This document shows positions 1 to 64,000 of a stretch of 64,000 nucleotides of DNA, piece after piece. The notes below the pieces were generated by a model. It searched no databases. It saw only the letters and a list, made by a program, of their open reading frames with translations, and was not told the origin of the DNA. The position numbers and the translations under genes are program-made. The stretch spans positions 1 through 64,000 of the forward strand of contig CAKZTZ010000024.1 in assembly GCA_937921695.1 (NCBI GenBank), read 5' to 3'. Origin of the DNA: an uncultured Sulfolobales archaeon (GTDB lineage Archaea > Thermoproteota > Thermoprotei_A > Sulfolobales > Acidilobaceae). Each line of letters starts with the position of its first letter. Within the stretch, counting starts at the first letter, position 1.

Positions 1-1117
1 CAAGGTTCAACCTGTAGGCTCCGAGAGCTACTGTGAATGCTGCAGTCAAGCCGAGCACCACAGCTACTATAGTGGCTAGCATAACTGTAGCTATGGAATT
101 AAACAAGCCTACCTCGAAGGCTACTCCTTGGGGTAGGAAAGTATATCCTATAAGAGCTATTAATAGGGATGCCGGGATAGCTGATAGGAGAATGTCGAAG
201 GATATTATAGCTAAGGCCCCCCTGACGCCTCTATACCCGTAGAGGTGTAGAAAGACGCTGAGCCTCACGCCAGCAATAGAAGCTAGAGCCCCATTAACCC
301 CTATAAAGGCTACCACTATATGTATTAACCCCCTACTAGCTAGCTCCTCCTCGAAAGCTGCTATCGAAATCCCAGCTATAGGCTCTAAAACAATTATAGC
401 AGTTAACACTAGAATCCTCTCTTTTAAAATCCTCCTAGTCCTTAAACCCCCAGACAATATTGAAGCTATGAAGACCGATATGGAGAGGGAAGCGAAAAGA
501 AGAGTTAATATAGAATAGGCTGGCTGGGGTATTCCACGCGTAACTATGAAGAAAGCTAAAACTAAAGTTGGTAGTGTTATAAGGTCGCCGGCACCAGTTA
601 CCAGGGAGGGCATGACATTACCCGGGTCCCAGCCTCTCCTGAAAAACTCTGAAACTATAAACGCCGTATACGGTAGTAAAAATATTGTAGCTATCAGCGA
701 TGCTATGAGCCCTATCAACATCATAGTTTCAAAACTAAATATCTCCCCTAAGGTTAGAGAATAGCCGAACGTAACTATGATTATAGTAGCAGACATGAGT
801 AGTGTTATCGCGCTAACAGGCATAGCCTCAAGCCTTATTAAGCTAGAAGAGCTAGCCCTAACCTCACCTATGTTAATAGCGGTATTCATCCTCGCCCCCG
901 TAGACCCGAAAATATCGCCTCTCAAATCATTCATTACAGGCAGTAACGCTAAAACTTCCTTCCTACCCTCGATTAGCGGATATAACAAGGAGAAAACGAT
1001 AATCTGCAAAGAGTAAATCATATACATAGCTGACAGTCCAGCTGTTATCTCAGCCGCTCCCTTAAGCCTCTTCCAGTAAGCTACAAGCGTTCTTCCAAGA
1101 GACCGCACCGCTCTCAT
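1..1117 (-). CDS. MgtE/SLC41-type divalent cation transporter (3' end outside window)
   Basis: This gene is absent from the ORF track because it has no stop inside the window. Reading the minus strand from ATG at 1117 gives at least 372 uninterrupted codons. The first 25 residues are basic (MRAVRSLGRT), followed by a membrane segment and a conserved 'LPVMNDLRGDIFGSTGARMNTA' type loop. In the MgtE integral-membrane domain family this PxxND...DIxGxxGARxxTA pattern marks the ion pathway. About eight to nine hydrophobic segments follow, and the pattern appears to start repeating around residue 195 (DPGNVMPSLVTGAGDLITLP), as in two-repeat SLC41-like archaeal proteins. No cytosolic CBS domain is seen. 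A GGGG run just before the ATG is a weak ribosome site. Likely role: Mg2+ or other divalent cation transport across the plasma membrane. Confidence is good for the family; the substrate is inferred. Confidence 0.85.
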   Translation of the reverse strand, partial: MRAVRSLGRTLVAYWKRLKGAAEITAGLSAMYMIYSLQIIVFSLLYPLIEGRKEVLALLPVMNDLRGDIFGSTGARMNTAINIGEVRASSSSLIRLEAMPVSAITLLMSATIIIVTFGYSLTLGEIFSFETMMLIGLIASLIATIFLLPYTAFIVSEFFRRGWDPGNVMPSLVTGAGDLITLPTLVLAFFIVTRGIPQPAYSILTLLFASLSISVFIASILSGGLRTRRILKERILVLTAIIVLEPIAGISIAAFEEELASRGLIHIVVAFIGVNGALASIAGVRLSVFLHLYGYRGVRGALAIISFDILLSAIPASLLIALIGYTFLPQGVAFEVGLFNSIATVMLATIVAVVLGLTAAFTVALGAYRLNL

Positions 1118-1335
1118 ATTCCCCAACAGCTCTTAAATAGTGCCAAGCTCAGCTAAGAAGACGGCTTCTAACTATTATTTTAAGGTATTTAGAAATACTG
1201 TAGCGTCTATGAACCTTTATAAAATAGTAGTAGCGTCTAATATCTAGATAACTACCCCTCTAGCTTTTGGAAGGAAGTTTAGTGCTCCGCATCTCGAACA
1301 TTAAACTTTAATGTTACGAAATGTTTAAGATCACT

Positions 1336-1524
1336 TTAAACAATGTCTACACGATTTTCCAACTGTTTGCGGGCCTCTTCAACAGCCTCCCCCTCTACGA
1401 TGTTTTCAGCTCCCTTCTAACTCTAGGATATTCTTACCCAAGCTTGTCATCTTATAGTTTTAGAATAATCCGTAAAAGGAGCTACAAGCTCGTAAAGCCG
1501 TAGCTCTACTGTAACGGTTTTCAT
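1336..1524 (-). pseudogene. Remnant of a small gene (about 63 codons, frame broken twice)
   Basis: Reading from ATG 1524 gives MKTVTVELRLYELVAPFTDY, then three stops, then, back in the same frame, AENIVEGEAVEEARKQLENR and a TAA. The middle stretch reads well in the +1 frame (KMTSLGKNILELEG), so two compensating indels probably broke a gene of about 63 codons. The opening resembles the short beta strand of VapB/ribbon-helix-helix antitoxins, but that is only a guess. A TATA-like box (1529-1537) lies directly upstream on this strand. No toxin-like partner is visible nearby. Confidence 0.35.
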
Positions 1525-1847
1525 AAAGTTTATAAGGGTCTTTGCTCTAGAGCGCCCCACCGCCCCAAAAGTAGAGGAAGCCCCGAGAGAGGAGCGGGTA
1601 CATATGGTGACTTTATTAGATGTGCGGGTTTCCCTGGGGGCCGAGCTCTAATCATAGCATGGTGACAAATGATCCCCCATGGATGGGGTTAACGCGAAAG
1701 GAAGAACAATGACAGGTCCACATCCACCTATAAAGCTTTGAGCAAGCCTATGACCCGTGACTGGGTTTGGGTTGAGCCTATGTCTCAATACAAAATAATG
1801 GTCATGGGCAATTGCAGGGTTTCACTAGCTTTTAAACATGAGAGTAT
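1525..1847. other. Gene-free interval, possible structured transcript
   Basis: No credible ORF is seen here. A TATA-like 'TTTATAAGG' at 1529-1537 could drive a plus-strand transcript from about 1560. The following DNA has a CCCCAT-GG-ATGGGG hairpin (1675-1688), the octamer ATGGTGAC occurring twice (about 1603 and 1659), and a purine stretch (GAGGAAGCCCC) faintly like an RNase P RNA conserved region. I could not fold it into a known RNA, so this is only a flagged interval. The 1118-1335 part to its left holds nothing I can support. Confidence 0.2.
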
Positions 1848-4502
1848 TCATCGTCTACGTGTAATGCGTAGAACTATGAGGATTACTTGTATGAACGCTG
1901 CTGTGAATATTCCCGTCCATAAAAGCCACACTCCATGAACTACTTTAACTCTGGCTACTACTTCGTTTGATGAATTGTAGTTAATGACCGCATCGTAGAG
2001 TTTTAGTGTGGCTAGTATGTATTCCGGCGCGTTAACGTCTACGAGGAATCTGGGGTCTCCTATTTCAGATTTAAGCCTAGATGTTACTAGTAGGGCTGTT
2101 AAAGCTATTTTCCGCCACTCCTCCAACCCTTCATAGTTGTAGTTGAGATAGGCTATTTCGGCTTCAGTAACTGCTAGGTTTTTCGTGAGGTTATAGATCT
2201 TAGGGTAAAGTCCTATATAGTAGTCTGAGACCCCACTCCTCACTATGATACTCCTTGGCACGAGCCCTTTTACTCCGGCGAGTTCACCTCCAATATCGTA
2301 TCTTATTGAAGCCTCTCCAATGTTTAGTTTTACCCTCATCTCTATAGTCTTGTAGGCTTTATCTGGGATTAGGCTCTGGCAGTTCGCAGCGTTTTCAAGG
2401 CATTTCTCGAGGCCCGGGGTTTCTTCTAGGTTAAGCTTTGAAATACCATCTATGATTTCTCGGAAGACCTGGTTTTCAATGTATAAAGTGTAAGTGTTTA
2501 GAGCTTCTAGGGCCATAATTGTTGGGAGCCTTAGTTTCCCGTTTATTAGCCCCCCAGCTATTAATGTTGAGGTGTTAGCTGCTACAACCCTCTCTATGGT
2601 TATGTTTAAGCCTTCAAGGTTTAAGGTTAGAGGCTCCTCTAGGTTCCTAGGTTCTCTGAAGCTAGAGCTTACTTCCCCTTTGAGGATAAGCGCTAGGGCT
2701 ACCTCGCCTCCTCCTAGAGGCGTGAGAAGCACTTTAACTCTAGCATCTCTCACATATATTAAGCCGTAATCTTCAACTTTCAAAATCACATCGTCTACGC
2801 TCACGCCCTCCTCCACTAGATTCAGGATCCCCAGGCTATACAGTACTAGCCTAGCCTCTTCAATATCAGCTCGGGCTTTAAATGCTAAGAGCGCGAGGTG
2901 GTTCATTATCTTTGAGAAGCTTTCTGTTAAGAGCTTATCATTTTCAACTATAAACTTTAAGTCAACAGTATCCCCTAGTATAACATAGGATGTTTCCTCA
3001 AGTTTTAACATAGAGTGTTCTTCTCCAAGCTTAAGGTTTAAAGTCTCAAAGTAGCCTTGGTTATAAGCGTAGGGGCCGCTTACCGCTACTCCTAGTACTA
3101 TAAGCGCTAGGAGAGCGTGCTGGAATGCCTGTAGGCTCCTGGATATGTTCTTCTTATATAGCCATATTAGGCTCCCCGCTAGGAGCACTAGCATGACATA
3201 TGTAGAGTGGGAGGCTATAGCAATTCCTAGAACGTTTATGTAGATGCTACTCAGGGGAGAGTATTTGAAGCCTAGAAGCCATGATAATAGTGCGGCTGCA
3301 AACGCCACTATAAGCCCTCCCAGGGCTACAGCTATTAGGGTTCTCGTCGATGTTAAGCCGTAGAGTAGCCCCGCCGGCGTTATAGCTAGGGATGCTATGA
3401 GGGCGGGGGCTAATAGTGTAGTATAGACTTTAACCCCGGCGTCGAAAGCAGGGGCGCTCGCCGGCCCTAATCCTAGAATGTTCCCTGATAGTGCGGGTAG
3501 GAGTGCTCCTATGAGGGTTAAAGCTGAATATACTAGTAGCATTATAGAGGCTGCTAGAGTGTAATGGTAGAATGTTTGGAGTTTAACCTCCACGTCTCCT
3601 GCTTTCACTAAAACTATCAAAGCTAGTATAGCTATAGCTGTTATCGTTATATACGCTGTGTAAGCTTGAGGGTTAGCGAACCCGTGAAGAGGGGTTAGGC
3701 CAGCTCTAACCACTAGGAACCCATAGTATATAGAGCCTGTAGATGCTAGAAGAAGGACTTCGTAAACCCTGAGAGAAAGAGGTATAGCGTGGACTGCCGC
3801 TGTGAGGAGAAGCCAGGGGATTAACTGGGCCACCTCAACAGGATCCCAAGCCCAGTAGCCGCCCCAACCTAGAGTCTCATAACTCCATAGCCCACCAAAA
3901 GTTATGGCTAGAGTCAGTAAAACCCATGCGACCCCCGAAAGAACCCTTGAAGCCCCATAGAAGCCTGAGAGGGCTAAAATAGCGGATGAGACTACTAGAG
4001 CATATGATAGGAAAGTGGTTAAAGGGTGAGGGTAAACCCAGAAGTTAACGAGGAGAGGGTTAAGACCCAAGCCTGAAACTCCAAACTCATTACTAGCGAA
4101 AGCCTCATTCACGAAAGCCAACAATAAGCCTGACAAAGATACAGCAGTGAACCCTAAATACAGCGTCTTACCATAAAACTTTAACCCAACAGCTATGCCT
4201 AGAAGAGAGACTATAGAGGAGAAAAAGAGGAGGCTGCCGCCGCCGTTACTCCAACTAGCGGCAACCCTAAAATACCATGGAAGGCCCTCGTGGGAATTTG
4301 AGTAGACAACATAAAGGCTATAATCGTTAAACAAGAATAGGAAGACGAAAACCAAATAGACCATAACGACGAGGACGTGAGATAAAACATAGATTAACCT
4401 GGTAGGCTTCAAAAGCGTATAGTAAAAGTTAAAGACAAGGAAGACTACAGCGGACAAAGCGATAAAACCAAGCCAATGCAAACCAACAGCCCCACGTAAC
4501 AA
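1848..4502 (-). CDS. ccmF: CcmF-like cytochrome c-type heme lyase subunit
   Basis: This 884-residue polytopic membrane protein has about 13 hydrophobic segments in its first 480 residues. The tryptophan-rich heme-handling 'WWD' signature (GWGGYWAWDPVEVAQL) sits near residue 210, as in CcmF/CcsA heme-handling proteins that attach heme to apocytochrome c outside the membrane. After residue ~480 comes an unusually long, mostly soluble segment of about 370 residues, then a final membrane helix and basic tail (ILIVLRITRRR). The total exceeds the usual ~650 residues of CcmF, mainly because of that extracytoplasmic region. The ORF opens with TTG; no clear ribosome site is visible. No other ccm gene and no CxxCH protein was noticed in the window, so partners must lie elsewhere. 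Confidence 0.85.
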   Translation of the reverse strand: MLRGAVGLHWLGFIALSAVVFLVFNFYYTLLKPTRLIYVLSHVLVVMVYLVFVFLFLFNDYSLYVVYSNSHEGLPWYFRVAASWSNGGGSLLFFSSIVSLLGIAVGLKFYGKTLYLGFTAVSLSGLLLAFVNEAFASNEFGVSGLGLNPLLVNFWVYPHPLTTFLSYALVVSSAILALSGFYGASRVLSGVAWVLLTLAITFGGLWSYETLGWGGYWAWDPVEVAQLIPWLLLTAAVHAIPLSLRVYEVLLLASTGSIYYGFLVVRAGLTPLHGFANPQAYTAYITITAIAILALIVLVKAGDVEVKLQTFYHYTLAASIMLLVYSALTLIGALLPALSGNILGLGPASAPAFDAGVKVYTTLLAPALIASLAITPAGLLYGLTSTRTLIAVALGGLIVAFAAALLSWLLGFKYSPLSSIYINVLGIAIASHSTYVMLVLLAGSLIWLYKKNISRSLQAFQHALLALIVLGVAVSGPYAYNQGYFETLNLKLGEEHSMLKLEETSYVILGDTVDLKFIVENDKLLTESFSKIMNHLALLAFKARADIEEARLVLYSLGILNLVEEGVSVDDVILKVEDYGLIYVRDARVKVLLTPLGGGEVALALILKGEVSSSFREPRNLEEPLTLNLEGLNITIERVVAANTSTLIAGGLINGKLRLPTIMALEALNTYTLYIENQVFREIIDGISKLNLEETPGLEKCLENAANCQSLIPDKAYKTIEMRVKLNIGEASIRYDIGGELAGVKGLVPRSIIVRSGVSDYYIGLYPKIYNLTKNLAVTEAEIAYLNYNYEGLEEWRKIALTALLVTSRLKSEIGDPRFLVDVNAPEYILATLKLYDAVINYNSSNEVVARVKVVHGVWLLWTGIFTAAFIQVILIVLRITRRR

Positions 4503-4570
4503 GCCAGGTAAACTAAGACCTAAATAAAACGGTAAGAATTTAAAGTTCAGTATTAATGTTAGAAAGAGGA

Positions 4571-4646
<76 letters not shown>

Positions 4647-4692
4647 TACTAAAAGAAAGTTTTTAGAAGGGGAAAAAGAATCACGTGAAACT

Positions 4693-5907
4693 CTAGGATG
4701 AAAATCTAAGCCCTCTGTAAAGGATCCTAGTTACAAGCACGCTCGAAGCGTTGTCCCCGCTAACGTTAGTCGCAGTTCTTATAGCATCTAATATAGGGTC
4801 TATAGCTAGTATTATAGCTATGCCTTCAAGGGGTAGGCCTATTGTTGCTAGGACAAATGCGAGCATTATGAGCCCCCCTCCCGGTATGGCCGCTGTAGCT
4901 ATAGACCCTATGAGTACTGCTAGAACTAGTAATAGGAGCTTATCTATCCCTAGAGCTATGTCGAAAAGCTGGGCTATGAAGACGGCTGATAAAGCTTGGT
5001 ATAAAGCTGTTCCATCCATGTTGATGGTAGCCCCTATGGGGAGGGTCATGTTGTAAACATCTCTAGGTATTCCCATGCGCTCGGCAGCCCTCATGTTCAC
5101 GGGGAGTGTAGCTGCAGAGCTCCTAGTGGTGAAGGCTACTAGGAAAGGTTCAAGCTGCTCCTTATAATATTTTAGAGGGTTGAGCCCTCCAAGCCAGACC
5201 AGTAAACCATATATTACTATGAAATGAAATAGTGTAAACGTATATGAGGCAGCCACTAGCTTAACATAGCCCTTAACAATCTCAGGGCCGTAAAATCCTA
5301 TGAGCCAAGCTGAGTAGCCGAAGACAGCTATAGGAGCGTAGTACATTATAAGCGAAACTATCTTTATAAAAGCCTTACTACCAGCCTCGAGGAAAGACCT
5401 TATGGGGGCTCCGGCATCGCCGAGAAGAGCTACGGCTAAGCCAAAGATCAGAGTAAACACTATTAGTTTGAGGGATCCAGCGACAGACAGTAGCTCTGCG
5501 AAATCCAGAGAGAAGAAAGATAAAACTATATCCTGCCATGTGGCTGGCTTAGGAGGAGTGTAACCTGCGGGAGGCTTAAGGCCTATACCCTCACCTGGCT
5601 TGAAGAAAAGCCCGGCTAAAACCCCCCAACTAGCTGCCAGCACGCTCGTAACGATGAACACTATTAGAACGAAGACTAACAAGCGGCCTAGCCTCCTCAA
5701 ATCAGCAAAGCTGGCTGTAGCATAGCCTATAGTGAAGAATATGAGGGGCGGTATTATAGTCCTTAATACTCTTAGAAAAACGTCTCCTAGAATCTTTAAG
5801 TCTTGAACCTGTTTACCACCAACATATCCTATGAGGCCCCCGAGGATTAGTGCTATGATCATAGCTGCAACTATATAATAAGCTCTTCTAGCCTCTGGAT
5901 AAGCCAT
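4693..5907 (-). CDS. Dicarboxylate/amino acid:cation symporter (DAACS, GltPh-like)
   Basis: About 404 residues with the DAACS fold: eight membrane helices plus re-entrant hairpins. Diagnostic motifs are the serine-rich hairpin TTRSSAATLPV near residue 265 and the substrate/cation motif NMDGTALYQA near 295, both as in archaeal GltPh. It probably imports aspartate, glutamate or a C4-dicarboxylate with Na+ or H+; the substrate cannot be read from sequence. The ORF track starts at a GTG (5919), but GGTGA lies 8 bases before the ATG at 5907, so I prefer that start. The gene stands alone between tRNA-Thr and a membrane transporter gene. Confidence 0.92.
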   Translation of the reverse strand: MAYPEARRAYYIVAAMIIALILGGLIGYVGGKQVQDLKILGDVFLRVLRTIIPPLIFFTIGYATASFADLRRLGRLLVFVLIVFIVTSVLAASWGVLAGLFFKPGEGIGLKPPAGYTPPKPATWQDIVLSFFSLDFAELLSVAGSLKLIVFTLIFGLAVALLGDAGAPIRSFLEAGSKAFIKIVSLIMYYAPIAVFGYSAWLIGFYGPEIVKGYVKLVAASYTFTLFHFIVIYGLLVWLGGLNPLKYYKEQLEPFLVAFTTRSSAATLPVNMRAAERMGIPRDVYNMTLPIGATINMDGTALYQALSAVFIAQLFDIALGIDKLLLLVLAVLIGSIATAAIPGGGLIMLAFVLATIGLPLEGIAIILAIDPILDAIRTATNVSGDNASSVLVTRILYRGLRFSS

Positions 5908-6017
5908 AGGTCTGTTCACCGTTCAGTTCTAAGCTTGTTATTTTGGAGGTTTATATTTTTAATATTTTGATGTTTTAGTCCTTGAAGGGAGGGGTCTCCT
6001 TGTTCTATGTTCTTCTT

Positions 6018-6716
6018 TCACTTGCTTTTGGCTAGTTGCTCTTCTAGTGTTTTTCTCGATATGTATATTGCTAGGAGGTTTAATGGTATTAGCGTTATTT
6101 TCAGTGTTGCCAGCCCTATTATCATGTCTATTAGAGTCTCTGTTTGAACTTCCCCGTAGAAGGCTATTGGTATGAATATTAGGGTGTCTACTGTTAACGC
6201 TATTGGGTCGCTATATGCTGTTCTAGCCCACCAGATCTTCCTGTATATCCATGTTAGCTGGGCGTTAACCATTTCAGCTGTAAGATATGCTATTGGGCTT
6301 GCTATAGCTACTCTGCCCGCCACGCTATAGACGGGGTCTAAGCTTTCAACACCGGGAACGCCTGGAGGTGTAAGTATTGTTATTAAGTTTGTTATGTAGA
6401 GGAGGATTTGGGCTAGGAAACCCGCTATTATAACTTGTCTAGCTGCTGTGAGACCCCAGTAGACTACTATAATATCCATTAGCGCTACTGTAGCCACGAA
6501 GGGAATATTCCCGCCGGGGACCGTCCACCACATGAAAGTTGTTAGGCGGGGGCTTGTATACTGTGCTATAACATAGCTTGCTATATAGAGCGACGCAGCC
6601 ACGTAGGGAGTCCTCCACCTTAAAGTCAGGGGGACAACTATCAATAGCGCGAGAGAGTAGTAAATAATAGCCCCTAAAACCTGGTTAAACCACACCCATA
6701 AATCCAACCATGCCAC
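6018..6716 (-). CDS. YhhQ/VUT-family vitamin or 7-deazapurine precursor transporter
   Basis: 232 residues with about six hydrophobic segments. The central stretch (FVATVALMDIIVVYWGLTAARQVIIAGF) and the later SPIAYLTAEMVNAQLTW fit the VUT_1/YhhQ family, in which an acidic residue precedes a G..AR motif and a second acidic/asparagine motif follows. Bacterial members import queuosine precursors; in archaea the likely cargo would be an archaeosine or queuosine precursor, by inference only. It starts with GTG at 6716, with GGGTGG overlapping just upstream. It is a single gene with a TATA-like box (TTTATGAT) about 30 bases upstream. Confidence 0.65.
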   Translation of the reverse strand: MAWLDLWVWFNQVLGAIIYYSLALLIVVPLTLRWRTPYVAASLYIASYVIAQYTSPRLTTFMWWTVPGGNIPFVATVALMDIIVVYWGLTAARQVIIAGFLAQILLYITNLITILTPPGVPGVESLDPVYSVAGRVAIASPIAYLTAEMVNAQLTWIYRKIWWARTAYSDPIALTVDTLIFIPIAFYGEVQTETLIDMIIGLATLKITLIPLNLLAIYISRKTLEEQLAKSK

Positions 6717-7001
6717 CCGAGTCTATAAGCTGTTATCATAAACCTTAAATTTAAAACATTTAAAGCAGATGGTACTCTTTCAACAACTTAAACTACTATC
6801 AATATATCATATAATGATTCAAGTTCGAGAACAAGCTTAACATTCAAACACAGAGAATAAAATCCCATCAAACCACTTAACACTTTTCTAAGCATCCATA
6901 ACCGTAACACGGAAAAACAATCAAGCACCAGCCTCGTATAAGGAGCTTCGAACAACAGCTTTGAAAACGTTTATAACCATGCGTCCACAGCTCCAAACAG
7001 G

Positions 7002-7105
7002 GGGCCCGTAGCTCAGCCAGGACTAGAGCGCCGGCCTTCTAAGCGCATGGAAGGCTGCGCGGGGTAAGCCGGAGGCCCCGGGTTCAAATCCCGGCGGGCC
7101 CGCCA
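7002..7105 (+). tRNA. tRNA-Arg (anticodon TCT) with 25-nt intron, CCA encoded
   Basis: Acceptor GGGCCCG pairs with CGGGCCC, followed by discriminator G and an encoded CCA (7103-7105). The anticodon stem CCGGC (7031-7035) pairs with GCCGG (7068-7072). Between loop bases C-T-TCT-A and the last loop base A lies a 25-base insertion (7042-7066), so the intron is at the canonical 37/38 site. Spliced, the loop is CTTCTAA and the tRNA is of normal length. T arm is CCGGG-TTCAAAT-CCCGG. A TTTATAA box at 6970-6976, 29 bases upstream, is the likely promoter. Confidence 0.95.
7042..7066 (+). other. Archaeal tRNA intron (37/38 position)
   Basis: The 25 bases beginning AGCGCATGG interrupt the tRNA-Arg anticodon loop right after position 37. 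This is the standard site for a bulge-helix-bulge intron removed by the archaeal splicing endonuclease. The exact cut could slide by one base because an A occurs at both ends. Confidence 0.9.
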
Positions 7106-7315
7106 CAAAATAAGATTACGATTCTAACGGGATAATCTATGTTTTCCCTCTAAGCATGGAAAGCGACATCTACATGGGGCTCCAACCTAAGATAAGGGGA
7201 GCTAGTAGGTTTCTCTCTAAAGAGGCCCAAGCTGGGGAGGCCGTAATGGAGGTGTGAAACCCGATAATCGTGGGTGGTTTAGGAGAAACTATCGCTCGAG
7301 ACCCTTATTCGATGG
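7106..7315. other. Short gene-free interval after tRNA-Arg
   Basis: Only a 33-codon ATG ORF (7156-7257) is present, with no ribosome site and no recognisable sequence. Some stem-forming segments are visible, but I could not assign an RNA family. Confidence 0.3.
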
Positions 7316-7621
7316 CTAGCGTTTCCCCCTTTCTTCGGGCGTCTTCTTAAATATTATTTCTATCGAGGATACTCTCCTCTTATTACCCTTATTATCCATA
7401 ATTTCTTCGCTGTAAATGTTCACTGTTTTAACTTTAACGTTAGCCATAGACCTCTTAATTCTCTCTGCTGCTTCTACAGCCCTATATATGTTGGCTCCCC
7501 TAGCTTTAATCACAACCTCTTCGAGCCCCTCGTGAGATAGCATTCTCAGAGCTGCGAGCACATAGTTCATTATGGGCTTCCTACCTACTAACACTGCATT
7601 AGTCGGGTGAGGCTTAGCCAT
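7316..7621 (-). CDS. alba: Alba-family DNA/RNA-binding chromatin protein
   Basis: About 101 residues with the whole Alba fold in order: N-terminal strand NAVLVGRKPIMNYVLAAL, the KARGANIYRAVEAAERIKR helix-strand region, and a C-terminal RVSSIEIIFKK strand. The lysine right after the G-R of VGRKP corresponds to the acetylated, DNA-contacting lysine of Sso10b. It should coat chromosomal DNA and also bind RNA as a dimer. The track start (7636) gives MEGYG first, but GGAGGGT in that segment is well placed to serve ATG 7621 (MAKPHPTN...), so I chose 7621. Monocistronic. Confidence 0.93.
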   Translation of the reverse strand: MAKPHPTNAVLVGRKPIMNYVLAALRMLSHEGLEEVVIKARGANIYRAVEAAERIKRSMANVKVKTVNIYSEEIMDNKGNKRRVSSIEIIFKKTPEERGKR

Positions 7622-7636
7622 CCCGTAACCCTCCAT

Positions 7637-7960
7637 AGTTTCTAGTTCTCCTGGAAATATTTAAGCTAAATGCTCGGAATTAATGTTTTTAAGCTAAATT
7701 GATTTTCTAAATAACTCTTAGCCTTAACTACTCAAGTTCTTTTTCCGAATTCTTTGGGCTGGGGGCTGGCTCCTTTTCAGAGCGTCATGTGGCCTCTATA
7801 TTTTGCGTTGAGGAGGCATGCTAGAATCTCTAGGTGTAGTATGCTGGGGGTGGCTGTCGCTGGAGTGCTTCTTAACTATATTGTGTAGCTGTTATTAACG
7901 TTTATTATATCTAAACGGTTATCCTAAATTGTTAGAAATCTTCACTACTAGGATAATGTC
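7637..7960. other. Gene-free interval between alba and the SDR gene
   Basis: About 320 bases, AT-rich on the left side (the alba promoter, with TATA-like AATATTTAAG on the minus strand). The right half contains a short plus-strand open stretch without a start or recognisable protein. I see no RNA gene or repeat. Confidence 0.3.
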
Positions 7961-8740
7961 TTATGGCCAGGCTATTCTAGATGTGGCTCCATCGAAAAGT
8001 ATTGTTGCCCCTGCGAGGTATTCTGGGGATTTGAGTAGTGTTTTGATCAGGTTTGAGAGTTCTTCCATAGTGCCGGTTCTCTTTAGGGGGCTTATCCCTT
8101 CCACTTCTTTTTTCCACAGCTCCTCCGGCTCCTCCCCTTTCTGTTTGGCTATCTTCTCTATAGTTCTCCTGGCCCCGGGCGTGTCGAAACTTCCTAGTAG
8201 TAGGAGTATTGGCCTCAACTTCTCCGGATACTCTCTCGCAGCCACCCTAACTAGCCTTGAGAGCCCCGCTCTCAAAGTGTCAGCCACTATTAGTGGCGGC
8301 ATGGGCTCCGCTACTGTGAAGCTTGAAACAACTATTACTGTGGCTTTAGAGCTGTTCCGCTCTATTAAAGCTTTGAATATCGAGGCTGTCGAAGCTATGT
8401 ATAGGGACGCTGCCTCCATCCAGTCTTCCCATTTGGCCTCGTGAAGCTTTAAGGGCTCCCTGCTTGGATTACCATAGCTTAAAACAGCATAGTCTACACG
8501 GCCCAGATGCTTCAAAGCCTCAAACACTACGTTTAACACGTCACGTTTAACTCTTAAATCCCCAGGTATGGGGGTGACGTTAACGCCATACTCTCCAGCT
8601 ATGAGCCTTGCAGCCTCCGAGAGCTTCTCAGCCCCCCTAGCGTTTATAGCCAAATCACACCCCATAGATGCTATAGCCTTGGAGGCTGCGAAGCCCACAC
8701 CCATACTCGCCCCTGTTACAAGCCCCTTACATTGTTCCAT
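7961..8740 (-). CDS. Short-chain dehydrogenase/reductase-like protein, atypical active site
   Basis: 259 residues with a Rossmann fold: the nucleotide motif TGASMGVGFAASKA at residues ~9-22, INARG after beta-2 (suggesting NADP preference), and a modified NNAG motif LSYGNP near residue 89. The catalytic serine pair is present (VVSSFT, ~140), but the usual YxxxK is not: the aligned segment reads PPLIVADTLRAGLSRL, so both Tyr and Lys are missing. This resembles a crenarchaeal SDR branch in which the helix reads N/D-x-x-R. Its substrate is unknown. The start is ATG 8740, right beside a divergent ATP-cone gene. Confidence 0.75.
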   Translation of the reverse strand: MEQCKGLVTGASMGVGFAASKAIASMGCDLAINARGAEKLSEAARLIAGEYGVNVTPIPGDLRVKRDVLNVVFEALKHLGRVDYAVLSYGNPSREPLKLHEAKWEDWMEAASLYIASTASIFKALIERNSSKATVIVVSSFTVAEPMPPLIVADTLRAGLSRLVRVAAREYPEKLRPILLLLGSFDTPGARRTIEKIAKQKGEEPEELWKKEVEGISPLKRTGTMEELSNLIKTLLKSPEYLAGATILFDGATSRIAWP

Positions 8741-8818
8741 GCTTAGACCACCAGGGATAACTTAGTTAGATAGCTTATTTAAACACCTTTTTACATTATA
8801 TTATCTGAGGTGGAAACT

Positions 8819-9106
8819 GTGACAACTATCTATGTAGTAAAGAGAGACGGGAGCAAGGAGGAATTCGCCTATGAGAAGATTGTCGTCAGCTGCCTCAAAG
8901 CCGGGGCTCCCCTAGATATTGCCAGGAAGATAGCTAAAATAGTGGAGGCTAAAATATTGGAAAGCGGGGCTGAAGAGGTGACTGCTAGAGACTTAACTAG
9001 GATGGTTCTAGGGCTTCTAAGGAAAGAAAATGAAGAATGGTATAGGAACTGGGTAGTGTTCGATAGAGCGGTTAAGAGGAGGAGGACGGAGGAAGAGTTA
9101 AAATAA
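8819..9106 (+). CDS. ATP-cone domain protein
   Basis: About 95 residues, almost entirely one ATP-cone: YVVKRDGSKEEFAYEKIVVSCLKAG followed by a helical bundle ending EEWYRNWVVFDRAVKRR. ATP-cones bind ATP/dATP and act as allosteric modules in ribonucleotide reductases and the NrdR repressor; a stand-alone cone could regulate another protein or DNA binding, which is inference. The track start GTG 8810 has no ribosome site; GAGGTGG then sits 5 bases before GTG 8819, giving MTTIYVVKRDG, so I use that start. TATA-like TTATTTAAA lies about 40 bases upstream. It converges on the cysteine operon, ending one base before it. Confidence 0.82.
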   Translation: MTTIYVVKRDGSKEEFAYEKIVVSCLKAGAPLDIARKIAKIVEAKILESGAEEVTARDLTRMVLGLLRKENEEWYRNWVVFDRAVKRRRTEEELK

Positions 9107-9107
9107 C

Positions 9108-10292
9108 TTAAGCACTCTTTTTCTCCACCCACTTTTTCATTAAATCCAGGTATTTGAACCCGGTATCAGGCACTATAACTACAACGTCGCCACTCTCCCC
9201 TATCAGGTCTAGAGATTTAGATAAGGCTACTAAAGCTGCTCCCCCTGAGGGTCCTATGAGTAAACCATCCTCCCTCGCTACTTTCCCTACAGCCTCTAAG
9301 GCTTCACCTAGGGTTACATCAACTATTTTAAAATCTTCCGCGATCATAGCTAGCCATATCATGCCCGTCTCGCTCCTCCTAGTTCCGGGTATGTGTTCTC
9401 CGGGGGCTGGCTGGGCCGTTATAGTTTTAAAGGATCCTTTGAAACGCTTCCTAAAATAGAAGTTTATGGCTGACATGTGGCCTGAAGTCCCTATAGACCC
9501 CGCGGCCCCTACAAGCTTGAGGCCTACCGCTCTAGCTTGGTAATCTATTTCTTTAGCAGTAGTTTTTAGGTGGGCTTCGAAGTTTAAGTCGTTCATGAAC
9601 TGGTTAACGTGTATAAGCCCTTCCCTTCTAACATCTTCATATATCCTTGAGAGGAGTTCTACAGTGAGTTCCGCCTCTGTCCTCACAGTTTCAGCCTCCA
9701 TTAATTCTATTACTAGCCTGCCATGCTCCCCAGCCCTCCTGGGCAAATATATTCTAGCCTTGGCCCCGTAACGGGGTGCGACAGCAGCCAGAGCTATGCC
9801 GAAGTTAGCTGAAGAAGCGTCTGCCAGTATTTTACCTTCAACGTTAACTTTCCCCGCTATGCTAGATACTATGTGGACTGCAGGCCTATCTTTTATGCTC
9901 AAACTGAAGGGGTTAAACCATTCAAGTTTAGCCCAGACTCTAAGGCTCTCAGTAGAGAAACTCCTAAGCATAACCATGGGGGTCGGCAGTCCTCTAACAG
10001 CTAGTTCTAGTGGGCTATAGTAAACTCTATGCTGGGGGCCGACTATGTTATCGTAGAAACCCAAGTCTTCCAGGCTCACCCTACACTTCCCAGAACCTAT
10101 AGGTGCATATTTTACTCCGAGCTTCTCAAGAGCCCAATAGAGCTCCAGGCCCTCAACTATGTTAAATTCAGAGTCTACTTCGAGACATCCGCTAACATAG
10201 TCCTCCTCGAGTATAGAACCTATAATGTCGAGGACATCCATTATAGACAATTCTAAAGGAGGCTTTAAGGAGGTTAAAGCTACAAGCTTCAA
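9108..10292 (-). CDS. cysO: O-phospho-L-serine sulfhydrylase (cysteine synthase)
   Basis: 394-residue fold-type II PLP enzyme. It matches the Aeropyrum-type O-phosphoserine sulfhydrylase along its whole length, including an extra ~90-residue N-terminal domain. PLP-lysine motif: EWFNPFSLSIKDRPAV. Phosphate/substrate motifs: DASSANFG, GSIGTSGHMS and IPGTRRSETGM; the PLP-phosphate loop is GPSGGAA, with a VVVIVPDTGFKYLDL C-terminal strand. The reaction is O-phosphoserine plus sulfide giving cysteine plus phosphate, in the cytosol. Its ATG overlaps the upstream OsmC-like stop (ATGA), and two genes upstream lies a serine kinase homologue that would supply O-phosphoserine. Confidence 0.92.
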   Translation of the reverse strand: MKLVALTSLKPPLELSIMDVLDIIGSILEEDYVSGCLEVDSEFNIVEGLELYWALEKLGVKYAPIGSGKCRVSLEDLGFYDNIVGPQHRVYYSPLELAVRGLPTPMVMLRSFSTESLRVWAKLEWFNPFSLSIKDRPAVHIVSSIAGKVNVEGKILADASSANFGIALAAVAPRYGAKARIYLPRRAGEHGRLVIELMEAETVRTEAELTVELLSRIYEDVRREGLIHVNQFMNDLNFEAHLKTTAKEIDYQARAVGLKLVGAAGSIGTSGHMSAINFYFRKRFKGSFKTITAQPAPGEHIPGTRRSETGMIWLAMIAEDFKIVDVTLGEALEAVGKVAREDGLLIGPSGGAALVALSKSLDLIGESGDVVVIVPDTGFKYLDLMKKWVEKKSA

Positions 10293-10660
10293 GGATTCAC
10301 CACCTCAACATTCCTAATCCTATGCTTAAGCATGTTATAAAACACGCAGTTACTCAGACCCTTCAATACTGTTTCCCCGCTAATTGATGCCTTAACCTTG
10401 ACAACAAGATAATCAGCATCTTCCAAGAGCCCGTCTAGAAGAGCGTCCAGGTCAGTGTATAATTCCACAATAACTTCAACCTCTTTGAGACCTGAAGACT
10501 CAGAAATACTCCTAGCAAAACAAGCTGCTAAAACTGAGAGAACACTATCAACTTTAACATCGACAATATTAAGCCTAGCAAAGCTCACATCAACAAGACC
10601 TCCCCTGAGCGAGGCGCCCCCAAACCCAGCCTTTATTACAGCCCTAACCTCTCCCCCCAA
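10289..10660 (-). CDS. OsmC/Ohr-like protein in the cysteine operon
   Basis: 123 residues. A helix reading VLSVLAACFARSIS is followed by the strand EVEVIVEL and, near the C-terminus, by LSNCVFYNMLKHRI. This is the layout of OsmC-type proteins: the first reactive Cys in an '(L)AAC' helix and a second Cys in a later helix ('C-P/V'). OsmC/Ohr proteins reduce organic peroxides with thiols or hydrolyse small thioesters. Here one partner cysteine is C47 and the other about C106. The gene overlaps the serine kinase by 17 bases upstream and the sulfhydrylase by 4 bases downstream, so all three are probably co-translated. The family call is by pattern only. Confidence 0.5.
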   Translation of the reverse strand: MGGEVRAVIKAGFGGASLRGGLVDVSFARLNIVDVKVDSVLSVLAACFARSISESSGLKEVEVIVELYTDLDALLDGLLEDADYLVVKVKASISGETVLKGLSNCVFYNMLKHRIRNVEVVNP

Positions 10661-11009
10661 GCCCCGAGCACCTCAAACTTTCAAGTGGCACGTCAACTCT
10701 AGGTATCTCAAAGCAAACTCTATGCCTACTAGTCTTAGGAGGCATGAGAAGCCCTAAAAGCCCGCTAGCCCTAACCATCTCCTTAGTCACAACCACTCCA
10801 GGCCTCCAGGAAGACACGGAGACACAGCTATCATCATAATCTACTAAGATAGCAGGTACAAGAGAGCAGCCCAGCAGCTTTAAAGCCTCCACCCTATGGT
10901 GGCCGTCTAATATCACCATAGTTTTAGAATCCACTAATATGGGATACTTTAATACCCCATCAACACTTATAACATAAGAGAGCTCGTAAACCTTCTCCTC
11001 AACAACCAT
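10644..11009 (-). CDS. serK: SerK-like free serine kinase (ParB/Srx fold), compact form
   Basis: 121 residues. The nucleotide/catalytic motif ILDGHHRVEALKLLG, the following PAILVDYDD...VSSWRPG, and the C-terminal signature PPKTSRHRVCFEIPRVDVPLESL match Thermococcus SerK and the SbnI family, which phosphorylate free serine to O-phosphoserine. Thermococcal SerK is about twice as long: here the front segment and the middle region between the WRPG strand and the PPKTSRH tail are much reduced. The ATG has AGGAG 7 bases upstream, and there is no earlier in-frame start after the preceding stop. It is first gene of the cysteine operon. The kinase activity is inferred from family and context. Confidence 0.8.
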   Translation of the reverse strand: MVVEEKVYELSYVISVDGVLKYPILVDSKTMVILDGHHRVEALKLLGCSLVPAILVDYDDSCVSVSSWRPGVVVTKEMVRASGLLGLLMPPKTSRHRVCFEIPRVDVPLESLRCSGLGGRG

Positions 11010-11191
11010 CTCATGGCTCCTAAGAGAAGATAAAGCTACAAGCCTAACCCAATAAGCAAATCGAGTTCACCGCTATACACCAAAGGCTTTCTCTAAGACC
11101 TAGGCATATAAGCTTTTCTTTAAACAACGATAGCTAAAGCCCCTTAGGGGTTGAAGCTTGAGTGTTAATAGCTATGGTTGTCTCTCACTAT

Positions 11192-12460
11192 TTATATGGG
11201 TGGTTTCAGGCGTCTAACAGCTATTCCATATATTAGGCGTTCTCCGCTCATGAGTTTTGACGTTAGAAGTGTTAGGATTGCGAAGTACGCGATTATTATT
11301 GTTAGGTAGAGTGGGGCTTTCATATAGTGTCCTAGTATTATTGATTCCACGAGCTTATAGGGAGGGTAGTAGGGGGTTAGGGTGAAGATCGCTTCAAGGG
11401 CTGGGGGCACGCTGAAGCCTGTAACTTCCGGTATTAGAGGTGCGATTAGGGCTAGGCCTATGTAGCTGCTAGCTGTTAGAGCCCCTCTAATGTCGCCTGC
11501 GAAGAGAACCCCTACAAGTATCCCGGTAAGTGTCGCGTTGATAATGTGTAGGGCTAGCGCTAAAAGTATTATGGAGACTATTCGGATATCGATGAAATTG
11601 AATACCTGGAATATAGTGGTTGCTTGGAGGGCCCCCTCGCCGAGCTCGCTCATCATTACAGGTAGGAGAGCATAGTAGTATACGAGGCCCCCAGCTATGA
11701 AGCTTATGAAAGCGGCGAAGCTCACAGTTACGGCTCCAACCATCTTCCCGAAGACTATTTCAGCCCTGCTGGCTGGCAGGGCTAGTAGTAGCTCTGCTGT
11801 CCTAGCTTCTCTCTCCATACCAATGCTTAATGCTCCAACTTGTAACGTTACCATGCTTAATATTAAGATAGCGAACACTGTAGCCATGACGGCTAATGTT
11901 AAAAAGGCGGCTTCAGCCTGGCTGAACTCTCTCCCATTAACGTAGGGTTTGACGTTCACGTTCAGGGGGTTTGATAGGAGCTCTCTGCTTATGTTGAATT
12001 TTTGAGATAAGTATGTTTCAACTACTCGACTTAGGAGCGTTGTTAGAGAACTTGTTATCATAGTGTCTGAGAGGCTCCAGGGTTTGCTCGTCTTAACTAT
12101 TAAGCTCACGTTACCCCGCCTTCCATTCTCTAGAGACTCTGAGAAGCCTCTATGAAATACTATAATTATCCTATAGTGTTCTAGAGCTTCTCCAACGCTG
12201 TCAACAGTGTTAGCGTTTAATATTAAGGCTATACTCTTAGCTATCAAATCTCCAGGGTCTTCCAAGACTATAGCTGTATCTCTAGGAAGGCTGACCTGCG
12301 CTTCTCTAGCCTCCTCGACAACCTGCCTAAACCCTATAGAGTATATAGACCCTATTATGAGCAGGGAGAAGAATGGGGCTATAATCACGGCTAATAGCAC
12401 ATACCTATCTTTCAAGAGGCTCTTAACCTCCTTAACAGACATAGCCAGGACTCTCCTCAA
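11192..12460 (-). CDS. ABC-2 type exporter permease (NatB-like)
   Basis: 422 residues. One membrane helix near the N-terminus (VLLAVIIAPFFSLLIIGSIYSI) is followed by a ~150-residue extracytoplasmic loop, then a bundle of five to six helices including SIGMEREARTAELLLALPASRAEIVFGKM, the cytoplasmic signature of ABC-2/NatB permeases. It should export an ion, drug or lipid-linked compound together with the ATPase upstream, whose stop overlaps this ATG by 4 bases (ATGA). The substrate is unknown. Confidence 0.85.
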   Translation of the reverse strand: MRRVLAMSVKEVKSLLKDRYVLLAVIIAPFFSLLIIGSIYSIGFRQVVEEAREAQVSLPRDTAIVLEDPGDLIAKSIALILNANTVDSVGEALEHYRIIIVFHRGFSESLENGRRGNVSLIVKTSKPWSLSDTMITSSLTTLLSRVVETYLSQKFNISRELLSNPLNVNVKPYVNGREFSQAEAAFLTLAVMATVFAILILSMVTLQVGALSIGMEREARTAELLLALPASRAEIVFGKMVGAVTVSFAAFISFIAGGLVYYYALLPVMMSELGEGALQATTIFQVFNFIDIRIVSIILLALALHIINATLTGILVGVLFAGDIRGALTASSYIGLALIAPLIPEVTGFSVPPALEAIFTLTPYYPPYKLVESIILGHYMKAPLYLTIIIAYFAILTLLTSKLMSGERLIYGIAVRRLKPPI

Positions 12461-13197
12461 TCCAGCCCACCCACCGCCTTGATGAAAGCCTCCTCTAAGT
12501 TAGGCACCTTATACTTCTCCAGGAGCTCTCCGGGGGTCCCCACATCCACTATGACGCCTTTATTAATCAAAGCTACCCTATCGCAAACATATGAAACTTC
12601 AAGCATGTTATGGCTCGACACTATAGCTGAGCTTCCCGTGGTTTTAACATAGCCTAGTATAACCTTCCTCATGTCCACAGAGTGGACTACATCGAGGCCG
12701 GCTGTGGGCTCATCTAATATAGCTAGTTTAGGGTTAACCATTAAAGCTGCAGCTAGTAGGAGCCTCCTCTTCATACCCTTACTATAGCCTCCAGCCTTAT
12801 CCCCGACCCTAACCCCTAAACCTGAAAGTTTGACTCCCCTCTCAACAGCCTCCTCTATAGAGGCTGAATCGTCAAAGTACATTGAAGCCATGAACTTGAG
12901 GTAATCCAAGCCAGTAAGGTTCTTATAAACCCCGGCATCCTCGGGAAGGTATGATATAAGCCTCTTATACTCTATAGAACCCCATTGGACTTTCCCGCCA
13001 AACGCTAATATATCGCCACTGTCAGGCTCGAGTATCCCAGCAATAATCCTTAAAGTAGTAGTCTTACCAGCACCATTAGGTCCAACAATACAGAAAACCT
13101 CGCCAGAGCTAACATCAAAGGACACGTTATTAACAGCAGTAACACCGCCAAACTTTTTAACCAACCCCCTAGCAGACAGCACAACCTGAGAGCTCAA
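12457..13197 (-). CDS. ABC-2 type exporter ATPase (NatA-like)
   Basis: 246 residues, a single nucleotide-binding domain. Walker A is GPNGAGKTTT (~37-46), the signature is the variant YSKGMKRR, Walker B is LAILDEPTAGLD, and the switch histidine lies in VSSHNM. The variant signature and short length are typical of NatA/CcmA-like exporter ATPases. It is first in the pair with the permease gene. The start is TTG 13197; GTG six codons in is an alternative. Confidence 0.9.
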   Translation of the reverse strand: MSSQVVLSARGLVKKFGGVTAVNNVSFDVSSGEVFCIVGPNGAGKTTTLRIIAGILEPDSGDILAFGGKVQWGSIEYKRLISYLPEDAGVYKNLTGLDYLKFMASMYFDDSASIEEAVERGVKLSGLGVRVGDKAGGYSKGMKRRLLLAAALMVNPKLAILDEPTAGLDVVHSVDMRKVILGYVKTTGSSAIVSSHNMLEVSYVCDRVALINKGVIVDVGTPGELLEKYKVPNLEEAFIKAVGGLD

Positions 13198-13328
13198 GCA
13201 CTAGACACCACTCGATCTTCCACTCCAGGGCATTAAAAATTTTCAATTAACAGTCAATCCTCTAAGCTGATAGGAGAAAAACCCTGAAGGGAGAACAGCG
13301 GTGGCAGCCTGGGGTTCCTATGTGGGGG

Positions 13329-14219
13329 TTACTCTTTAATATATGGTTTCGCCAGGCTTCTCGGCATTCTCGCCTTCCAGCCTGCTATTGCTACTATTGT
13401 TAGGGTTCCTAGGTATGGTATTGTTTTAGCTATATAAGCGTATTCTAAGGCGTATTGTTGTAAATATACTGATAGGGCTTCTAGGAGGCCGAACGTGTAT
13501 GCTCCGAGTATTGCTAGTAGCGGGTTCCAGCCGCTGAAAGCCACGTTGGCCAGGGCTATGAAGCCTCTCCCCGCAGCTATCCCTCTAGTGAACTGGCCGA
13601 CTATCTCTATCGCTAGGAAAGCTCCTGCTAAGCCCGCTAAAGCCCCTCCAAGCGTTGCGGCTAGGATTCTTGTCTTGTTAACGTTTACTCCTAGGGCTTC
13701 AGCTGCTCTGGGATCTTCTCCGCAAGCCCTCAACGCTAGCCCAGCTCTCGTCGCTTTTAAAGCATACCATGCAATTACAGCTATAGCTATGGAAGCTAGG
13801 CTTACTAGGGGGGTCTTGTAGCCTAGTATGCTCACTGTTGGCATGTATACTTCTAGCCTGGGCGACGCCCCATGGACCCCCCATATGCTCGCTAGGCCGA
13901 CGATTGTAGCCCCATAAGCTATTATGTTCACTGCTAGCCCCGCTATTATCTGGTCGGACCTTAGATATACTGCTATAGCTCCGTGTGCTAGGCCTATTAA
14001 TGCTCCCGCTGTGACGCCTGCTGTTAAACTGAGTGTGAGGCTTCCCGTGATTATAGCTGTTAGGGCTGCTGCGAAAGCCGAGGCTATAAATATGCCTTCT
14101 ATTCCAATGTTGACTATGCCACTCCTCTCGGTAATTATCTCTCCCACGCTGGCTAAGAGTATGGGGGTCATGAACGTTAGGGATGAGAATGCTATAAACA
14201 AGGCGAAGTCGAGCTCCAA
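13329..14219 (-). CDS. BMP/nucleoside-type ABC importer permease 2
   Basis: 296 residues, about eight to nine membrane helices of the BPD_transp_2 family. Motifs such as GERSGIVNIGIEGIF-like (ITERSGIVNIGIEG) near residue 30 and CGEDPRAAEALGVNVNKTRI near 165 are typical of NupQ/YufQ permeases. It starts with TTG three bases after the stop of permease 1 and is the last gene of the four-gene operon. It should form a heterodimeric channel with its neighbour for nucleoside (or related) import. Confidence 0.88.
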   Translation of the reverse strand: MELDFALFIAFSSLTFMTPILLASVGEIITERSGIVNIGIEGIFIASAFAAALTAIITGSLTLSLTAGVTAGALIGLAHGAIAVYLRSDQIIAGLAVNIIAYGATIVGLASIWGVHGASPRLEVYMPTVSILGYKTPLVSLASIAIAVIAWYALKATRAGLALRACGEDPRAAEALGVNVNKTRILAATLGGALAGLAGAFLAIEIVGQFTRGIAAGRGFIALANVAFSGWNPLLAILGAYTFGLLEALSVYLQQYALEYAYIAKTIPYLGTLTIVAIAGWKARMPRSLAKPYIKE

Positions 14220-14222
14220 AGC

Positions 14223-15233
14223 TCATCCCCATAATTTAAGGCTTAAGAGTCTTAAAGCGTAGGGTGCTGATAGGGCTAGCACCATAACCCCTATAATGAC
14301 GTCTGCGAGTTCTGGAGGGGCCCCTAGCCTGAGTTCAAGCCTGTGACCTCCGATTATAAGAGCGGATATTAGAATAGATGCTGGTAGAACCCCTATAGGT
14401 GTAGCCCTCCCTATCAGCCCCACAGCTATACCCATGAACCCCGTGCCGAAAACCGCTGACATGGTAACGTCTATGAAGCCTGAAACGGCGTAAACCTGGA
14501 GTGTCCCAGCGAGGCCTCCAAGTAGGCCTCCCAGGGTCATCGCTACTATAATACTTCTAGACTCTGAGCCTCCAGAGTATTTCAAGGCTTCGGGGGAGCT
14601 CCCCATAACTCTTATGTGATAGCCTAAGGTAGTCCTATAGAGGATTATGTGGACAGCAATAACTATAGCTAGCGTTAATATGAGAGCCTCGAGCGCTGGG
14701 AGCATCCTATCTACTCTAACGCTCTGGTGGACTATCAAGGGGTCCCTCAAATACCTGGAGACTGTGAAGGAAACGGTATAGAATAGTGTCCAGTTCAGCA
14801 TTATTGAAGATACAACCTCGTTAACCCCCCTGTAAACCTTCAAAACACCTATAAGGAAGCCTGCAAGAGCCCCAGCTAGAGGCGCTAGGATCACCGGTAG
14901 GGGGAACCCTAAGCCTAGACTTAAAATATAGATGGCTGCGAGAGCCCCAATATAAGCTTGACCCTCAACTCCTATGTTGAAAAGCCCCGCCCTTAAAGGA
15001 AGTATGAAAGCTAGAGCTGAGAGGGCTAGGGGCATAGATATTGAGAAGAGGTACTCTAGGTTTCCGAGCCCAGATAATAGTATGAGGCTAATGGAAGCTA
15101 CAGGGTCATAGCCTAGAGCTGCGGCTACAATGAACCCCCCAATAACACCCACTATTAGGGCTGCTAGGGACTCTAATAAGGGGTAAACTCTTTTCAAGCC
15201 AATGTCACTCCTGGCCAGCCTCAATAACACCAC
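14223..15233 (-). CDS. BMP/nucleoside-type ABC importer permease 1
   Basis: 336 residues, about nine membrane helices, NupP/YufP type, with the paired motifs LRAGLFNIGVEGQAYIGAL near residue 85 and MGSSPEALKYSGGSESRSI near 210. The ORF track start (GTG 15233) lies inside the ATPase gene; a TTG at 15197, preceded by AGGAGTGA at good distance, would start just past the ATPase stop and remove 12 residues, and is equally possible. Part of the BMP-protein importer operon. Confidence 0.88.
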   Translation of the reverse strand: MVLLRLARSDIGLKRVYPLLESLAALIVGVIGGFIVAAALGYDPVASISLILLSGLGNLEYLFSISMPLALSALAFILPLRAGLFNIGVEGQAYIGALAAIYILSLGLGFPLPVILAPLAGALAGFLIGVLKVYRGVNEVVSSIMLNWTLFYTVSFTVSRYLRDPLIVHQSVRVDRMLPALEALILTLAIVIAVHIILYRTTLGYHIRVMGSSPEALKYSGGSESRSIIVAMTLGGLLGGLAGTLQVYAVSGFIDVTMSAVFGTGFMGIAVGLIGRATPIGVLPASILISALIIGGHRLELRLGAPPELADVIIGVMVLALSAPYALRLLSLKLWG

Positions 15234-16725
15234 CCATTAGGAGCCCGAGTTTCTCCAAAGCGTAATCCCTAGGCGCCCCTTCCGAAACTATCCTACCATC
15301 GTAGATTACGAGCAACCTATCACTCAGGGAGAGGAGCTCCTCTAGGTCCGAGGATACTAAGAATACAGCTGAGCCTTTATCTCTAAGGTCTAGCAGCCTC
15401 CTCCTAACCATGATTGCCGTGGCTATGTCTAGCCCCTGGGTGGGCTCGTGGGCTACAAGTATCTTAGGCTTCTTATTAACTTCTCTTCCAACCATGAGCT
15501 TCTGCTGGTTCCCCCCGCTTAGGCTTTTTACAGGGTCGTCTAAGCTTCTATGGACTACCCCGAATTCTCTCACAATATCTCCGGCGCCGCTCCTAGCTTT
15601 CCCCCAGTCGACCTCTAAGAGTCTCCTGGTGAACTGTAATAGTGAGGTCATGATACTGTTCTCAACTATGTTCATTTCAAGGGCTAGGCCTACTAGCTTC
15701 GACTCCGGTATGTAAGAGAGTCCCAGCTTCCTCCTCTCAGACACTGTGAGCTTAGTGGCGTCAACCCCGTCTACTAGGATTCTACCTTCTAGCGCCGGCC
15801 TAAGACCAGCTATAGCTTCCACTAGCTCCCTCTGCCCGTTACCCTGGACTCCGGCGATTCCAACGATCTCCCCATACCTTACTGTTAAAGTGGCTTCTTT
15901 GACTCTTAAAACGCCCATATCATCCTTTACTTTAAGCTTTTCAACAACTAAGGCCGGCGTCCCGGGCTTTGAGGCGCCGCCCCTTATAGCCAGCTCTACC
16001 TCTTCCCCTACCATTAGCCTTGCTAAGTTCGTTTCGCTTATTTCTAAAGTATTGAATGTTCCGGCTTTAAGGCCTCTCCTTAGGACTGTGACCCTGTCGG
16101 ATATCTTTTTCGCTTCCCTAATCTTGTGAGTTATGAGTATGATCGTCATGCCCTCGTCTCTAAGGTTTCCAAGGACCTTGAAGAGTTCTTCAACCTCTAA
16201 GGGGGTTAATACTGAAGTGGGCTCATCCAATATGAGCACCTTGGACCCTACGAGTAGGGCTTTCAAGATTTCAATCCTCTGTCTCAACCCTACAGGTAGA
16301 TTCTCTACTGTATACTCGAAAGGCACCTTCCACCCTAGATTTTTCGATAACTCCTCTGTCCTAGCCTTTACATCTTCAAGGCTGACTCTTTTCACAGAAG
16401 ACGCTGCTAGGTAAATGTTCTCAGCTACTGTAAGCGAGGGTATCAGGGAGAACTGCTGGTAAACCATGGCTATACCAGTCCTAAGGGCGTCTCTGGGACT
16501 CTTGAAGGTGGCTTTCTCGCCGAAAACATATATCTCCCCTTTTGTAGGCTTTATTTCCCCATAGAGTATCCTCATCAACGTGGTCTTGCCGGCGCCGTTC
16601 TCCCCTAGTAGAGCGTGTATCTCGCCCTTTGAAGCCTCAAAGTCTACGCCCTTTAAAGCCTGGGTCCCGTCAGGGTATACTTTAACTATGCCTTTCATAA
16701 AAACAGTGGTCTCTCTAGGGGTCAA
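15205..16725 (-). CDS. BMP/nucleoside-type ABC importer ATPase (two NBDs)
   Basis: 506 residues with two fused ATPase domains, as in NupO/RbsA/MglA. NBD1: Walker A GENGAGKTT (~40), VGLRQRIEIL signature region, Walker B VLILDEPTSVL. NBD2: degenerate Walker A GVQGNGQREL (~293), canonical signature LSGGNQQK (~405), Walker B-like ILVAHEPTQGLD. The asymmetric sites are usual in this family. The start is TTG with GAGGGG six bases upstream. Lies directly downstream of the binding-protein gene and drives uptake with the two permeases. Confidence 0.92.
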   Translation of the reverse strand: MTPRETTVFMKGIVKVYPDGTQALKGVDFEASKGEIHALLGENGAGKTTLMRILYGEIKPTKGEIYVFGEKATFKSPRDALRTGIAMVYQQFSLIPSLTVAENIYLAASSVKRVSLEDVKARTEELSKNLGWKVPFEYTVENLPVGLRQRIEILKALLVGSKVLILDEPTSVLTPLEVEELFKVLGNLRDEGMTIILITHKIREAKKISDRVTVLRRGLKAGTFNTLEISETNLARLMVGEEVELAIRGGASKPGTPALVVEKLKVKDDMGVLRVKEATLTVRYGEIVGIAGVQGNGQRELVEAIAGLRPALEGRILVDGVDATKLTVSERRKLGLSYIPESKLVGLALEMNIVENSIMTSLLQFTRRLLEVDWGKARSGAGDIVREFGVVHRSLDDPVKSLSGGNQQKLMVGREVNKKPKILVAHEPTQGLDIATAIMVRRRLLDLRDKGSAVFLVSSDLEELLSLSDRLLVIYDGRIVSEGAPRDYALEKLGLLMGGVIEAGQE

Positions 16726-16764
16726 AGAAAGCCCCTCACATCTTGGGGGTTTGGAGTTGGGATA

Positions 16765-18027
16765 TTAGCCTACGCTGCCCTTGGCTAGTGCAGCGTTGAG
16801 GTTGCCTTTCTCGAGTTCACGGATTATGGAGAGGTATTCTTCTTCCGATGCTGGATCTTTAAACGCTATCTTGCCCGCTGCTATTAGCCCCTCAAGCTCT
16901 CTAGCTATAGCTTCAACATCGCTCTTTATATATTTACCTCTGACATCCTTAACTATCCTCACAACGTCTTCAGGAGTAAGGCCTTTAAGTTGCCCTGACT
17001 CGTATGCTATTTGGGCGAAATATTTCACCCCCTCGAGATCCCAGACGCCTACACCCTGCTCTGCATAGCCTAAAACTATTAGACCACCCTTCCATTCACC
17101 TTTAACCACCATTTCTACGGCTTTATAGGTGGCCACGTCAACTCTCTTAGAGCCGCTTAAAGGTATGTATTTGGGGTTGAACCATTCCTGGCTCGCGTCC
17201 TGACCTAACGCTAAAGCTTTACCTTCACCCCTCTCATTCCAGTCTATGACGGCGTTAAACATGCCAACATGGGTTAAGCCTGCCAGTCCGTATAACACTT
17301 TAACCCCCTGGCCTAGGAATGTCCTAGCAGCGCTATATCCGAGGGCTGGGTCGTCGAACTTACCCGTATATGTCCAGAAGAACTCTACCTTTTCGCCTGT
17401 TTTCATCTCGAAATATTTGACGCCGAAAAGGTAGCCTATGTGGAAACGCCAAAGCGGGGGTATGCTCATCCCAGCCACAGCGCCAACTTTAATAGGCCCC
17501 CTTTCCCCCAGCTCCCTCTGGATCTCCCTGGCCATGCCGGATGCGAGGATGCCAACTATGGCCGCCCCCTCCTGCTCTTTGAAAACGAACTCAGCAACAT
17601 TATTCCTCTTAACTCCCGTCGACGCATCTATTAAAGCGTATTTCTGTTGGGGGAACTTGTCTGCAGTCTTGTTGAGGGCGTCAACCCAGAGGAAGCCCAC
17701 GAGGATCAATAGATCATACTTCCCACTCTTACTAAGCTCTTCGAGCAAGGGGATCATGTGAGCCAACGATTTAGGCGTGTTATACTCGACTTCAACCCCA
17801 AAATCCCTCTTAGCGTTCTCAGCACCTAAAGCAGCCATATCGTTAAAGCTTAGATCGCCCCTGCCGCCAACGTCGAAAAGCACCGCCACCCTAACCTTTC
17901 CGGGAGCCGTAACAGTCTCTGGAGTAGGTTGAACCTGCCTGTAAACCATGAAAACTACGGTCCCTAAAACCACTAAAGCCACTATAACTAAGGCTATAAG
18001 AGATCTAGAAACAGCCGCCCGCCCCAT
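16765..18027 (-). CDS. BMP-family (PnrA/Med-like) substrate-binding protein
   Basis: About 420 residues. Residues ~8-30 form one hydrophobic helix (SLIALVIVALVVLGTVVF) that anchors the protein outside the membrane; then a short linker and a periplasmic-binding fold starting KVRVAVLFDVGGRGDLSFNDMAALGAE, the BMP/Med signature. BMP proteins bind purine nucleosides or similar ligands. The track start (18132) adds 35 odd residues; GGTGA just before ATG 18027 and a TATA-like box (AATTTTTAAGG) about 40 bases upstream argue for 18027. First gene of the importer operon. Confidence 0.88.
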   Translation of the reverse strand: MGRAAVSRSLIALVIVALVVLGTVVFMVYRQVQPTPETVTAPGKVRVAVLFDVGGRGDLSFNDMAALGAENAKRDFGVEVEYNTPKSLAHMIPLLEELSKSGKYDLLILVGFLWVDALNKTADKFPQQKYALIDASTGVKRNNVAEFVFKEQEGAAIVGILASGMAREIQRELGERGPIKVGAVAGMSIPPLWRFHIGYLFGVKYFEMKTGEKVEFFWTYTGKFDDPALGYSAARTFLGQGVKVLYGLAGLTHVGMFNAVIDWNERGEGKALALGQDASQEWFNPKYIPLSGSKRVDVATYKAVEMVVKGEWKGGLIVLGYAEQGVGVWDLEGVKYFAQIAYESGQLKGLTPEDVVRIVKDVRGKYIKSDVEAIARELEGLIAAGKIAFKDPASEEEYLSIIRELEKGNLNAALAKGSVG

Positions 18028-18236
18028 TTCACCATCACAAGTGAGCACAGTTACCACTCTCCTTAAAAATTTTACGTTAAACAACATGACCTCAGAGAAT
18101 TGATTCAAACAAGTCAAAGTATGGATTCTCAAAATCTCCCCTCAAATTTTAAGAGGCAAGGGGGGAGCTCTTCTTTAACCCTGTAAGGTTTCTCTGGGGG
18201 TCTAGCATTTTAGTAGCCTGTATTATAGAATTATCA

Positions 18237-18368
18237 ACTATAGTCCTCGGGCCCTCCAGAGTTTGCCTTTGCCACTCTCTCCAATGTTAACCCCTTAAGG
18301 GCCTCTACTTCCCTTAGAGGAACCTTGCTAGTATCCTTTAGGAGGTACTCGGCCTCGAGGGGTTGTCT
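18237..18368 (-). pseudogene. Protein-like gene fragment without a start
   Basis: Forty-four open codons on the minus strand between TGA 18369-18371 and TGA 18234-18236 read like a real C-terminus (PLEAEYLLKDTSKVPLREVE, then ALKGLTLERVAKANSGG). There is no plausible initiation codon in front and nothing extends it in the other frames. It lies between rdgB and the binding-protein gene. It looks like the tail of a lost gene. The ending faintly recalls TatD-like amidohydrolase C-termini, but I cannot assign it. Confidence 0.35.
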
Positions 18369-18399
18369 TCAGTTTCACTAGGAGTGGGGATTCTCTGGG

Positions 18400-18981
18400 T
18401 TAGAGGATGGTTTTCCAGGTTTCTCTCAGGTCTTTTACCATTAGTTTATAGGCTTTTGCCCTATGCGATATCTTGTTTTTCTCTTCCAGGCTCATTTCCG
18501 CGAATGTTCTGGTTTCCCCTTCTGGGGTGAATATGGGGTCGAAGCCGAAACCACTTGTTCCTCTGGGCTCTGTCGTTATAGTTCCACATACTTCTCCTAT
18601 ATAGACTTTCTCTAGTGGTGGTATTATTACTGCTAGGGCTGTTTTGAAGCAGGCTTTCCTCGTTGAAACCCCCTCCATTAGCTTTAGTATGCCTTTCACT
18701 CCTATTGTTTTATAAGCATAGTTGCTGTATGGGCCTGGGAAGCCGTTCAGGGCTTCTATGAATAAGCCTGAATCATCTACTGCTAGTGGTTTTTTAAGTA
18801 CCAGGTATGCTGTTCTCGCCGCGTGTAAAGCTATTTCCTCTAGTTTCTCCGACTGTATTTCTTTCTTCTCGACTAATGCGATTTCAGCATCTACCCCTAG
18901 GCTTTCAAGTATCTTTATTGCCTCTTCCCCCTTCTTAATGTTGTTTGTTACAACATAGAGTTTTATTTTAGGGGGCCCCAT
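18400..18981 (-). CDS. rdgB: Non-canonical purine NTP pyrophosphatase (RdgB/HAM1)
   Basis: 193 residues, full ITPase fold. Motifs: VVTNNIKKGEEA at the N-terminus (substrate phosphates), LAVDDSGLFIEALNGFPGPYS (~67-86; catalytic acid and metal), GFGFDPIF (~145) and KNKISHRAKA (~168) for the base pocket. It hydrolyses dITP, ITP and XTP to the monophosphate, cleaning the nucleotide pool. Its ATG overlaps the end of bud32 by 19 bases and it closes the long minus-strand operon. Confidence 0.95.
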   Translation of the reverse strand: MGPPKIKLYVVTNNIKKGEEAIKILESLGVDAEIALVEKKEIQSEKLEEIALHAARTAYLVLKKPLAVDDSGLFIEALNGFPGPYSNYAYKTIGVKGILKLMEGVSTRKACFKTALAVIIPPLEKVYIGEVCGTITTEPRGTSGFGFDPIFTPEGETRTFAEMSLEEKNKISHRAKAYKLMVKDLRETWKTIL

Positions 18982-19658
18982 ACTGTTTTCCTCCTCTCCT
19001 CGACATATCTACCTCTCATTCTTATGTCTTCAGCCCTCTGGATTACGGTTTTAGCGTCGGCCTCCATTACTTCCCTATATCCTTCTAGGAATTCTTTGAA
19101 CATCATGTTAGCTATTCCTGCGTGAGTGCTCTCTACAGCCCTCCTATACAAGTGTATGTCTACAGCTCTCTCTTCAACATCCTCTGTGAACTCTGCCAGC
19201 CCATAGTCTATGAGTTTAAGACCCCCCTCCTGTGCTGCTATATAGTTTGAAGTTGTAGGGTCCCCGTGAGCTATCCCGGCTTTGTGGAGTTTCGCGAGTA
19301 TTATGCCTGCTTCTCGCGAGAGTTTCAGGGAGCGCTCTAAGTCTTTAAAGGCCAGGTCTTTCAAAGTGGGGCCTTCAACATACTCCATTATTATTAGCCC
19401 GGCTGAGGGGAAAACAGCTAGGAGTCTCGGGGCTGGAATATTGTTCTTAAGGGCGTGGCCTATAACTTTAGCTTCTTTCCTAGTCCTCTGGGCTACTAGA
19501 GTTTGGGCGAGTTTAGGGTGCATGTACGGCTTTAGGACTCTAAGTTTGAAAACAGCAGGTATCCCCATGAAAACACCTAGCCTTATTTCAGACTCTGCCC
19601 CTCTCTTTACCAGAGTTAGGCTTTTAACCCATGAGACTATTTCCTCCTGGCTCGCCAA
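18963..19658 (-). CDS. bud32: KEOPS complex kinase/ATPase Bud32
   Basis: 231 residues, a minimal atypical protein kinase. Seen: the ATP-site lysine in PAVFKLRVLKPY, the catalytic loop GIAHGDPTTSNYI (HGD.TxxN) near residue 130, the DFG-like LIDYGLAEF, and EERAVDIHLYRRAVEST. With Kae1 it forms the core of KEOPS, which makes the t6A modification on ANN-decoding tRNAs. It starts with TTG 3 bases after the kae1 stop, so the two are co-expressed as in most archaea, here as separate genes rather than a fusion. Confidence 0.95.
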   Translation of the reverse strand: MASQEEIVSWVKSLTLVKRGAESEIRLGVFMGIPAVFKLRVLKPYMHPKLAQTLVAQRTRKEAKVIGHALKNNIPAPRLLAVFPSAGLIIMEYVEGPTLKDLAFKDLERSLKLSREAGIILAKLHKAGIAHGDPTTSNYIAAQEGGLKLIDYGLAEFTEDVEERAVDIHLYRRAVESTHAGIANMMFKEFLEGYREVMEADAKTVIQRAEDIRMRGRYVEERRKTVWGPLK

Positions 19659-19661
19659 CTT

Positions 19662-20684
19662 TTAACCCTCTAAAGGTGGGAACTCGAAATACCAGGGTAT
19701 GTCTACCTGGTCTATCCTCCACCTCTGCCTTATAAATGCTTTCGAAGGATCTACTCTTTGACCCCACAAGTATGCTGCTAGGCCCGTCAAAGCTATCATG
19801 ACCCCGTTGTCTCCACTATATTTACTGGGTATAGGTTTGAAGGTTGCCCCGTGCAGCCTAGCCATGGACTCTATTTTCTCGTTGAGGAGCTCGCTAGCCG
19901 CTACTCCCCCAGTTGATAAGACTTCTCTTTTCCCCGTGTGCGCGAGCCCCCTCTCTAGGACTTCTACTACTGAGGAGTAAGCTATCTCCCTTAAGGTGAA
20001 ACATATATCCTGGAGGCGGGAGCCCCTCTTCAAGAGCCTTAAAGCTGCAGTTAAGAGCCCTGAGAAAGAGGAGTCCTGTCCTTTAACTATGTAGGGCATA
20101 CCTTCTATGAACTCCCCGCCTTCAGAGCAAACGTCTACAGCATGCTTCCCCCCTACAACGTAGGGTGGGGCTATTCCAGCTTCCCTGGCGAAAGTGTCGA
20201 GCAAGTTTCCCAGGGGCATGTCTAGGGTTTCGCCGAAAACCCTATAGCGGCCTTCAGAGTAAGAGACTACAGTAGTATTACCTCCAGCAACATAGAGAAC
20301 TATAGGGTCCCTGAGCCCTGTGAGGAACCTAGCTATCTCCACGTGGGCGACAGCATGGTTAACTGGAACTAAAGGCTTACCATGATAGCTGGCTAGAGCC
20401 CTAGCTACTGAAGCTCCAACCCTAAGCTGGGGCCCCATCCCGGGGCCTAGGGCTACAGCTATAGCGTCAACATCCCTTATCCTAACTCCAGCCTGGTCTA
20501 GAGCTTCTTTCACAGTCTCCCCGGCTACGCTCGAGAAGAAAGGTGCAACCTCCCTCGGCAGTATACCGCCTTGCCTTGGGGAATAAGTCCTCCTAGAGTC
20601 TGATAGAATATAGGGAGCCTCCGAGGATACTACTGAAACCCCGAAAGTGTGAGCTGTAGACTCTATCCCCAGGATTAAAGTCAA
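19662..20684 (-). CDS. kae1: tRNA t6A threonylcarbamoyltransferase Kae1 (KEOPS)
   Basis: 340 residues, ASKHA fold. [13 protein letters not shown] opens the protein; the metal-binding [11 protein letters not shown] (HxxxH) is near residue 112; phosphate loops VAGGNTTVV and [11 protein letters not shown] follow; [10 protein letters not shown] is near the end. Kae1 transfers threonylcarbamoyl to A37 of tRNAs. The start is TTG overlapping the eS31 stop by four bases. Operon neighbours eS31 and bud32 are the usual archaeal arrangement. Confidence 0.97.
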
Positions 20685-20881
20685 CGCTTCCCAACTCGAG
20701 GCTTAGCAATGAACTCTGTGTAGCCGCACTTACCGCAATGCCACCTCTCCACAGGCTTCTTATGATAGCCCATTATACTCCCGCACCTCGGGCATTTCTT
20801 ATTCTTAAGCTTGACAGTGCCCTGTTTAAGGTCTACTATGTAGAGCTTATGCACGTACGTCTCAAGGTCTCCGCCAGCCAC
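20681..20881 (-). CDS. rps27ae: Small ribosomal subunit protein eS31 (S27ae)
   Basis: 66 residues with one zinc ribbon [11 protein letters not shown]...RWHCGKCGY and a basic tail, the stand-alone archaeal S27ae without a ubiquitin part. It binds the 30S head/beak. The GTG start has GGGGGTG seven bases upstream, between the eS24 stop and this gene. Confidence 0.95.
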
Positions 20882-20896
20882 TACTTAGCACCCCCA

Positions 20897-21187
20897 CTAT
20901 TCAGTTTTAAACTCGACCCCACCATTCCTCTCTATAACATAGTCAGGCTCGAAAGCTAAAGCCCTCTCAGCAACATCGTAAATGTGAACCTTAACCCTAG
21001 ACTCTCCAGAGCCATATCTTGTAAAAATAGACCTCACATAGAGCCTGCTAGCATCCACACCGTAAACCTTGGCAAGCCTAGCCCTAAGATCCTTCCTACT
21101 CGGCGTAGACTTGAGCGGATGACCAGCCTTCAACACGATCTCCCTCCTACCTATAAGCGGGTTATACCTATCGCTCTCAACCTCCAA
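20897..21187 (-). CDS. rps24e: Small ribosomal subunit protein eS24
   Basis: About 96 residues from TTG 21187 ([17 protein letters not shown]), the usual beginning of archaeal S24e, followed by the conserved [19 protein letters not shown] and [18 protein letters not shown]. The ORF track begins 34 codons earlier, but that segment has no similarity to S24e and contains AT-rich promoter-like DNA (CCTTTTAAAC at 21251-21260). GGTGAT lies six bases before the TTG. Sits between dephospho-CoA kinase and eS31. Confidence 0.92.
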
Positions 21188-21293
21188 AACCCAATCACCA
21201 ACCCTAACACTCTTACCCCGCTCCAGATCAAACCACCTAACTATGAAAATGTTTAAAAGGAGGGCATATAAGTTTAAACCTCCCTTCAACCCT

Positions 21294-21851
21294 TTAATTG
21301 AAAATGTGATGGGCCATCGATAAAGGCTTCAGGCCTAGCACTCTTCCCTGGGCTATTCTAGTGTTTAAAATGCTGTGAGCTATGAAGGCTGCTCCATAGC
21401 CTGGGATTCCATATATTGCAGTCCAGCCGGGCTTTAGGCAAGCTATTGCTGCGAGTGTTATCATGTCTTCTTCGCCTTCAACTTCTAAGGCTGCTTTCAC
21501 ATTCTCCTTCTCTATTAAGCTACACATGGTGTTTAGGGCTTCCAGTGATAGTGTTCCCCTCTCGTTATATAGTTTGATTCTTAGGAATTCCCCCGGTATT
21601 TTTAGGGCTTCTACAGCCTCAACCCTCCTACTGATATAGTCGAAGACTATTATGATGTTCTGAGGCTTCCCGCACGCTTCGTAGGCGGCTAGGCAGAGTT
21701 TTGAGACTATGTCTCCAACGCATATTACGCCTGTGGGCTGTATCTCCTCTAGGGTTTTCGTTAGAGGGCCTGGGAATACTGGACCCCAGGGTTGTGAGAA
21801 GTCCTCTCTAGATTCTTCCGGTAGGATTAAGCTTAACCTGGCTGCTTTCAA
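21294..21851 (-). CDS. GTP-dependent dephospho-CoA kinase (DUF359)
   Basis: 185 residues of the archaeal DUF359 family. The N-terminal [25 protein letters not shown] (~42-54) and [10 protein letters not shown] (~68) match GTP-dependent dephospho-CoA kinase, the last enzyme of archaeal coenzyme A synthesis; [19 protein letters not shown] and [11 protein letters not shown] complete the active site (GEEDL-like metal motif). It starts with TTG. Linkage to spt4, rpo7 and eS24 is a conserved crenarchaeal block. Confidence 0.9.
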
Positions 21852-21883
21852 TTTTATTGCGACCTCTTATTATATTGTAGGGG

Positions 21884-22129
21884 TTATTTTACTATAATTT
21901 TGCCCGCTACTCTTATAGCTTTAGCTATGGGCTTGTTTATCCCGAGTTTGGAGGCTAGTATGCTGTCTTCACTTAGAATTATTATCATACCCTCCCAGTT
22001 TTCAAGTAGGTTTGAGGAGCCGCAGTTGGAGCATATGCTCGCCTCTCTAGAGTTGAGGGCTCCACAGTCTCTGCAGGCTTTGAATGAAGGCTTTTTTGAA
22101 GGGGCTTTCCTAGCAGGCAACACTCTCAC
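21884..22129 (-). CDS. spt4: Transcription elongation factor Spt4 (RpoE'')
   Basis: 81 residues with one zinc ribbon, CRDCGALNSREASICSNCGS, followed by WEGMIIILSEDSILASKLG, the Spt4 core strand and helix that bind Spt5 NGN. Acts with Spt5 to keep RNA polymerase processive. The GTG start overlaps the rpo7 stop by four bases. Confidence 0.95.
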   Translation of the reverse strand: MRVLPARKAPSKKPSFKACRDCGALNSREASICSNCGSSNLLENWEGMIIILSEDSILASKLGINKPIAKAIRVAGKIIVK

Positions 22130-22671
22130 CCTTTCCTTATCTGCTCTTCTTTTCCTAGATAGGGCTGCCTCATGGTCATCCCGATCCTCATATATCCTCC
22201 TGTGGGCCTCGATATTTGGGTTATCCTCGCTCTGACCAGGTCTCCAGTCTCTATTATTCTACCTGTATCCATAGACTTGAAGCCTCTCCTGTCTGGGAGC
22301 ATTTCTAGGGTTTCATCTGTTATCTGACTCCTGTGCACGAACCCGTCTATAGGGCCTAGATCTACGAATATCCCTTGGTCCTTCACATCTTTAACTACGC
22401 CCCTCAAAACTTCATGGAGGACGGGCTCGAACGCTAAGACCCTATATTTAACTAGGTAGTACACGTTAGGGTCGCCAGCTATAGGGAGGACTACTCCGTC
22501 GCTCATAACACGGGCTTCCAGCACAGCTATAATGACCCCTAACTCCGGGTCTGTAGTGCCTTCTACAGCGGATCTCAGCATGCTCAGTATTGTGGCGTCC
22601 AGCTCTTGGTCCCCGTAGACCTTGTCTGGAGGCACTCCTATCCACTCTTCAACCTCATACTCTACGTACAA
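22126..22671 (-). CDS. rpo7: RNA polymerase subunit Rpo7 (RpoE')
   Basis: 181 residues: an N-terminal tip domain (~1-80) and an S1/OB domain beginning LRGVVKDVKDQGIFVDLGPIDGFVHRSQI. With Rpo4 it forms the stalk of RNA polymerase, which binds nascent RNA and helps open promoters. It starts with TTG. Forms a tight pair with spt4. Confidence 0.96.
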   Translation of the reverse strand: MYVEYEVEEWIGVPPDKVYGDQELDATILSMLRSAVEGTTDPELGVIIAVLEARVMSDGVVLPIAGDPNVYYLVKYRVLAFEPVLHEVLRGVVKDVKDQGIFVDLGPIDGFVHRSQITDETLEMLPDRRGFKSMDTGRIIETGDLVRARITQISRPTGGYMRIGMTMRQPYLGKEEQIRKG

Positions 22672-22768
22672 GTTGTAACCCTCCGCGTGACCTAGCTCAC
22701 GCTTTTAAGCTTGAAGCTAATAAATTTTAAACTATCAACTCGCATAAACAACCCTCCTTAACATAATG

Positions 22769-23164
22769 CTAGAGGGGGCTCCACTCAAGTTCTACGCCCC
22801 CCTTAGACTTCCTATAGTAGAGTGTTGGTATGCCGTGGGCTCTAAGCCTCTTCCTCAACTCTCTATCGCTAGTAGCTACTATAATTCTACAATCTCTAAG
22901 CTTCAAGGCGGCCTCAACTATAGCATCGTCCGGGTTTATGTTGAGAGTATCCACTGTGCCCGCTATGTTCCTCAGAGCCTCCAACGCTTTCAAGGCTACC
23001 CTACCCCTATAGCTTTGAGACCCGGCAATAGACTCTAGCTCCTTCAAAACCGCCACTGGAACAACCACGTCAAACTTCGAGTCTAGAACTTCACCTATAG
23101 ATTGGATTGATATGAGGCCCCTCACGATATACATGGCCATGTTAGAGTCGAGGATTAAAGTCAC
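22769..23164 (-). CDS. PIN-domain ribonuclease-like protein (Fcf1/Utp24-type)
   Basis: About 131 residues. Acidic metal ligands are in order: LILDSNMAMY (Asp near residue 5), LKELESIAG (Glu), DDAIVEAAL and ATSDRELRKRL (Asp pair). The gene is always near aIF2-gamma and rpo7 in Crenarchaea, where it is annotated as a PIN/Fcf1-like protein possibly acting in rRNA processing. The track start at 23197 runs into aIF2-gamma; a GTG at 23164 forms a GTGA overlap with the aIF2-gamma stop and is more likely. Confidence 0.85.
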   Translation of the reverse strand: MTLILDSNMAMYIVRGLISIQSIGEVLDSKFDVVVPVAVLKELESIAGSQSYRGRVALKALEALRNIAGTVDTLNINPDDAIVEAALKLRDCRIIVATSDRELRKRLRAHGIPTLYYRKSKGGVELEWSPL

Positions 23165-24399
23165 GCCTCCACGACAGCCCAGCCAGCCAGCCTCCATCTA
23201 CCCTGAACCCTCCTACTTATAGCTACCCTGGCGCCTTTCCACGCCACCACGGGCCTCGCCAGGTTAACCTCCATAGTATCTTTCTTAATATTAGTTATGA
23301 CCCCAAGGGTTAGGGAGGGGCCCACGGATAAAACCAACTGCTCCCCCTTCCTCGGAGGCTCAACTCTAACTTCTTCTTTCAAACCCATTATCTTCTCGAA
23401 CAACCCATAGCTTAAAGTTAAACTATCAAAGACTGGGGGCAACTGGTTAGGCTTACCTGCAACGTTGCCCACCATGTTATCAGCTTTAGTAAGGGATGGG
23501 TCTAGGCTTGTACCTACAGCTACTAGCCCCCCAGGCTTAGCCTCATCCACGGGCATGTCTCCGAACCTTAAGCTCTCAACCCTAGTTAGTATAGGCTCGT
23601 ATACGGGCTTGCCCCCAACTTTTCTAACCTCAATACCCGGCCTTATCTCCAGCTCGTCCCCAACCCTTAGAACCCCCTGGATTAGGGAGCCTCCCAGGAC
23701 GCCCCCCATGAGCCTCTCTGGAGGGGTGCCCGGCCTGTTCACGTCGAAGCTCCTGACTACATACATTAATGGGGGTTTTGAAAGCTCCCTCTCCGGGGTC
23801 TTTATCCTCTCCTCTATCTCCGCTATGACCGCATCTACATTGACGCGTTTGAGGGCGCTCACAGGGATTATGGGGGAGTCTTCAGCTATGGTCCCCCTTA
23901 TGAACTTTAATATTTCCTCGTAGTTTTTGAGAGCTCTCTCCCTGCTGACTACGTCAACCTTGTTCTGGACTATTACAATATCCCTAGCTCCTATAATCTC
24001 TAGGGCAGCTAGATGCTCCCTAGTTTGAGGTTGGGGGCAAGGCTCGTTAGCAGCTATGACTAGGAGAGCCCCATCCATTAGGGCGGCTCCTGAGAGCATT
24101 GTAGCCATAAGTATCTCGTGGCCTGGGGCGTCAACGAAGGATACTCTCCTCTTGAACTCCGGGGTTTCCCCCGGCTTGCACTCGCACACAGGCTCTGGAG
24201 TGTACATGTCTGGATAACCGCAACCGGGGCACACCCACACTTCCCCGTCTGCGTAGCCGAGTTTTATGGTCATGCCTCTCCTGATCTCCTCGCTATGCCT
24301 CATAGTCCACGTTCCTGTAAGGGCTTGGACTAGTGTGGTCTTCCCATGGTCTACATGGCCTACGACGCCTATGTTAACTTCTGGCTGCCTCTTCTCCAT
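23161..24399 (-). CDS. eif2g: Translation initiation factor aIF2 subunit gamma
   Basis: About 412 residues. G-protein motifs: G1 GHVDHGKTTL (~13), G3 DAPGHE (~92), G4 QNKVD (~147), G5 SALK. A zinc knuckle (CPGCGYPD...CECK) is inserted in the G domain as in all aIF2-gamma. Domains II and III are beta barrels. It carries Met-tRNAi to the small subunit. Track start is 24414; GAGGGT seven bases before ATG 24399 (MEKRQPEVN) favours that start. Downstream of eS6 in the same operon. Confidence 0.96.
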   Translation of the reverse strand: MEKRQPEVNIGVVGHVDHGKTTLVQALTGTWTMRHSEEIRRGMTIKLGYADGEVWVCPGCGYPDMYTPEPVCECKPGETPEFKRRVSFVDAPGHEILMATMLSGAALMDGALLVIAANEPCPQPQTREHLAALEIIGARDIVIVQNKVDVVSRERALKNYEEILKFIRGTIAEDSPIIPVSALKRVNVDAVIAEIEERIKTPERELSKPPLMYVVRSFDVNRPGTPPERLMGGVLGGSLIQGVLRVGDELEIRPGIEVRKVGGKPVYEPILTRVESLRFGDMPVDEAKPGGLVAVGTSLDPSLTKADNMVGNVAGKPNQLPPVFDSLTLSYGLFEKIMGLKEEVRVEPPRKGEQLVLSVGPSLTLGVITNIKKDTMEVNLARPVVAWKGARVAISRRVQGRWRLAGWAVVEA

Positions 24400-24403
24400 C
24401 AAC

Positions 24404-25102
24404 TCAACCCTCATAGGCTATAACTAGGTTAAGCTGGGCTAGGCCCGTCTTCCTCCTCTCAGCTCTAGGGTCTGGTATCATTCTCCCCCTAACGCTCTTC
24501 CTCCTCCTCTCCCCCTCTTCTCTAGGCCTATAACCTGGAGGCCCGGAGAGTAGGATATCCCACCTTCCGGTGCCTGGGACCCCTGAATGCATGGGGATCC
24601 CCGTGGCGTCAGAGCCCCCCACGATCTTAAGCCTTAAACCTTTAAGCCCTAGGAGGCTCCCATCCACGTAATCACCGATCTCAAGGCCTGCTAGTTTAAT
24701 AGCTACGCTCTCATCTACAGCGACCTGCCAAGATTTAGCCCTAAAAGCTTCCCCCTCAGCCTCAAACCCTCCTACAGCTTCAGCTAGTAAGCCTCCATTA
24801 ACCCTGACCTCGCCCTCGGGGACGCTATTGTCTACTTGAACCCTGAAAGGTATCTTAACCTTTTTACCTTCAATGTTGAACCTTAAAGTCATAACTCCCA
24901 CACTGCTCAAACCTAAATCCTCATAAAGCTTACTGTTAACCTTAGCTATAGGCAGCTCCACCCTCTCCTGCTCTTTACTCTTCCTCATAGCCTCCGAATA
25001 CGGTATATCATCAACTCCCACAACCTTAACCCTAACCACTTTACCCCCAGCTTTAGGGTCGGACACTACAACCCTAAGAGGCGGCCTCTCTCTAGCAGAC
25101 AC
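24404..25102 (-). CDS. rps6e: Small ribosomal subunit protein eS6
   Basis: 232 residues. The S6e core appears from about residue 100 (GGFEAEGEAFRAKSWQVAV...KLAGLEIGDYVDGSLLG, then GGSDATGIPMHSGVPGTGR), with a basic C-terminus RGRMIPDPRAERRKTG; the first ~95 residues form an extra N-terminal region (PLRVVVSDPKAGGKVVRVK...) with the S6e-type opening. The N-terminal part reads like a second S6e-like repeat, so it is longer than the usual 125-220 residues. GTG start with GGGAGGAG upstream. First gene of the long operon. Confidence 0.9.
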   Translation of the reverse strand: MSARERPPLRVVVSDPKAGGKVVRVKVVGVDDIPYSEAMRKSKEQERVELPIAKVNSKLYEDLGLSSVGVMTLRFNIEGKKVKIPFRVQVDNSVPEGEVRVNGGLLAEAVGGFEAEGEAFRAKSWQVAVDESVAIKLAGLEIGDYVDGSLLGLKGLRLKIVGGSDATGIPMHSGVPGTGRWDILLSGPPGYRPREEGERRRKSVRGRMIPDPRAERRKTGLAQLNLVIAYEG

Positions 25103-25468
25103 CTTCTCCTCCCTCTAAGCTTTAGAGGCTTAGCTTAAACCCTTAATAATATTAACGGAGCTCAGACCTCATAACAGCTTTTGCCCCGTAATGCTAACCG
25201 CCAGGCCCCCAGGGCTCTCTAGGCTCCCCTCGGGCTTGCCAAGGGTTTACCATAACCACTTGGAAGTCGTTTATTACCGCCCTGTAGAATCAAACTTTTT
25301 ATCATAGTAACTGTTAAACTGCAGCCTAGCATTAAACAAAAGCATTAATTAATATCCGGGGATAAACGAATCCCGCGCGCCCCCTAAAATTGCTTTCATT
25401 TCAATACTAGTTTGTCTCCAGTTTTTGCTTAAAAAGTATGGTGGATATAGAGGATACTGGGGTTTGGC
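25103..25468. promoter_or_regulatory. Divergent promoter region between eS6 and aIF5B
   Basis: This 366-base gap separates two large divergent information-processing units. A TATA-like TTAAAAAGT (about 25430-25438) precedes infB. On the minus strand a 28-codon stretch (about 25194-25277) reads VINDFQVVMVNPWQARGEPR and more before TAG; it has no clear start and may be the remnant of a lost gene. No RNA gene is recognised. Confidence 0.45.
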
Positions 25469-27316
25469 TTGGCTCATAGTGGTGAGTTAGGCAGGCTTAG
25501 GCAGCCTATAGTTGTGGTATTGGGCCATGTGGATCACGGTAAGACTAGCCTCTTGGATAAGATTAGGAGGACTGCTATAGCTGCGAGGGAGGCTGGTGGT
25601 ATTACGCAGCATATTGGGGCGAGCTTTGTCCCCGCTAGGGTTATAGAGTCTCTCGCTGAGCCTTTGAAGAAAGTTGTCCCCATCAAGCTAGTTATCCCCG
25701 GGCTTCTCTTCATAGATACTCCTGGTCACGAGCTATTCTCTAACCTTAGGAGGAGGGGCGGTAGTGTCGCCGACTTCGCCATCCTAGTTATTGATGTGAT
25801 GGAGGGTTTTCAGCCCCAGACTTATGAGGCTTTAGACCTCCTCAAGTCTAGGAGGACCCCCTTCGTAGTCGCTGTTAACAAGATCGATAGGATACACGGG
25901 TGGGAGCCCCAGCCTGATACTCCATTTATTTTCAGTTTTCAAAAACAGAGTGAGGGTGTTAGGGGCGAGCTAGAGAGGAGGATATATGATATTGTTGGTA
26001 AGCTCTATGAGAAGGGTGTGCCCTCAGATATTTTCACGAGGATAAAAGATTTCACTAAGAAGGCCGCCCTAGTCCCCGTTTCAGCTAAGACAGGGGAAGG
26101 GATAGCTGAGCTCTTAGCGGTAATAGCTGGGCTGACACAACAGTATATGAGGGATAGGCTTAAATATGTTGAGGGGCCGGCGAAGGGTGTTGTCCTCGAG
26201 GTTAAAGAGCAGGTGGGTTTAGGCCATGTGGTGGACGCTGTAATATATGATGGGATTATTAGAGTGGGAGATACTATAGTGTTGGCTGGCGGGAAGGGAC
26301 CTATAGTCTCTAGTGTTAGGGCTCTCCTAATGCCGAGGCCTCTGGAGGAGATTAGAGCTAGGGAGACGAAGTTTGCGCCGGTCGAAGAAGTCTCGGCAGC
26401 CGCCGGTGTCAGGATAGTAGCTGATGGCTTAGAAGATGCCCTAGCAGGCTCCCCCCTCTACGCTGTCTGGGATAAGAGTTCCCTGGATAAAATAGTAGAG
26501 TCTGTGAGGGAGGAGGTTAAATCAGTAATACTCAGGACTGAGAACGTGGGCTTAGTAGTTAAGGCTGACACGCTGGGCACACTCGAAGCTATAGTTGAGG
26601 CTCTCAGGAGGGATAATATTCCTGTGAGGGTTGCAGATGTGGGCCCTGTGAGTAGGAGTGATGTGATAGACGCTGCGGTAACTATGAAGCTCAACAGGAT
26701 CCTGGGGGTAATACTGGCTTTCAACGTGAAAGTGCTAGCTGAAGCTGAGGAGGAGGCTTCAAACTCTGGGGTCACAATATTCCAGAACAATGTTATATAC
26801 AAGCTTCTCGAAGACTATAGAGAGTGGGTTAAGATGGAGAAGGCTAGGGAGAGAGAAAGGGTTCTCGAAACCCTCGTTAGACCGGGGAAAGCCAGGATAA
26901 TACCCGGATATGTGTTCAGGAGGAGTGACCCCGCGATCGTGGGGGTTGAAGTCCTAGGGGGTATATTAAAGCCTGGGTATCCTGTTATGGACTCTGAAGG
27001 AAAGCCCCTAGGCAGGATAATGGCTATAAAAGACAGGGATAGGAGCCTTGGAGAGGCGAGGGCCGGCTCTAGCGTTGCAATATCCATACAGGGTAGGATA
27101 CTTGTGGGGAGGCATGTTGATGAAGGAGACATCATATACACTGATGTGCCTGCAGAGCATGCTAACAAGCTAGTCTCAGAGTTTATAGATATGATATCTA
27201 TGGATGAGATCATGACCTTAAAGGAGGTAGTGGAGACTAAGTATAATGCCGGGGATAAAAACTATCTCCCCGTAGTTTTAAAGCTGAGGAAGAAGCTGGG
27301 TGAGGGTGCTAAGTAG
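25469..27316 (+). CDS. infB: Translation initiation factor aIF5B (archaeal IF-2)
   Basis: 615 residues, the normal archaeal length, with no intein. G1 GHVDHGKTSLL is near residue 19, G3 DTPGHELF near 88, G4 VNKIDR near 140, G5 SAKTGEG near 203. Domains II, III (TLGTLEAIVEALRRDN...) and IV (C-terminal barrel, RSDPAIVGVEVLGG) are all present. It is a GTPase that promotes subunit joining. TTG start; the only upstream ATG is closed by a stop. It converges on ndk, three bases away. Confidence 0.97.
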   Translation: MAHSGELGRLRQPIVVVLGHVDHGKTSLLDKIRRTAIAAREAGGITQHIGASFVPARVIESLAEPLKKVVPIKLVIPGLLFIDTPGHELFSNLRRRGGSVADFAILVIDVMEGFQPQTYEALDLLKSRRTPFVVAVNKIDRIHGWEPQPDTPFIFSFQKQSEGVRGELERRIYDIVGKLYEKGVPSDIFTRIKDFTKKAALVPVSAKTGEGIAELLAVIAGLTQQYMRDRLKYVEGPAKGVVLEVKEQVGLGHVVDAVIYDGIIRVGDTIVLAGGKGPIVSSVRALLMPRPLEEIRARETKFAPVEEVSAAAGVRIVADGLEDALAGSPLYAVWDKSSLDKIVESVREEVKSVILRTENVGLVVKADTLGTLEAIVEALRRDNIPVRVADVGPVSRSDVIDAAVTMKLNRILGVILAFNVKVLAEAEEEASNSGVTIFQNNVIYKLLEDYREWVKMEKARERERVLETLVRPGKARIIPGYVFRRSDPAIVGVEVLGGILKPGYPVMDSEGKPLGRIMAIKDRDRSLGEARAGSSVAISIQGRILVGRHVDEGDIIYTDVPAEHANKLVSEFIDMISMDEIMTLKEVVETKYNAGDKNYLPVVLKLRKKLGEGAK

Positions 27317-27319
27317 CCT

Positions 27320-27760
27320 TTAATAGCCCGGCATAACCTCAGAGTCTCTGAATATAACCTTAAACTCCCTAGCGTAGGACTCTTCAGAGTCTGAAGCGTG
27401 GACAATGTTCTCAAGTATTGAGAGTGAATAGTCCCCCCTAATAGTGCCTGGGGGTGCTTTCCTCCCATCTGTAGGCCCTATCATCGTTCTCACTACGCTT
27501 ATAGCTGAGTCCCCTTCAACTACAATAGCTACTACTGGGCCGCTCTGAGTAAACTTTACTAGTTCATCATAGAAAGGCTTACCCTTATGCACCGAGTAGA
27601 ACTCTTCAGCCTGCTCCCTAGTCATCCAGAGCATTTTCAAAGCCCTTATTTTCAGACCCTTCCTCTCCAGCCTCGATATCACCTCCCCCACTAACCCTCT
27701 CCTTACACCGTCAGGCTTCACCACTATGAGGGTCCTCTCTACGGGCAATCCTCCCCTCAC
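27320..27760 (-). CDS. ndk: Nucleoside diphosphate kinase
   Basis: 146 residues. [20 protein letters not shown] opens the fold; the catalytic histidine is in [15 protein letters not shown] (NxxHxSDS) near residue 119; [17 protein letters not shown] (~95) binds the nucleotide. It balances NTP/dNTP pools with ATP. The GTG start overlaps the eL24 stop (GTGA), so the two genes are co-transcribed. Confidence 0.97.
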
Positions 27761-27942
27761 CTGGCTGTTCTCCCAGCTCTCCTAGCCCATACTAGCCTAG
27801 CAGGGTTCCTCCCCATCATGAAGCTTTTACGGCACTTACTACTGCAAAACCAGAATATCTCTCCCCTCACCGTCACATGCATCATCCCAGTTCCAGGCTC
27901 TATACTTTTACCGCAGAAGCTACACACTCTCTCTTTAGGCAT
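27757..27942 (-). CDS. rpl24e: Large ribosomal subunit protein eL24
   Basis: About 61 residues with the zinc site [13 protein letters not shown]...[10 protein letters not shown] and [11 protein letters not shown] tail. I start it at ATG 27942 ([11 protein letters not shown]), because GGAGGGGTG sits nine bases upstream of it and only touches the GTG at 27954 used by the ORF track. Followed by ndk. Confidence 0.95.
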
Positions 27943-28026
27943 TAACCCGTACACCCCTCCTAGCGGTGTTTACTGTTAAGCTTAATAGGCTTATGGTTTC
28001 AGTTGAGAGATGGGGGGTAGAGTGGA

Positions 28027-28263
28027 TTGAGCTCAAGCGAAGGGGGTATAATAGAGGACATAGGCTACCCTGCCGAGGTCATACAAATAATAGGTAGGAC
28101 AGGGGTTACAGGGGAGGTCACACAGGTTAGAGTGAGAATATTAGAAGGGAGGGATAAAGGGAGGATCCTAACCCGCAACGTTCTAGGTGCTGTGAGAATA
28201 GGGGATATAGTGATACTGAGGGAGACTGAGAGGGAGGCCAGAAAACTCACGGGTAAAAGGTGA
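28027..28263 (+). CDS. rps28e: Small ribosomal subunit protein eS28
   Basis: 78 residues, OB fold, with the family's [47 protein letters not shown] start with a GGGGGT just upstream. In most Crenarchaea it precedes rpl24e on the same strand; here it is divergent from it and is followed by an NfeD gene (4-base overlap). Confidence 0.95.
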
Positions 28264-28679
28264 ACTTAGCGGGTAATGGTGATATATTGAAGCTCGTCGA
28301 AGTAACAATAGCACTATTAGACGAGATGATACTCGTAACGGTAATAGTGGGGACCTTAACTCTCATCGCCGTAACCCTAAACATTATAGGACTTGGAGAA
28401 GCGCTAGTAATAGGGGTAGTAATATTAGCAATAATAGCTTTTATAGCATATAAGGTAGTCGAAGCTCATAAGGCTAAGGTGAAAGTGGGAATAGAGACGT
28501 ATATAAATAAGAAAGCTAAAGTGGTGGAAGCTAGGGGAAGATCAGTTATTATAATGGTTGAAGGGGAGCTCTGGAGAGCTGAAATGGACGCTGAGGCTAC
28601 GGTGTCGCCGGGGGATACAGTCTTAATAGTGAGCTTCAGCGATGGAATCTTCAAAGTGAAACCTCTCAGGGAAACCTGA
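28260..28679 (+). CDS. Short NfeD-like membrane protein
   Basis: 139 residues: two hydrophobic helices (about 20-42 and 46-66) and then a soluble OB-fold domain ([33 protein letters not shown]...[11 protein letters not shown]), the short-NfeD layout. NfeD proteins work with stomatin/flotillin-type partners in membrane quality control; no such partner is adjacent. The GTG start overlaps the eS28 stop. Confidence 0.8.
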
Positions 28680-29123
28680 ACGCTTACAACACCGTTACAG
28701 ACCCTATTTAACCTTTCTATTCCCTTTAGGGAGACTATTCTAATTTAAATAAATCCCTTTAGGAAGGCGCGTCATAGGCTACTTTTTACAGTCTAGTCTT
28801 ATAAATTTTACTTTCCATTATCCCCCCTAATATCTCTCACATCCGGAGTATTTGAGACCCCCACATCCTATAGCCTTCAGACTCCGGATGGAAACTATGG
28901 TTTGCACGGTGGAACCCCGGATAGCGCCATCAGGCTCTCCCATATTAAACCCCGACACTATTCAATAGTTCCCGCTTGTTACTTAAAGTTTTTAATGTTT
29001 TGTTTATGAGTGGGGCTGGTTAGAGTCTTAAACTCCTCTTTCTATCTTGGTATAGGAGTGGTGTGGCTGTTTTGAGGAGCATCTTGCTAGGGTTTAGGTG
29101 TCTCCCTAAAGGGGATAGAAAGT
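28680..29123. other. Gene-free interval with an inverted repeat
   Basis: This 444-base gap carries a perfect 10-bp inverted repeat, CATCCGGAGT (28840-28849) and ACTCCGGATG (28881-28890), separated by 31 bases. CCCTTTAGGGAG-like and CTCCCTAAAGGGG segments occur near both ends (28730 and 29102). A plus-strand open stretch before 29130 ends in LPKGDRKFI but has no good start. No gene is supported. Confidence 0.4.
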
Positions 29124-30350
29124 TCATCTAACATATTCTCTTCCTATTAGCTCGCTGGCCACGATATATCTCATAATGTTCTGGGCTCCTTCAGCCCCTA
29201 CCATGTATGATAGTATGCCTAGGAATCCTCTGCCTAGTTTGCCTTCCTTTGTGTAGGATAGGGCTCCGAATGTTTTCATGGCTGTTTCATATGTTTTGAA
29301 TGATGTTTCCACAGCTTTCATCTTGGAGGCTGCGGCGTAGAAGGCTAGGTCTCTAGGCTTCACGCCAGGCTCTTTTCTAACATATATTCTGTCGGCTGTC
29401 CAGGCTGCCTTGTAGACTAGGAGTCTTGCAGCTTCAATCTCCACAGCTAGCTCAGCTAGGGGGAAGCTGACCCCCTGGAAGCTTGCTATAGGCCTCTCCT
29501 CGAAGAGCCTCCTATCCCTACTCCATTTGACAGCCTCCTCCAGGGCCCACCTGGCTGAGCCTATGTTTGCAGCCGCCACTAGTATTCTAGCTAGGTTGAA
29601 CCCCTCCATAGCAATGTAGAAGCCTCTACCCTCACCTCCCACGATGTATTTAGGCTCTATAGGGGCCCCTTTCAAGTTTAGAACTCCAGTGGATATTCCA
29701 TGCCTCCCTATAGTGTCCAGTATATTATACTCTAAACCATCAACTATAGAGCCTCCCCTCTTAGCTGTGAAGGCGAAAGCTGTTAAACCCCTATGCCTAT
29801 CTTCAAGCCTGCCAGTCCTCGCTAGTAGGAGCCAGCCACCATAATCCAGCTGCTCTAAAGCCTCCCTAACACCACTAATATAAATCTTCTCCCCATAAAC
29901 CCTATAAACCCCATCTTCAAGGGAGGCTGAAACCCTCAAACCAGCAATATCACTACCACCCTGAGGCTCCGTAGAAGCTATACCGAAGAAGCACCTACCA
30001 GAGCCGACGAGAGGCAATATCTCCCCCTTAGCCTCCTCAGAACCATAAAGATAAAGGATATAGGGCCAAGAATTGTTAAGCAACGTGTAAACAGCAGTAG
30101 CCATAGAAGGATCATGATAGCCCACCTCCTCAGCAGCTATAGCAGCCAAAGTAAAACTACCACCCTGACCACCATACTCCTCTGGAACTGGTATAGCGAA
30201 GAAACCCTGAGAACCCATATCCATAATCAAATCTAGGGGGATAAGATTCTTCTCATCAATAGACTCCCACACGGGCGAAAGCCTCTTACCCAGAAACTCC
30301 CTAACAGACTCCCTGAAAAGCTCCTCCTCCCTGGTGAACGTGAAATCCAA
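29124..30350 (-). CDS. Acyl-CoA dehydrogenase
   Basis: 408 residues with the three ACAD domains. FAD/substrate motif: FFGIASTEPQGGSDIAGLR (~115-133). The helical C-terminal domain has the RDRRLFEERPIASFQGVSF signature (~270) and the catalytic base segment GAEGAQNIMRYIVASELIG, where E aligns with the catalytic Glu of medium-chain enzymes. It oxidises an acyl-CoA to the enoyl-CoA, passing electrons to an electron-transfer flavoprotein; chain length is not predictable. TTG start. No ETF or thiolase gene is adjacent. Confidence 0.93.
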   Translation of the reverse strand: MDFTFTREEELFRESVREFLGKRLSPVWESIDEKNLIPLDLIMDMGSQGFFAIPVPEEYGGQGGSFTLAAIAAEEVGYHDPSMATAVYTLLNNSWPYILYLYGSEEAKGEILPLVGSGRCFFGIASTEPQGGSDIAGLRVSASLEDGVYRVYGEKIYISGVREALEQLDYGGWLLLARTGRLEDRHRGLTAFAFTAKRGGSIVDGLEYNILDTIGRHGISTGVLNLKGAPIEPKYIVGGEGRGFYIAMEGFNLARILVAAANIGSARWALEEAVKWSRDRRLFEERPIASFQGVSFPLAELAVEIEAARLLVYKAAWTADRIYVRKEPGVKPRDLAFYAAASKMKAVETSFKTYETAMKTFGALSYTKEGKLGRGFLGILSYMVGAEGAQNIMRYIVASELIGREYVR

Positions 30351-30566
30351 GAGACAAACACCATATGTAAGGCGTGGTAAAAGAGTTTATAAAATTTCCA
30401 GCCAGGCTATATGAGCAGCCATCCTCTAGCTTGGGAAGTTAAATGTTTAAACCTTAAACGCCGCTGATAGCATAGAATACCTTGAGAGAAAAGAGAGCTA
30501 GAGAGGGGATGTATAGTTAAGTGGCAACATGTAGTTGCTACAGAAGGCTCTAAGGCTTCAGGACTC

Positions 30567-31226
30567 GTGGGGGGAGTTCTTAGGAGGTTAGAGGACGAGG
30601 TTGAGGTTTTAGATGTTGACTCTATACATGTGTATCCGCCCCTTTCAAGCCTCAGTGCTGTCCTTGACTTGTTAGGGCTTGAGGAGGTTACTGTGTTCGT
30701 GTGGGGCTCTGAGCTTTCGGAGCTTGTGGAGTTTGAGTTGGAGGAGCTGGGTTTAACTGTAGCTTTGAAGCCTTCGGGCGGCCTTGTGAGGGGAGTCTCT
30801 CTTAGGAAGGTTTACGAGGAACTTCCTAGGATTGTCTTGACCCTTGACTCTCCTACTCTCAAAGCTTTCGCCTCAAGGACTAGTGTTGACGGCTTAGAGT
30901 ACATGGTGGTTTACGGGTTGGATGGGCTGGCGTATATGCTTGAGGGGGATGTGCATAGGGTGACAATACCTGGCGTCGACGCTGCCAGCATAGTCCACAC
31001 TCACCCTGAAGGGGCATGCGGGCTTTCTAGGGCTGACGTTAGGAGCTCTGCTTACGCCTTGACGGACCTAGTATTGTTTGAGGCAGCAGTGACCCCTACG
31101 TGCGCCTTCTACATAGCTAGGATAGGCTTACTATATGAGGAGGACTTCGCCTTCCTACTTAACAGTGGAGACATTCTAGAGCCTTTAAAGCTGAAGAGTC
31201 TCATTGCCAATGCTATGCCACTATAA
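30567..31226 (+). CDS. JAMM/MPN-like metalloprotease-motif protein
   Basis: 219 residues. The C-terminal half contains VHTHPEGACGLSRADVRSS, an exact H-x-H-x7-S-x2-D JAMM zinc motif, after a hydrophobic strand, followed by DLVLFEAAVTPTCAFYIARIG. Several acidic residues upstream could be the fourth ligand. JAMM proteins are zinc isopeptidases, but archaeal ones act in varied processing. The N-terminal ~100 residues are unrecognised (alternating acidic helix and strand, SIHVYPPLSSLSAVLDLLG). The start is uncertain: GTG 30567 is the only usable start in frame, yet about 24 sensible codons lie upstream after a TGA. Confidence 0.6.
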   Translation: MGGVLRRLEDEVEVLDVDSIHVYPPLSSLSAVLDLLGLEEVTVFVWGSELSELVEFELEELGLTVALKPSGGLVRGVSLRKVYEELPRIVLTLDSPTLKAFASRTSVDGLEYMVVYGLDGLAYMLEGDVHRVTIPGVDAASIVHTHPEGACGLSRADVRSSAYALTDLVLFEAAVTPTCAFYIARIGLLYEEDFAFLLNSGDILEPLKLKSLIANAMPL

Positions 31227-31323
31227 CACCAGCATAACTATTAGTCTATATTCAAACGTCGGGGTATAATGTTTAATTAACGCTAGCTTAAAAACATTAA
31301 ACAACGGAAACCTATAGGGGATA

Positions 31324-31869
31324 GTGTTGAAACTCGGGGAGGTATTAGCGGCCCTCACTAGCCTAGCTAGGACTGGGTGGATGCTCAGAGGAGTCCCCCA
31401 CAGCCTAGCTGAAAATGTCGCAGAACACTTATTCGCCTCAGCCCTCATAGCCTATGAGATTGCTGTCGAAGCTTCAAAGAAAGGGCTCCCAGTAAACCCT
31501 GAGAAAGCAGCTGTAATAGCTCTAGTCCATGATCTAGCCGAAGCTCTAATAGGCGATATAAGTAAGAGAGCAGAGCTAACAGGCAAAGAGGAAGTAGAGG
31601 AAAGGGCCTATAACAACCTCCAAGTCTCCAAAGAAATGAAAGCCCTATACATGGAGTATAAAGAGCAAACCCTAGAAGGATCTATAGCTAAAATAGCTGA
31701 CAACATAGCAACATACTGGAAAGCAAAGAGGTATTTTAAAGCAGGATACACGGAAGTAGAAGACATAATGACAAGCTCCCTGAAAACAGCCATAGAAACA
31801 GCGGGGAAAAAGAAAATAAAAGAAATAGTGGAGGACATAGTGAGTAGAATAGAAACATCCACAACATGA
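31324..31869 (+). CDS. HD-domain phosphohydrolase (YfbR/HDDC2-like)
   Basis: 181 residues. RTGWMLRGVP...ENVAEHLFASALIAY (~15-45) and ALVHDLAEALIGDI (~68-80) carry the HD-family metal ligands (H...HD), and KIADNIATYWKAKRY the final Asp. This layout (R-x-G-W then E-x-VAEH) is that of YfbR/HDDC2 5'-deoxynucleotidases, which remove phosphate from dNMPs. GTG start; TATA-like GCTTAAAAAC about 40 bases upstream. Confidence 0.85.
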   Translation: MLKLGEVLAALTSLARTGWMLRGVPHSLAENVAEHLFASALIAYEIAVEASKKGLPVNPEKAAVIALVHDLAEALIGDISKRAELTGKEEVEERAYNNLQVSKEMKALYMEYKEQTLEGSIAKIADNIATYWKAKRYFKAGYTEVEDIMTSSLKTAIETAGKKKIKEIVEDIVSRIETSTT

Positions 31870-31983
31870 GAACACACCGCCAGCTCCTAGCCTAAATGCT
31901 GGATAAGCCCGCTCAAATAACTACTCCCTCGAGAAGCCTCAAAGCTCCTCTAACTTAGAAAGAATAGTGTGGGGGGATAGGAG

Positions 31984-32481
31984 TTATCGGCTATAGGTCC
32001 CCATATTCCACCCATATGCTAGTACTCTCCCTCTTAATGCCCTCACTAGGTCTTCTATACTTCTCAGGTTTACTGGCATCTGCTCGCTCAACGCTAGTAT
32101 TAGGAAGTAGTATCTGTGTGTTCCATGGCCTCTTGGGGGGCATAGTGGGTACCAGTCTCTTCTTCCTCCGCTGTTTGGGAGTACTGTTGTCTTTCCTAGG
32201 TCTTCGTGTGTTAAGCGTGTAATGTTGGGGGGTATGTTGTATGTTGCTAGGTGGTAGAATACTCCTATTGGCGCGTCTGGATCGTAGGATATTATGGCGT
32301 AGCTTTTAGCTCCTTCTTCTAGGGGTGTCCAGGTTATTGTTGGCATTCTGCCTCTGGAGTCGCATGAGAATTCTCGGCTTAGCCTGGCCCCGGTCTTTTC
32401 TAGGCCTTCAATGTTCACGTTTATAGTTTCCTTAGCCGCTTTGATAGCCTCCCTGATATCTGTGGGCGCGTAGAAGCTCAA
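31984..32481 (-). CDS. PEBP/YbhB-family phosphatidylethanolamine-binding-like protein
   Basis: About 165 residues. The anion-binding pocket motifs are ISYDPDAPIGVFYHLATYNIP and YPLCPPRGHGTHRYYFLILAL, both diagnostic of the PEBP family. Cytoplasmic, ligand unknown in archaea. The track start is GTG 32490, which overlaps GGAGGG; a TTG at 32481 with that GGAGGG six to eight bases upstream looks better. Confidence 0.9.
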   Translation of the reverse strand: MSFYAPTDIREAIKAAKETINVNIEGLEKTGARLSREFSCDSRGRMPTITWTPLEEGAKSYAIISYDPDAPIGVFYHLATYNIPPNITRLTHEDLGKTTVLPNSGGRRDWYPLCPPRGHGTHRYYFLILALSEQMPVNLRSIEDLVRALRGRVLAYGWNMGTYSR

Positions 32482-32610
32482 GTTTTCCACCCTCCGTCAC
32501 TTATAGTTTAGTGTGTTTGGGGGTTAATAGTTTCGTCATTACTTCTGTAACACTGTGGCGTCCTTCCTCTATTAGCTGCTAGCCTAGAGGAGCTTGGGGG
32601 CTTAAGGGTC

Positions 32611-35600
32611 TTGATAAGGTTTAACGCCATATACGAGTCTATGTGCCCTAACTGCGGCGGCCCTATAGTTGTGTCGAGGCTTTTGGAGGGCTTGCCTTGT
32701 GAAAACTGCTTACCCAGAACCCCCTCCAGGGTTGACGTTGAGAGTGTTGCTAGGGTTTTGAAGGCCGGGGGGAAGCTTGGGGGTTTCGAGTGGCTTAGGG
32801 TTATGGCTGGGAGTTTCAGGGATTTCTCATCTTATTTCAAGGCTAAAGTTGGGTTTGAAATGTGGAGTGCTCAGGCTAGCTGGGCTAGGAGGCTTTTGTC
32901 GCTCGACAGTTTCGCTATAACAGCTCCCACTGGTGTTGGTAAGAGTACTCTCCTCAGCGTATACTCTGCTTATAAAGCTGAAGTTCACGGGTGGAGGATT
33001 CTCTATCTAGTCCCCACAGAGAACTTGGCTAGGCAGACTGTCTCGAGGCTTTCAACTATGACTGGGGGTGTTATAGCATATTATTCAACAATGCCTTCAA
33101 AGGCTAAAGCTGAAACTCTAAAGCTCATTAGTAGTGGGAGCTTCAAGGTCCTCGTAATCACTACGGGGTTCCTCGAGAGGAGGTTTGAAATGCTTAGTTC
33201 TCTGAAACCTTTCAACCTCATAGTAGTTGATGATGTTGACAGCCTACTCAGGAATAGCAGGAACGTCGAGAGGATCCTCGGACTCCTAGGGTTTACAGAG
33301 GAGACTATAATGCTCGCCTGGAACCTTGTCAAGGCAAAGCTTAAACTATACAAGGCACTCCAGGCCGGGGCTACAGATAGAATAGCGAGGCTCGAAGAAT
33401 CTGTGGGCGAGCTCGAGTTAAAGCTTAGGGAGAAGCTTAAAGGAGAATCTAGAGGACAGCTGATAGTAGCCTCAGCTACGGGGAGACCACGAGGTGTCAA
33501 ACACCTGCTCTTCAAGGAACTCCTAGACTTTGAAGTCGGAGGCAGCGGGGACTATGTTAGGAATGTTATAGACGCTTATAGAATCTCGGGAGACCCTTCA
33601 GCCTACGTTTCCATAGTGAAAGAACTAGGACCCGGGGGTATAGTCTTCGTGAGCCAACACCTCGGAGCCAAACTAGTAGATGTTGTGGCTCGAAACCTCG
33701 AAGCTACAGGCTTGAGGGTGGGCAAGGCCCTTTCAGGCTCCTGGAGGAGTGTTGAGAAACTAGAGAGGGGGGAGCTCGACGTTATAGTCTCGGTAGCTAG
33801 CAGGTACGGGGTTGCAGTTAGGGGTCTCGACGCTCCTAGGGCTGTGAAGTATGCTGTCTTCGTGGGGGTCCCGGCTAGGAAAATGAGGGTTGAGGAGGCT
33901 CTCTTGAACCCGCAGAGGTTGTTGAGGGTTGCCATGCACATGAGAGATGAGGGTGTAGAGGGCTCCGAGGACATGGTTAAGGTTTTGAGGGAGGTTGTTG
34001 AGGGTTTCGAGGACCCCGGGGTTATAGTGGCGGCTCTTAGGAGAGGCTTTGTAGAGGGCCCCTTAGAATATTCTGTGAGAGCCTATAGGGGTGTCTATGA
34101 GAAAGCTCTAGACTGGGTTAAGGAGAAACTAGGGTCTTCCCACTCTTACACTATAGGCTCTATGGTTTTCACGAGAGAGGAGGGGGGAGACTACATGTAT
34201 TCCCCTGATGTTCTAACATACATACAAGCTAGTGGGAGGACGAGCAGGCTACTAGATGGGAGGCTGACGCTGGGGCTCAGCGTTATAGTCGAGCCTATGG
34301 AGCACCTCGTTAAAGCTTTCGCATTGAAGCTAAACTGGCTAGCTAAGGCTAGCTTAGCAAACTATGAAGACCTTGACATTGGGAGAGTTAAGGGGGAGCT
34401 TGAAAAGAGTAGGGCCGGCTATGGGAGAGAGTTTAAGGTTAAGAGTGTCCTAGTCATAGTGGAGTCGCCGACGAAAGCCAGGACTATAGCATGGTTCTGG
34501 GGGAGGCCTGGGAAGAGGAGGGTTAAGAATCTAATAGTATATGAGACTTCAGCTGTAGATGTTGAGAGTGGGACTGTCTACTTGCTCCAAGTTACAGCTT
34601 CTAGGGGTCACATCTTTGACTTAGTGGAGAACGTTCAAGGATCTATTTATGGTGTTCTCCGCGACGGCGACAGGTATTCCCCGGTATATGGTACTGTTAA
34701 GAGGTGTCTCTCCTGCGGGGCACAGTTTATAGATAGCCTCTCTTGCCCCAAGTGCGGCTCATCTAACTTCAGGGATTCTAAGGTTATACTCGAGGTTCTC
34801 AGGAAGCTCGCCATGGAGGTTGACGAGGTTATAATATCAACAGACCCTGACAGGGAGGGGGAGAAGATAGCCTGGGACATATTCTTGGCCCTCAAAACTT
34901 TCAACGGCAACGTTAGGAGGGCTAGGTTCCATGAAGTCACTAGGGAGGCTTTCCTTAAAGCTTTGAGGGAGGCCTCGGAGTTCAACGTTAAAGCTGTTGA
35001 AGCCCAGATAGCTAGGAGGATCGTGGACAGGTGGGTTGGCTATTCTCTCAGCGAAGTCCTCCAAAGCGTTTATAATGCTAGGTGGATGGGGGCTGGGAGG
35101 GTTCAAAGTCCTGTCCTAGGCTGGATCGTGGACAGGTATTCTGAGAGGTTGAAATCCATGGGGTACTCTGCTTGTTTAAACCTAAGCGTATCCTACAAGG
35201 TATGTATTTACACTGGGAGCAGGGAGGAAGCCGAGAGGCTAATGAGAGTAGACAGTGTTAAGGTTAAGAGTTTAGAGCTCTCGGAGGAGACCCTAAGCCC
35301 CCCTCCACCGTTTACCACGGACTCCCTCATATATGAAGCTTCTAGAAGGCTGAGGCTTACAGCTGAGGCTACAATGAGAGTAGCCCAGGAGCTTTTCGAG
35401 TCAGGCCTAATAACATATCATAGGACAGACTCTACTAGAGTATCACCCGCCGGGATAGCTGTAGCTAGAGAATACCTGGATAGGAAAAATCTCGGGGACG
35501 CTTATAAACCCAGAGGGTGGGGTGAGGGGGGAGCCCATGAGGCTATAAGGCCTACGAGACCCCTAGACTTGGAAGATCTCGATAGGGCTTTAAGTGAGGG

Positions 35601-36264
35601 GCTCTTGAAGGTTCACGTTAAACTCTTATGGCCTCACAGAGCCCTCTACGACCTCATATTTAGGAGGTTCACAGCTAGCCAGATGGTTGAAGCTAGAGTT
35701 GTAAAGGCTAAGGTTAACATAGGGGTCCTCGATAGAGTCGAAACTCTAAATGTTGTAGCGGGCGTTATTTATGAGGGTTTTACAAGAATATACTCTAATT
35801 TCAAAGTCGAAGGATGGCTCCTCAAAGTCAAAGAAGGAGACGATATCGGTGTTGAGAGCTCTACAGTCAGAAAATCCAGCCCTATAAGCCTATACACGAG
35901 CGGCGACCTAGTAAAGCTCATGAAGGAGAAGGGGGTTGGAAGACCCAGCACATACCATAAAGCCATAGAAGCTAACAAGAGGCACGGCTACATAGTTGAG
36001 AGCAAGAGGCACAGACTACTAATACCCACGAAAACCGGGATAGAAACATACAACTACTTAACGAGACACTTCAAACACCTAGTAAGCGAAAGCTACACGG
36101 GGAGGCTAGAAGAAGACCTCGACAATATAGAATCAGACTCCATAGATCCTAACACGCTCCTAAAAGATGTGTGGCAAGAAATAGTAGTTTTGAAAGAGAA
36201 AGCAATACAGAAAAGCTTAGATCCTAACACTATACTAGAGAAGAACGTGACAGTGAAAGCATGA
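32611..36264 (+). CDS. rgy: Reverse gyrase
   Basis: 1217 residues, full length, helicase and topoisomerase in one chain. Order: N-terminal zinc finger CPNCGG...CENC (~12-34); SF2 helicase with Walker A TAPTGVGKST (~105) and DDVD (~206); topoisomerase IA from VLVIVESPTKARTI (~613) with second zinc finger CLSCGAQF...CPKCG (~700-717); TOPRIM acidic STDPDREGEKIAWD (~743); catalytic tyrosine in ITYHRTDSTR (~936). It introduces positive supercoils with ATP, a hallmark of hyperthermophiles. TTG start. Confidence 0.98.
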   Translation: MIRFNAIYESMCPNCGGPIVVSRLLEGLPCENCLPRTPSRVDVESVARVLKAGGKLGGFEWLRVMAGSFRDFSSYFKAKVGFEMWSAQASWARRLLSLDSFAITAPTGVGKSTLLSVYSAYKAEVHGWRILYLVPTENLARQTVSRLSTMTGGVIAYYSTMPSKAKAETLKLISSGSFKVLVITTGFLERRFEMLSSLKPFNLIVVDDVDSLLRNSRNVERILGLLGFTEETIMLAWNLVKAKLKLYKALQAGATDRIARLEESVGELELKLREKLKGESRGQLIVASATGRPRGVKHLLFKELLDFEVGGSGDYVRNVIDAYRISGDPSAYVSIVKELGPGGIVFVSQHLGAKLVDVVARNLEATGLRVGKALSGSWRSVEKLERGELDVIVSVASRYGVAVRGLDAPRAVKYAVFVGVPARKMRVEEALLNPQRLLRVAMHMRDEGVEGSEDMVKVLREVVEGFEDPGVIVAALRRGFVEGPLEYSVRAYRGVYEKALDWVKEKLGSSHSYTIGSMVFTREEGGDYMYSPDVLTYIQASGRTSRLLDGRLTLGLSVIVEPMEHLVKAFALKLNWLAKASLANYEDLDIGRVKGELEKSRAGYGREFKVKSVLVIVESPTKARTIAWFWGRPGKRRVKNLIVYETSAVDVESGTVYLLQVTASRGHIFDLVENVQGSIYGVLRDGDRYSPVYGTVKRCLSCGAQFIDSLSCPKCGSSNFRDSKVILEVLRKLAMEVDEVIISTDPDREGEKIAWDIFLALKTFNGNVRRARFHEVTREAFLKALREASEFNVKAVEAQIARRIVDRWVGYSLSEVLQSVYNARWMGAGRVQSPVLGWIVDRYSERLKSMGYSACLNLSVSYKVCIYTGSREEAERLMRVDSVKVKSLELSEETLSPPPPFTTDSLIYEASRRLRLTAEATMRVAQELFESGLITYHRTDSTRVSPAGIAVAREYLDRKNLGDAYKPRGWGEGGAHEAIRPTRPLDLEDLDRALSEGLLKVHVKLLWPHRALYDLIFRRFTASQMVEARVVKAKVNIGVLDRVETLNVVAGVIYEGFTRIYSNFKVEGWLLKVKEGDDIGVESSTVRKSSPISLYTSGDLVKLMKEKGVGRPSTYHKAIEANKRHGYIVESKRHRLLIPTKTGIETYNYLTRHFKHLVSESYTGRLEEDLDNIESDSIDPNTLLKDVWQEIVVLKEKAIQKSLDPNTILEKNVTVKA

Positions 36265-36453
36265 AAATAAAAGAGTAGACTTTAAGACTCTTCCCCTGAA
36301 AACCACATCTACCCTGGCTTAACGCGTGTTTTTAAACTCTGGCAGTCTAGGAGTGATGTTAAAAAGCGTTCTCGAACCATTTAAATTATTAGGGTTCGAG
36401 GCCTGGCTACAGAGCTTAGTTATGTAGATTTTGTTGTTAGGGTTTTAACTGCT

Positions 36454-37737
36454 GTGGCTGGAGGGGCTCTTATAGGGCTTGAGAGGGAGAGGCTTCAGCT
36501 TGTTGGCACTGAGAGGGGTTCTAGGAGTCTCCCTGGTGTTAGGAGTTTCGGGCTCATAAGTCTTTATGGTGGCCTAGCCTCTATGACTTCTACTTTAGCT
36601 TCTGGGGGTGACCTTATTGTTTGGAGTATCATATTCTCCTCCGCTACTCTAGCTATGGCTCTATTCTTCAGCATATACACTTATCTCACAATGTCTTCTA
36701 GGAGGGCTCCGGGTATGACGACCTATGTTGTCATACTCGTAGCTTACATTATAGGTGTCACGGCAGGCTTGGGGAAGCTTATGGAGGCGGCTTCAGTAAC
36801 CATACTAGCTACACTCCTCTTAGCTATTAAAAACCCTGCAGTTAAGCTGGCTAGGGAGCTTAAATATGAAGAGCTCACAGCCATAATGGAGGTCGCTGTC
36901 CTAGCCCTCATAATAGGGCCTATAGTGGCAGCATACTCCCCTCTCATCCCGTGGATCGACATTTATAGGATCTACATATTCTTCCTTCTAGTCTTAGCCT
37001 TAAGCCTCATAAGTTACGGGGCTGCAAGGATATGGGGAGCCCAGGGAGTCTCATATGCAGCTTCCCTAGGGAGTCTCGTAAACAGCGAGGCTATGATAGC
37101 CGGGGTCACTAGGCTCGTGGGAGAGTCTAGGACTTCATCAGAGGATAAAGCTAGGGTTCTCGGAGTCTTAACAACAATAATAATAGCTACTATGCATCTC
37201 AGAGCATCCCTATTAGCTCTAGTAGCACTCAGCATATTCGCAGGCCCCCCGATTATCGGAGAGTCTATAGGGCTCTTAGTCCTAGCCCTCATCTCTACAG
37301 CAATACTATCATACACCCTTAGGATCAGCCTTTCAAGCCCCCAACTTAACATAACAGTGAAAAGCCCCCTAAGCTGGTATACTGCGGTTAAAGTAACGAT
37401 AACCTACACGATACTAGTAGCGCTTTTCAGAGCACTGGAGATGGTGGAGGCTCCACCACAAATATTCTACATACTCACAGCAACCGGGGGGTTCGTCAAC
37501 GCCACCGCGGCAATACTAGGAGCCTCTACATCAGTAGCGTTCACCGGGACCCCAACAGGGGTTGCTTCAATAACAGCGGCAATAGCGGCGGCAACGTTGA
37601 ATAAAATAATATACTCTGAAACGAGTCTTCTAGACGAGAAAGCTAAGAAAACAGTTATAATAAGAAGCTTGACTCTCTCAGCGCTCCCCCTGCTGATATC
37701 ACTAGCATACCTGGCGAAAGCTCTAGGAATACTATAA
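36454..37737 (+). CDS. MgtC/SapB-like and DUF4010 membrane protein
   Basis: 427 residues, about twelve hydrophobic segments: an MgtC-type front (GGALIGLERERL, conserved ERE) followed by a DUF4010 region. The function is unknown; MgtC proteins are linked with Mg2+ stress and membrane potential. The GTG at 36454 cuts the protein just inside the first MgtC helix: in-frame codons upstream encode SYVDFVVRVLTAVAGGALIG, which completes the helix, but no ATG, GTG or TTG lies in that stretch (CTG 36403 is available). TATA-like TTAAATTATT at about 36381-36390. Confidence 0.75.
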   Translation: MAGGALIGLERERLQLVGTERGSRSLPGVRSFGLISLYGGLASMTSTLASGGDLIVWSIIFSSATLAMALFFSIYTYLTMSSRRAPGMTTYVVILVAYIIGVTAGLGKLMEAASVTILATLLLAIKNPAVKLARELKYEELTAIMEVAVLALIIGPIVAAYSPLIPWIDIYRIYIFFLLVLALSLISYGAARIWGAQGVSYAASLGSLVNSEAMIAGVTRLVGESRTSSEDKARVLGVLTTIIIATMHLRASLLALVALSIFAGPPIIGESIGLLVLALISTAILSYTLRISLSSPQLNITVKSPLSWYTAVKVTITYTILVALFRALEMVEAPPQIFYILTATGGFVNATAAILGASTSVAFTGTPTGVASITAAIAAATLNKIIYSETSLLDEKAKKTVIIRSLTLSALPLLISLAYLAKALGIL

Positions 37738-38097
37738 GTAAATAAGCCTTCAAAACCATAATATAAAACGGCTCAATGAAGAACGCCCGGATAAACTGAT
37801 AAGATGAGAGAGGCCTGTGTTACTGAGGGCGCTTCCCCGCTAACAGGAATAGTCATTTTTAGCGGATAAACACTGTCCTATAAAGTATCTAGTGGCTTTC
37901 ACTTTACAGGGCTCTTCTTGAGGCTCGCTGCTTGAGACCCCAAGATGGGTGGGCGTGTTAAGGCGGGCTCTTCTCTCGCTCTACAGTTAGGTTTCCAGTG
38001 GATTGCGTTCCAGCGTGTTCGAATTATCTTCTAGTAGGAATAGGCTTTGATACTTTAAAGGGGTGGGAGTGTAGAATTTTGTGTCTAGGTGGGTTCG
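37738..38097. other. Gene-free interval with promoter-like elements
   Basis: 360 bases. A strong TATA-like AATATAAAAC lies at about 37760-37769; 25-60 bases downstream GATGAGA and CTGA occur about 13 bases apart, faintly like half of a C/D box sRNA, but C' and D boxes are missing. CGCTAA...TTAGCG forms a weak inverted pair (37839/37859). TACTTTAAAGG at about 38050 may be the promoter of the glucan phosphorylase gene. Confidence 0.3.
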
Positions 38098-39612
38098 GTG
38101 GGTGCGAGTGTTATTATTAGTCTTGCTATGGAGGCTGCTTTTAAGGGGTCTGCTAATTATGCTGGTGGTTTGGGGGTTTTGGAGGCTGATAAGTTCTATG
38201 TTGCTGGGAGGTTGGGGCTTCCATATTTCCTCGTGGTCCCCTTCTACCCCTATGGTTATGTTGACTATGTTTCAGCTAACAGGTCTAGGCTAGTTGAGGT
38301 TAGACATAGGCATAGCTACGAGTTTCTTTCAAGGCTGGAGCCTCTGGGTGGTTTAAGTGTTAGGGGTGCTCACGGCAGGCTTATAGCTGATGTGGCTCTC
38401 TATCTCTACCAGAGCGGTTCCGCCAGGGCTGTCCTCTATAGGGTTAAGAGGCCTCCGCGCGCTTCTAGGCTGTTTAAATATGTTTATAGGCATCATGCTG
38501 ACGAGTGCACTTACTATATTACAGCCGCGGCTGTCTCAGCGGAAATAGCTAGAAGGTATGGAAGCAATAACGCTATAGTTGACGTGCAGGAAGCTCACTT
38601 AGCCCTAGCCCCATACCTTCTACCTCCAGAATTCACTGTAAGGTTTATAACACACACCCCGGCCCCCTGGGGTCACCCGAAGCTTTGTAATAGCGAGGCC
38701 GAGGAAGCTTTAGGGGTTAGCCTTCCAGAAGTTGAAACAATGACCGAGGCTGCCATGGATGCCGTATCAGAGGTTTACGCTGTGTCTCGGAAACACGCTG
38801 ATATAACCAGGAAACTCTTCCCCAAGTATGCTGATAAGATTAAATACGTGACTAACGCTATCGACCTCGAAAAATGGCAGAGGATCAAAAGGGACCCTGG
38901 AAGCCCTGAAGCCCTAGCTTTTGAAAGGCTTAAATTGAGGAGGGAGCTCGCATCGCTGATAGCCAGCCTTTCAGGGAAAAGTGTGGATGATAAGCTGATA
39001 ATAGTGTGGTCTAGGAGGATAGTCAAGTATAAGAGACCATACTTCCTAGAAATGCTAGCGGAAGAGAAGGACTTGAAAGATAAAATATTCATATTCGCCG
39101 CCGGAAAACCCCACCCCCACGACAACTGGGGGAGAAGCATAACAGAGAAGCTCATGAGAATCTCTAGAGGGAAAAACAACATATACTTCCACCCAACATA
39201 TGATACTGAAATAGCATACTACGCTATAAGCGGGGCAGACCTACTACTCTTCACCCCATTCCCAGGCTGGGAAGCTAGCGGGACGAGCCAGATGAAAGCC
39301 ATGGCCAACGGGACCCCCGTGCTATCATCGCGAGATGGGGCAAGCCTAGAGTTCATAGAGGATAACGTGAACAGCTGGCTCTTCGGCTCAGACTTAGACG
39401 AGTTCATAAACATAGAGGAAGACGAGAAAGCGAAGAAGATAGACGAGGATGATTACAAGGACATGCTGGGGAAACTACATAAAATAATAGACCTCTATGA
39501 ATCAAGAAGACTCGAATACAATGAAATATCATATAGAGCCTACAAGGAGGCGCCAAAACTCAGCATAGAGAGACTATTAAAGCAATACTACCCATTACAC
39601 TTCCCGCCCTGA
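38098..39612 (+). CDS. Alpha-glucan (maltodextrin/glycogen) phosphorylase, short archaeal type
   Basis: About 504 residues, GT35-like. Opening SLAMEAAFKGSANYAGGLGVLEADK corresponds to the YAGGLGVL substrate loop of phosphorylases; THTPAPWGHPKL is a middle motif; PGWEASGTSQMKAMANGTPVLS carries the PLP-binding lysine as in EASGTGNMK of glycogen phosphorylase. The enzyme would release glucose-1-phosphate from alpha-1,4-glucans with phosphate. Track start GTG 38089; AGGTGGG five bases before GTG 38098 supports the later start. Shorter than the ~800-residue bacterial enzyme, as usual in archaea. Confidence 0.88.
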   Translation: MGASVIISLAMEAAFKGSANYAGGLGVLEADKFYVAGRLGLPYFLVVPFYPYGYVDYVSANRSRLVEVRHRHSYEFLSRLEPLGGLSVRGAHGRLIADVALYLYQSGSARAVLYRVKRPPRASRLFKYVYRHHADECTYYITAAAVSAEIARRYGSNNAIVDVQEAHLALAPYLLPPEFTVRFITHTPAPWGHPKLCNSEAEEALGVSLPEVETMTEAAMDAVSEVYAVSRKHADITRKLFPKYADKIKYVTNAIDLEKWQRIKRDPGSPEALAFERLKLRRELASLIASLSGKSVDDKLIIVWSRRIVKYKRPYFLEMLAEEKDLKDKIFIFAAGKPHPHDNWGRSITEKLMRISRGKNNIYFHPTYDTEIAYYAISGADLLLFTPFPGWEASGTSQMKAMANGTPVLSSRDGASLEFIEDNVNSWLFGSDLDEFINIEEDEKAKKIDEDDYKDMLGKLHKIIDLYESRRLEYNEISYRAYKEAPKLSIERLLKQYYPLHFPP

Positions 39613-39789
39613 ACAGCTTTATGCTCGAAGCTTTTCCTATAGGCTGTTAGATTAGTATAAGCTTAAGCTTTACACCAGGCGGGGAACAGTTCTACTCCAA
39701 GCATTAACTAGTATGGGAAGATCTTATAATAGAAACTATATGATTCAAAAATTAATGTTTTAAAATGCTATTAGTTCCAGCTCGATGTG

Positions 39790-40497
39790 TCATATTAGTC
39801 CGAGTACCGGGGCTACATTATTATCTTGTAGGGCATCTTCTATGGAGCCCTTATATATTATTTCGCCTCTCTCAATGACATAAGTGTATTTTGTAACCAT
39901 TTTGGCGAGTATAACGTTAGACTCCGCAATCAGTATCCCCACCCCCTCGCTAGCTATTTCTCTTAGGGATGCTGTTAGCCTCTCGGCTACGCGGGGGGCG
40001 AGGCCTTCTAGGAGCTCGTCGAGGAGGAGGTATTTTGGGTTTTGGGCTAGGGTTCTCGCTATAGCTACCATTCTTTTTTCGCCCCCACTGAGATAGTATC
40101 CCTCCCTCTTCAGTAGTTTTTCTAGTTCAGGGAATATTTGGAGGGCCTTATTGACTGCCTTTACATGATCTGTCTTAGCAGCGTTAGCCGCTAGTTTTAT
40201 GTTATCCTCTACTGTAAGCCAGGGGAATATTTTCAGGTCTTCGGGGGCGTATCCTATTCTGTGTTTAACCCTTTCGTGGACAGGCTTAAACGTTATGTCT
40301 GACCCGTCGACTTCAACTTTACCTTTGGAGGGCTTGTAAAAGCCCATTATTGTCTTTAGTGTTGTCGTTTTACCGGCCCCGTTTCTGCCTAGGAGGCATA
40401 CTATGGTGCCTTCTTCTACTTCGAGGCTCACGTTTCTCAATATTTCAATGCCCTTTATAGATACTTGGAGGTTTTCAACTTTAAGCATAGGCTCCAC
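39790..40497 (-). CDS. livF: Branched-chain amino-acid-type ABC importer ATPase LivF
   Basis: 235 residues. Walker A GRNGAGKTTT (~37), signature YYLSGGEKRM (~135), Walker B YLLLDELLEGLAP (~155; the usual Pro of DEP is Leu), then LIAESN in place of the switch His. LivF-type ATPases lack the C-terminal regulatory domain. Its start overlaps the end of livG by 17 bases. Last gene of the operon. Confidence 0.93.
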   Translation of the reverse strand: MEPMLKVENLQVSIKGIEILRNVSLEVEEGTIVCLLGRNGAGKTTTLKTIMGFYKPSKGKVEVDGSDITFKPVHERVKHRIGYAPEDLKIFPWLTVEDNIKLAANAAKTDHVKAVNKALQIFPELEKLLKREGYYLSGGEKRMVAIARTLAQNPKYLLLDELLEGLAPRVAERLTASLREIASEGVGILIAESNVILAKMVTKYTYVIERGEIIYKGSIEDALQDNNVAPVLGLI

Positions 40498-41242
40498 CTA
40501 GGAGTACTCTCCTAACATCCTCTCTGGATAGTATGTCGCTCGGGGCTCCCTCTCCTATGTTCTTGCCCTCCTGCATTACGAGGACCCTGTCAGCGTATCT
40601 CTTAACGATCTCCATGTCATGCTCCACTATGATGCTAGTGGCGCCGAGCTTGTCTAGGGCTTTCAACACTCTATTCATGACTTCGAACTTCTCGCGAGTA
40701 GCGACACCGCTTGTAGGCTCGTCTAACATTACTAGTTTGGGCTTTAAAGCTAGTGTAATAGCTATGTCGAGGAGTTTCCTGTCGCCCTGGGAGATCTCTG
40801 TAGGCTTTTTCTCGAGAACCTCCGTTAGCCCTGAAAGTTCCGCCAGCTCTAGGGCTTCCTCTAGGATCTCCTTGTAAGACTCGAGGCCTCTAACCATGTT
40901 AATGTTTACTCTAAGCCTAGAAGCCACAGCTATTAAAAGATTTTCTAGGACTGTGAGGCTCCAGAAGACGTTGACGAGCTGGAAACTCCTAGCAATACCT
41001 GCTCTAACTTTCCCAGTTAGGTTAAGCCTCGTTACATCTCTCCCCTCAAATATTATGGTTCCCGAGTCCGGTATAATGTAGCCGCTGATCAAGTTAACTA
41101 GGGTGGTCTTACCAGCTCCATTAGGCCCTACTATGAAGAGGCGCTCCCCGCCGGTCATGGAGAAAGACACTCCATCTACAGCCTTAACGCCCCCGAAATA
41201 TTTACGTAAACCTGAAGTTTGCAGCATCGGTTCCACGGGCAC
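40481..41242 (-). CDS. livG: Branched-chain amino-acid-type ABC importer ATPase LivG
   Basis: About 253 residues. Walker A GPNGAGKTTLVN, signature variant EISQGDRKL, Walker B LVMLDEPTSGV, switch IIVEHDM. LivG type, with the loop RSFQLVNVFWSLTV. The track start (41308) overlaps livM by 56 bases; GTG 41242, preceded by GAGGTG at six bases, starts after the livM stop and is preferred. Confidence 0.92.
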   Translation of the reverse strand: MPVEPMLQTSGLRKYFGGVKAVDGVSFSMTGGERLFIVGPNGAGKTTLVNLISGYIIPDSGTIIFEGRDVTRLNLTGKVRAGIARSFQLVNVFWSLTVLENLLIAVASRLRVNINMVRGLESYKEILEEALELAELSGLTEVLEKKPTEISQGDRKLLDIAITLALKPKLVMLDEPTSGVATREKFEVMNRVLKALDKLGATSIIVEHDMEIVKRYADRVLVMQEGKNIGEGAPSDILSREDVRRVLLGGAYA

Positions 41243-41252
41243 TCCAGCCACC

Positions 41253-42263
41253 TCATATAGGTAGTTTCGAGAGGGAAGATAAGATCCTCTTGAAGCCCGG
41301 CCTATCAATGAGCCCCATCAAGCCTATTGGCGCTAGGAACATTGTAGCTATTATTAGGACCCCCATGATTAGGAACCAGTGCACTGTTATGAATTGCGCT
41401 ATACTCTCGAAATACACGTAGACCAATGCTCCCACTATGGGGCCCATATAGTAGCTAGTGCCACCAAGTATCGACATGAAAACCATTTTACCAGACATAG
41501 TCCAGTATGCTAGCTCCGGCGTTACGATCCTGTTTAGTGGAGCGTAGAGGGCTCCGCTCACAGCCACGTATAAGGCTGATATTATGAAGGCGGCGAGCTT
41601 AAACTTGTAAGTATTTATTCCAAGCGCTTGGGCCCTGTCTTCAGCGTCTTTTATCATCTTAAGCGTGTAGCCGAAGGGAGAGTTAACTATCCTCCACATC
41701 AAGTAAGTCATTAAAAGGAACCAGGCTAGGGCATAGTAGTGGTAGACCATGTTGAAATCACCATAGCCGAGGCCGCGGGTTTCGTAAAACCCTAATATTA
41801 TAGGCCTCAAGATCTTCAGCCCGTCCGTGCCCCCAGTTATATGGTAGAATTTGACGTAGAAACCCCACAGTACTTGGGCTATGACGAGGATTAGTATAGC
41901 GAAGAATATCCCCCTATACCTCACCACTATAGAGCCTATCAAGGCTGAGAACAGTAGAGTGGCGATGACAGCAATAATAATCTGGGCTTCGAGAACCCTC
42001 AAGTTAAGGTATTTAAGCGTTAGGCCAATAGTGTAAGCTCCTATCCCGAAAAACGCTGCGTGGCCGAAGCTTAGAAGGCCGGTATAGCCGAATAGAAGGT
42101 TAAACCCTAAAGCTGCTATTGAAAGTATAACCCCATAAGTGAGGATCACCTCAAACCCGGGCCTAAGCCATCCCACTATCGGGTAGAGTATAGCTATTAA
42201 CACTGTTATCGCTATTAACGCTCTAAAACTATTACCCAACTCCCTGCTCACAGCCATCATCAC
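41253..42263 (-). CDS. livM: Branched-chain amino-acid-type ABC importer permease LivM
   Basis: 336 residues, about ten membrane helices, with NLLFGYTGLLSFGHAAFFGIGAY near residue 55 and the EAA-like loop KMIKDAEDRAQALGINTYKFKL near 205. Starts in a GTGATGATG cluster overlapping the livH stop by four bases, so 42260 or 42257 are alternative starts. It pairs with LivH. Confidence 0.93.
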   Translation of the reverse strand: MMMAVSRELGNSFRALIAITVLIAILYPIVGWLRPGFEVILTYGVILSIAALGFNLLFGYTGLLSFGHAAFFGIGAYTIGLTLKYLNLRVLEAQIIIAVIATLLFSALIGSIVVRYRGIFFAILILVIAQVLWGFYVKFYHITGGTDGLKILRPIILGFYETRGLGYGDFNMVYHYYALAWFLLMTYLMWRIVNSPFGYTLKMIKDAEDRAQALGINTYKFKLAAFIISALYVAVSGALYAPLNRIVTPELAYWTMSGKMVFMSILGGTSYYMGPIVGALVYVYFESIAQFITVHWFLIMGVLIIATMFLAPIGLMGLIDRPGFKRILSSLSKLPI

Positions 42264-43153
42264 CTACCACCCCCTATGCCCTCCGGCTTCACGAGAAGCA
42301 CTACGGCCGCCACAGCGAATAAGATGACTAGTTCAAGCTCCGGGATGAATAATACACTTAGAATCCTAAACAAGCTAACGATAAACGCTCCAATCAGGGA
42401 ACCTGTGAAACTCCCGAGCCCCCCAATTACAAGGCCTACGAAAGCTATTATGAGAAACTCTAATGATACCCCCGGTGCTATAGAGGCTACTGGTAGATAA
42501 AGAGCTCCTCCAAGCCCTGCTAGGGTTGAAGCTAGAATAATAGCTATTACGACAACTCTGCCAACGTTCACTCCGAGGGCGGCGCTCATCTCAGGATCCA
42601 TGGCTATAGCTCTGAAGACTAAGCCGAATCCCGTCCTATAAATTACATGCCACAAGATAATTGCGAGAGCGCCTGTAACAGCTATCACCATGATCTTATA
42701 AACTGGATACTTCTTATCCACTATGTCTATGAATCCTAGCATGAAGAAAAGCTGGCCAGCAGCGAGGGGAGCTCTACCCCATATTATTTGGAAAAGCTCT
42801 TCGAAAACCAGGAGGAGGCCGAAAGTCACTATGAGCTGGAAAGCGTCGCCCTTACCGTGTGCATATGTCAGTATTGGCATGACTAAAGCTAAGGAGGCGA
42901 TTATTGTAACTATAACTGCTGTGAGGAGGGGGAGAGTAATTAAGCCGACTAAACTGTCCCCGAAAATTTTAATAACATAGGTTGAAGTGATCCACGCCAT
43001 AGTATAAGCTCCTAGAGCGAAGAGAGAGGCGTGCGCCAGGTTAACTATCCTTAAAACACCATAGATTATGTTTAAGCCCGAGACTATGAGGAAAATTAGG
43101 GAGGCATAGAAAAAAGTATCTAATGTATATAAAACTATAAGGTCAAGGCTCAA
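42260..43153 (-). CDS. livH: Branched-chain amino-acid-type ABC importer permease LivH
   Basis: 297 residues, about eight membrane helices, with IYGVLRIVNLAHASLFALGAY (~30) and the cytoplasmic loop RAIAMDPEMSAALGVNVGRVVVI (~185), both LivH signatures. TTG start, 42 bases after the binding-protein stop. Confidence 0.93.
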   Translation of the reverse strand: MSLDLIVLYTLDTFFYASLIFLIVSGLNIIYGVLRIVNLAHASLFALGAYTMAWITSTYVIKIFGDSLVGLITLPLLTAVIVTIIASLALVMPILTYAHGKGDAFQLIVTFGLLLVFEELFQIIWGRAPLAAGQLFFMLGFIDIVDKKYPVYKIMVIAVTGALAIILWHVIYRTGFGLVFRAIAMDPEMSAALGVNVGRVVVIAIILASTLAGLGGALYLPVASIAPGVSLEFLIIAFVGLVIGGLGSFTGSLIGAFIVSLFRILSVLFIPELELVILFAVAAVVLLVKPEGIGGGR

Positions 43154-43195
43154 CGCTTGTTTCCCCTTCCCTCTCCCTCATGTTTCTCAAGATTC

Positions 43196-44608
43196 TTATA
43201 TAGGTAGTACTCCTTCTCTCCAGGTTTCTCTTATCCAGTTATATGTCATTGTAGGATCGGCACTTCCTTCCCAGCCTTCTGGTACAGTGATTCTCTCTAT
43301 GGGGATTCTCAGGGGGTCTGCTAGGACATTGAAGCCGTAGGTCGGGTCTACCTTGCTGATGCCGACTATAGCGTTCTTATAGCCTTGGTGCTTGTTAGGC
43401 TTCCCAGCTCTTATGGATAGTATTCCAGCCGGTCCGAATATAGATGCTCCCTCGATGAACTTCACGGTCTCTTCGGGCTCAGGCCACCTTCCTAGAGTCT
43501 CGTAGGCTCTCTCGACAGCCGACTTATAAAGGTATACTGCCACGTAAGCTCCCTCGCCACCGTTAGTGGGATAGGCGCCCCACATCTTGTAATAGTTCTC
43601 CACGAAAACCTTGTTTAATGGGTAGCCGGAGTGCTCTGGGTATAGGAAGTAGTAGTTTGCGTGAACTCCCGCTACAAATCCTTCAGGATAGTCGGACTCG
43701 ACTAGGCTGGGCGTGATCCCATGGCTTATCGTCGACACCATCTTTGCTTTTTTGAATAAACCGTAGCCGAGCGCTTGCTTATAGAAGTTTATGAAATCCG
43801 TAGCCCACAGGGAAGAGGCGACTATGTCAGCGCCACTCTCCATGATCTTGGTTATTATCGGCCCGAAGTCTGTGACTGCGAACAGTTTAGGCCACGCTGT
43901 ATAAACTTCTTCAACCCTATCCTTCCCCAGCACTTTCTCAAACGTTATTTGCATGTGAGCGTGCGCGTTCCTACCATAGGCGTAATCAGGATGTATGTGA
44001 GCTATCTTAATCTTATCCTTCTCCTGTAGATTTAAGAGTTTTATAGCTCCGAGAGCGGCTGTAACCCCATCCGCAGACTGAATATTAGTCATCCTGAAAA
44101 CGAACCTAGGATCTTTCACGGTCTTCTCAAAGAGAATATCAGTACAGCCGTCAATGAAGAACGAGAGTAGCCCGGCTTCCTCCGCCACGGGAGCCACTGC
44201 TGGAGTGTTCCCGGAGCTTATGAGCCCGAAGTAAGCCTCGATCCCCTCACCTATTAGGGCTTTATACTCTCTAACAGTATCGTCGGCCCCCGCCTCATCC
44301 TTAACTATAGGCTCGATCCTCCTACCTAGAATGCCGCCGGCCTCATTAATCTCCCTAATAGCTAGCATAGCACCCTTATATGTTGGGTCTCCCCAAGCAG
44401 CCCCTCCCCCCTTAGTCATAAACTGAACTCCGACTTTGAGGGGCCTTGAAGGAACCTTCTCAACCTCGGTAGGGGTAGGGGTTTCAACAATCCTCCTCCT
44501 GAACCACTCGGGAGCAGCTAGGTATAAGCCGGCGGTAGTTGCGGCGGCACCTACTATAAAACCTCCAACGAGACCTCTAATAAAATCTCTGCGTGAAACT
44601 TTCTCCAA
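43196..44608 (-). CDS. livK: Branched-chain amino-acid-type ABC substrate-binding protein, Tat signal
   Basis: 470 residues. Starts MEKVSRRDFIRGLVGG...: a twin-arginine signal (SRRDFIRG) with a hydrophobic core, then a low-complexity linker (ETPTPTEVEKVPS) and a type I periplasmic-binding fold (KVGVQFMTKGG...YKGAMLAIREINEAGGILGR). This is Leu/Ile/Val-, amide- or urea-type; ligand unknown. TTG start with GGAGGG upstream; minus-strand TATA TCTTTTTAAG near 44657. First gene of the importer operon. Confidence 0.92.
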   Translation of the reverse strand: MEKVSRRDFIRGLVGGFIVGAAATTAGLYLAAPEWFRRRIVETPTPTEVEKVPSRPLKVGVQFMTKGGGAAWGDPTYKGAMLAIREINEAGGILGRRIEPIVKDEAGADDTVREYKALIGEGIEAYFGLISSGNTPAVAPVAEEAGLLSFFIDGCTDILFEKTVKDPRFVFRMTNIQSADGVTAALGAIKLLNLQEKDKIKIAHIHPDYAYGRNAHAHMQITFEKVLGKDRVEEVYTAWPKLFAVTDFGPIITKIMESGADIVASSLWATDFINFYKQALGYGLFKKAKMVSTISHGITPSLVESDYPEGFVAGVHANYYFLYPEHSGYPLNKVFVENYYKMWGAYPTNGGEGAYVAVYLYKSAVERAYETLGRWPEPEETVKFIEGASIFGPAGILSIRAGKPNKHQGYKNAIVGISKVDPTYGFNVLADPLRIPIERITVPEGWEGSADPTMTYNWIRETWREGVLPI

Positions 44609-44752
44609 CTCTTCTCCCTCCGTTTCACCCTTGTTTTCTAGCTTCTAGAGCTTAAAAAGATTTAGGTTTTAGATGTTTTCAGGTTTATTGTGTTTTCCCC
44701 TGTAAAGCTTTTAGGTTGTTATTTGTATTTGTTTTGTTGCGGTGTCGTCGGG

Positions 44753-44998
44753 TTGCGTAAGCTTTATAGGGTTTACTATAATACTTATAGTGATGAGACT
44801 CATGCTAGGGTGTTGGAGGAAGTTAGGAGAAGGTTTGGGGTGGTTGTTATTGATTACCCTAGTAGGGTAGTTAGGGGGTTTAGGTTTTTTGAAGTTCTCC
44901 TCGCCGAGCCTGGGAGAGAGGATGAGATAAGGGGCGTGGTTTCCTCCGTTTCTGGGGAGTTTAGGGTTAAGGTTGACTGGGTTGATACTAGCGGGTGA
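44753..44998 (+). CDS. Small protein of unknown function upstream of ileS
   Basis: About 81 residues from TTG 44753 ([20 protein letters not shown]); the longer track ORF (44690) begins with a cysteine- and leucine-rich stretch overlapping the divergent promoter, so it is not preferred. Composition suggests a small alpha/beta fold (helix LEEVRRRFG, strand VVVID, strand [10 protein letters not shown], helix [11 protein letters not shown], strand FRVKVDWV), a ferredoxin-like pattern. The stop overlaps the ileS GTG by four bases, so it is co-translated with IleRS. I do not recognise the family. Confidence 0.65.
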
Positions 44999-47900
44999 CA
45001 GTATTGAAAGTTGTTGATGTTCTTTCTAAGTTCGAGTATAACCAGTTCATTGTAGAGTCTTGGGTTAAAGGGTTCTGGGCTAAGAACAGGGTATACGATC
45101 TTGTTAAGGCTAAGTCATCGCTGCAGCCTAGGAAGTTTTATTTTCTAGACGGGCCTCCTTACGCTTCCGCCAAATCCATACATGTTGGCACCGCTTGGAA
45201 CAAGGTTATTAAAGATATAGTGTTGAGATATTATAGGATGTCTGGCTATAACGTGTGGGATAAGCCTGGCTATGACACTCACGGTCTCCCAATAGAAGTT
45301 AAGATAGAGCAGAGCCTAGGGCTCCAAGTCAAGAAAGATATTTATGAGAAAGTCGGGGTTGAAAATTTCATAAGCTACTGTAAGGCTTTCGTAGAAGAGA
45401 ATATGAAAGCTATGACGGGGCAGTTCAGGGAAGTCGGGGTCTTCATGGACTGGGATGAAGCCTATGTGACGTATACTAATGAGTATATAGAAGCTGGTTG
45501 GTGGCTCATTAAGAGGGCTCACGATAAGGGCTTACTCCAAAAAGGCTACAGGGTTCTACACTGGTGTCCCAGGTGTGAGACTACTCTCGCAGACTATGAG
45601 GTTTCAGAGTATAGGGAGCTCGAAGACCCATCTATATATGTTAAGTTCCCAGTTAGGGGGAAGCCTGGGGAACACCTCCTAGTCTGGACTACAACCCCCT
45701 GGACTCTCCCAGCTAATGTTTTCATAATGGCCCACCCGGACTTCGACTATGTAAGGGTTAAGGTTGGAGATGAAGTTCTAATAATGGCTAAAGCTAGGCT
45801 TAAAGCTATCATGGAAGAGGCTGGAGTCGGGAGCTACGAGGTTATAGGAGAGCTTAAAGGCCGGGATCTCGAGGGTTTAGAGTATGATCATCCCCTGGAG
45901 GATCTAGTGGATGCGCAGAAGGGTCTCAGAGACTATCATAAAATAGTCTTAGCTCCTGAGGGAGTAGTAGAGTATGAGGGCACAGGCCTCGTCCACTCAG
46001 CCCCAGGCCACGGCACCATAGACTATGATATTGGCGTGAGGCTCGGGTTCCCTATTGTTTCCCTCGTTGATGATAGTGGGAGGATGGGTGAGGGGTCCGG
46101 GGCTTATAAGGGCTTTTATTTCAGGGCTGAAGCTAACAAAGCTATAATAGAGGATCTCGAGCGTAGGGGGGCTTTATTCTACAAGTCTACAGTAGTCCAC
46201 AGGTACCCGGTCTGCTGGAGGTGTAAAACCCCCCTGGCTTTGAGGGCTACGAACCAGTGGTTCATAACTGTCACTAAACTTAAAGAGGAGCTTATAAGGG
46301 AAGCTGATAGGATAGAGTGGAGGCCCGAATGGGCTAAAACTAGGTTCATGAACATGTTGCAGGAGCTTAGAGACTGGGTTATAAGTAGGCAGAGGTTCTG
46401 GGGCATACCACTACCAATATGGACTTGTAGGGCGTGCGGCTACACCCATGTTGTTGGGAGTGTTAAAGAGCTCGAGGAAATGGGGGGTTATAGGCCTGAA
46501 GACCTTCACAGGCCTTGGATAGATAAGGTTACACTTAAATGCCCCAAATGCGGCGGCGTAATGGAGAGGGTTCCAGACGTTCTAGACGTGTGGTTTGATA
46601 GTGGAGTCTCATTTTATGCTAGCCTAGGCTACCCTATGAGGAGGGATCTCTACGAGAGCCTCGAGCCCGCAGACTTCATAGTTGAGGGTCACGACCAGAT
46701 AAGAGGATGGTTCTTCAGCCTGCTTAGAAGCGGGGTCATAGGGTTTAGCAAGACCCCCTACAGGAGGGTTCTAGTCCATGGTTTTGCTCTCGACGAGCAG
46801 GGGAGGGAGATGCATAAGAGCCTGGGTAACTATGTTGAGTTCGAAGAGCTCATATCAAGGGTTCCTAGAGATGTTTTCAGGCTCTGGGTATCTAGTAACA
46901 CTACATGGGAGGATCTCAGGTTCTCGTGGAAGGCTTTAGATTATACGTTTAGGGATTTCACAGTTATATGGAACACTTTCGTCTTCGCCTCCACTTATAT
47001 GGGTTTAGACGGGTTTGACCCGGAGGCTGTAACGTTAGACTCTGTGAGGGGGTATTTGGGGGTTGAAGATAGATGGGTTATATCGAGGGTTAACAGTTTA
47101 GTAAAGAAATATAATGAAGCTATGGGAGACCTCAGGATACACGATGCTGCGAGGGCTCTTAGATCCTTCATACTAGATGATGTGAGCAGGTTCTATGTGA
47201 GGCTAGTGAGGAGGAGAGTGTGGGAGGAGGCTGACACTCTGAGTAAGAGGGCTGCCTACGCTACTCTATACTATGTCTTGAAGACTTGGCTTTCCCTAGC
47301 AGCGCCCATAATACCGTTCACAACTGAATACTTATACCAGCATTTGTTTAAGCCTGCTGAGAAGAATGCCCCTGAGAGTGTCCACTTATTAGACATGCCT
47401 TCAGCCAATGAGAGCCTCATAGATGAGGAGCTTGAGAGGGACATGGATATAGCTAGGTCTATAATAGATGCAGCTCTAGCTGCGCGTGCAGCCGCCGGGT
47501 TGAAGCTTAGGAGGCCTGTGAGGAGGGTTATAGTGGCTGCTAAGGACTCCAGGGTTCTCGAAGCTGTCTCGAGGCTCTCTGATGTTATAGGTGAAATGGT
47601 TAACGCTAAGAGTGTTGAAGTTAAAGGTTTAGAGTTCCTAGAGGAGCTTAGGGTTTACACTGTTAAGCCTAGAATGGGGGAGGTGGGTAGGGATTTCAAG
47701 AAGCTCACCCCGGTAATAGTTGAGCTTATGAGGGATAAAGCTGGCGAAATAGCTAGATCAATAACCTCCAAGGGATACTATGAGGCTCAAGTTGAAGGGG
47801 AGAATGTGAGGCTGGAGCCTAGGCATGTAGATATAGGGGTTGAATACCCCGAATGGCTCTCAGCTAGGGAGTCGGAGCTAGCTACAGTAGCTGTCGACAC

Positions 47901-48180
47901 TCGAATATCTCCCGAGGAGGAGGCTGAAGGCTATGCTAAGGAGGTTGTGAGGAGGGTTCAGCATATGAGGAAAGAGGCTAAGCTCATGATAGAGGATAAG
48001 ATAGAAGTGTGGCTTTCAGGGGATGAGGGGATAATTAAAGCCGTGGAGTTTTTCGAGGAGTATGTTAAGGGGGAGACGAGGGCTGTAAAGATAAACTATG
48101 AGGAGCCCCCGGGCACTGTATACTCTAAAGAGTGGGATATAGAGGATAAAGTTATCACCATAGGATTGAGGAAGGTTTGA
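44995..48180 (+). CDS. ileS: Isoleucyl-tRNA synthetase
   Basis: 1061 residues, class I. HIGH motif as HVGT (~63), zinc-like pairs CPRCETTL and CRACGYTH...[12 protein letters not shown], editing domain ([29 protein letters not shown]), [10 protein letters not shown] tRNA/adenylate motif, and KMSKS as the variant [10 protein letters not shown] (~606). C-terminal anticodon-binding domain follows. It charges tRNA-Ile. GTG start within the end of the preceding small gene; followed with overlap by a Cas4-like gene. Confidence 0.97.
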
Positions 48181-48809
48181 AGACAAAGACAATAGTCCGC
48201 CCCAGCGAGCTGAGAACATACGCTTACTGCCCTAGATTATACTTTTTCGAGACCCACATAGCTCTCAAGAGGGGGTTTAGGGAGAAGCTTAGGCTGGCCC
48301 TTGGGAGAGTATCGCATATTGTTATCGAGTTTATAGCTAGGATTAGAGGCTATAATGTAGAGGAGCCTATGGAGGCTGATCTAGGCAAGGTATTATTGAA
48401 AGGGAGGCCGGACTATTATAAGGTTATCCACGGGAGAGCTATAGTTTTCGAGATTAAAACTAGCAGGGGGCCCTCTAAAGGCATATGGCTCGGCGACGCT
48501 CTCCAGGCTATAGCTTACGCTACTATACTCTTGAAGCGCGGGGCTAGGGAGGCTGTTATCGCCCTAGACTATAGGGGTTCTAGGAGGATCTTGAGAGTAT
48601 CGGGGGATCATGTGGCCATGCTCTTCAAGACTATAGATGAAGTTAGGCTTGTCAAAGAATGGGGAGTGATACCTTTCCCGGACAGGGGGCTCTATAAGTG
48701 TTTAAGGTGTAGGTATGCTGGCATATGCTATGCTATTGATAGAGATGTGCCTGAGGGGTTGGAAGAGCCCGGGTCTTGGGTTAAAGGCTCTAAAGTTATT
48801 ACAGGTTAA
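48177..48809 (+). CDS. Cas4-like RecB-family nuclease (not CRISPR-linked)
   Basis: 210 residues. Order as in Cas4/RecB nucleases: first Cys in [11 protein letters not shown] (~18), [20 protein letters not shown] (catalytic Asp ~83), FEIKTSRGP (E-x-K, ~97-99), [16 protein letters not shown] motif, and C-terminal [10 protein letters not shown], giving four Cys for a 4Fe-4S cluster. Predicted 5'-3' ssDNA exonuclease. The TTG start overlaps the ileS stop; no cas gene or array occurs in the window. The 3' end overlaps the convergent gene by 11 bases. Confidence 0.85.
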
Positions 48810-49866
48810 AGTCTAGGGTTTTAGAGGACTCTATGCCCTCCCTAGCCCACTTAAGCCATAGGGACATCTTCTGGGGTTTTGATGGTAGTTTAGACTTATC
48901 AACTTCTAATATAGCCTGGGCTGTCTCCCCGGGCTCTATAACGCCTAGTTTGACTTCTTTCACGTTTATGCCGGCATGTCTCAGGGTTATTTGAACTTCC
49001 TCAGCGGCTTCCTCCCCCCTATTTGTTACTGAAACTATGATCTTCAGTTTGCCAGCTTGCTCCTCTACACTCTCTACTACTGCGTCGAGGCGGGGCGTGG
49101 GGAGGGCGTTCTCTACTAGGAGCACCCCTGTTATTAGGGCTTTCCTCGGGTAGATCTTCATTTGAGGCTGCATATAGCTTACTTTGACGGTAACTTTTCG
49201 ACCCTTAGGGGCTTTAACTTCTGCCAGCCTGAACCCCGGGCCTACGAGTTCAACATTATCAATGCCGCTCGATATGCTTAGCACGCTCTTAGGAGATGGG
49301 AGAACTAGTGTTACATAGGCGACCCTATCCCCGCCTACATCTTCTGGGAGCGATAGTTCCATAGTGTAATCGTTCCCAGGCTCTAAGACTATGAGGCCAG
49401 ACATGTATGAGGCGCTGTACTTTAACCCCGCCTTAGAATATACTATTAAGAGAGAAGCCTCTCTGAGAAATATAGGGTGCGCCGAGTCGTAGAGAGCTCT
49501 CAGAGTATAACTGCCCGCCCCCACATGCCTACTGCTAGACACTAAAGGCTTCACATCATAGAGGGCCTTATAATAAGTTGAATCCTCCAGGCTAACGGAA
49601 AGCTGGGGCTTAAACTCCCTCGACACGGTGAAACCTTCCATCTCCAACTTCCACTTAAACGGGGGCTTGACAAGGTTTGAGGCCGCAACACCTATAGAGA
49701 GTATGCTAGCTTCAACCCCACACCCCCTCAGCCTAAGCGCGGGAACTCTAAATGAAACTCTCTTAGAAGCTTCGCCCCCGCTCCCTAGGAGGCTTTCAAC
49801 GCCGACCGTTGAGAAAACAACTATACCCTCGCCAGCCCCCTCATATAGTTTCGAGAGACCGTCCAA
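48799..49866 (-). CDS. Beta-rich protein with C-terminal CARDB-like domain, unknown function
   Basis: 355 residues. The C-terminal ~90 residues (VVESVEEQAGKLKIIVSVTNRGEEAAEEVQITLRHAG...LGVIEPGETAQAIL) form a CARDB/immunoglobulin-like strand pattern, typically extracellular. Earlier residues are also strand-rich (VGAGSYTLRALYDSAH, YTMELSLPEDVGG), perhaps a second domain. No signal peptide or membrane helix is evident, so its location is unclear. Probable cell-surface or intracellular adhesive role cannot be decided. TTG start. Confidence 0.6.
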   Translation of the reverse strand: MDGLSKLYEGAGEGIVVFSTVGVESLLGSGGEASKRVSFRVPALRLRGCGVEASILSIGVAASNLVKPPFKWKLEMEGFTVSREFKPQLSVSLEDSTYYKALYDVKPLVSSSRHVGAGSYTLRALYDSAHPIFLREASLLIVYSKAGLKYSASYMSGLIVLEPGNDYTMELSLPEDVGGDRVAYVTLVLPSPKSVLSISSGIDNVELVGPGFRLAEVKAPKGRKVTVKVSYMQPQMKIYPRKALITGVLLVENALPTPRLDAVVESVEEQAGKLKIIVSVTNRGEEAAEEVQITLRHAGINVKEVKLGVIEPGETAQAILEVDKSKLPSKPQKMSLWLKWAREGIESSKTLDFNL

Positions 49867-49923
49867 TAACAGCCACCCAAACTATACTCTTAGCTTGAAA
49901 CCTTAAAGTCTTAGGAGAGCCCT

Positions 49924-50877
49924 TTAAGGTTTAATAGCTGCTTTAAAATACCTGGGGCTTAAGGATTCCTCGAAAGCTTCTCTAGCGTGGTCTATACTAT
50001 AAATCCTGTCGAGCCTAGGCTCTACAAGGCGCTCTTCTAACATCTTGACAGCTAGCTTGAAATCCCTGAAAGTCCCACATCTTGACCCTAATATCTGGAG
50101 TTCCTTAACGACAGCCCATGTCATTCTAGCTTGAGCCCGGGAGCCCGGGGTTGACTTTAAATGAATAACCCCCATTGGCTTAGCTATTTCTATAGCCAAG
50201 TCTAAAGCTTCAGGGTCTCCGCTCGCCTCGAATATCATATCGTAACTGTTACTCTCAACCTCATCAATATAAATCACTTCAGCTAAACCCTTGAAAGCCC
50301 CAGCTTTATAGCTCCCCCTCCTAGCTATAACATTAACATTAAAACCCCCTGCTTTCAAAACCTGAACTATAAGCCAAGCCACGCTACCTGTACCTATAAC
50401 AGCCACCCTCTCCTGGGGCTTAGGAGGCCTTAGAGATAGGGCTCTCAATACTGCAGCTAGGGGCTCAACGAAAATGCCGAGCTCCGGCGGGCCCCTGAAA
50501 ACGTGTAGGGCGCTAGCGGGGGCTGCGAAAAACTCCGCCATGCCGCCGTCAAAATCTATACCTAAAGTCTTCTTATGAGGGCAGTGAGTGTAAAACCCGC
50601 CCCTACAATAGTCGCAAGACCAACATGGAAAGTTTATCTCAGAGACTACGCGGAGCCCAACGAGATCCCTGGGACCTTCAACAACCCTCCCAACAACCTC
50701 ATGCCCTGGAACTAGAGGGACCTTAAACAGCTTATATGAGCCCGTGTAGAAAGCCTTATCTGTGCCGCAAATACCTGTAAGCTCGCTCTCCACAACAGCC
50801 CAGCCGGGCTGTAAACTAGGGCTAGGAACATCGCCGACTTCAACCCTCTTATTACCATAGAGTAACACGGCTCTCAT
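49924..50877 (-). CDS. Zinc-dependent alcohol dehydrogenase (MDR family)
   Basis: About 317 residues. Catalytic zinc: GICGTDKAFY (Cys) and GHEVVGRVV (His-Glu); structural zinc CWSCDYCRGGFYTHC; NAD(P) loop AVIGTGSVAWL (~165). Most like the threonine/glucose dehydrogenase-type archaeal MDRs. Substrate unknown. ATG 50877 has AGGTG six bases upstream, better than the track start GTG 50886. Upstream is the methyltransferase pseudogene. Confidence 0.9.
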   Translation of the reverse strand: MRAVLLYGNKRVEVGDVPSPSLQPGWAVVESELTGICGTDKAFYTGSYKLFKVPLVPGHEVVGRVVEGPRDLVGLRVVSEINFPCWSCDYCRGGFYTHCPHKKTLGIDFDGGMAEFFAAPASALHVFRGPPELGIFVEPLAAVLRALSLRPPKPQERVAVIGTGSVAWLIVQVLKAGGFNVNVIARRGSYKAGAFKGLAEVIYIDEVESNSYDMIFEASGDPEALDLAIEIAKPMGVIHLKSTPGSRAQARMTWAVVKELQILGSRCGTFRDFKLAVKMLEERLVEPRLDRIYSIDHAREAFEESLSPRYFKAAIKP

Positions 50878-50954
50878 AAGAAGCACCTGCCACGCGTGTT
50901 TTAGTAGTAACTATTAAGCCTATAAAATACTATATGGGGGGAAGACATGTGTTT

Positions 50955-51688
50955 TCATGTTACTGCTTCTTTTATGAGTCTTTGTTTCGCTATTTCACAT
51001 TATTGTCTGCTTACTTCTACTCCTATGCATTATTAGGTCTCCAATGTAGCTTAGGAGTTTTAAGCACATTTTTGGGAGCTCTACTGGGAATGGTGCCGGG
51101 TTCCCTACTTTCTCTGGCCCACTCTATGAACTCACCCCGTAATGTCTAACGTTCCTTTCTTCAACTTTCTCCGCCTGCTCTTGTAAAGGATTACTATGAC
51201 CTCTATGGGGGCTATTATGTGGGGTGTTGTTTTCATGAAGCTGCCGAGCCGTTCTCCTGGATATGTTGTTCTCGTTCCAGATTATTGTTGGGAAATACTT
51301 GAAGCCTACTTTTCCAGCAATATGAACTATGTCGGCATATACTGGGATAAAGCCTCCTCCGCCCCGACGGCCCCAACTCTTATCTAAGGGGATAGGCTTT
51401 TCTAAGCGAGTTTTCCCGTGAACTCAAGATACTTCTCGTATGGAATATTATCCCTGAAGTTCTCATAGTGAATATTAACATTGTAGGGCGGGAAGTTACG
51501 ATTAAATCTATAGACTCTCCTGGTGAATATTCTATAGAGAGGAGGTCATCATTAATAATAGCCGAGCCGTCTGGAGCAGCATAGTAAAGCTTATCCTCGG
51601 GAACACTAAACCTATAACCCCCCAGCTCCAAGGTAGCAGATAAGAGGAAGCCCTTGCATAAGCTAGTAGCGCGCTCACATAAAAACAT
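50955..51688 (-). pseudogene. Decayed DNA N4-cytosine/N6-adenine methyltransferase (beta class)
   Basis: Not listed as such in the ORF track; pieced together in several frames. From ATG 51688 it reads to ESIDLIVTS, then (one C lost at about 51491) PPYNVNIHYENFRDNIPYEK, so the catalytic TSPPY motif IV is reconstructed across the break. After a deletion: GGGFIPVYADIVHIAGKVGF, KYFPTIIWNENNISRRT, a small indel, then GSFMKTTPHIIAPIEVIVIL, another shift, EFIEWA, another shift, NPAPFPVELPKMC and LSYIGD. The AdoMet-binding DPFxGSGTT motif is deleted; then GVEVSRQ, a nonsense TAA, CEIAKQRLIKEAVT and TGA at 50955. At least six lesions; non-functional. It lies 100 bases before tRNA-Ser. Confidence 0.88.
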
Positions 51689-51790
51689 GGCCCCCCAACT
51701 TGAAATGCTAAAAGTTTAAAGACGCTCAAGCCGTCTTTGGAGATAGAGAGATAAAGTTATATTAACTCAACTAGCTGAAAAAGATAGTGG

Positions 51791-51877
51791 GCCGGGGTCG
51801 CCTAGCCTGGGAGGGCGCCGGCCTGCTAAGCCGGTGGGGGAAACCCCGCGCGGGTTCAAATCCCGCCCCCGGCGCCA
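51791..51877 (+). tRNA. tRNA-Ser (anticodon GCT), CCA encoded
   Basis: Acceptor GCCGGGG pairs with CCCCGGC; anticodon stem CCGGC/GCCGG encloses CTGCTAA (anticodon GCT); a long variable arm TGGGGGAAACCCCGC confirms a class II tRNA; T arm GCGGG-TTCAAAT-CCCGC. Discriminator G at 51874, then CCA. TATA-like GTTATATTA at 51756-51764, 27-30 bases upstream. No intron. Confidence 0.97.
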
Positions 51878-52017
51878 CTTCTAAGGTGGGGTTAAGCCCG
51901 CAGGAGGGATCTTCCCCGAGTCTGGGGGTCTTAGGGCTTACTTATTGTTAACTGGTTATGTTTGGCTGGCGGTCTTCTCATATGGGCTTTAAGGTTGTGG
52001 GGGTTAAGTGTGGCTTG

Positions 52018-52380
52018 TTATTGGGAAAGGTTTCTGACTGCTAGGCCTACTGCTATAGAAGTTATTAGGAGTGTTAGGAGTATTATTGATATTACTAGTA
52101 GTGTTTTATCCTTGTTTTTCGCCGAGTACGCTATCGTAGCTATTACCGATGTTAGTACTCCAGCTATGAGGGTTAACGCTGTTAGACCTAGTATCCCCCT
52201 TGGGTTTCCTTTTGCTATGAGTTCAGCTATTGTTGCTGGGCTCGCGCCCTCGTATTTGTCTTTCCAGGCTTCTGGTTTCACATATAATAGTGTTAGCCCT
52301 GACGCGGTTACGAGTAACGCTGTTATTACTGAAGCTGTCAGGATATAGTATATTATTTTCTCAGCCCCTTCAGGCGGCAC
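52018..52380 (-). CDS. DUF1634 membrane protein
   Basis: 120 residues with three hydrophobic helices (about 10-32, 60-82, 92-112), a DUF1634 layout (LIAKGNPRGILGLTALTLIAGVLT). DUF1634 genes commonly follow a TauE/SafE exporter gene, as here with an 11-base overlap, so it is probably an accessory subunit. Function unknown. Confidence 0.75.
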   Translation of the reverse strand: MPPEGAEKIIYYILTASVITALLVTASGLTLLYVKPEAWKDKYEGASPATIAELIAKGNPRGILGLTALTLIAGVLTSVIATIAYSAKNKDKTLLVISIILLTLLITSIAVGLAVRNLSQ

Positions 52381-53230
52381 TTTGCAACCCTCTTAGGATC
52401 ATTTGTAGGGCTAGTGTCCAGACTACTAGTGTGAATATGATCCTTAGTGTTTTACTGGGGAGTTTATTCAATATTATGGATGAAGTGTAAGAGCCTGCTA
52501 TGACGCCGGGGACTAGGAGGGATACAATTATAGGGTCTGTATAGCCTAGGATCACATACTGTATGCCTGCAGCGCTTGCTGTAAGCCCTATTATGAATGA
52601 GCTTGTCGCCGTGGAAACTTTGAAGGGGAGCCCCATAATATAGTCCATTGAGAGGACTTTGAAAGCCCCAGCCCCTATTCCTAGTAGTCCAGCTATTGCC
52701 CCGGCCCCCGTCATGGCTATGAAGGCTTGGGGGTATTTTGAAGCTTTATACTCTATGTTCATCCTCTTGTTTTCATCATAATAGCTCCCCTTCAAACCTA
52801 GTAGGCTCGAGATCTTGTCCTGGCTTCTGTGGATCCTAACGAATTCCGAGCCCGAACTCCTGATGAGCCCGGGGAGCGGGGCTACTAATAGTATTAGCCC
52901 GAAAACTATGTAGAGGGCTTTCACAGGCAGTACGAGGTTTAATACGACCCCTATCATAGACCCGACTATAGTGGCTATAGCTAGGGAGTAGCCTACCCTT
53001 AAATTAGCTAAGCCCCTAGCCAAGTAGCTGGCGCCGCCGGCGCTACTGCTAGCTATTGTTATCATTATACTAGAGCCTATAGCTACTCTTATAGGCACAT
53101 CTAGGAATCCTGTTAGTATTGGGGTTGATACTGCAGCGCCCCCTAATCCTGTTAAAGCCCCTATGAACCCTCCCGCGAAGCCTACCGTGAATAGTATTAT
53201 GGCTTCAAGCAATGGATCCGTAAAAGTCAC
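52370..53230 (-). CDS. TauE/SafE (TSUP) family anion exporter
   Basis: 286 residues, eight to nine helices, with the TSUP repeats: GFIGALTGLGGAAVSTPIL (~20) and, in the second half, GAIAGLLGIGAGAFKVLSM. TSUP proteins export sulfite, sulfonates or related organosulfur anions. GTG start. Paired with DUF1634 downstream. Confidence 0.88.
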   Translation of the reverse strand: MTFTDPLLEAIILFTVGFAGGFIGALTGLGGAAVSTPILTGFLDVPIRVAIGSSIMITIASSSAGGASYLARGLANLRVGYSLAIATIVGSMIGVVLNLVLPVKALYIVFGLILLVAPLPGLIRSSGSEFVRIHRSQDKISSLLGLKGSYYDENKRMNIEYKASKYPQAFIAMTGAGAIAGLLGIGAGAFKVLSMDYIMGLPFKVSTATSSFIIGLTASAAGIQYVILGYTDPIIVSLLVPGVIAGSYTSSIILNKLPSKTLRIIFTLVVWTLALQMILRGLQSAA

Positions 53231-53370
53231 CCTAAATGGGCTATTCTCCTAAATGCTTATAAATCTTATATGGATCTACGTAGTTAGCTGTCAGAACTAG
53301 TTTTAAATAGAATATTTTCCAAATAAAATTTTTAAGCCTAGTTTATAGTCTAACACAGTGTGCCCCAGAG

Positions 53371-54270
53371 GTGTTTCAAAGTTTGAGTTTAGAGTTAGAG
53401 TTTTGCAGGGATGAATATACAGACTATGTAATATATAGGGAGCTAGCTAAGAGAGAGTCGAGCCCAGAGCTTAAAAAGATCCTCGAATCTTTCGCGGAAC
53501 ACGAGAAAGGCCATTACGAGTTTTGGAAAAGCTTTGCAGGAGAGTGTAGTGCAGCCGACTGGTTTAAAGTCAACATGGTAATTGTTTCCAGGCGTCTTCT
53601 AGGTTTAACTTTCACCCTTAAACTCCTCGAGAGGCATGAGAGTAGGACTATTGAAGCTTACAAGACATACCTCGGGAAGCTTGAAGGCGAGCATAGGAGG
53701 AGGCTTGAAGAGATTATAAACGATGAGTTGACGCACGAGAAAGCATGGCTCGACAGCCTTGCAGAGAGGGAGAGTCTCGTCAGATATTTAGGTTTTATAG
53801 CTTTAGGGTTGGCGGACGCCATAGTTGAGATCACGGGGGTCCACGCGGGGTTTCTCGGCGCTACTGCTACTACTCTAGTGGCTGGCGTGGCGGGCTTAAT
53901 AGTTGGGCTTTCAGCTGCTATAGCTATGGCTGGGGCTGCTTATCTCCAGGCTAAGCATGGTGGTGTGGAGAAGAGTCTTAACCCTGTGGTTTCATCTTTG
54001 GCTACTGGGGTTTCTTATATTATTGCTGTGGTTTCTTTAGCCATCCCTTATTTCCTCACTAGATCTATGTTGTTAGCTTTCTCTTTGTCCCTAATGTTAG
54101 CTATTGTTCTAATAGTCTCCTTCGCGTTCTACGGGTCTGTGGTTAATGATAGGGAGTTTAGGAGGGAAGCCTTAGAGAATATAGCTATATTGTTCGTGAC
54201 AGCTATAGCTGCGTTCCTCTTCGGTACAATCCTAGGGGAGGTTACTGGTATAAGGGGTTTAACTCACTAG
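53371..54270 (+). CDS. Rubrerythrin-like/VIT1 fusion (membrane ferritin-type Fe/Mn transporter)
   Basis: 299 residues. N-terminal ferritin-like domain (1-~130) with di-iron ligand pattern E...EYTDY, EHEKGHYEFW (ExxH) and ELTHEKAWL (ExxH), then a membrane part of about five helices of the VIT1/CCC1 type beginning GFIALGLADAIVEITGVHAGFLG. Such fusions move Fe2+/Mn2+ across the membrane with the soluble domain sensing metal, often in peroxide stress. GTG start. Confidence 0.85.
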   Translation: MFQSLSLELEFCRDEYTDYVIYRELAKRESSPELKKILESFAEHEKGHYEFWKSFAGECSAADWFKVNMVIVSRRLLGLTFTLKLLERHESRTIEAYKTYLGKLEGEHRRRLEEIINDELTHEKAWLDSLAERESLVRYLGFIALGLADAIVEITGVHAGFLGATATTLVAGVAGLIVGLSAAIAMAGAAYLQAKHGGVEKSLNPVVSSLATGVSYIIAVVSLAIPYFLTRSMLLAFSLSLMLAIVLIVSFAFYGSVVNDREFRREALENIAILFVTAIAAFLFGTILGEVTGIRGLTH

Positions 54271-54314
54271 TTTAAAGGATTAGATTCTCATTTAGAATAC
54301 CCTGGGGAACTAGC

Positions 54315-55481
54315 GTGGCTGGTTTGGAGGAGCTCTTCGACAAACTAGAGCCTAAGAGTCCAGGCCAGGAGGAGCTTAAGAAGGCCCTACTTTCAGGTAA
54401 GGATTTGATAGGCGTCTTCGGCCCCACGGGGACTGGTAAAAGCCTCTTCTCCATAGCTTACGGTCTCTCAGCTGTCTATAGGGGTAAGTTTAAGAGGCTA
54501 GTACTCTCTAGGCCCATAGTTGACGTTGTTACTGGGAAGGAGATAACGTTGTTTAGCGAGCCTGAGACTTATGTTAAGCTAGCTTCAGAATATTTGAGGG
54601 ACATACTCGCGGGTTTCGCTGAAGAGAAGCTTCTAAGGGAAGCCCTAGACTCTGGGAGGCTCGTGCTAGCAGACCCACACTTCCTTAGGGGGAGGACTTT
54701 CGACGATTCAGTTATAGTCTTGGATGATGCTCAGAGCGTGCCTGCTGAGACTATAGTTGAGATAGTGACGAGGATGGGGAGGAATAGTAGGCTCATAATA
54801 GCTGGAGATCCAATATTCCAGAGGACTTCAGAGCCTTGGAGGGGGGGCGCTAACCTAGCTAGGGAAATACTCTTGGGCGAGGAGACGGCTATAGTAGTGG
54901 ATCTAGGGGTTAAAGACATTGTGAGGCCTGGAGCCCTTAGGGGGGTTAAACTACTCCTAGAACTCCACATGAGGAAGAGGGAGCTTGACGATGTTGAGAA
55001 GAGGGTCAAAGATATTTCCAGGGGTCACGCTCCAGACGCGGATATAATAACGGTAGTTAATATGGCAGAGCCTAAGAAGAGGTGGGATATAGCGGGTGAT
55101 CACGCCCCCGACGCTTTGATAGTAGTTAAGGAAGGCCATCTAGGTAGAATAATAGGTGTTGGGGGGGAGAGAATACAGAGTATAGAGAAGGAGGCTGGGT
55201 TAAAACTTAGAGTAATCCAGCTAACGCTAGACCTAAAAGAACTAGTGAGGGCAGTACATCCAGTATCGTGGATATACAAGCACATAGTAGACTTCGACTT
55301 TGCAGGCAACACGTTGAAACTCGTAGTAGCAAGGGAGGGCATGGGGGCAATGCTCGGCCAGAGAGGCTCTCATATAAGGTTTGTGAACGAAGTGTTCAAG
55401 AAGCTTATGGGCGTTGAAGTCCACGTGGCTGAGGCTCCTGAAGAGCGTAGGGAGAGGCGTGAGGGGAGGAGGAAACGCTAA
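54315..55481 (+). CDS. PhoH-like ATPase with C-terminal KH domains
   Basis: 388 residues. PhoH-type ATPase: Walker A GVFGPTGTGKSLFS (~33), Walker B VIVLDDAQSVP (~135), IIAGDPIFQRTSE sensor. C-terminal KH motifs: GRIIGVGGERIQSIEKEAG (~275) and AMLGQRGSHIRFVNEVFKK (~345). Predicted RNA-binding ATPase, perhaps in RNA processing. Basic tail RRERREGRRKR. GTG start. Its stop overlaps the next convergent gene by four bases. Confidence 0.88.
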   Translation: MAGLEELFDKLEPKSPGQEELKKALLSGKDLIGVFGPTGTGKSLFSIAYGLSAVYRGKFKRLVLSRPIVDVVTGKEITLFSEPETYVKLASEYLRDILAGFAEEKLLREALDSGRLVLADPHFLRGRTFDDSVIVLDDAQSVPAETIVEIVTRMGRNSRLIIAGDPIFQRTSEPWRGGANLAREILLGEETAIVVDLGVKDIVRPGALRGVKLLLELHMRKRELDDVEKRVKDISRGHAPDADIITVVNMAEPKKRWDIAGDHAPDALIVVKEGHLGRIIGVGGERIQSIEKEAGLKLRVIQLTLDLKELVRAVHPVSWIYKHIVDFDFAGNTLKLVVAREGMGAMLGQRGSHIRFVNEVFKKLMGVEVHVAEAPEERRERREGRRKR

Positions 55482-55807
55482 TCTTCTTCCTCATATATCT
55501 CCACTAGTATCCTAGCTTTAACTTTATCTGAGGAGAATGGGGGGATATTATCGCCGAAGTCGACCCCGAACACTATGTTATTGCCTAGGTCGTCCGTGAA
55601 CCTTATCTCGGCGATGTAAGATTGTTTGGGGCCTCCCGACTCGATCATTTTAATCATAGACTCGTATATCCTAGATATAGCCATTTGGAACGCTATAGGG
55701 CTACTGAAATCTTCAGGCTTGAGGGTTACAGATACAAGGTTTTTCGCAACCCTTCCCACCCGCGCCGAGCCTTCATAGACTTTAGTTAAACTCTTCTCCC
55801 TATCCAA
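55478..55807 (-). CDS. Conserved-looking crenarchaeal protein of unknown function
   Basis: 109 residues, acidic, no membrane helix. The second half looks like an alternating strand pattern (YIAEIRFTDDLGNNIVFGVDFGDN...KVKARILVEIYEEE) after a helix (FQMAISRIYESMIKMIESG). TTG start. Convergent with the PhoH-like gene and divergent from leuS. I do not recognise the family. Confidence 0.65.
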   Translation of the reverse strand: MDREKSLTKVYEGSARVGRVAKNLVSVTLKPEDFSSPIAFQMAISRIYESMIKMIESGGPKQSYIAEIRFTDDLGNNIVFGVDFGDNIPPFSSDKVKARILVEIYEEED

Positions 55808-55902
55808 AACCCTACACCCCTACATAGCTGTGGGTTTAAGCCTAATTTATTCACATTAAGGTTTTTAAGCTCCAAGTCTAACCCCCTCTAGAGGAACCTC
55901 TG

Positions 55903-58824
55903 GTGAAACCTGTTGGAATTGAGAATAGCAGGCTTGAAATTTACGGGCCTAAAGTCGATAGGAGGCTTGTAGAGAGGCTTAAGAAAATAGAGAGTAAATG
56001 GAGGGAAAAATGGGAGTCGCTCCGCATATTTGAAGCAGACCCCGACCCTTCTAAGCCTAAATTCTTCGTCACATTCCCATACCCCTATGTTAACGCTTAC
56101 CCACACTTAGGGGGGGCTTTTACAATATTAAGGGTTGACGTTACGGCAAGGTTTAAGAGGATGAGAGGGTTTAACGTGCTTTTCGCCCAGGGATGGCATG
56201 CTACTGGGGGTCCAATAGTTTCCGCAGCTCTAAGGGTTAGGGAGGGCGATCCTAGGATTATAAGGGATTTAACTCTCATGGGGGTGGAGAGTGGCGAGAT
56301 CAGTAAATTCTCAAAGCCAGAGTATTGGGTTAAATTCTTTGTAGAGGGATGGAGGGGTGATCTGAAGAATTACGGTATGAGCGTTGACTGGAGGAGGGAG
56401 TTTCACACTACATACCTCAACCCCTACTATAGTAAGTTTATAGAGTGGCAGTACTATAAGCTTAGGGAGAAGGGGTTAGTAGCTAAAGGCGAGCATCCAG
56501 TAGTTTGGTGCCCTAAAGAGTCTAAAGTCGTCGGGGATCATGATAGGCCGGACGAGTATGCGGGCATAAGCCCTGTGGACGCTGTAATAATAAAGTTCAA
56601 GATGAGAGACGGCACTGTAATACCTACTCTAACTTTCAGGCCTGAGACTGTGTTTGGAGTTACTAACATATGGGTTAACCCGGAGGCTACATATGTTATA
56701 GTAGAAGTTGACGGGGAAACATGGGTAATGAGCGAGCACGCTGCTAGGGAGCTTTCGGATCAAAACCGTGAAGCTATAGTTAGGGGTGTTGTTAAGTCGG
56801 GGGAGCTTATAGGTAAGACTGTAGTGAGCCCTGTTGATGGCCGTGAGCTACTCATACTCCCAGCGTCTTTCGTGGACCCGGAGCTTGGCACAGGCATCGT
56901 TATGAGTGTCCCGGCACACGCCCCCTACGACTATGTAGCTCTCAGGGATCTTCAGGGGGATCCTGGGAGAGTTGCTAGATATGGGCTTGACTTTAGTGTT
57001 GTGAATTCTATAAAGCCTATTCAGCTGATTAGGGTTGAGGGGTACTCTGAGCTCCCCGCTAGGGATGCTGTGGAGGCTCGGGGTGTCGAGAGCCAGGATG
57101 ATAGGGTTAAGCTTGAGGAAGCTACTAGGGAAGTATATTCTAGGGAGTTCTATAAAGGCGTCCTACTAGAGGTTACTGGGAGATGGGCTGGTAGGGTTGT
57201 AGCTGAAGTTAAAGATGAGATTGTAGAGTGGCTCGCCTCTAACGGGTTGGCTGTTAAGATTTATACTTTACCCCAAAGGGTGTACTGTAGGTGTGGCTCT
57301 AGGACTCACGTTAAGATAGTTAGGGATCAATGGTTCCTCCTCTATAGTGATCCTAAGTGGAAAGCTCTAGCTAGGGAGGCTCTAGACTCTATGACTATTT
57401 ATCCTGGGGAGGCTAAGAGTGAAATGGCTAAAATGATAGAATGGCTTAGAGACTGGGCTTTCACACATAAAGGCGAGCTGGGCACTAGGCTACCCTGGGA
57501 TCCAGAGTGGGTTATAGAGAGTCTCAGCGACTCAACAATATACATGGCTTACTACACTATAGCTAAATACCTTCAGAACCCAGATAAGTATGGCCTGCGC
57601 CCCGAGCAGCTTAAGCCTGAGTTTTTCGACTACATATTCCTAGACATAGGGTCTCTCGAGGAAGTGTCTAAGTCTACCGGGATACCTTCAAGCCTCATAG
57701 AAGATATGAAGAGAGAGTTCCAATACTGGTACCCCGTAGATCTTAGAGTTAGCGGGAAAGACCTCATGTATAACCACCTAGTATTCTTCATATTCCACCA
57801 TGCAGTCATATTTCCGAGGAAACTATGGCCTAGAGCTATCAGCGTCAACGGGTTCATAAACGTTGGGGGAGAGAAGATGAGTAAGAGTAAAGGCAACTTC
57901 ATACTCTTAAGGGAAGCCCTGGAATGGTGGGGGGCGGATGCTACAAGGTGGGCTGAGATAATGGCTGGGGCTGACGCCACCCTCGAAGACCCCAACTTCG
58001 ACCCTAGAATGGCGGACTCCGCTGTCGAGGAGCTCAACAGGTGGCTCGATTTCGCGATAGAGAACTACGGCAAGGGGAGAGACTACAGGATGAGGATAGA
58101 CTACTGGTTTGAGGGGGTTATAAACCAGGCTATTAGGAGAGTCACGGAACTCATGGAATCCACTATGTATAAGAGCGCCCTGCAGGAAGCTTACTACAAC
58201 CTCCAATCAAAGTTTAAATGGTATCTTAAAAGAGCCGGGACCCCCAACAGGGAAGTTCTAAAGAAGTTCATAGAAGTCCAGACACTACTAATAGCCCCCG
58301 TAGCGCCCCACGTAGCTGACGAGGTCTGGGAAGCTATAGGGAAAGGAAGCCTAGCCTCCACCCACCCCTGGCCTGAAGCCGACGAGTCCAAGATAAAGCC
58401 TGAGCTCGACGTTGCCGAGGAAATAGTGAGGAGGGTTCTCGAAGACTGTAGGGAAGTCCTGAGGCTCGTGAAGCAGGCTGGAAAAGTGACTGTAACTGTA
58501 GCTGCCAGGTGGAAGTATGACTTGGCTTTTAAAGTTAAGAGAGAAGTGGAAACAGGAACCCCTCTAAGGGAAGCTATTAGGAAAGCTTTGAAAGCCGTCG
58601 GAGACGTTAGAGAAGCTTCAAACACCGCCCAGATAATAGCCAGGAACCCCGACATCTTAAACGTTCTAGTTGAGAGAGACCTAGAATACGGTACTTTAAA
58701 GGAGGCTGAAGAATTCTTATCGAGAGAGCTCGGGGTCAAAGTCTATGTTGACGTGGAGGAGGAGAGTAGCTCTCCTAAGAAGCGTGTGGCCGTGCCTGGG
58801 AGGCCCGCAATATATGTTGAGTAG
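55903..58824 (+). CDS. leuS: Leucyl-tRNA synthetase (archaeal type)
   Basis: 973 residues. HIGH-like YPYVNAYPHLGGAFT (HLGG, ~68), editing domain (TFRPETVFGVTNIWVNP, GTGIVMSVPAHAPYDY), zinc-like CRCGSRTHVKIVRDQWF, KMSKS as GGEKMSKSKGN (~658), then anticodon domain. Archaeal/eukaryotic LeuRS type with a C-terminal extension. GTG start. Confidence 0.97.
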   Translation: MKPVGIENSRLEIYGPKVDRRLVERLKKIESKWREKWESLRIFEADPDPSKPKFFVTFPYPYVNAYPHLGGAFTILRVDVTARFKRMRGFNVLFAQGWHATGGPIVSAALRVREGDPRIIRDLTLMGVESGEISKFSKPEYWVKFFVEGWRGDLKNYGMSVDWRREFHTTYLNPYYSKFIEWQYYKLREKGLVAKGEHPVVWCPKESKVVGDHDRPDEYAGISPVDAVIIKFKMRDGTVIPTLTFRPETVFGVTNIWVNPEATYVIVEVDGETWVMSEHAARELSDQNREAIVRGVVKSGELIGKTVVSPVDGRELLILPASFVDPELGTGIVMSVPAHAPYDYVALRDLQGDPGRVARYGLDFSVVNSIKPIQLIRVEGYSELPARDAVEARGVESQDDRVKLEEATREVYSREFYKGVLLEVTGRWAGRVVAEVKDEIVEWLASNGLAVKIYTLPQRVYCRCGSRTHVKIVRDQWFLLYSDPKWKALAREALDSMTIYPGEAKSEMAKMIEWLRDWAFTHKGELGTRLPWDPEWVIESLSDSTIYMAYYTIAKYLQNPDKYGLRPEQLKPEFFDYIFLDIGSLEEVSKSTGIPSSLIEDMKREFQYWYPVDLRVSGKDLMYNHLVFFIFHHAVIFPRKLWPRAISVNGFINVGGEKMSKSKGNFILLREALEWWGADATRWAEIMAGADATLEDPNFDPRMADSAVEELNRWLDFAIENYGKGRDYRMRIDYWFEGVINQAIRRVTELMESTMYKSALQEAYYNLQSKFKWYLKRAGTPNREVLKKFIEVQTLLIAPVAPHVADEVWEAIGKGSLASTHPWPEADESKIKPELDVAEEIVRRVLEDCREVLRLVKQAGKVTVTVAARWKYDLAFKVKREVETGTPLREAIRKALKAVGDVREASNTAQIIARNPDILNVLVERDLEYGTLKEAEEFLSRELGVKVYVDVEEESSSPKKRVAVPGRPAIYVE

Positions 58825-58855
58825 TCGAAGTTAACAGTTTAAACTCTATAACCGT

Positions 58856-59236
58856 TTAAGCTTGGGCTCCGGAGCTAGGTTTTTCCTCGACACTCTTTTT
58901 ATAAACATACCTATGTATGTAGCCGCATGCGGAGCATCTCACAACTATATATCTATGTTTTCTACTCTGGCTCCTGACTCTAACTGTTGCTGTTATGCCT
59001 GGTATTAGGGGTATGTTGCAGTTTTTGCAGAGGCTTCTTTTTAAGGGTTTTGGGGGTCTTATTCTCGTTCTTTTACCCATTTCTCTTATGTAGTTTCCTA
59101 GTTTTCTGGCGTATTCTTGTTCTCCTTTTTTGACGCTGTCTATTGCGATCTTATATATTATGTTCATTCTCTGTTTTATGAGGTCTCTATATTTCTCTTT
59201 AAGCCTGTTCTGTCTCCGGGGCTTGTTCTTCTTCAA
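58856..59236 (-). CDS. rnp4: RNase P protein component 4 (Rpp21/Rpr2)
   Basis: 126 residues. Helical N-terminus rich in Lys/Arg, then a zinc ribbon [11 protein letters not shown]...[12 protein letters not shown], as in archaeal Rpp21. It works with Rpp29 on the RNase P RNA specificity domain in tRNA 5' processing. TTG start; 38-base overlap with the end of the ligase gene suggests translational coupling. Confidence 0.92.
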
Positions 59237-61007
59237 TTTTCTTCAGCTGCCTTCTATACATTTCTATTATCTCATCTTCTGTTGTAGCATCTTCAGGGCT
59301 TTTATCAGGCCTCCACCTTATGAACCTCGGGAATCTTATTGATACTCCTACGCCAGCCCTTATCTTGTCGATGCCGCATGTGTGTGTTGGCGATAGTGTT
59401 AGCTCCGCTCCCAGTACTTCAGCAACATATACGGGGTTTACCCATACATCCGGTTTTAGCTTAGAGTCTACCCTCGGATGTTTATGTTTAATTATGTGTT
59501 GTTTAAGCATTTCATTCATGTTATCCAACTCCTCATCCGTGAAGCCTGTGGCCATTTTACATACTGTTTTGAAAACATCTGCCTTAGGGTCGTAGGCCGC
59601 CATTAGGAGGCTGCTGAGCTTCCCTCCCCTCTTGCCTTTACCGTAGAATGCCCCCACAACTACTAGGTCTACAGTGTCAGCCATTTCGCTCTTATAATCT
59701 CTCTTATACTTGATCCAGAGCCATCCTCTAGCCCCGGCTACGTAGAAGCTTTCATTGTGAACAGCTTTAACCATAACCCCCTCGGCGCCTTCCGAGACAG
59801 CTTCTAGGAAGAACTTGTTTAGACTCTCAGGGTCTTCAATCTCAACGTAGTTAGCTATAGCCCAGTTATCGGATTCCACTACCATCTCTTCTAAAGCCTT
59901 CCTCCTCTCTGGTAAGAGTTTATCTGTTAAGTCTTCGCCGTCCCTGTAGAGGGCGTCGAACAAGAATACTTTTACAGGGATCTCCTTAGCTATCCTCTCT
60001 ACTTCATGCTTCCTCTTCCTGTGCATGAGCTCCTGGAATGGTTTAAGCTCCCCAGTCTCGGGGTCGTAAGCTACTATTTCACCCTCCACTATGGCTTTTC
60101 CAGCTTTTAAGCCTTCCTTGGCCATCTCTACAACGTCCGGGTATCTGAAGGTTATGTTTTCAAGCCTCCTAGAGAATATTGTGACCCTCTCCCCATCTTT
60201 ATGTATCTGAGCCCTCTCTCCATCATACTTATACTCTACTATAGCTTTCATCCCAGCTTTCTCTAGGATCTCCCCAGGATCTTTACCCCTCTCAGCTAGC
60301 ATAGGCCTTATAGGGACCCCCACGACAGGGGTTATCTTAGCTAGGGCTTCAACACCTTCGCCAGCAACGATCCTAGCTATCATCCCCAGGTCAGCCCTCA
60401 AATTATAAGCCCTCTCAACTATAGGCCTACTCTGAGCCCCCCCACCAAAAGCCACAGATAAGGCGTCCAACACAGTAGCATCGCCAACCCCCAGCCTAAG
60501 CCTTCCCTCGACAAACCTCACAATATACTTAGCCTCTAGAGGCTCAGCATCCACCAGGAGCCCGGACACTAGCCTTATCTTAACATCCCTACTACCCTCG
60601 CCAGTAGCATAAGCTATCTTCAGCAGGGAATCGAAAACCCTGGAAACAGTAAGCTTACCTTTAACCCCCGCGAAAGCTAGTAAGCCAGCCTTCTTATCCT
60701 GAAACTGCCTCGCAAGCTTCTCAGCAACCTCCCCCAAGTCTCCAACAGACTTAGACAGCTTAACTACGGAATCCTCGCTAACCCTATAAGCTGAACTTAT
60801 AGCTTTAATGAGAAACTTCTCCCCAACACCAAGCTCTGGAATCCCCTTCCAATCAGGCCCCAGCTTCCCCTGTATCAAATAGACGACTTTATCTATAACC
60901 TCTACCGGAGTATCTTTAAACAGCTTAACGAGAATTAAAGTCAGCTGGGTCCTCGCAGTTATCCTCTCTAGAGCTTGAAAAGTCTCAGCAACCTCCCTAA
61001 ACTCCAT
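59199..61007 (-). CDS. lig: ATP-dependent DNA ligase
   Basis: About 602 residues. Motif [13 protein letters not shown] (adenylated Lys, ~250); motif [14 protein letters not shown] region, [33 protein letters not shown]-terminal OB fold [22 protein letters not shown]-terminal DNA-binding domain complete. It seals nicks in replication and repair. The track start is 61037; M at 61007 ([10 protein letters not shown]) matches the family opening, and a TATA-like box overlaps 61040-61050, so I use 61007. Confidence 0.97.
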
Positions 61008-61371
61008 ATCCCTAGCTCGAGCCAAGCTCAATCCCATTTAATATGTTAGTTGTAAAGGTTTTTAACGTGATAGGCGTGGAAACTTTTAAGCATCGGAAAC
61101 ACCCGGAATAAAGGGTTTGAGACCTAGCTGTGAGGAGGCTGCTTAGGCTGAGCGGTGACGAGGGGTTGCAAGCTCCGAGTAAACCTTTAAATGGGGAAAG
61201 TTTAGGGGGATGATAGGGCCGACATAGTCTGAGGCCTGAGAGGCCGTTGACGTGGGGTCAATGGTTTGACCTTGGTTTAGCTGTGAGGGGTCTCCCTGTG
61301 AATATTTTAGCTTAGATTGTTATATAAACTTTGAAGTCTTCCCCGTTTCTCTGGAGGGTTTTTGGGTTTCT
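61008..61371. other. Gene-free interval upstream of lig, possible C/D-box sRNA
   Basis: Besides the minus-strand lig promoter, a TATA-like CCTTTAAATG (about 61180-61190) points rightward. About 25 bases downstream is GATGATAG (61209-61216, C-box-like), 12 bases later CTGA (61229-61232, D'-like), then TGAGAGG. A clear second D box is missing, so a C/D guide RNA at about 61205-61265 is only a possibility. No ORF is supported. Confidence 0.3.
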
Positions 61372-61785
61372 CTATTCCCTTATCCCTTTATACCTTACTC
61401 TTGTTACTTTTATCTTATATCTTGTTTTTAGGATTTTCTGGATTGCGTAGTCGTCTGTGGCTACTGTTATGTTTATGTTTTGGTCTTTTAGTTGGAGTGC
61501 TAGGGCTATTATTGTTTTGTCTGTTTCGCTTAATCTAGTTTTTTCCAGGGTTTCTTCGACTTTACCTATGTACTCAGTCTTCGGGTCTACTATTTCTATT
61601 CTCCCAGACTCTAATAGCCTCTCTAGCCTCTCCCTGCTTTCCGCATCTTTTACCTCCTCTATTACTCTTGTTGTTGTGTAGCATTTGACTGGAGTCATTA
61701 GTGGTAGGCCTGCTATTATGGCTCCCGTGTCTAGTATTAGGGCTTCTCTACCAGTATGTGAGTATTCTCGTGTGGAGGCGTTCAT
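61372..61785 (-). CDS. Nob1-like PIN endonuclease
   Basis: 137 residues. ALILDTGAIIAGLPL (catalytic Asp ~20), TTRVIEEVKDAESRERLERL (Glu), LSETDKTIIALALQL and ATDDYAIQKI (Asp pair) match the PIN domain of archaeal Nob1, which matures the 3' end of 16S rRNA. The zinc ribbon found in many Nob1 proteins is absent. It overlaps the NAD kinase end by 38 bases. Confidence 0.82.
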   Translation of the reverse strand: MNASTREYSHTGREALILDTGAIIAGLPLMTPVKCYTTTRVIEEVKDAESRERLERLLESGRIEIVDPKTEYIGKVEETLEKTRLSETDKTIIALALQLKDQNINITVATDDYAIQKILKTRYKIKVTRVRYKGIRE

Positions 61786-62590
61786 AGAAGTTCTCCCACC
61801 ACCTGAACCTTGCTATTCTAGCTTTGGAGGCACACCTCTTAACGGCTACCACGCTGCCCGGCGTAGCTTCCCCGAAGACTTCACCATCTAGGCTTAAGTA
61901 GGCTTCATTACTTTGGGGAGATAATGTCACCTCTACTAGGGAGTCGCCCGGCGCAACCACAGGCCTCATGTGTAGCTGCACTGGATTCAGGGGGGTTATA
62001 ATCATAATGTCGAGCCTTGGATCCACTATGGGGCCCCCGGCGCTTAAACTATAGGCAGTACTACCTAGTGTAGTCGACACTATTACCCCGTCCCCGTCTA
62101 CTCTCATAGCGTCATATCCGTCTATAGAAACGCTCAGCCTAATCATCCTCGCCATCTTAGATACTATTACAGCATCGTTGAGCACGCAAGCTATAATATT
62201 ACCGTTCAAGTAAACGCCCTGCTTAGGGTACTCTACGACCTTATAGTCCCCCCTAATGAAATCCCTAACCCTCTCTTCAACCTCGTACCTTTCAACGTCA
62301 AGGAGGAAGCCCCTCTTCCCTGCCCTCACAGCCATTATAATGGGGCTCTTATCGCCCAGCCTTAAAACAGCCCTTAAGAGGGTCCCATCACCCCCCACAA
62401 CTATAAGCTTCCCTGGGACCTCTCCTGAAAGGCTGAATTTAGGGTATCCTGAGAGGCTCTCATAGTCTACGCTAGACTCGACAAATATTTTAACATCGAG
62501 CTCCTCCAAAACCTTAACAGCCCTGATTGCAGCCTCCTCAGCCCAGACACTTCCACGTTTAACCACTAGCCCTACAGCCTCGCCCGACAC
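61748..62590 (-). CDS. ppnK: NAD kinase
   Basis: 280 residues. GGDGTLLRAV (~67; catalytic Asp), LNDAVIV (NE/D motif ~135), STTLGSTAYSLSAGGPIVDP (~165-185) and TPLNPVQLH are the family's blocks. It phosphorylates NAD+ to NADP+. GTG start. Followed by the Nob1-like gene with overlap. Confidence 0.96.
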   Translation of the reverse strand: MSGEAVGLVVKRGSVWAEEAAIRAVKVLEELDVKIFVESSVDYESLSGYPKFSLSGEVPGKLIVVGGDGTLLRAVLRLGDKSPIIMAVRAGKRGFLLDVERYEVEERVRDFIRGDYKVVEYPKQGVYLNGNIIACVLNDAVIVSKMARMIRLSVSIDGYDAMRVDGDGVIVSTTLGSTAYSLSAGGPIVDPRLDIMIITPLNPVQLHMRPVVAPGDSLVEVTLSPQSNEAYLSLDGEVFGEATPGSVVAVKRCASKARIARFRWWENFYERLHTRILTYW

Positions 62591-62644
62591 TGGGGATCCT
62601 CCAGTTATTATTCGAACGTGTTAAAGTAAAATAACGTTACTAGT

Positions 62645-63088
62645 CTAAGCCAAACGGTAAACCATGAGGGTAACATTGAGCTCTAAACCCTTGGAGAGCC
62701 TAGAAACAAGATCCCTCCTAAGATCTAAAGCAGACTTTGAAGCCCTAACCATCACAGTCTCAGGACCCACATAGGAAGACCTCCTAAAAACCATCCTAAC
62801 AGGGTCGCTCATAGATAAAAGCGGAGACCCCCAACCAACAACAGAGTCGCAAACACCGCCCGAACATAGAACAGCTACTATGACGGAGTCATCACTACTG
62901 GCAGCCTCAATAAACCACCTAGGAATATCAGCAGCCGCAGCCTCACTCTTAACACCAATAATACAGTCACCCCTAGGGGTCAAGAAATCCTCCCTAGTAA
63001 TCTCAAAAGTCCCCCTATGAGTAGCCCTAACATTAACATGACCCCAAGCCCTAAAACTAAAACCCCTAACAGGAACCTCCACAACCAA
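62645..63088 (-). CDS. DUF371-family protein
   Basis: 147 residues. FRAWGHVNVRATHRGTFEI, TPRGDCIIGVKSE, GWGSPLLSMSDPVRMVFRRSSYV and ALDLRRDLVSRL are DUF371 hallmarks, a short archaeal family with no assigned function. TTG start. Upstream of NAD kinase on the same strand with a 54-base gap. Confidence 0.85.
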   Translation of the reverse strand: MVVEVPVRGFSFRAWGHVNVRATHRGTFEITREDFLTPRGDCIIGVKSEAAAADIPRWFIEAASSDDSVIVAVLCSGGVCDSVVGWGSPLLSMSDPVRMVFRRSSYVGPETVMVRASKSALDLRRDLVSRLSKGLELNVTLMVYRLA

Positions 63089-63644
63089 CCCCGAGAAACC
63101 AAAAGAACACTATGCAAACAAACCCTAAAACCAGTATCCGATAGCAGGGTTTCAAGGTTATCCGCTACTCAGGTTTATGATGCTTGTGCGTGCGTCTCCG
63201 TATAACAACTCATAAACACGGGGTAAATCCCTCACCTTTGTGTCCTCGCAGTATTAGCCTTAAGCTTTGGCATACAACTATTTGCCCCGTTATAAGTTAT
63301 TTGCCTGAAAGCTTAGCAGTCTTTTGTACTTGAGCATCCCAGGCTCTTTTCGCAAGTGTTCTCTCATGTTTTACAGTTAGGAGTAGCAACAGTTAGTGTA
63401 GAAATCCGCCTTGATCCAAGTGGAACCCTGCCTGCATGAGTTTATTCACCCTAGATTTGCAGAGATTAACGGTTAAGCCCACTTTATGCTATAAAGATCT
63501 TAGCGGATTAGCTTCACAGTTTCCGGGGATTTATGCAAAGCTATGCCTATGTTCTAACTTAGCACTGAAGACGCGGAGACATTCCGGGTTAATCCTCTAT
63601 CTTATAGATGCTTATCTGAATGTATAGTTGCGGAGACCGGGTTT

Positions 63645-63662
63645 ATTCGGCGAATGCCGAAT
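63645..63662. promoter_or_regulatory. Perfect palindrome ATTCGGC-GAAT-GCCGAAT
   Basis: A 7-bp perfect inverted repeat with a 4-base spacer, about 75 bases upstream of the AOR TATA box. Size and symmetry suit an operator for a dimeric regulator; as RNA it could form a hairpin. Its role is unknown. Confidence 0.45.
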
Positions 63663-63733
63663 TTCTTAAAGAGAAGATTATTACCCTTCCGCTAGATTAT
63701 GTAATGATTAGTCAATGGAGAAATTCGTCTAAC

Positions 63734-63780
63734 AAATATAAGTTCTAGAGTGTGGCCATAATATGTGAATTAGTGAGGTG
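63734..63780 (+). promoter_or_regulatory. TATA box and ribosome site of the AOR gene
   Basis: AAATATAAG at 63734-63742 is a good archaeal TATA box; transcription should begin near 63763. GAGGTG at 63775-63780 lies five bases before ATG 63786, a strong Shine-Dalgarno site that fixes the AOR start. Confidence 0.7.
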
Positions 63781-63785
63781 TAATT

Positions 63786-64000
63786 ATGGGCTATGTGGGT
63801 AAAGTTTTAATAGCCGACCTAACCAGGGGTAAGATCTGGTATGAACCCCTTCCCGACGTTGAGGTTCTGGAGAAGTTTGTCGGCGGTAAGGGCTTGGGTT
63901 TGTGGTACTTTTATAAGTACCTCCGTGAGGCTTTGAAACGTCATGAGAGCATATCGCCCTTCAATTCACACAACCCGCTGATATTCATGACGGGGCCTCT
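63786..64000 (+). CDS. aor: Aldehyde:ferredoxin oxidoreductase (5' part, cut by window end)
   Basis: 71 codons reading MGYVGKVLIADLTRGKIWYE, then FVGGKGLGLWYFYKYL and NPLIFMTGP. These are the invariant N-terminal blocks of the tungsten/molybdenum AOR family (GGKGLG pterin contacts). Such enzymes oxidise aldehydes to acids with ferredoxin, typical of peptide fermentation in hyperthermophiles. Which AOR subtype (AOR, FOR, GAPOR, WOR) cannot be told from this part. The ATG and ribosome site are clear. Confidence 0.93.
   Translation, partial: MGYVGKVLIADLTRGKIWYEPLPDVEVLEKFVGGKGLGLWYFYKYLREALKRHESISPFNSHNPLIFMTGP

Follow-up and report, generated by a model that had tools for sequence, protein, structure and literature searches.

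The window analysed here is a stretch of 64,000 nucleotides from an uncultured archaeon of the family Acidilobaceae (order Sulfolobales); its metagenome-assembled genome comprises 1.39 Mb in 34 contigs and is 86.6% complete. Three genes follow each other on the minus strand in the order serK, OsmC-like gene, cysO (Table 1). They had first been drawn as open reading frames at 10644-11009, 10289-10660 and 9108-10292, with overlaps of 17 bases between serK and the OsmC-like gene and of 4 bases between the OsmC-like gene and cysO. Re-reading of the sequence gave the same frames and overlaps, and the latter suggest that the three genes are co-translated. A TATA-like box upstream of serK would place the transcription start near 11081; in an alignment of three relatives, AT-rich elements resembling CTTATATG occur 24-29 nt before the corresponding GGTG.

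Table 1. Features at and around the serK-osmC-cysO locus (positions in the window).
Feature	Position	Strand	Remarks
TATA-like box CTTATATG	11105..11112	-	~24 nt before first GGTG; read from sequence
Conserved 5' block GGTGAACTCGATTTGCTTAT	11052..11071	-	17/20 positions identical in four genomes
Possible leader mini-ORF	11044..11070	-	GTG AAC TCG ATT TGC TTA TTG GGT TAG (M-N-S-I-C-...); read from sequence
Predicted short SerK-like free serine kinase, ParB/sulfiredoxin fold	10644..11060	-	N-terminus extended to TTT at 11058-11060
OsmC-fold protein	10289..10660	-	123 aa; TTG start, GAGGTG 8 nt upstream
CysO-type O-phosphoserine sulfhydrylase, PLP enzyme	9108..10292	-	N-terminal domain (residues about 1-70) that looks like a decayed SerK
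CysO N-domain	10080..10292		
Stand-alone ATP-cone domain protein	8810..9106	+	98 aa; convergent with cysO

The three proteins

The first protein had been named as the serine kinase SerK. The NCBIfam SerK model matches it with E=3.8e-13 and 49 bits (cut-off 380 bits). It aligns with SerK to about residue 106 and then again over residues 203-241, and the domain in between is absent; the extended window protein has ~138 aa, while a standard SerK with its middle domain has ~240 aa. With an AlphaFold model of the protein (pLDDT 93.7) the best PDB match in Foldseek was SerK 5x0b (E=2e-9, TM 0.81 (TMq)), followed by SerK 5x0k and 5x0g and then by SbnI. The protein carries DGHHR and a C-terminal PKTSRH. 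Among 19 short SerKs of the order 26 columns are invariant, His-Glu included, and the three motifs DGHHR, His-Glu (E30) and the C-terminal PKT-RH are invariant or nearly so. The frame is under strong purifying selection, with pN of about 0.26-0.28 against pS of about 0.7 in distant genome pairs. Among the PDB entries of SerK are structures of the mutants E30A and E30Q, solved together with either phosphoserine or a nucleotide, and these suggest that Glu30 is catalytic; its equivalent in the extended window protein, Glu17, lies upstream of the ATG used in the first ORF call. The fold and motifs of SerK are confirmed, in a half-length form which is not a full SerK. We infer that the protein works like SerK, though it is not filed as a standard member of this family.

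The closest studied enzyme type is the ADP-dependent SerK of Thermococcus kodakarensis (TK0378; 5x0b; Pyrococcus homolog 1vk1), with which the window protein shares the ParB-type fold, DGHHR, His-Glu (E30) and PKT-RH. It differs from the Thermococcus enzyme in being half as long, in lacking the domain that spans residues about 107-202, in its place in an operon with cysO, and in a gene which, in this genus, carries no canonical start codon. Mori and colleagues reportedly described an ATP-dependent SerK in Staphylothermus marinus in 2021. In T. kodakarensis the step from serine to O-phosphoserine feeds cysteine synthesis (PMC5120207). Makino et al. (2016) found clear SerK homologs in four genera only, and the short form is not described there.

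Three genomes of the genus also contain a second, full-length SerK-like gene, which has DGTHR instead of DGHHR and directly adjoins a trpB2-like gene for tryptophan synthase beta (L020 1147-1836 (-), L021 1381-2097 (+), L022 1375-2091 (+)). Since TrpB2 is reported to use phosphoserine, this neighbourhood indicates that phosphoserine may feed tryptophan synthesis too.

The assignment of the third protein to the Aeropyrum-type sulfhydrylases was borne out. A phmmer comparison with the CysO of Aeropyrum pernix (1wkv) gave E=3.6e-102 and homology over residues 50-390. The sequence SLSIKDRP aligns with the PLP Lys of A. pernix CysO, and GTRR with its Arg297, the equivalent residue in the window protein being Arg305; Arg297 is the residue named for O-phosphoserine recognition in CysO (PMC5120207). 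The window protein has all parts of a CysO-type enzyme, namely an N-domain plus a PLP domain, the PLP Lys and the Sep-binding Arg. Furthermore, an hhalign comparison (97.4%, E=1.1e-11) shows homology between the N-terminal ~70 residues of CysO proteins and the short SerK; the DGHHR motif has been lost from the former. In G146 and G147 a single polypeptide consists of a SerK, a second, decayed SerK and a PLP domain (L049 205-2055, L051 1423-3216). Because of this homology and of these fusions, CysO looks like a SerK-PLP fusion in which the SerK part has decayed. A literature search found no paper stating so, an absence which is not proof. In comparison with A. pernix CysO, the window gene is encoded together with the kinase that makes its substrate, and the N-terminal domain is here recognised as a decayed SerK domain.

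The fold of the middle protein is detectable only by family-level scans and by profile-profile and fold comparison. Single-sequence searches of Pfam, NCBIfam and the PDB with the window protein gave no OsmC match, and a profile search of PDB sequences was negative too. The window protein itself has no match to PF02566; 6 of the 15 members of the family match this profile weakly, and one distant homolog exceeds the Pfam cut-off with 31 bits. Comparison of the family with true OsmC proteins of the order by hhalign gave 93.6% and E=2e-7, with both Cys aligned. In a Foldseek search with the AlphaFold model (pLDDT 90) the first 26 matches were nearly all named OsmC/Ohr. The family profile, hhalign and the model thus agree with the first-pass annotation that this protein is OsmC-like, though the single-sequence searches were negative.

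Cys47 and Cys105 are invariant in 15 relatives, so that the protein combines an OsmC fold with the two conserved cysteines of OsmC/Ohr proteins. The catalytic Glu of Ohr/OsmC is located about ten residues before the first Cys. It is absent from this position in all 15 family members, and an Asp occurs one residue later in this genus. The OsmC/Ohr thiol peroxidases (6mjn, 2bjo, 1nye) have the fold and two cysteines in common with the middle protein; the latter differs from them in that it is shorter, scores below the Pfam cut-off, lacks Glu at the usual place and is found in the context of a cysteine synthesis operon. A thiol or sulfur role, rather than that of a peroxidase, is a tentative assignment, to which we give somewhat less than even odds.

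Gene order and the predicted route to cysteine

The order serK-osmC-cysO was found only in this genus of the Acidilobaceae, in four of six genomes; the remaining two yielded no such operon. The survey that had been proposed for this order therefore showed it to be limited to the genus and not general among crenarchaea. The widespread arrangement is serK-cysO without the middle gene: among 26 short-SerK loci read outside the genus, 17 have cysO directly downstream, 2 are fused and 7 are unlinked, the last including all five from one other genus. Short serK hence precedes cysO or is fused to it in 19 of the 26 loci, across the order, and the three-gene order is a genus-level variant of this order-wide pair.

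The OsmC-like family is present in 25 of 214 genomes of the order. In the other 21 of these its members lie away from serK and cysO where the loci were read, and they neighbour a gene for a ~75-aa Cys-containing protein, a PAPS-reductase-family gene or unrelated genes. The ~75-aa protein beside the OsmC-like gene (L104 540-767, L090 6582-6809, L091 5604-5825) has a C-T-D/S-H-P motif; it is TusA-like by eye and has no Pfam match. A palindrome, CTATAACAnTGTTATAG, occurs ahead of the short serK-cysO pair in two further families, as well as ahead of an OsmC gene in G038 (sites at L029 727, L031 1933, L039 1446 and L105 102; further sites exist). It may be the operator of a cysteine or thiol regulon.

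In the proposed mechanism the three genes would constitute a cysteine biosynthesis operon, in which the short SerK would make O-phosphoserine and CysO would convert it to cysteine. The active-site motifs of both enzymes, together with the above finding that short SerK and CysO are adjacent or fused in 19 loci outside the genus, make it likely that two steps from serine via O-phosphoserine to cysteine are encoded together. The complete two-step route that had been claimed for this locus hence gains support from motifs and linkage, with the enzyme activities themselves still predicted. In the other genomes with an OsmC-like gene this gene is not located beside serK and cysO, which argues against this explanation of the operon.

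The 5' end of serK

The unexpected part of the locus is a SerK without a start codon. Homology to SerK does not end at 11009, where the gene had been thought to start, and extends ~17 codons further upstream to 11060; in this stretch YWVRLVALSSLRSHE matches YRVELVPLDALRPHE of another short SerK. The alignment and the AlphaFold model show that an ORF starting at 11009 would miss the first strand (residues 5-9 of the model) and the invariant His-Glu, which is part of the window protein only if translation begins upstream of 11009. The upstream stretch is preceded by a stop codon, and no in-frame ATG, GTG or TTG occurs before 11009. The first in-frame canonical starts in four genomes of the genus are codons 20, 62, 12 and 12. 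For most of the other short SerKs that were read, the frame offers a possible start ahead of the motif. Because a normal start codon is missing in four related genomes, serK must, judging from its sequence, be translated by an unusual route.

Several other causes were considered and rejected. In-frame downstream starts do not serve, because the first one in G005, at codon 62, lies behind DGHHR. A sequencing error does not explain the missing start, since four assemblies agree, one of them at 270x according to its database record. Read-through of the TGA before the conserved block was discarded because in the window genome a TAG stands two codons before this TGA, with no start in the interval. 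Loss of aIF1 is not the reason for odd starts either, as aIF1 is present in all six genomes.

The four genomes have GGTGAAnTCnATTTGCnTAT in common at the 5' end of serK. This block is as conserved as the best active-site stretch: only 10 of 359 coding-region windows reach 17 identities across the four genomes, all of them at PPKTSRH. The exact block pattern has no further site in the genomes searched of the genus or order and occurs only at serK in four genus genomes, which speaks against a wider regulon. A conserved hairpin over the block was rejected because the hairpins predicted for the individual species are not alike, with z ranging from -0.2 to -2.0. A search of viral contigs for more sequences found none.

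In the block a Shine-Dalgarno-like GGTG is followed by ATTTG, which reads as AUU, UUU and UUG in the three frames. The UUU is in the serK frame, at a spacing of 7 from GGTG in all four genomes. The possible leader mini-ORF has a counterpart in the three relatives; serK is read in the +1 frame with respect to it. Of the variable sites, the two ahead of ATTTGC fall on leader third positions and the one behind it on a serK third position; with three variable sites in four genomes, the chance of such a switch is about 1 in 27, calculated post hoc.

Routes into the serK frame

Ribosomes would enter the SerK frame at ATTTGC, which is conserved, the likeliest way being initiation at the in-frame UUU that lies 7 nt after GGTG; the UUG and AUU that overlap this UUU in other frames would keep the kinase scarce. 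We compared this reading with a control set of 363 pairs of orthologs, drawn from G000 and G005 (about 0.8 Mb of each), from which antisense shadow ORFs had been filtered out. Conserved N-termini without a canonical start were otherwise convincing in two genes only, for an M28-type peptidase and for RNase P p30. At the aligned start of p30 the window genome reads TTA, G005 ATT, and G002 and G003 both ATG; G001 and G004 probably use ATC (loci: L194 3224-3853 (+), ortholog L262 2469-3119 (+); L296-L299). The peptidase gene (L196 13093-14262 (-), ortholog L227 1117-2265 (+)) has TTA at a GGTG spacing of 7-8, which overlaps or adjoins the stop of the upstream gene. Since the p30 starts vary at the third base among species, near-cognate initiation differing at this base probably exists in the genus. 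The spacing from GGTG to the start in the orthologs peaks at 7 (26 cases), followed by 6 (18) and 8 (9), and the commonest start is UUG (64/143).

On the basis of these two control genes and of the spacing of 7 in all four genomes, initiation at UUU is our first choice for the serK start, with a probability that falls just short of even. UUU is not known to serve as a natural start codon. UUG, one base later at a spacing of 8, would compete with UUU; aIF1, which rejects poor start codons, is present; and the conserved spacer AAnTCn between GGTG and ATTTGC is unneeded by a simple UUU start.

The next candidate, which we consider unlikely, is a programmed +1 frameshift. Translation would start at GTG 11070-11068, read GTG AAn TCn ATT and shift by +1 at a slow UGC (Cys) codon; the product would be a SerK beginning M-K/N-S-I-A-Y-..., and cysteine shortage would raise SerK. 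All four genomes have the GTG frame, preceded by GGTG at a distance of 6-7 nt, and ATTTGC is precisely the point at which the variable sites pass from third positions of the leader to those of serK. A frame-0 stop follows 2-4 codons after the UGC, skipping of one T joins the two frames, and the codon at the shift site is that for Cys, inside a cysteine operon. A shortage of release factor raises RF2 by such a shift at CUU-UGA. The putative archaeal site shares with this autoregulatory system the NUU-UG- layout, an internal SD-like sequence and a very short frame-0 ORF, but would sense a cysteine codon rather than a stop.

The putative shift site that would join the leader and serK frames is conserved in four genomes; however, other initiation routes fit it too, and the comparison comprises four genomes only, with three variable sites in the block. 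Re-pairing from AUU to UUU is poor, the predicted hairpins differ between species, and a review of archaea describes no cellular +1 frameshift in them (PMC8211752). A simpler route is available through near-cognate starts, as in other genes of the genus, and the p30 and peptidase controls are why we prefer near-cognate initiation to a frameshift. Control of serK by cysteine, in which scarce charged tRNA-Cys would cause a hungry-codon +1 shift into the SerK frame, is more doubtful still. Atkins et al. (2016) noted no known case of hungry-codon frameshifting that yields a functional starvation protein (PMC5009743).

It is quite improbable that translation of the leader ORF is followed by termination and reinitiation at a conserved GTT (the Val of FAYxV), giving a SerK that begins M-R/E-L-.... 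This GTT is invariant and lies near the stop of the leader in each of the four genomes, and putative third-base near-cognate starts occur in overlapping genes of the genus (p30, M28 peptidase), but no Shine-Dalgarno sequence lies ahead of GTT and the leader stop has a different position in the window genome. Initiation at the UUG overlapping UUU (GGTG spacing 8), with an immediate -1 slip into the serK frame, would make use of the dominant start codon, which is conserved here in all four genomes; we rate it as very improbable, because conservation of the UUG frame ends at the start, the next residue being Leu or His, and there is no slippery site behind it. Hardly any weight falls on the idea that SerK is a decaying gene or its missing start an error, so that the operon would make only the OsmC-like protein and CysO, with phosphoserine coming from 3-phosphoglycerate: the second SerK-like gene with DGTHR in three of the genomes would fit it, but the anomaly recurs in four assemblies (including the one at 270x), selection is purifying and the active site invariant, and no second SerK was found in G005, the genome with the latest in-frame start.

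Taken as a whole, a cysteine operon whose SerK frame is entered at ATTTGC, most likely by UUU initiation, is the best explanation of the locus, and one that we consider slightly more probable than all others combined. It predicts a route from serine to cysteine for many crenarchaea in which the kinase is a minimal SerK, only half as large as the enzyme that has been studied and either encoded together with CysO or fused to it. The N-terminal domain of CysO is accounted for as a SerK that has decayed, and an OsmC-fold protein receives a place in cysteine synthesis which experiments can test. With a conserved enzyme frame that has no canonical start in four genomes, either near-cognate initiation in archaea or a frameshift that senses cysteine comes within direct reach of experiment. 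If true, such a frameshift in serK would be the example named as missing in PMC5009743.
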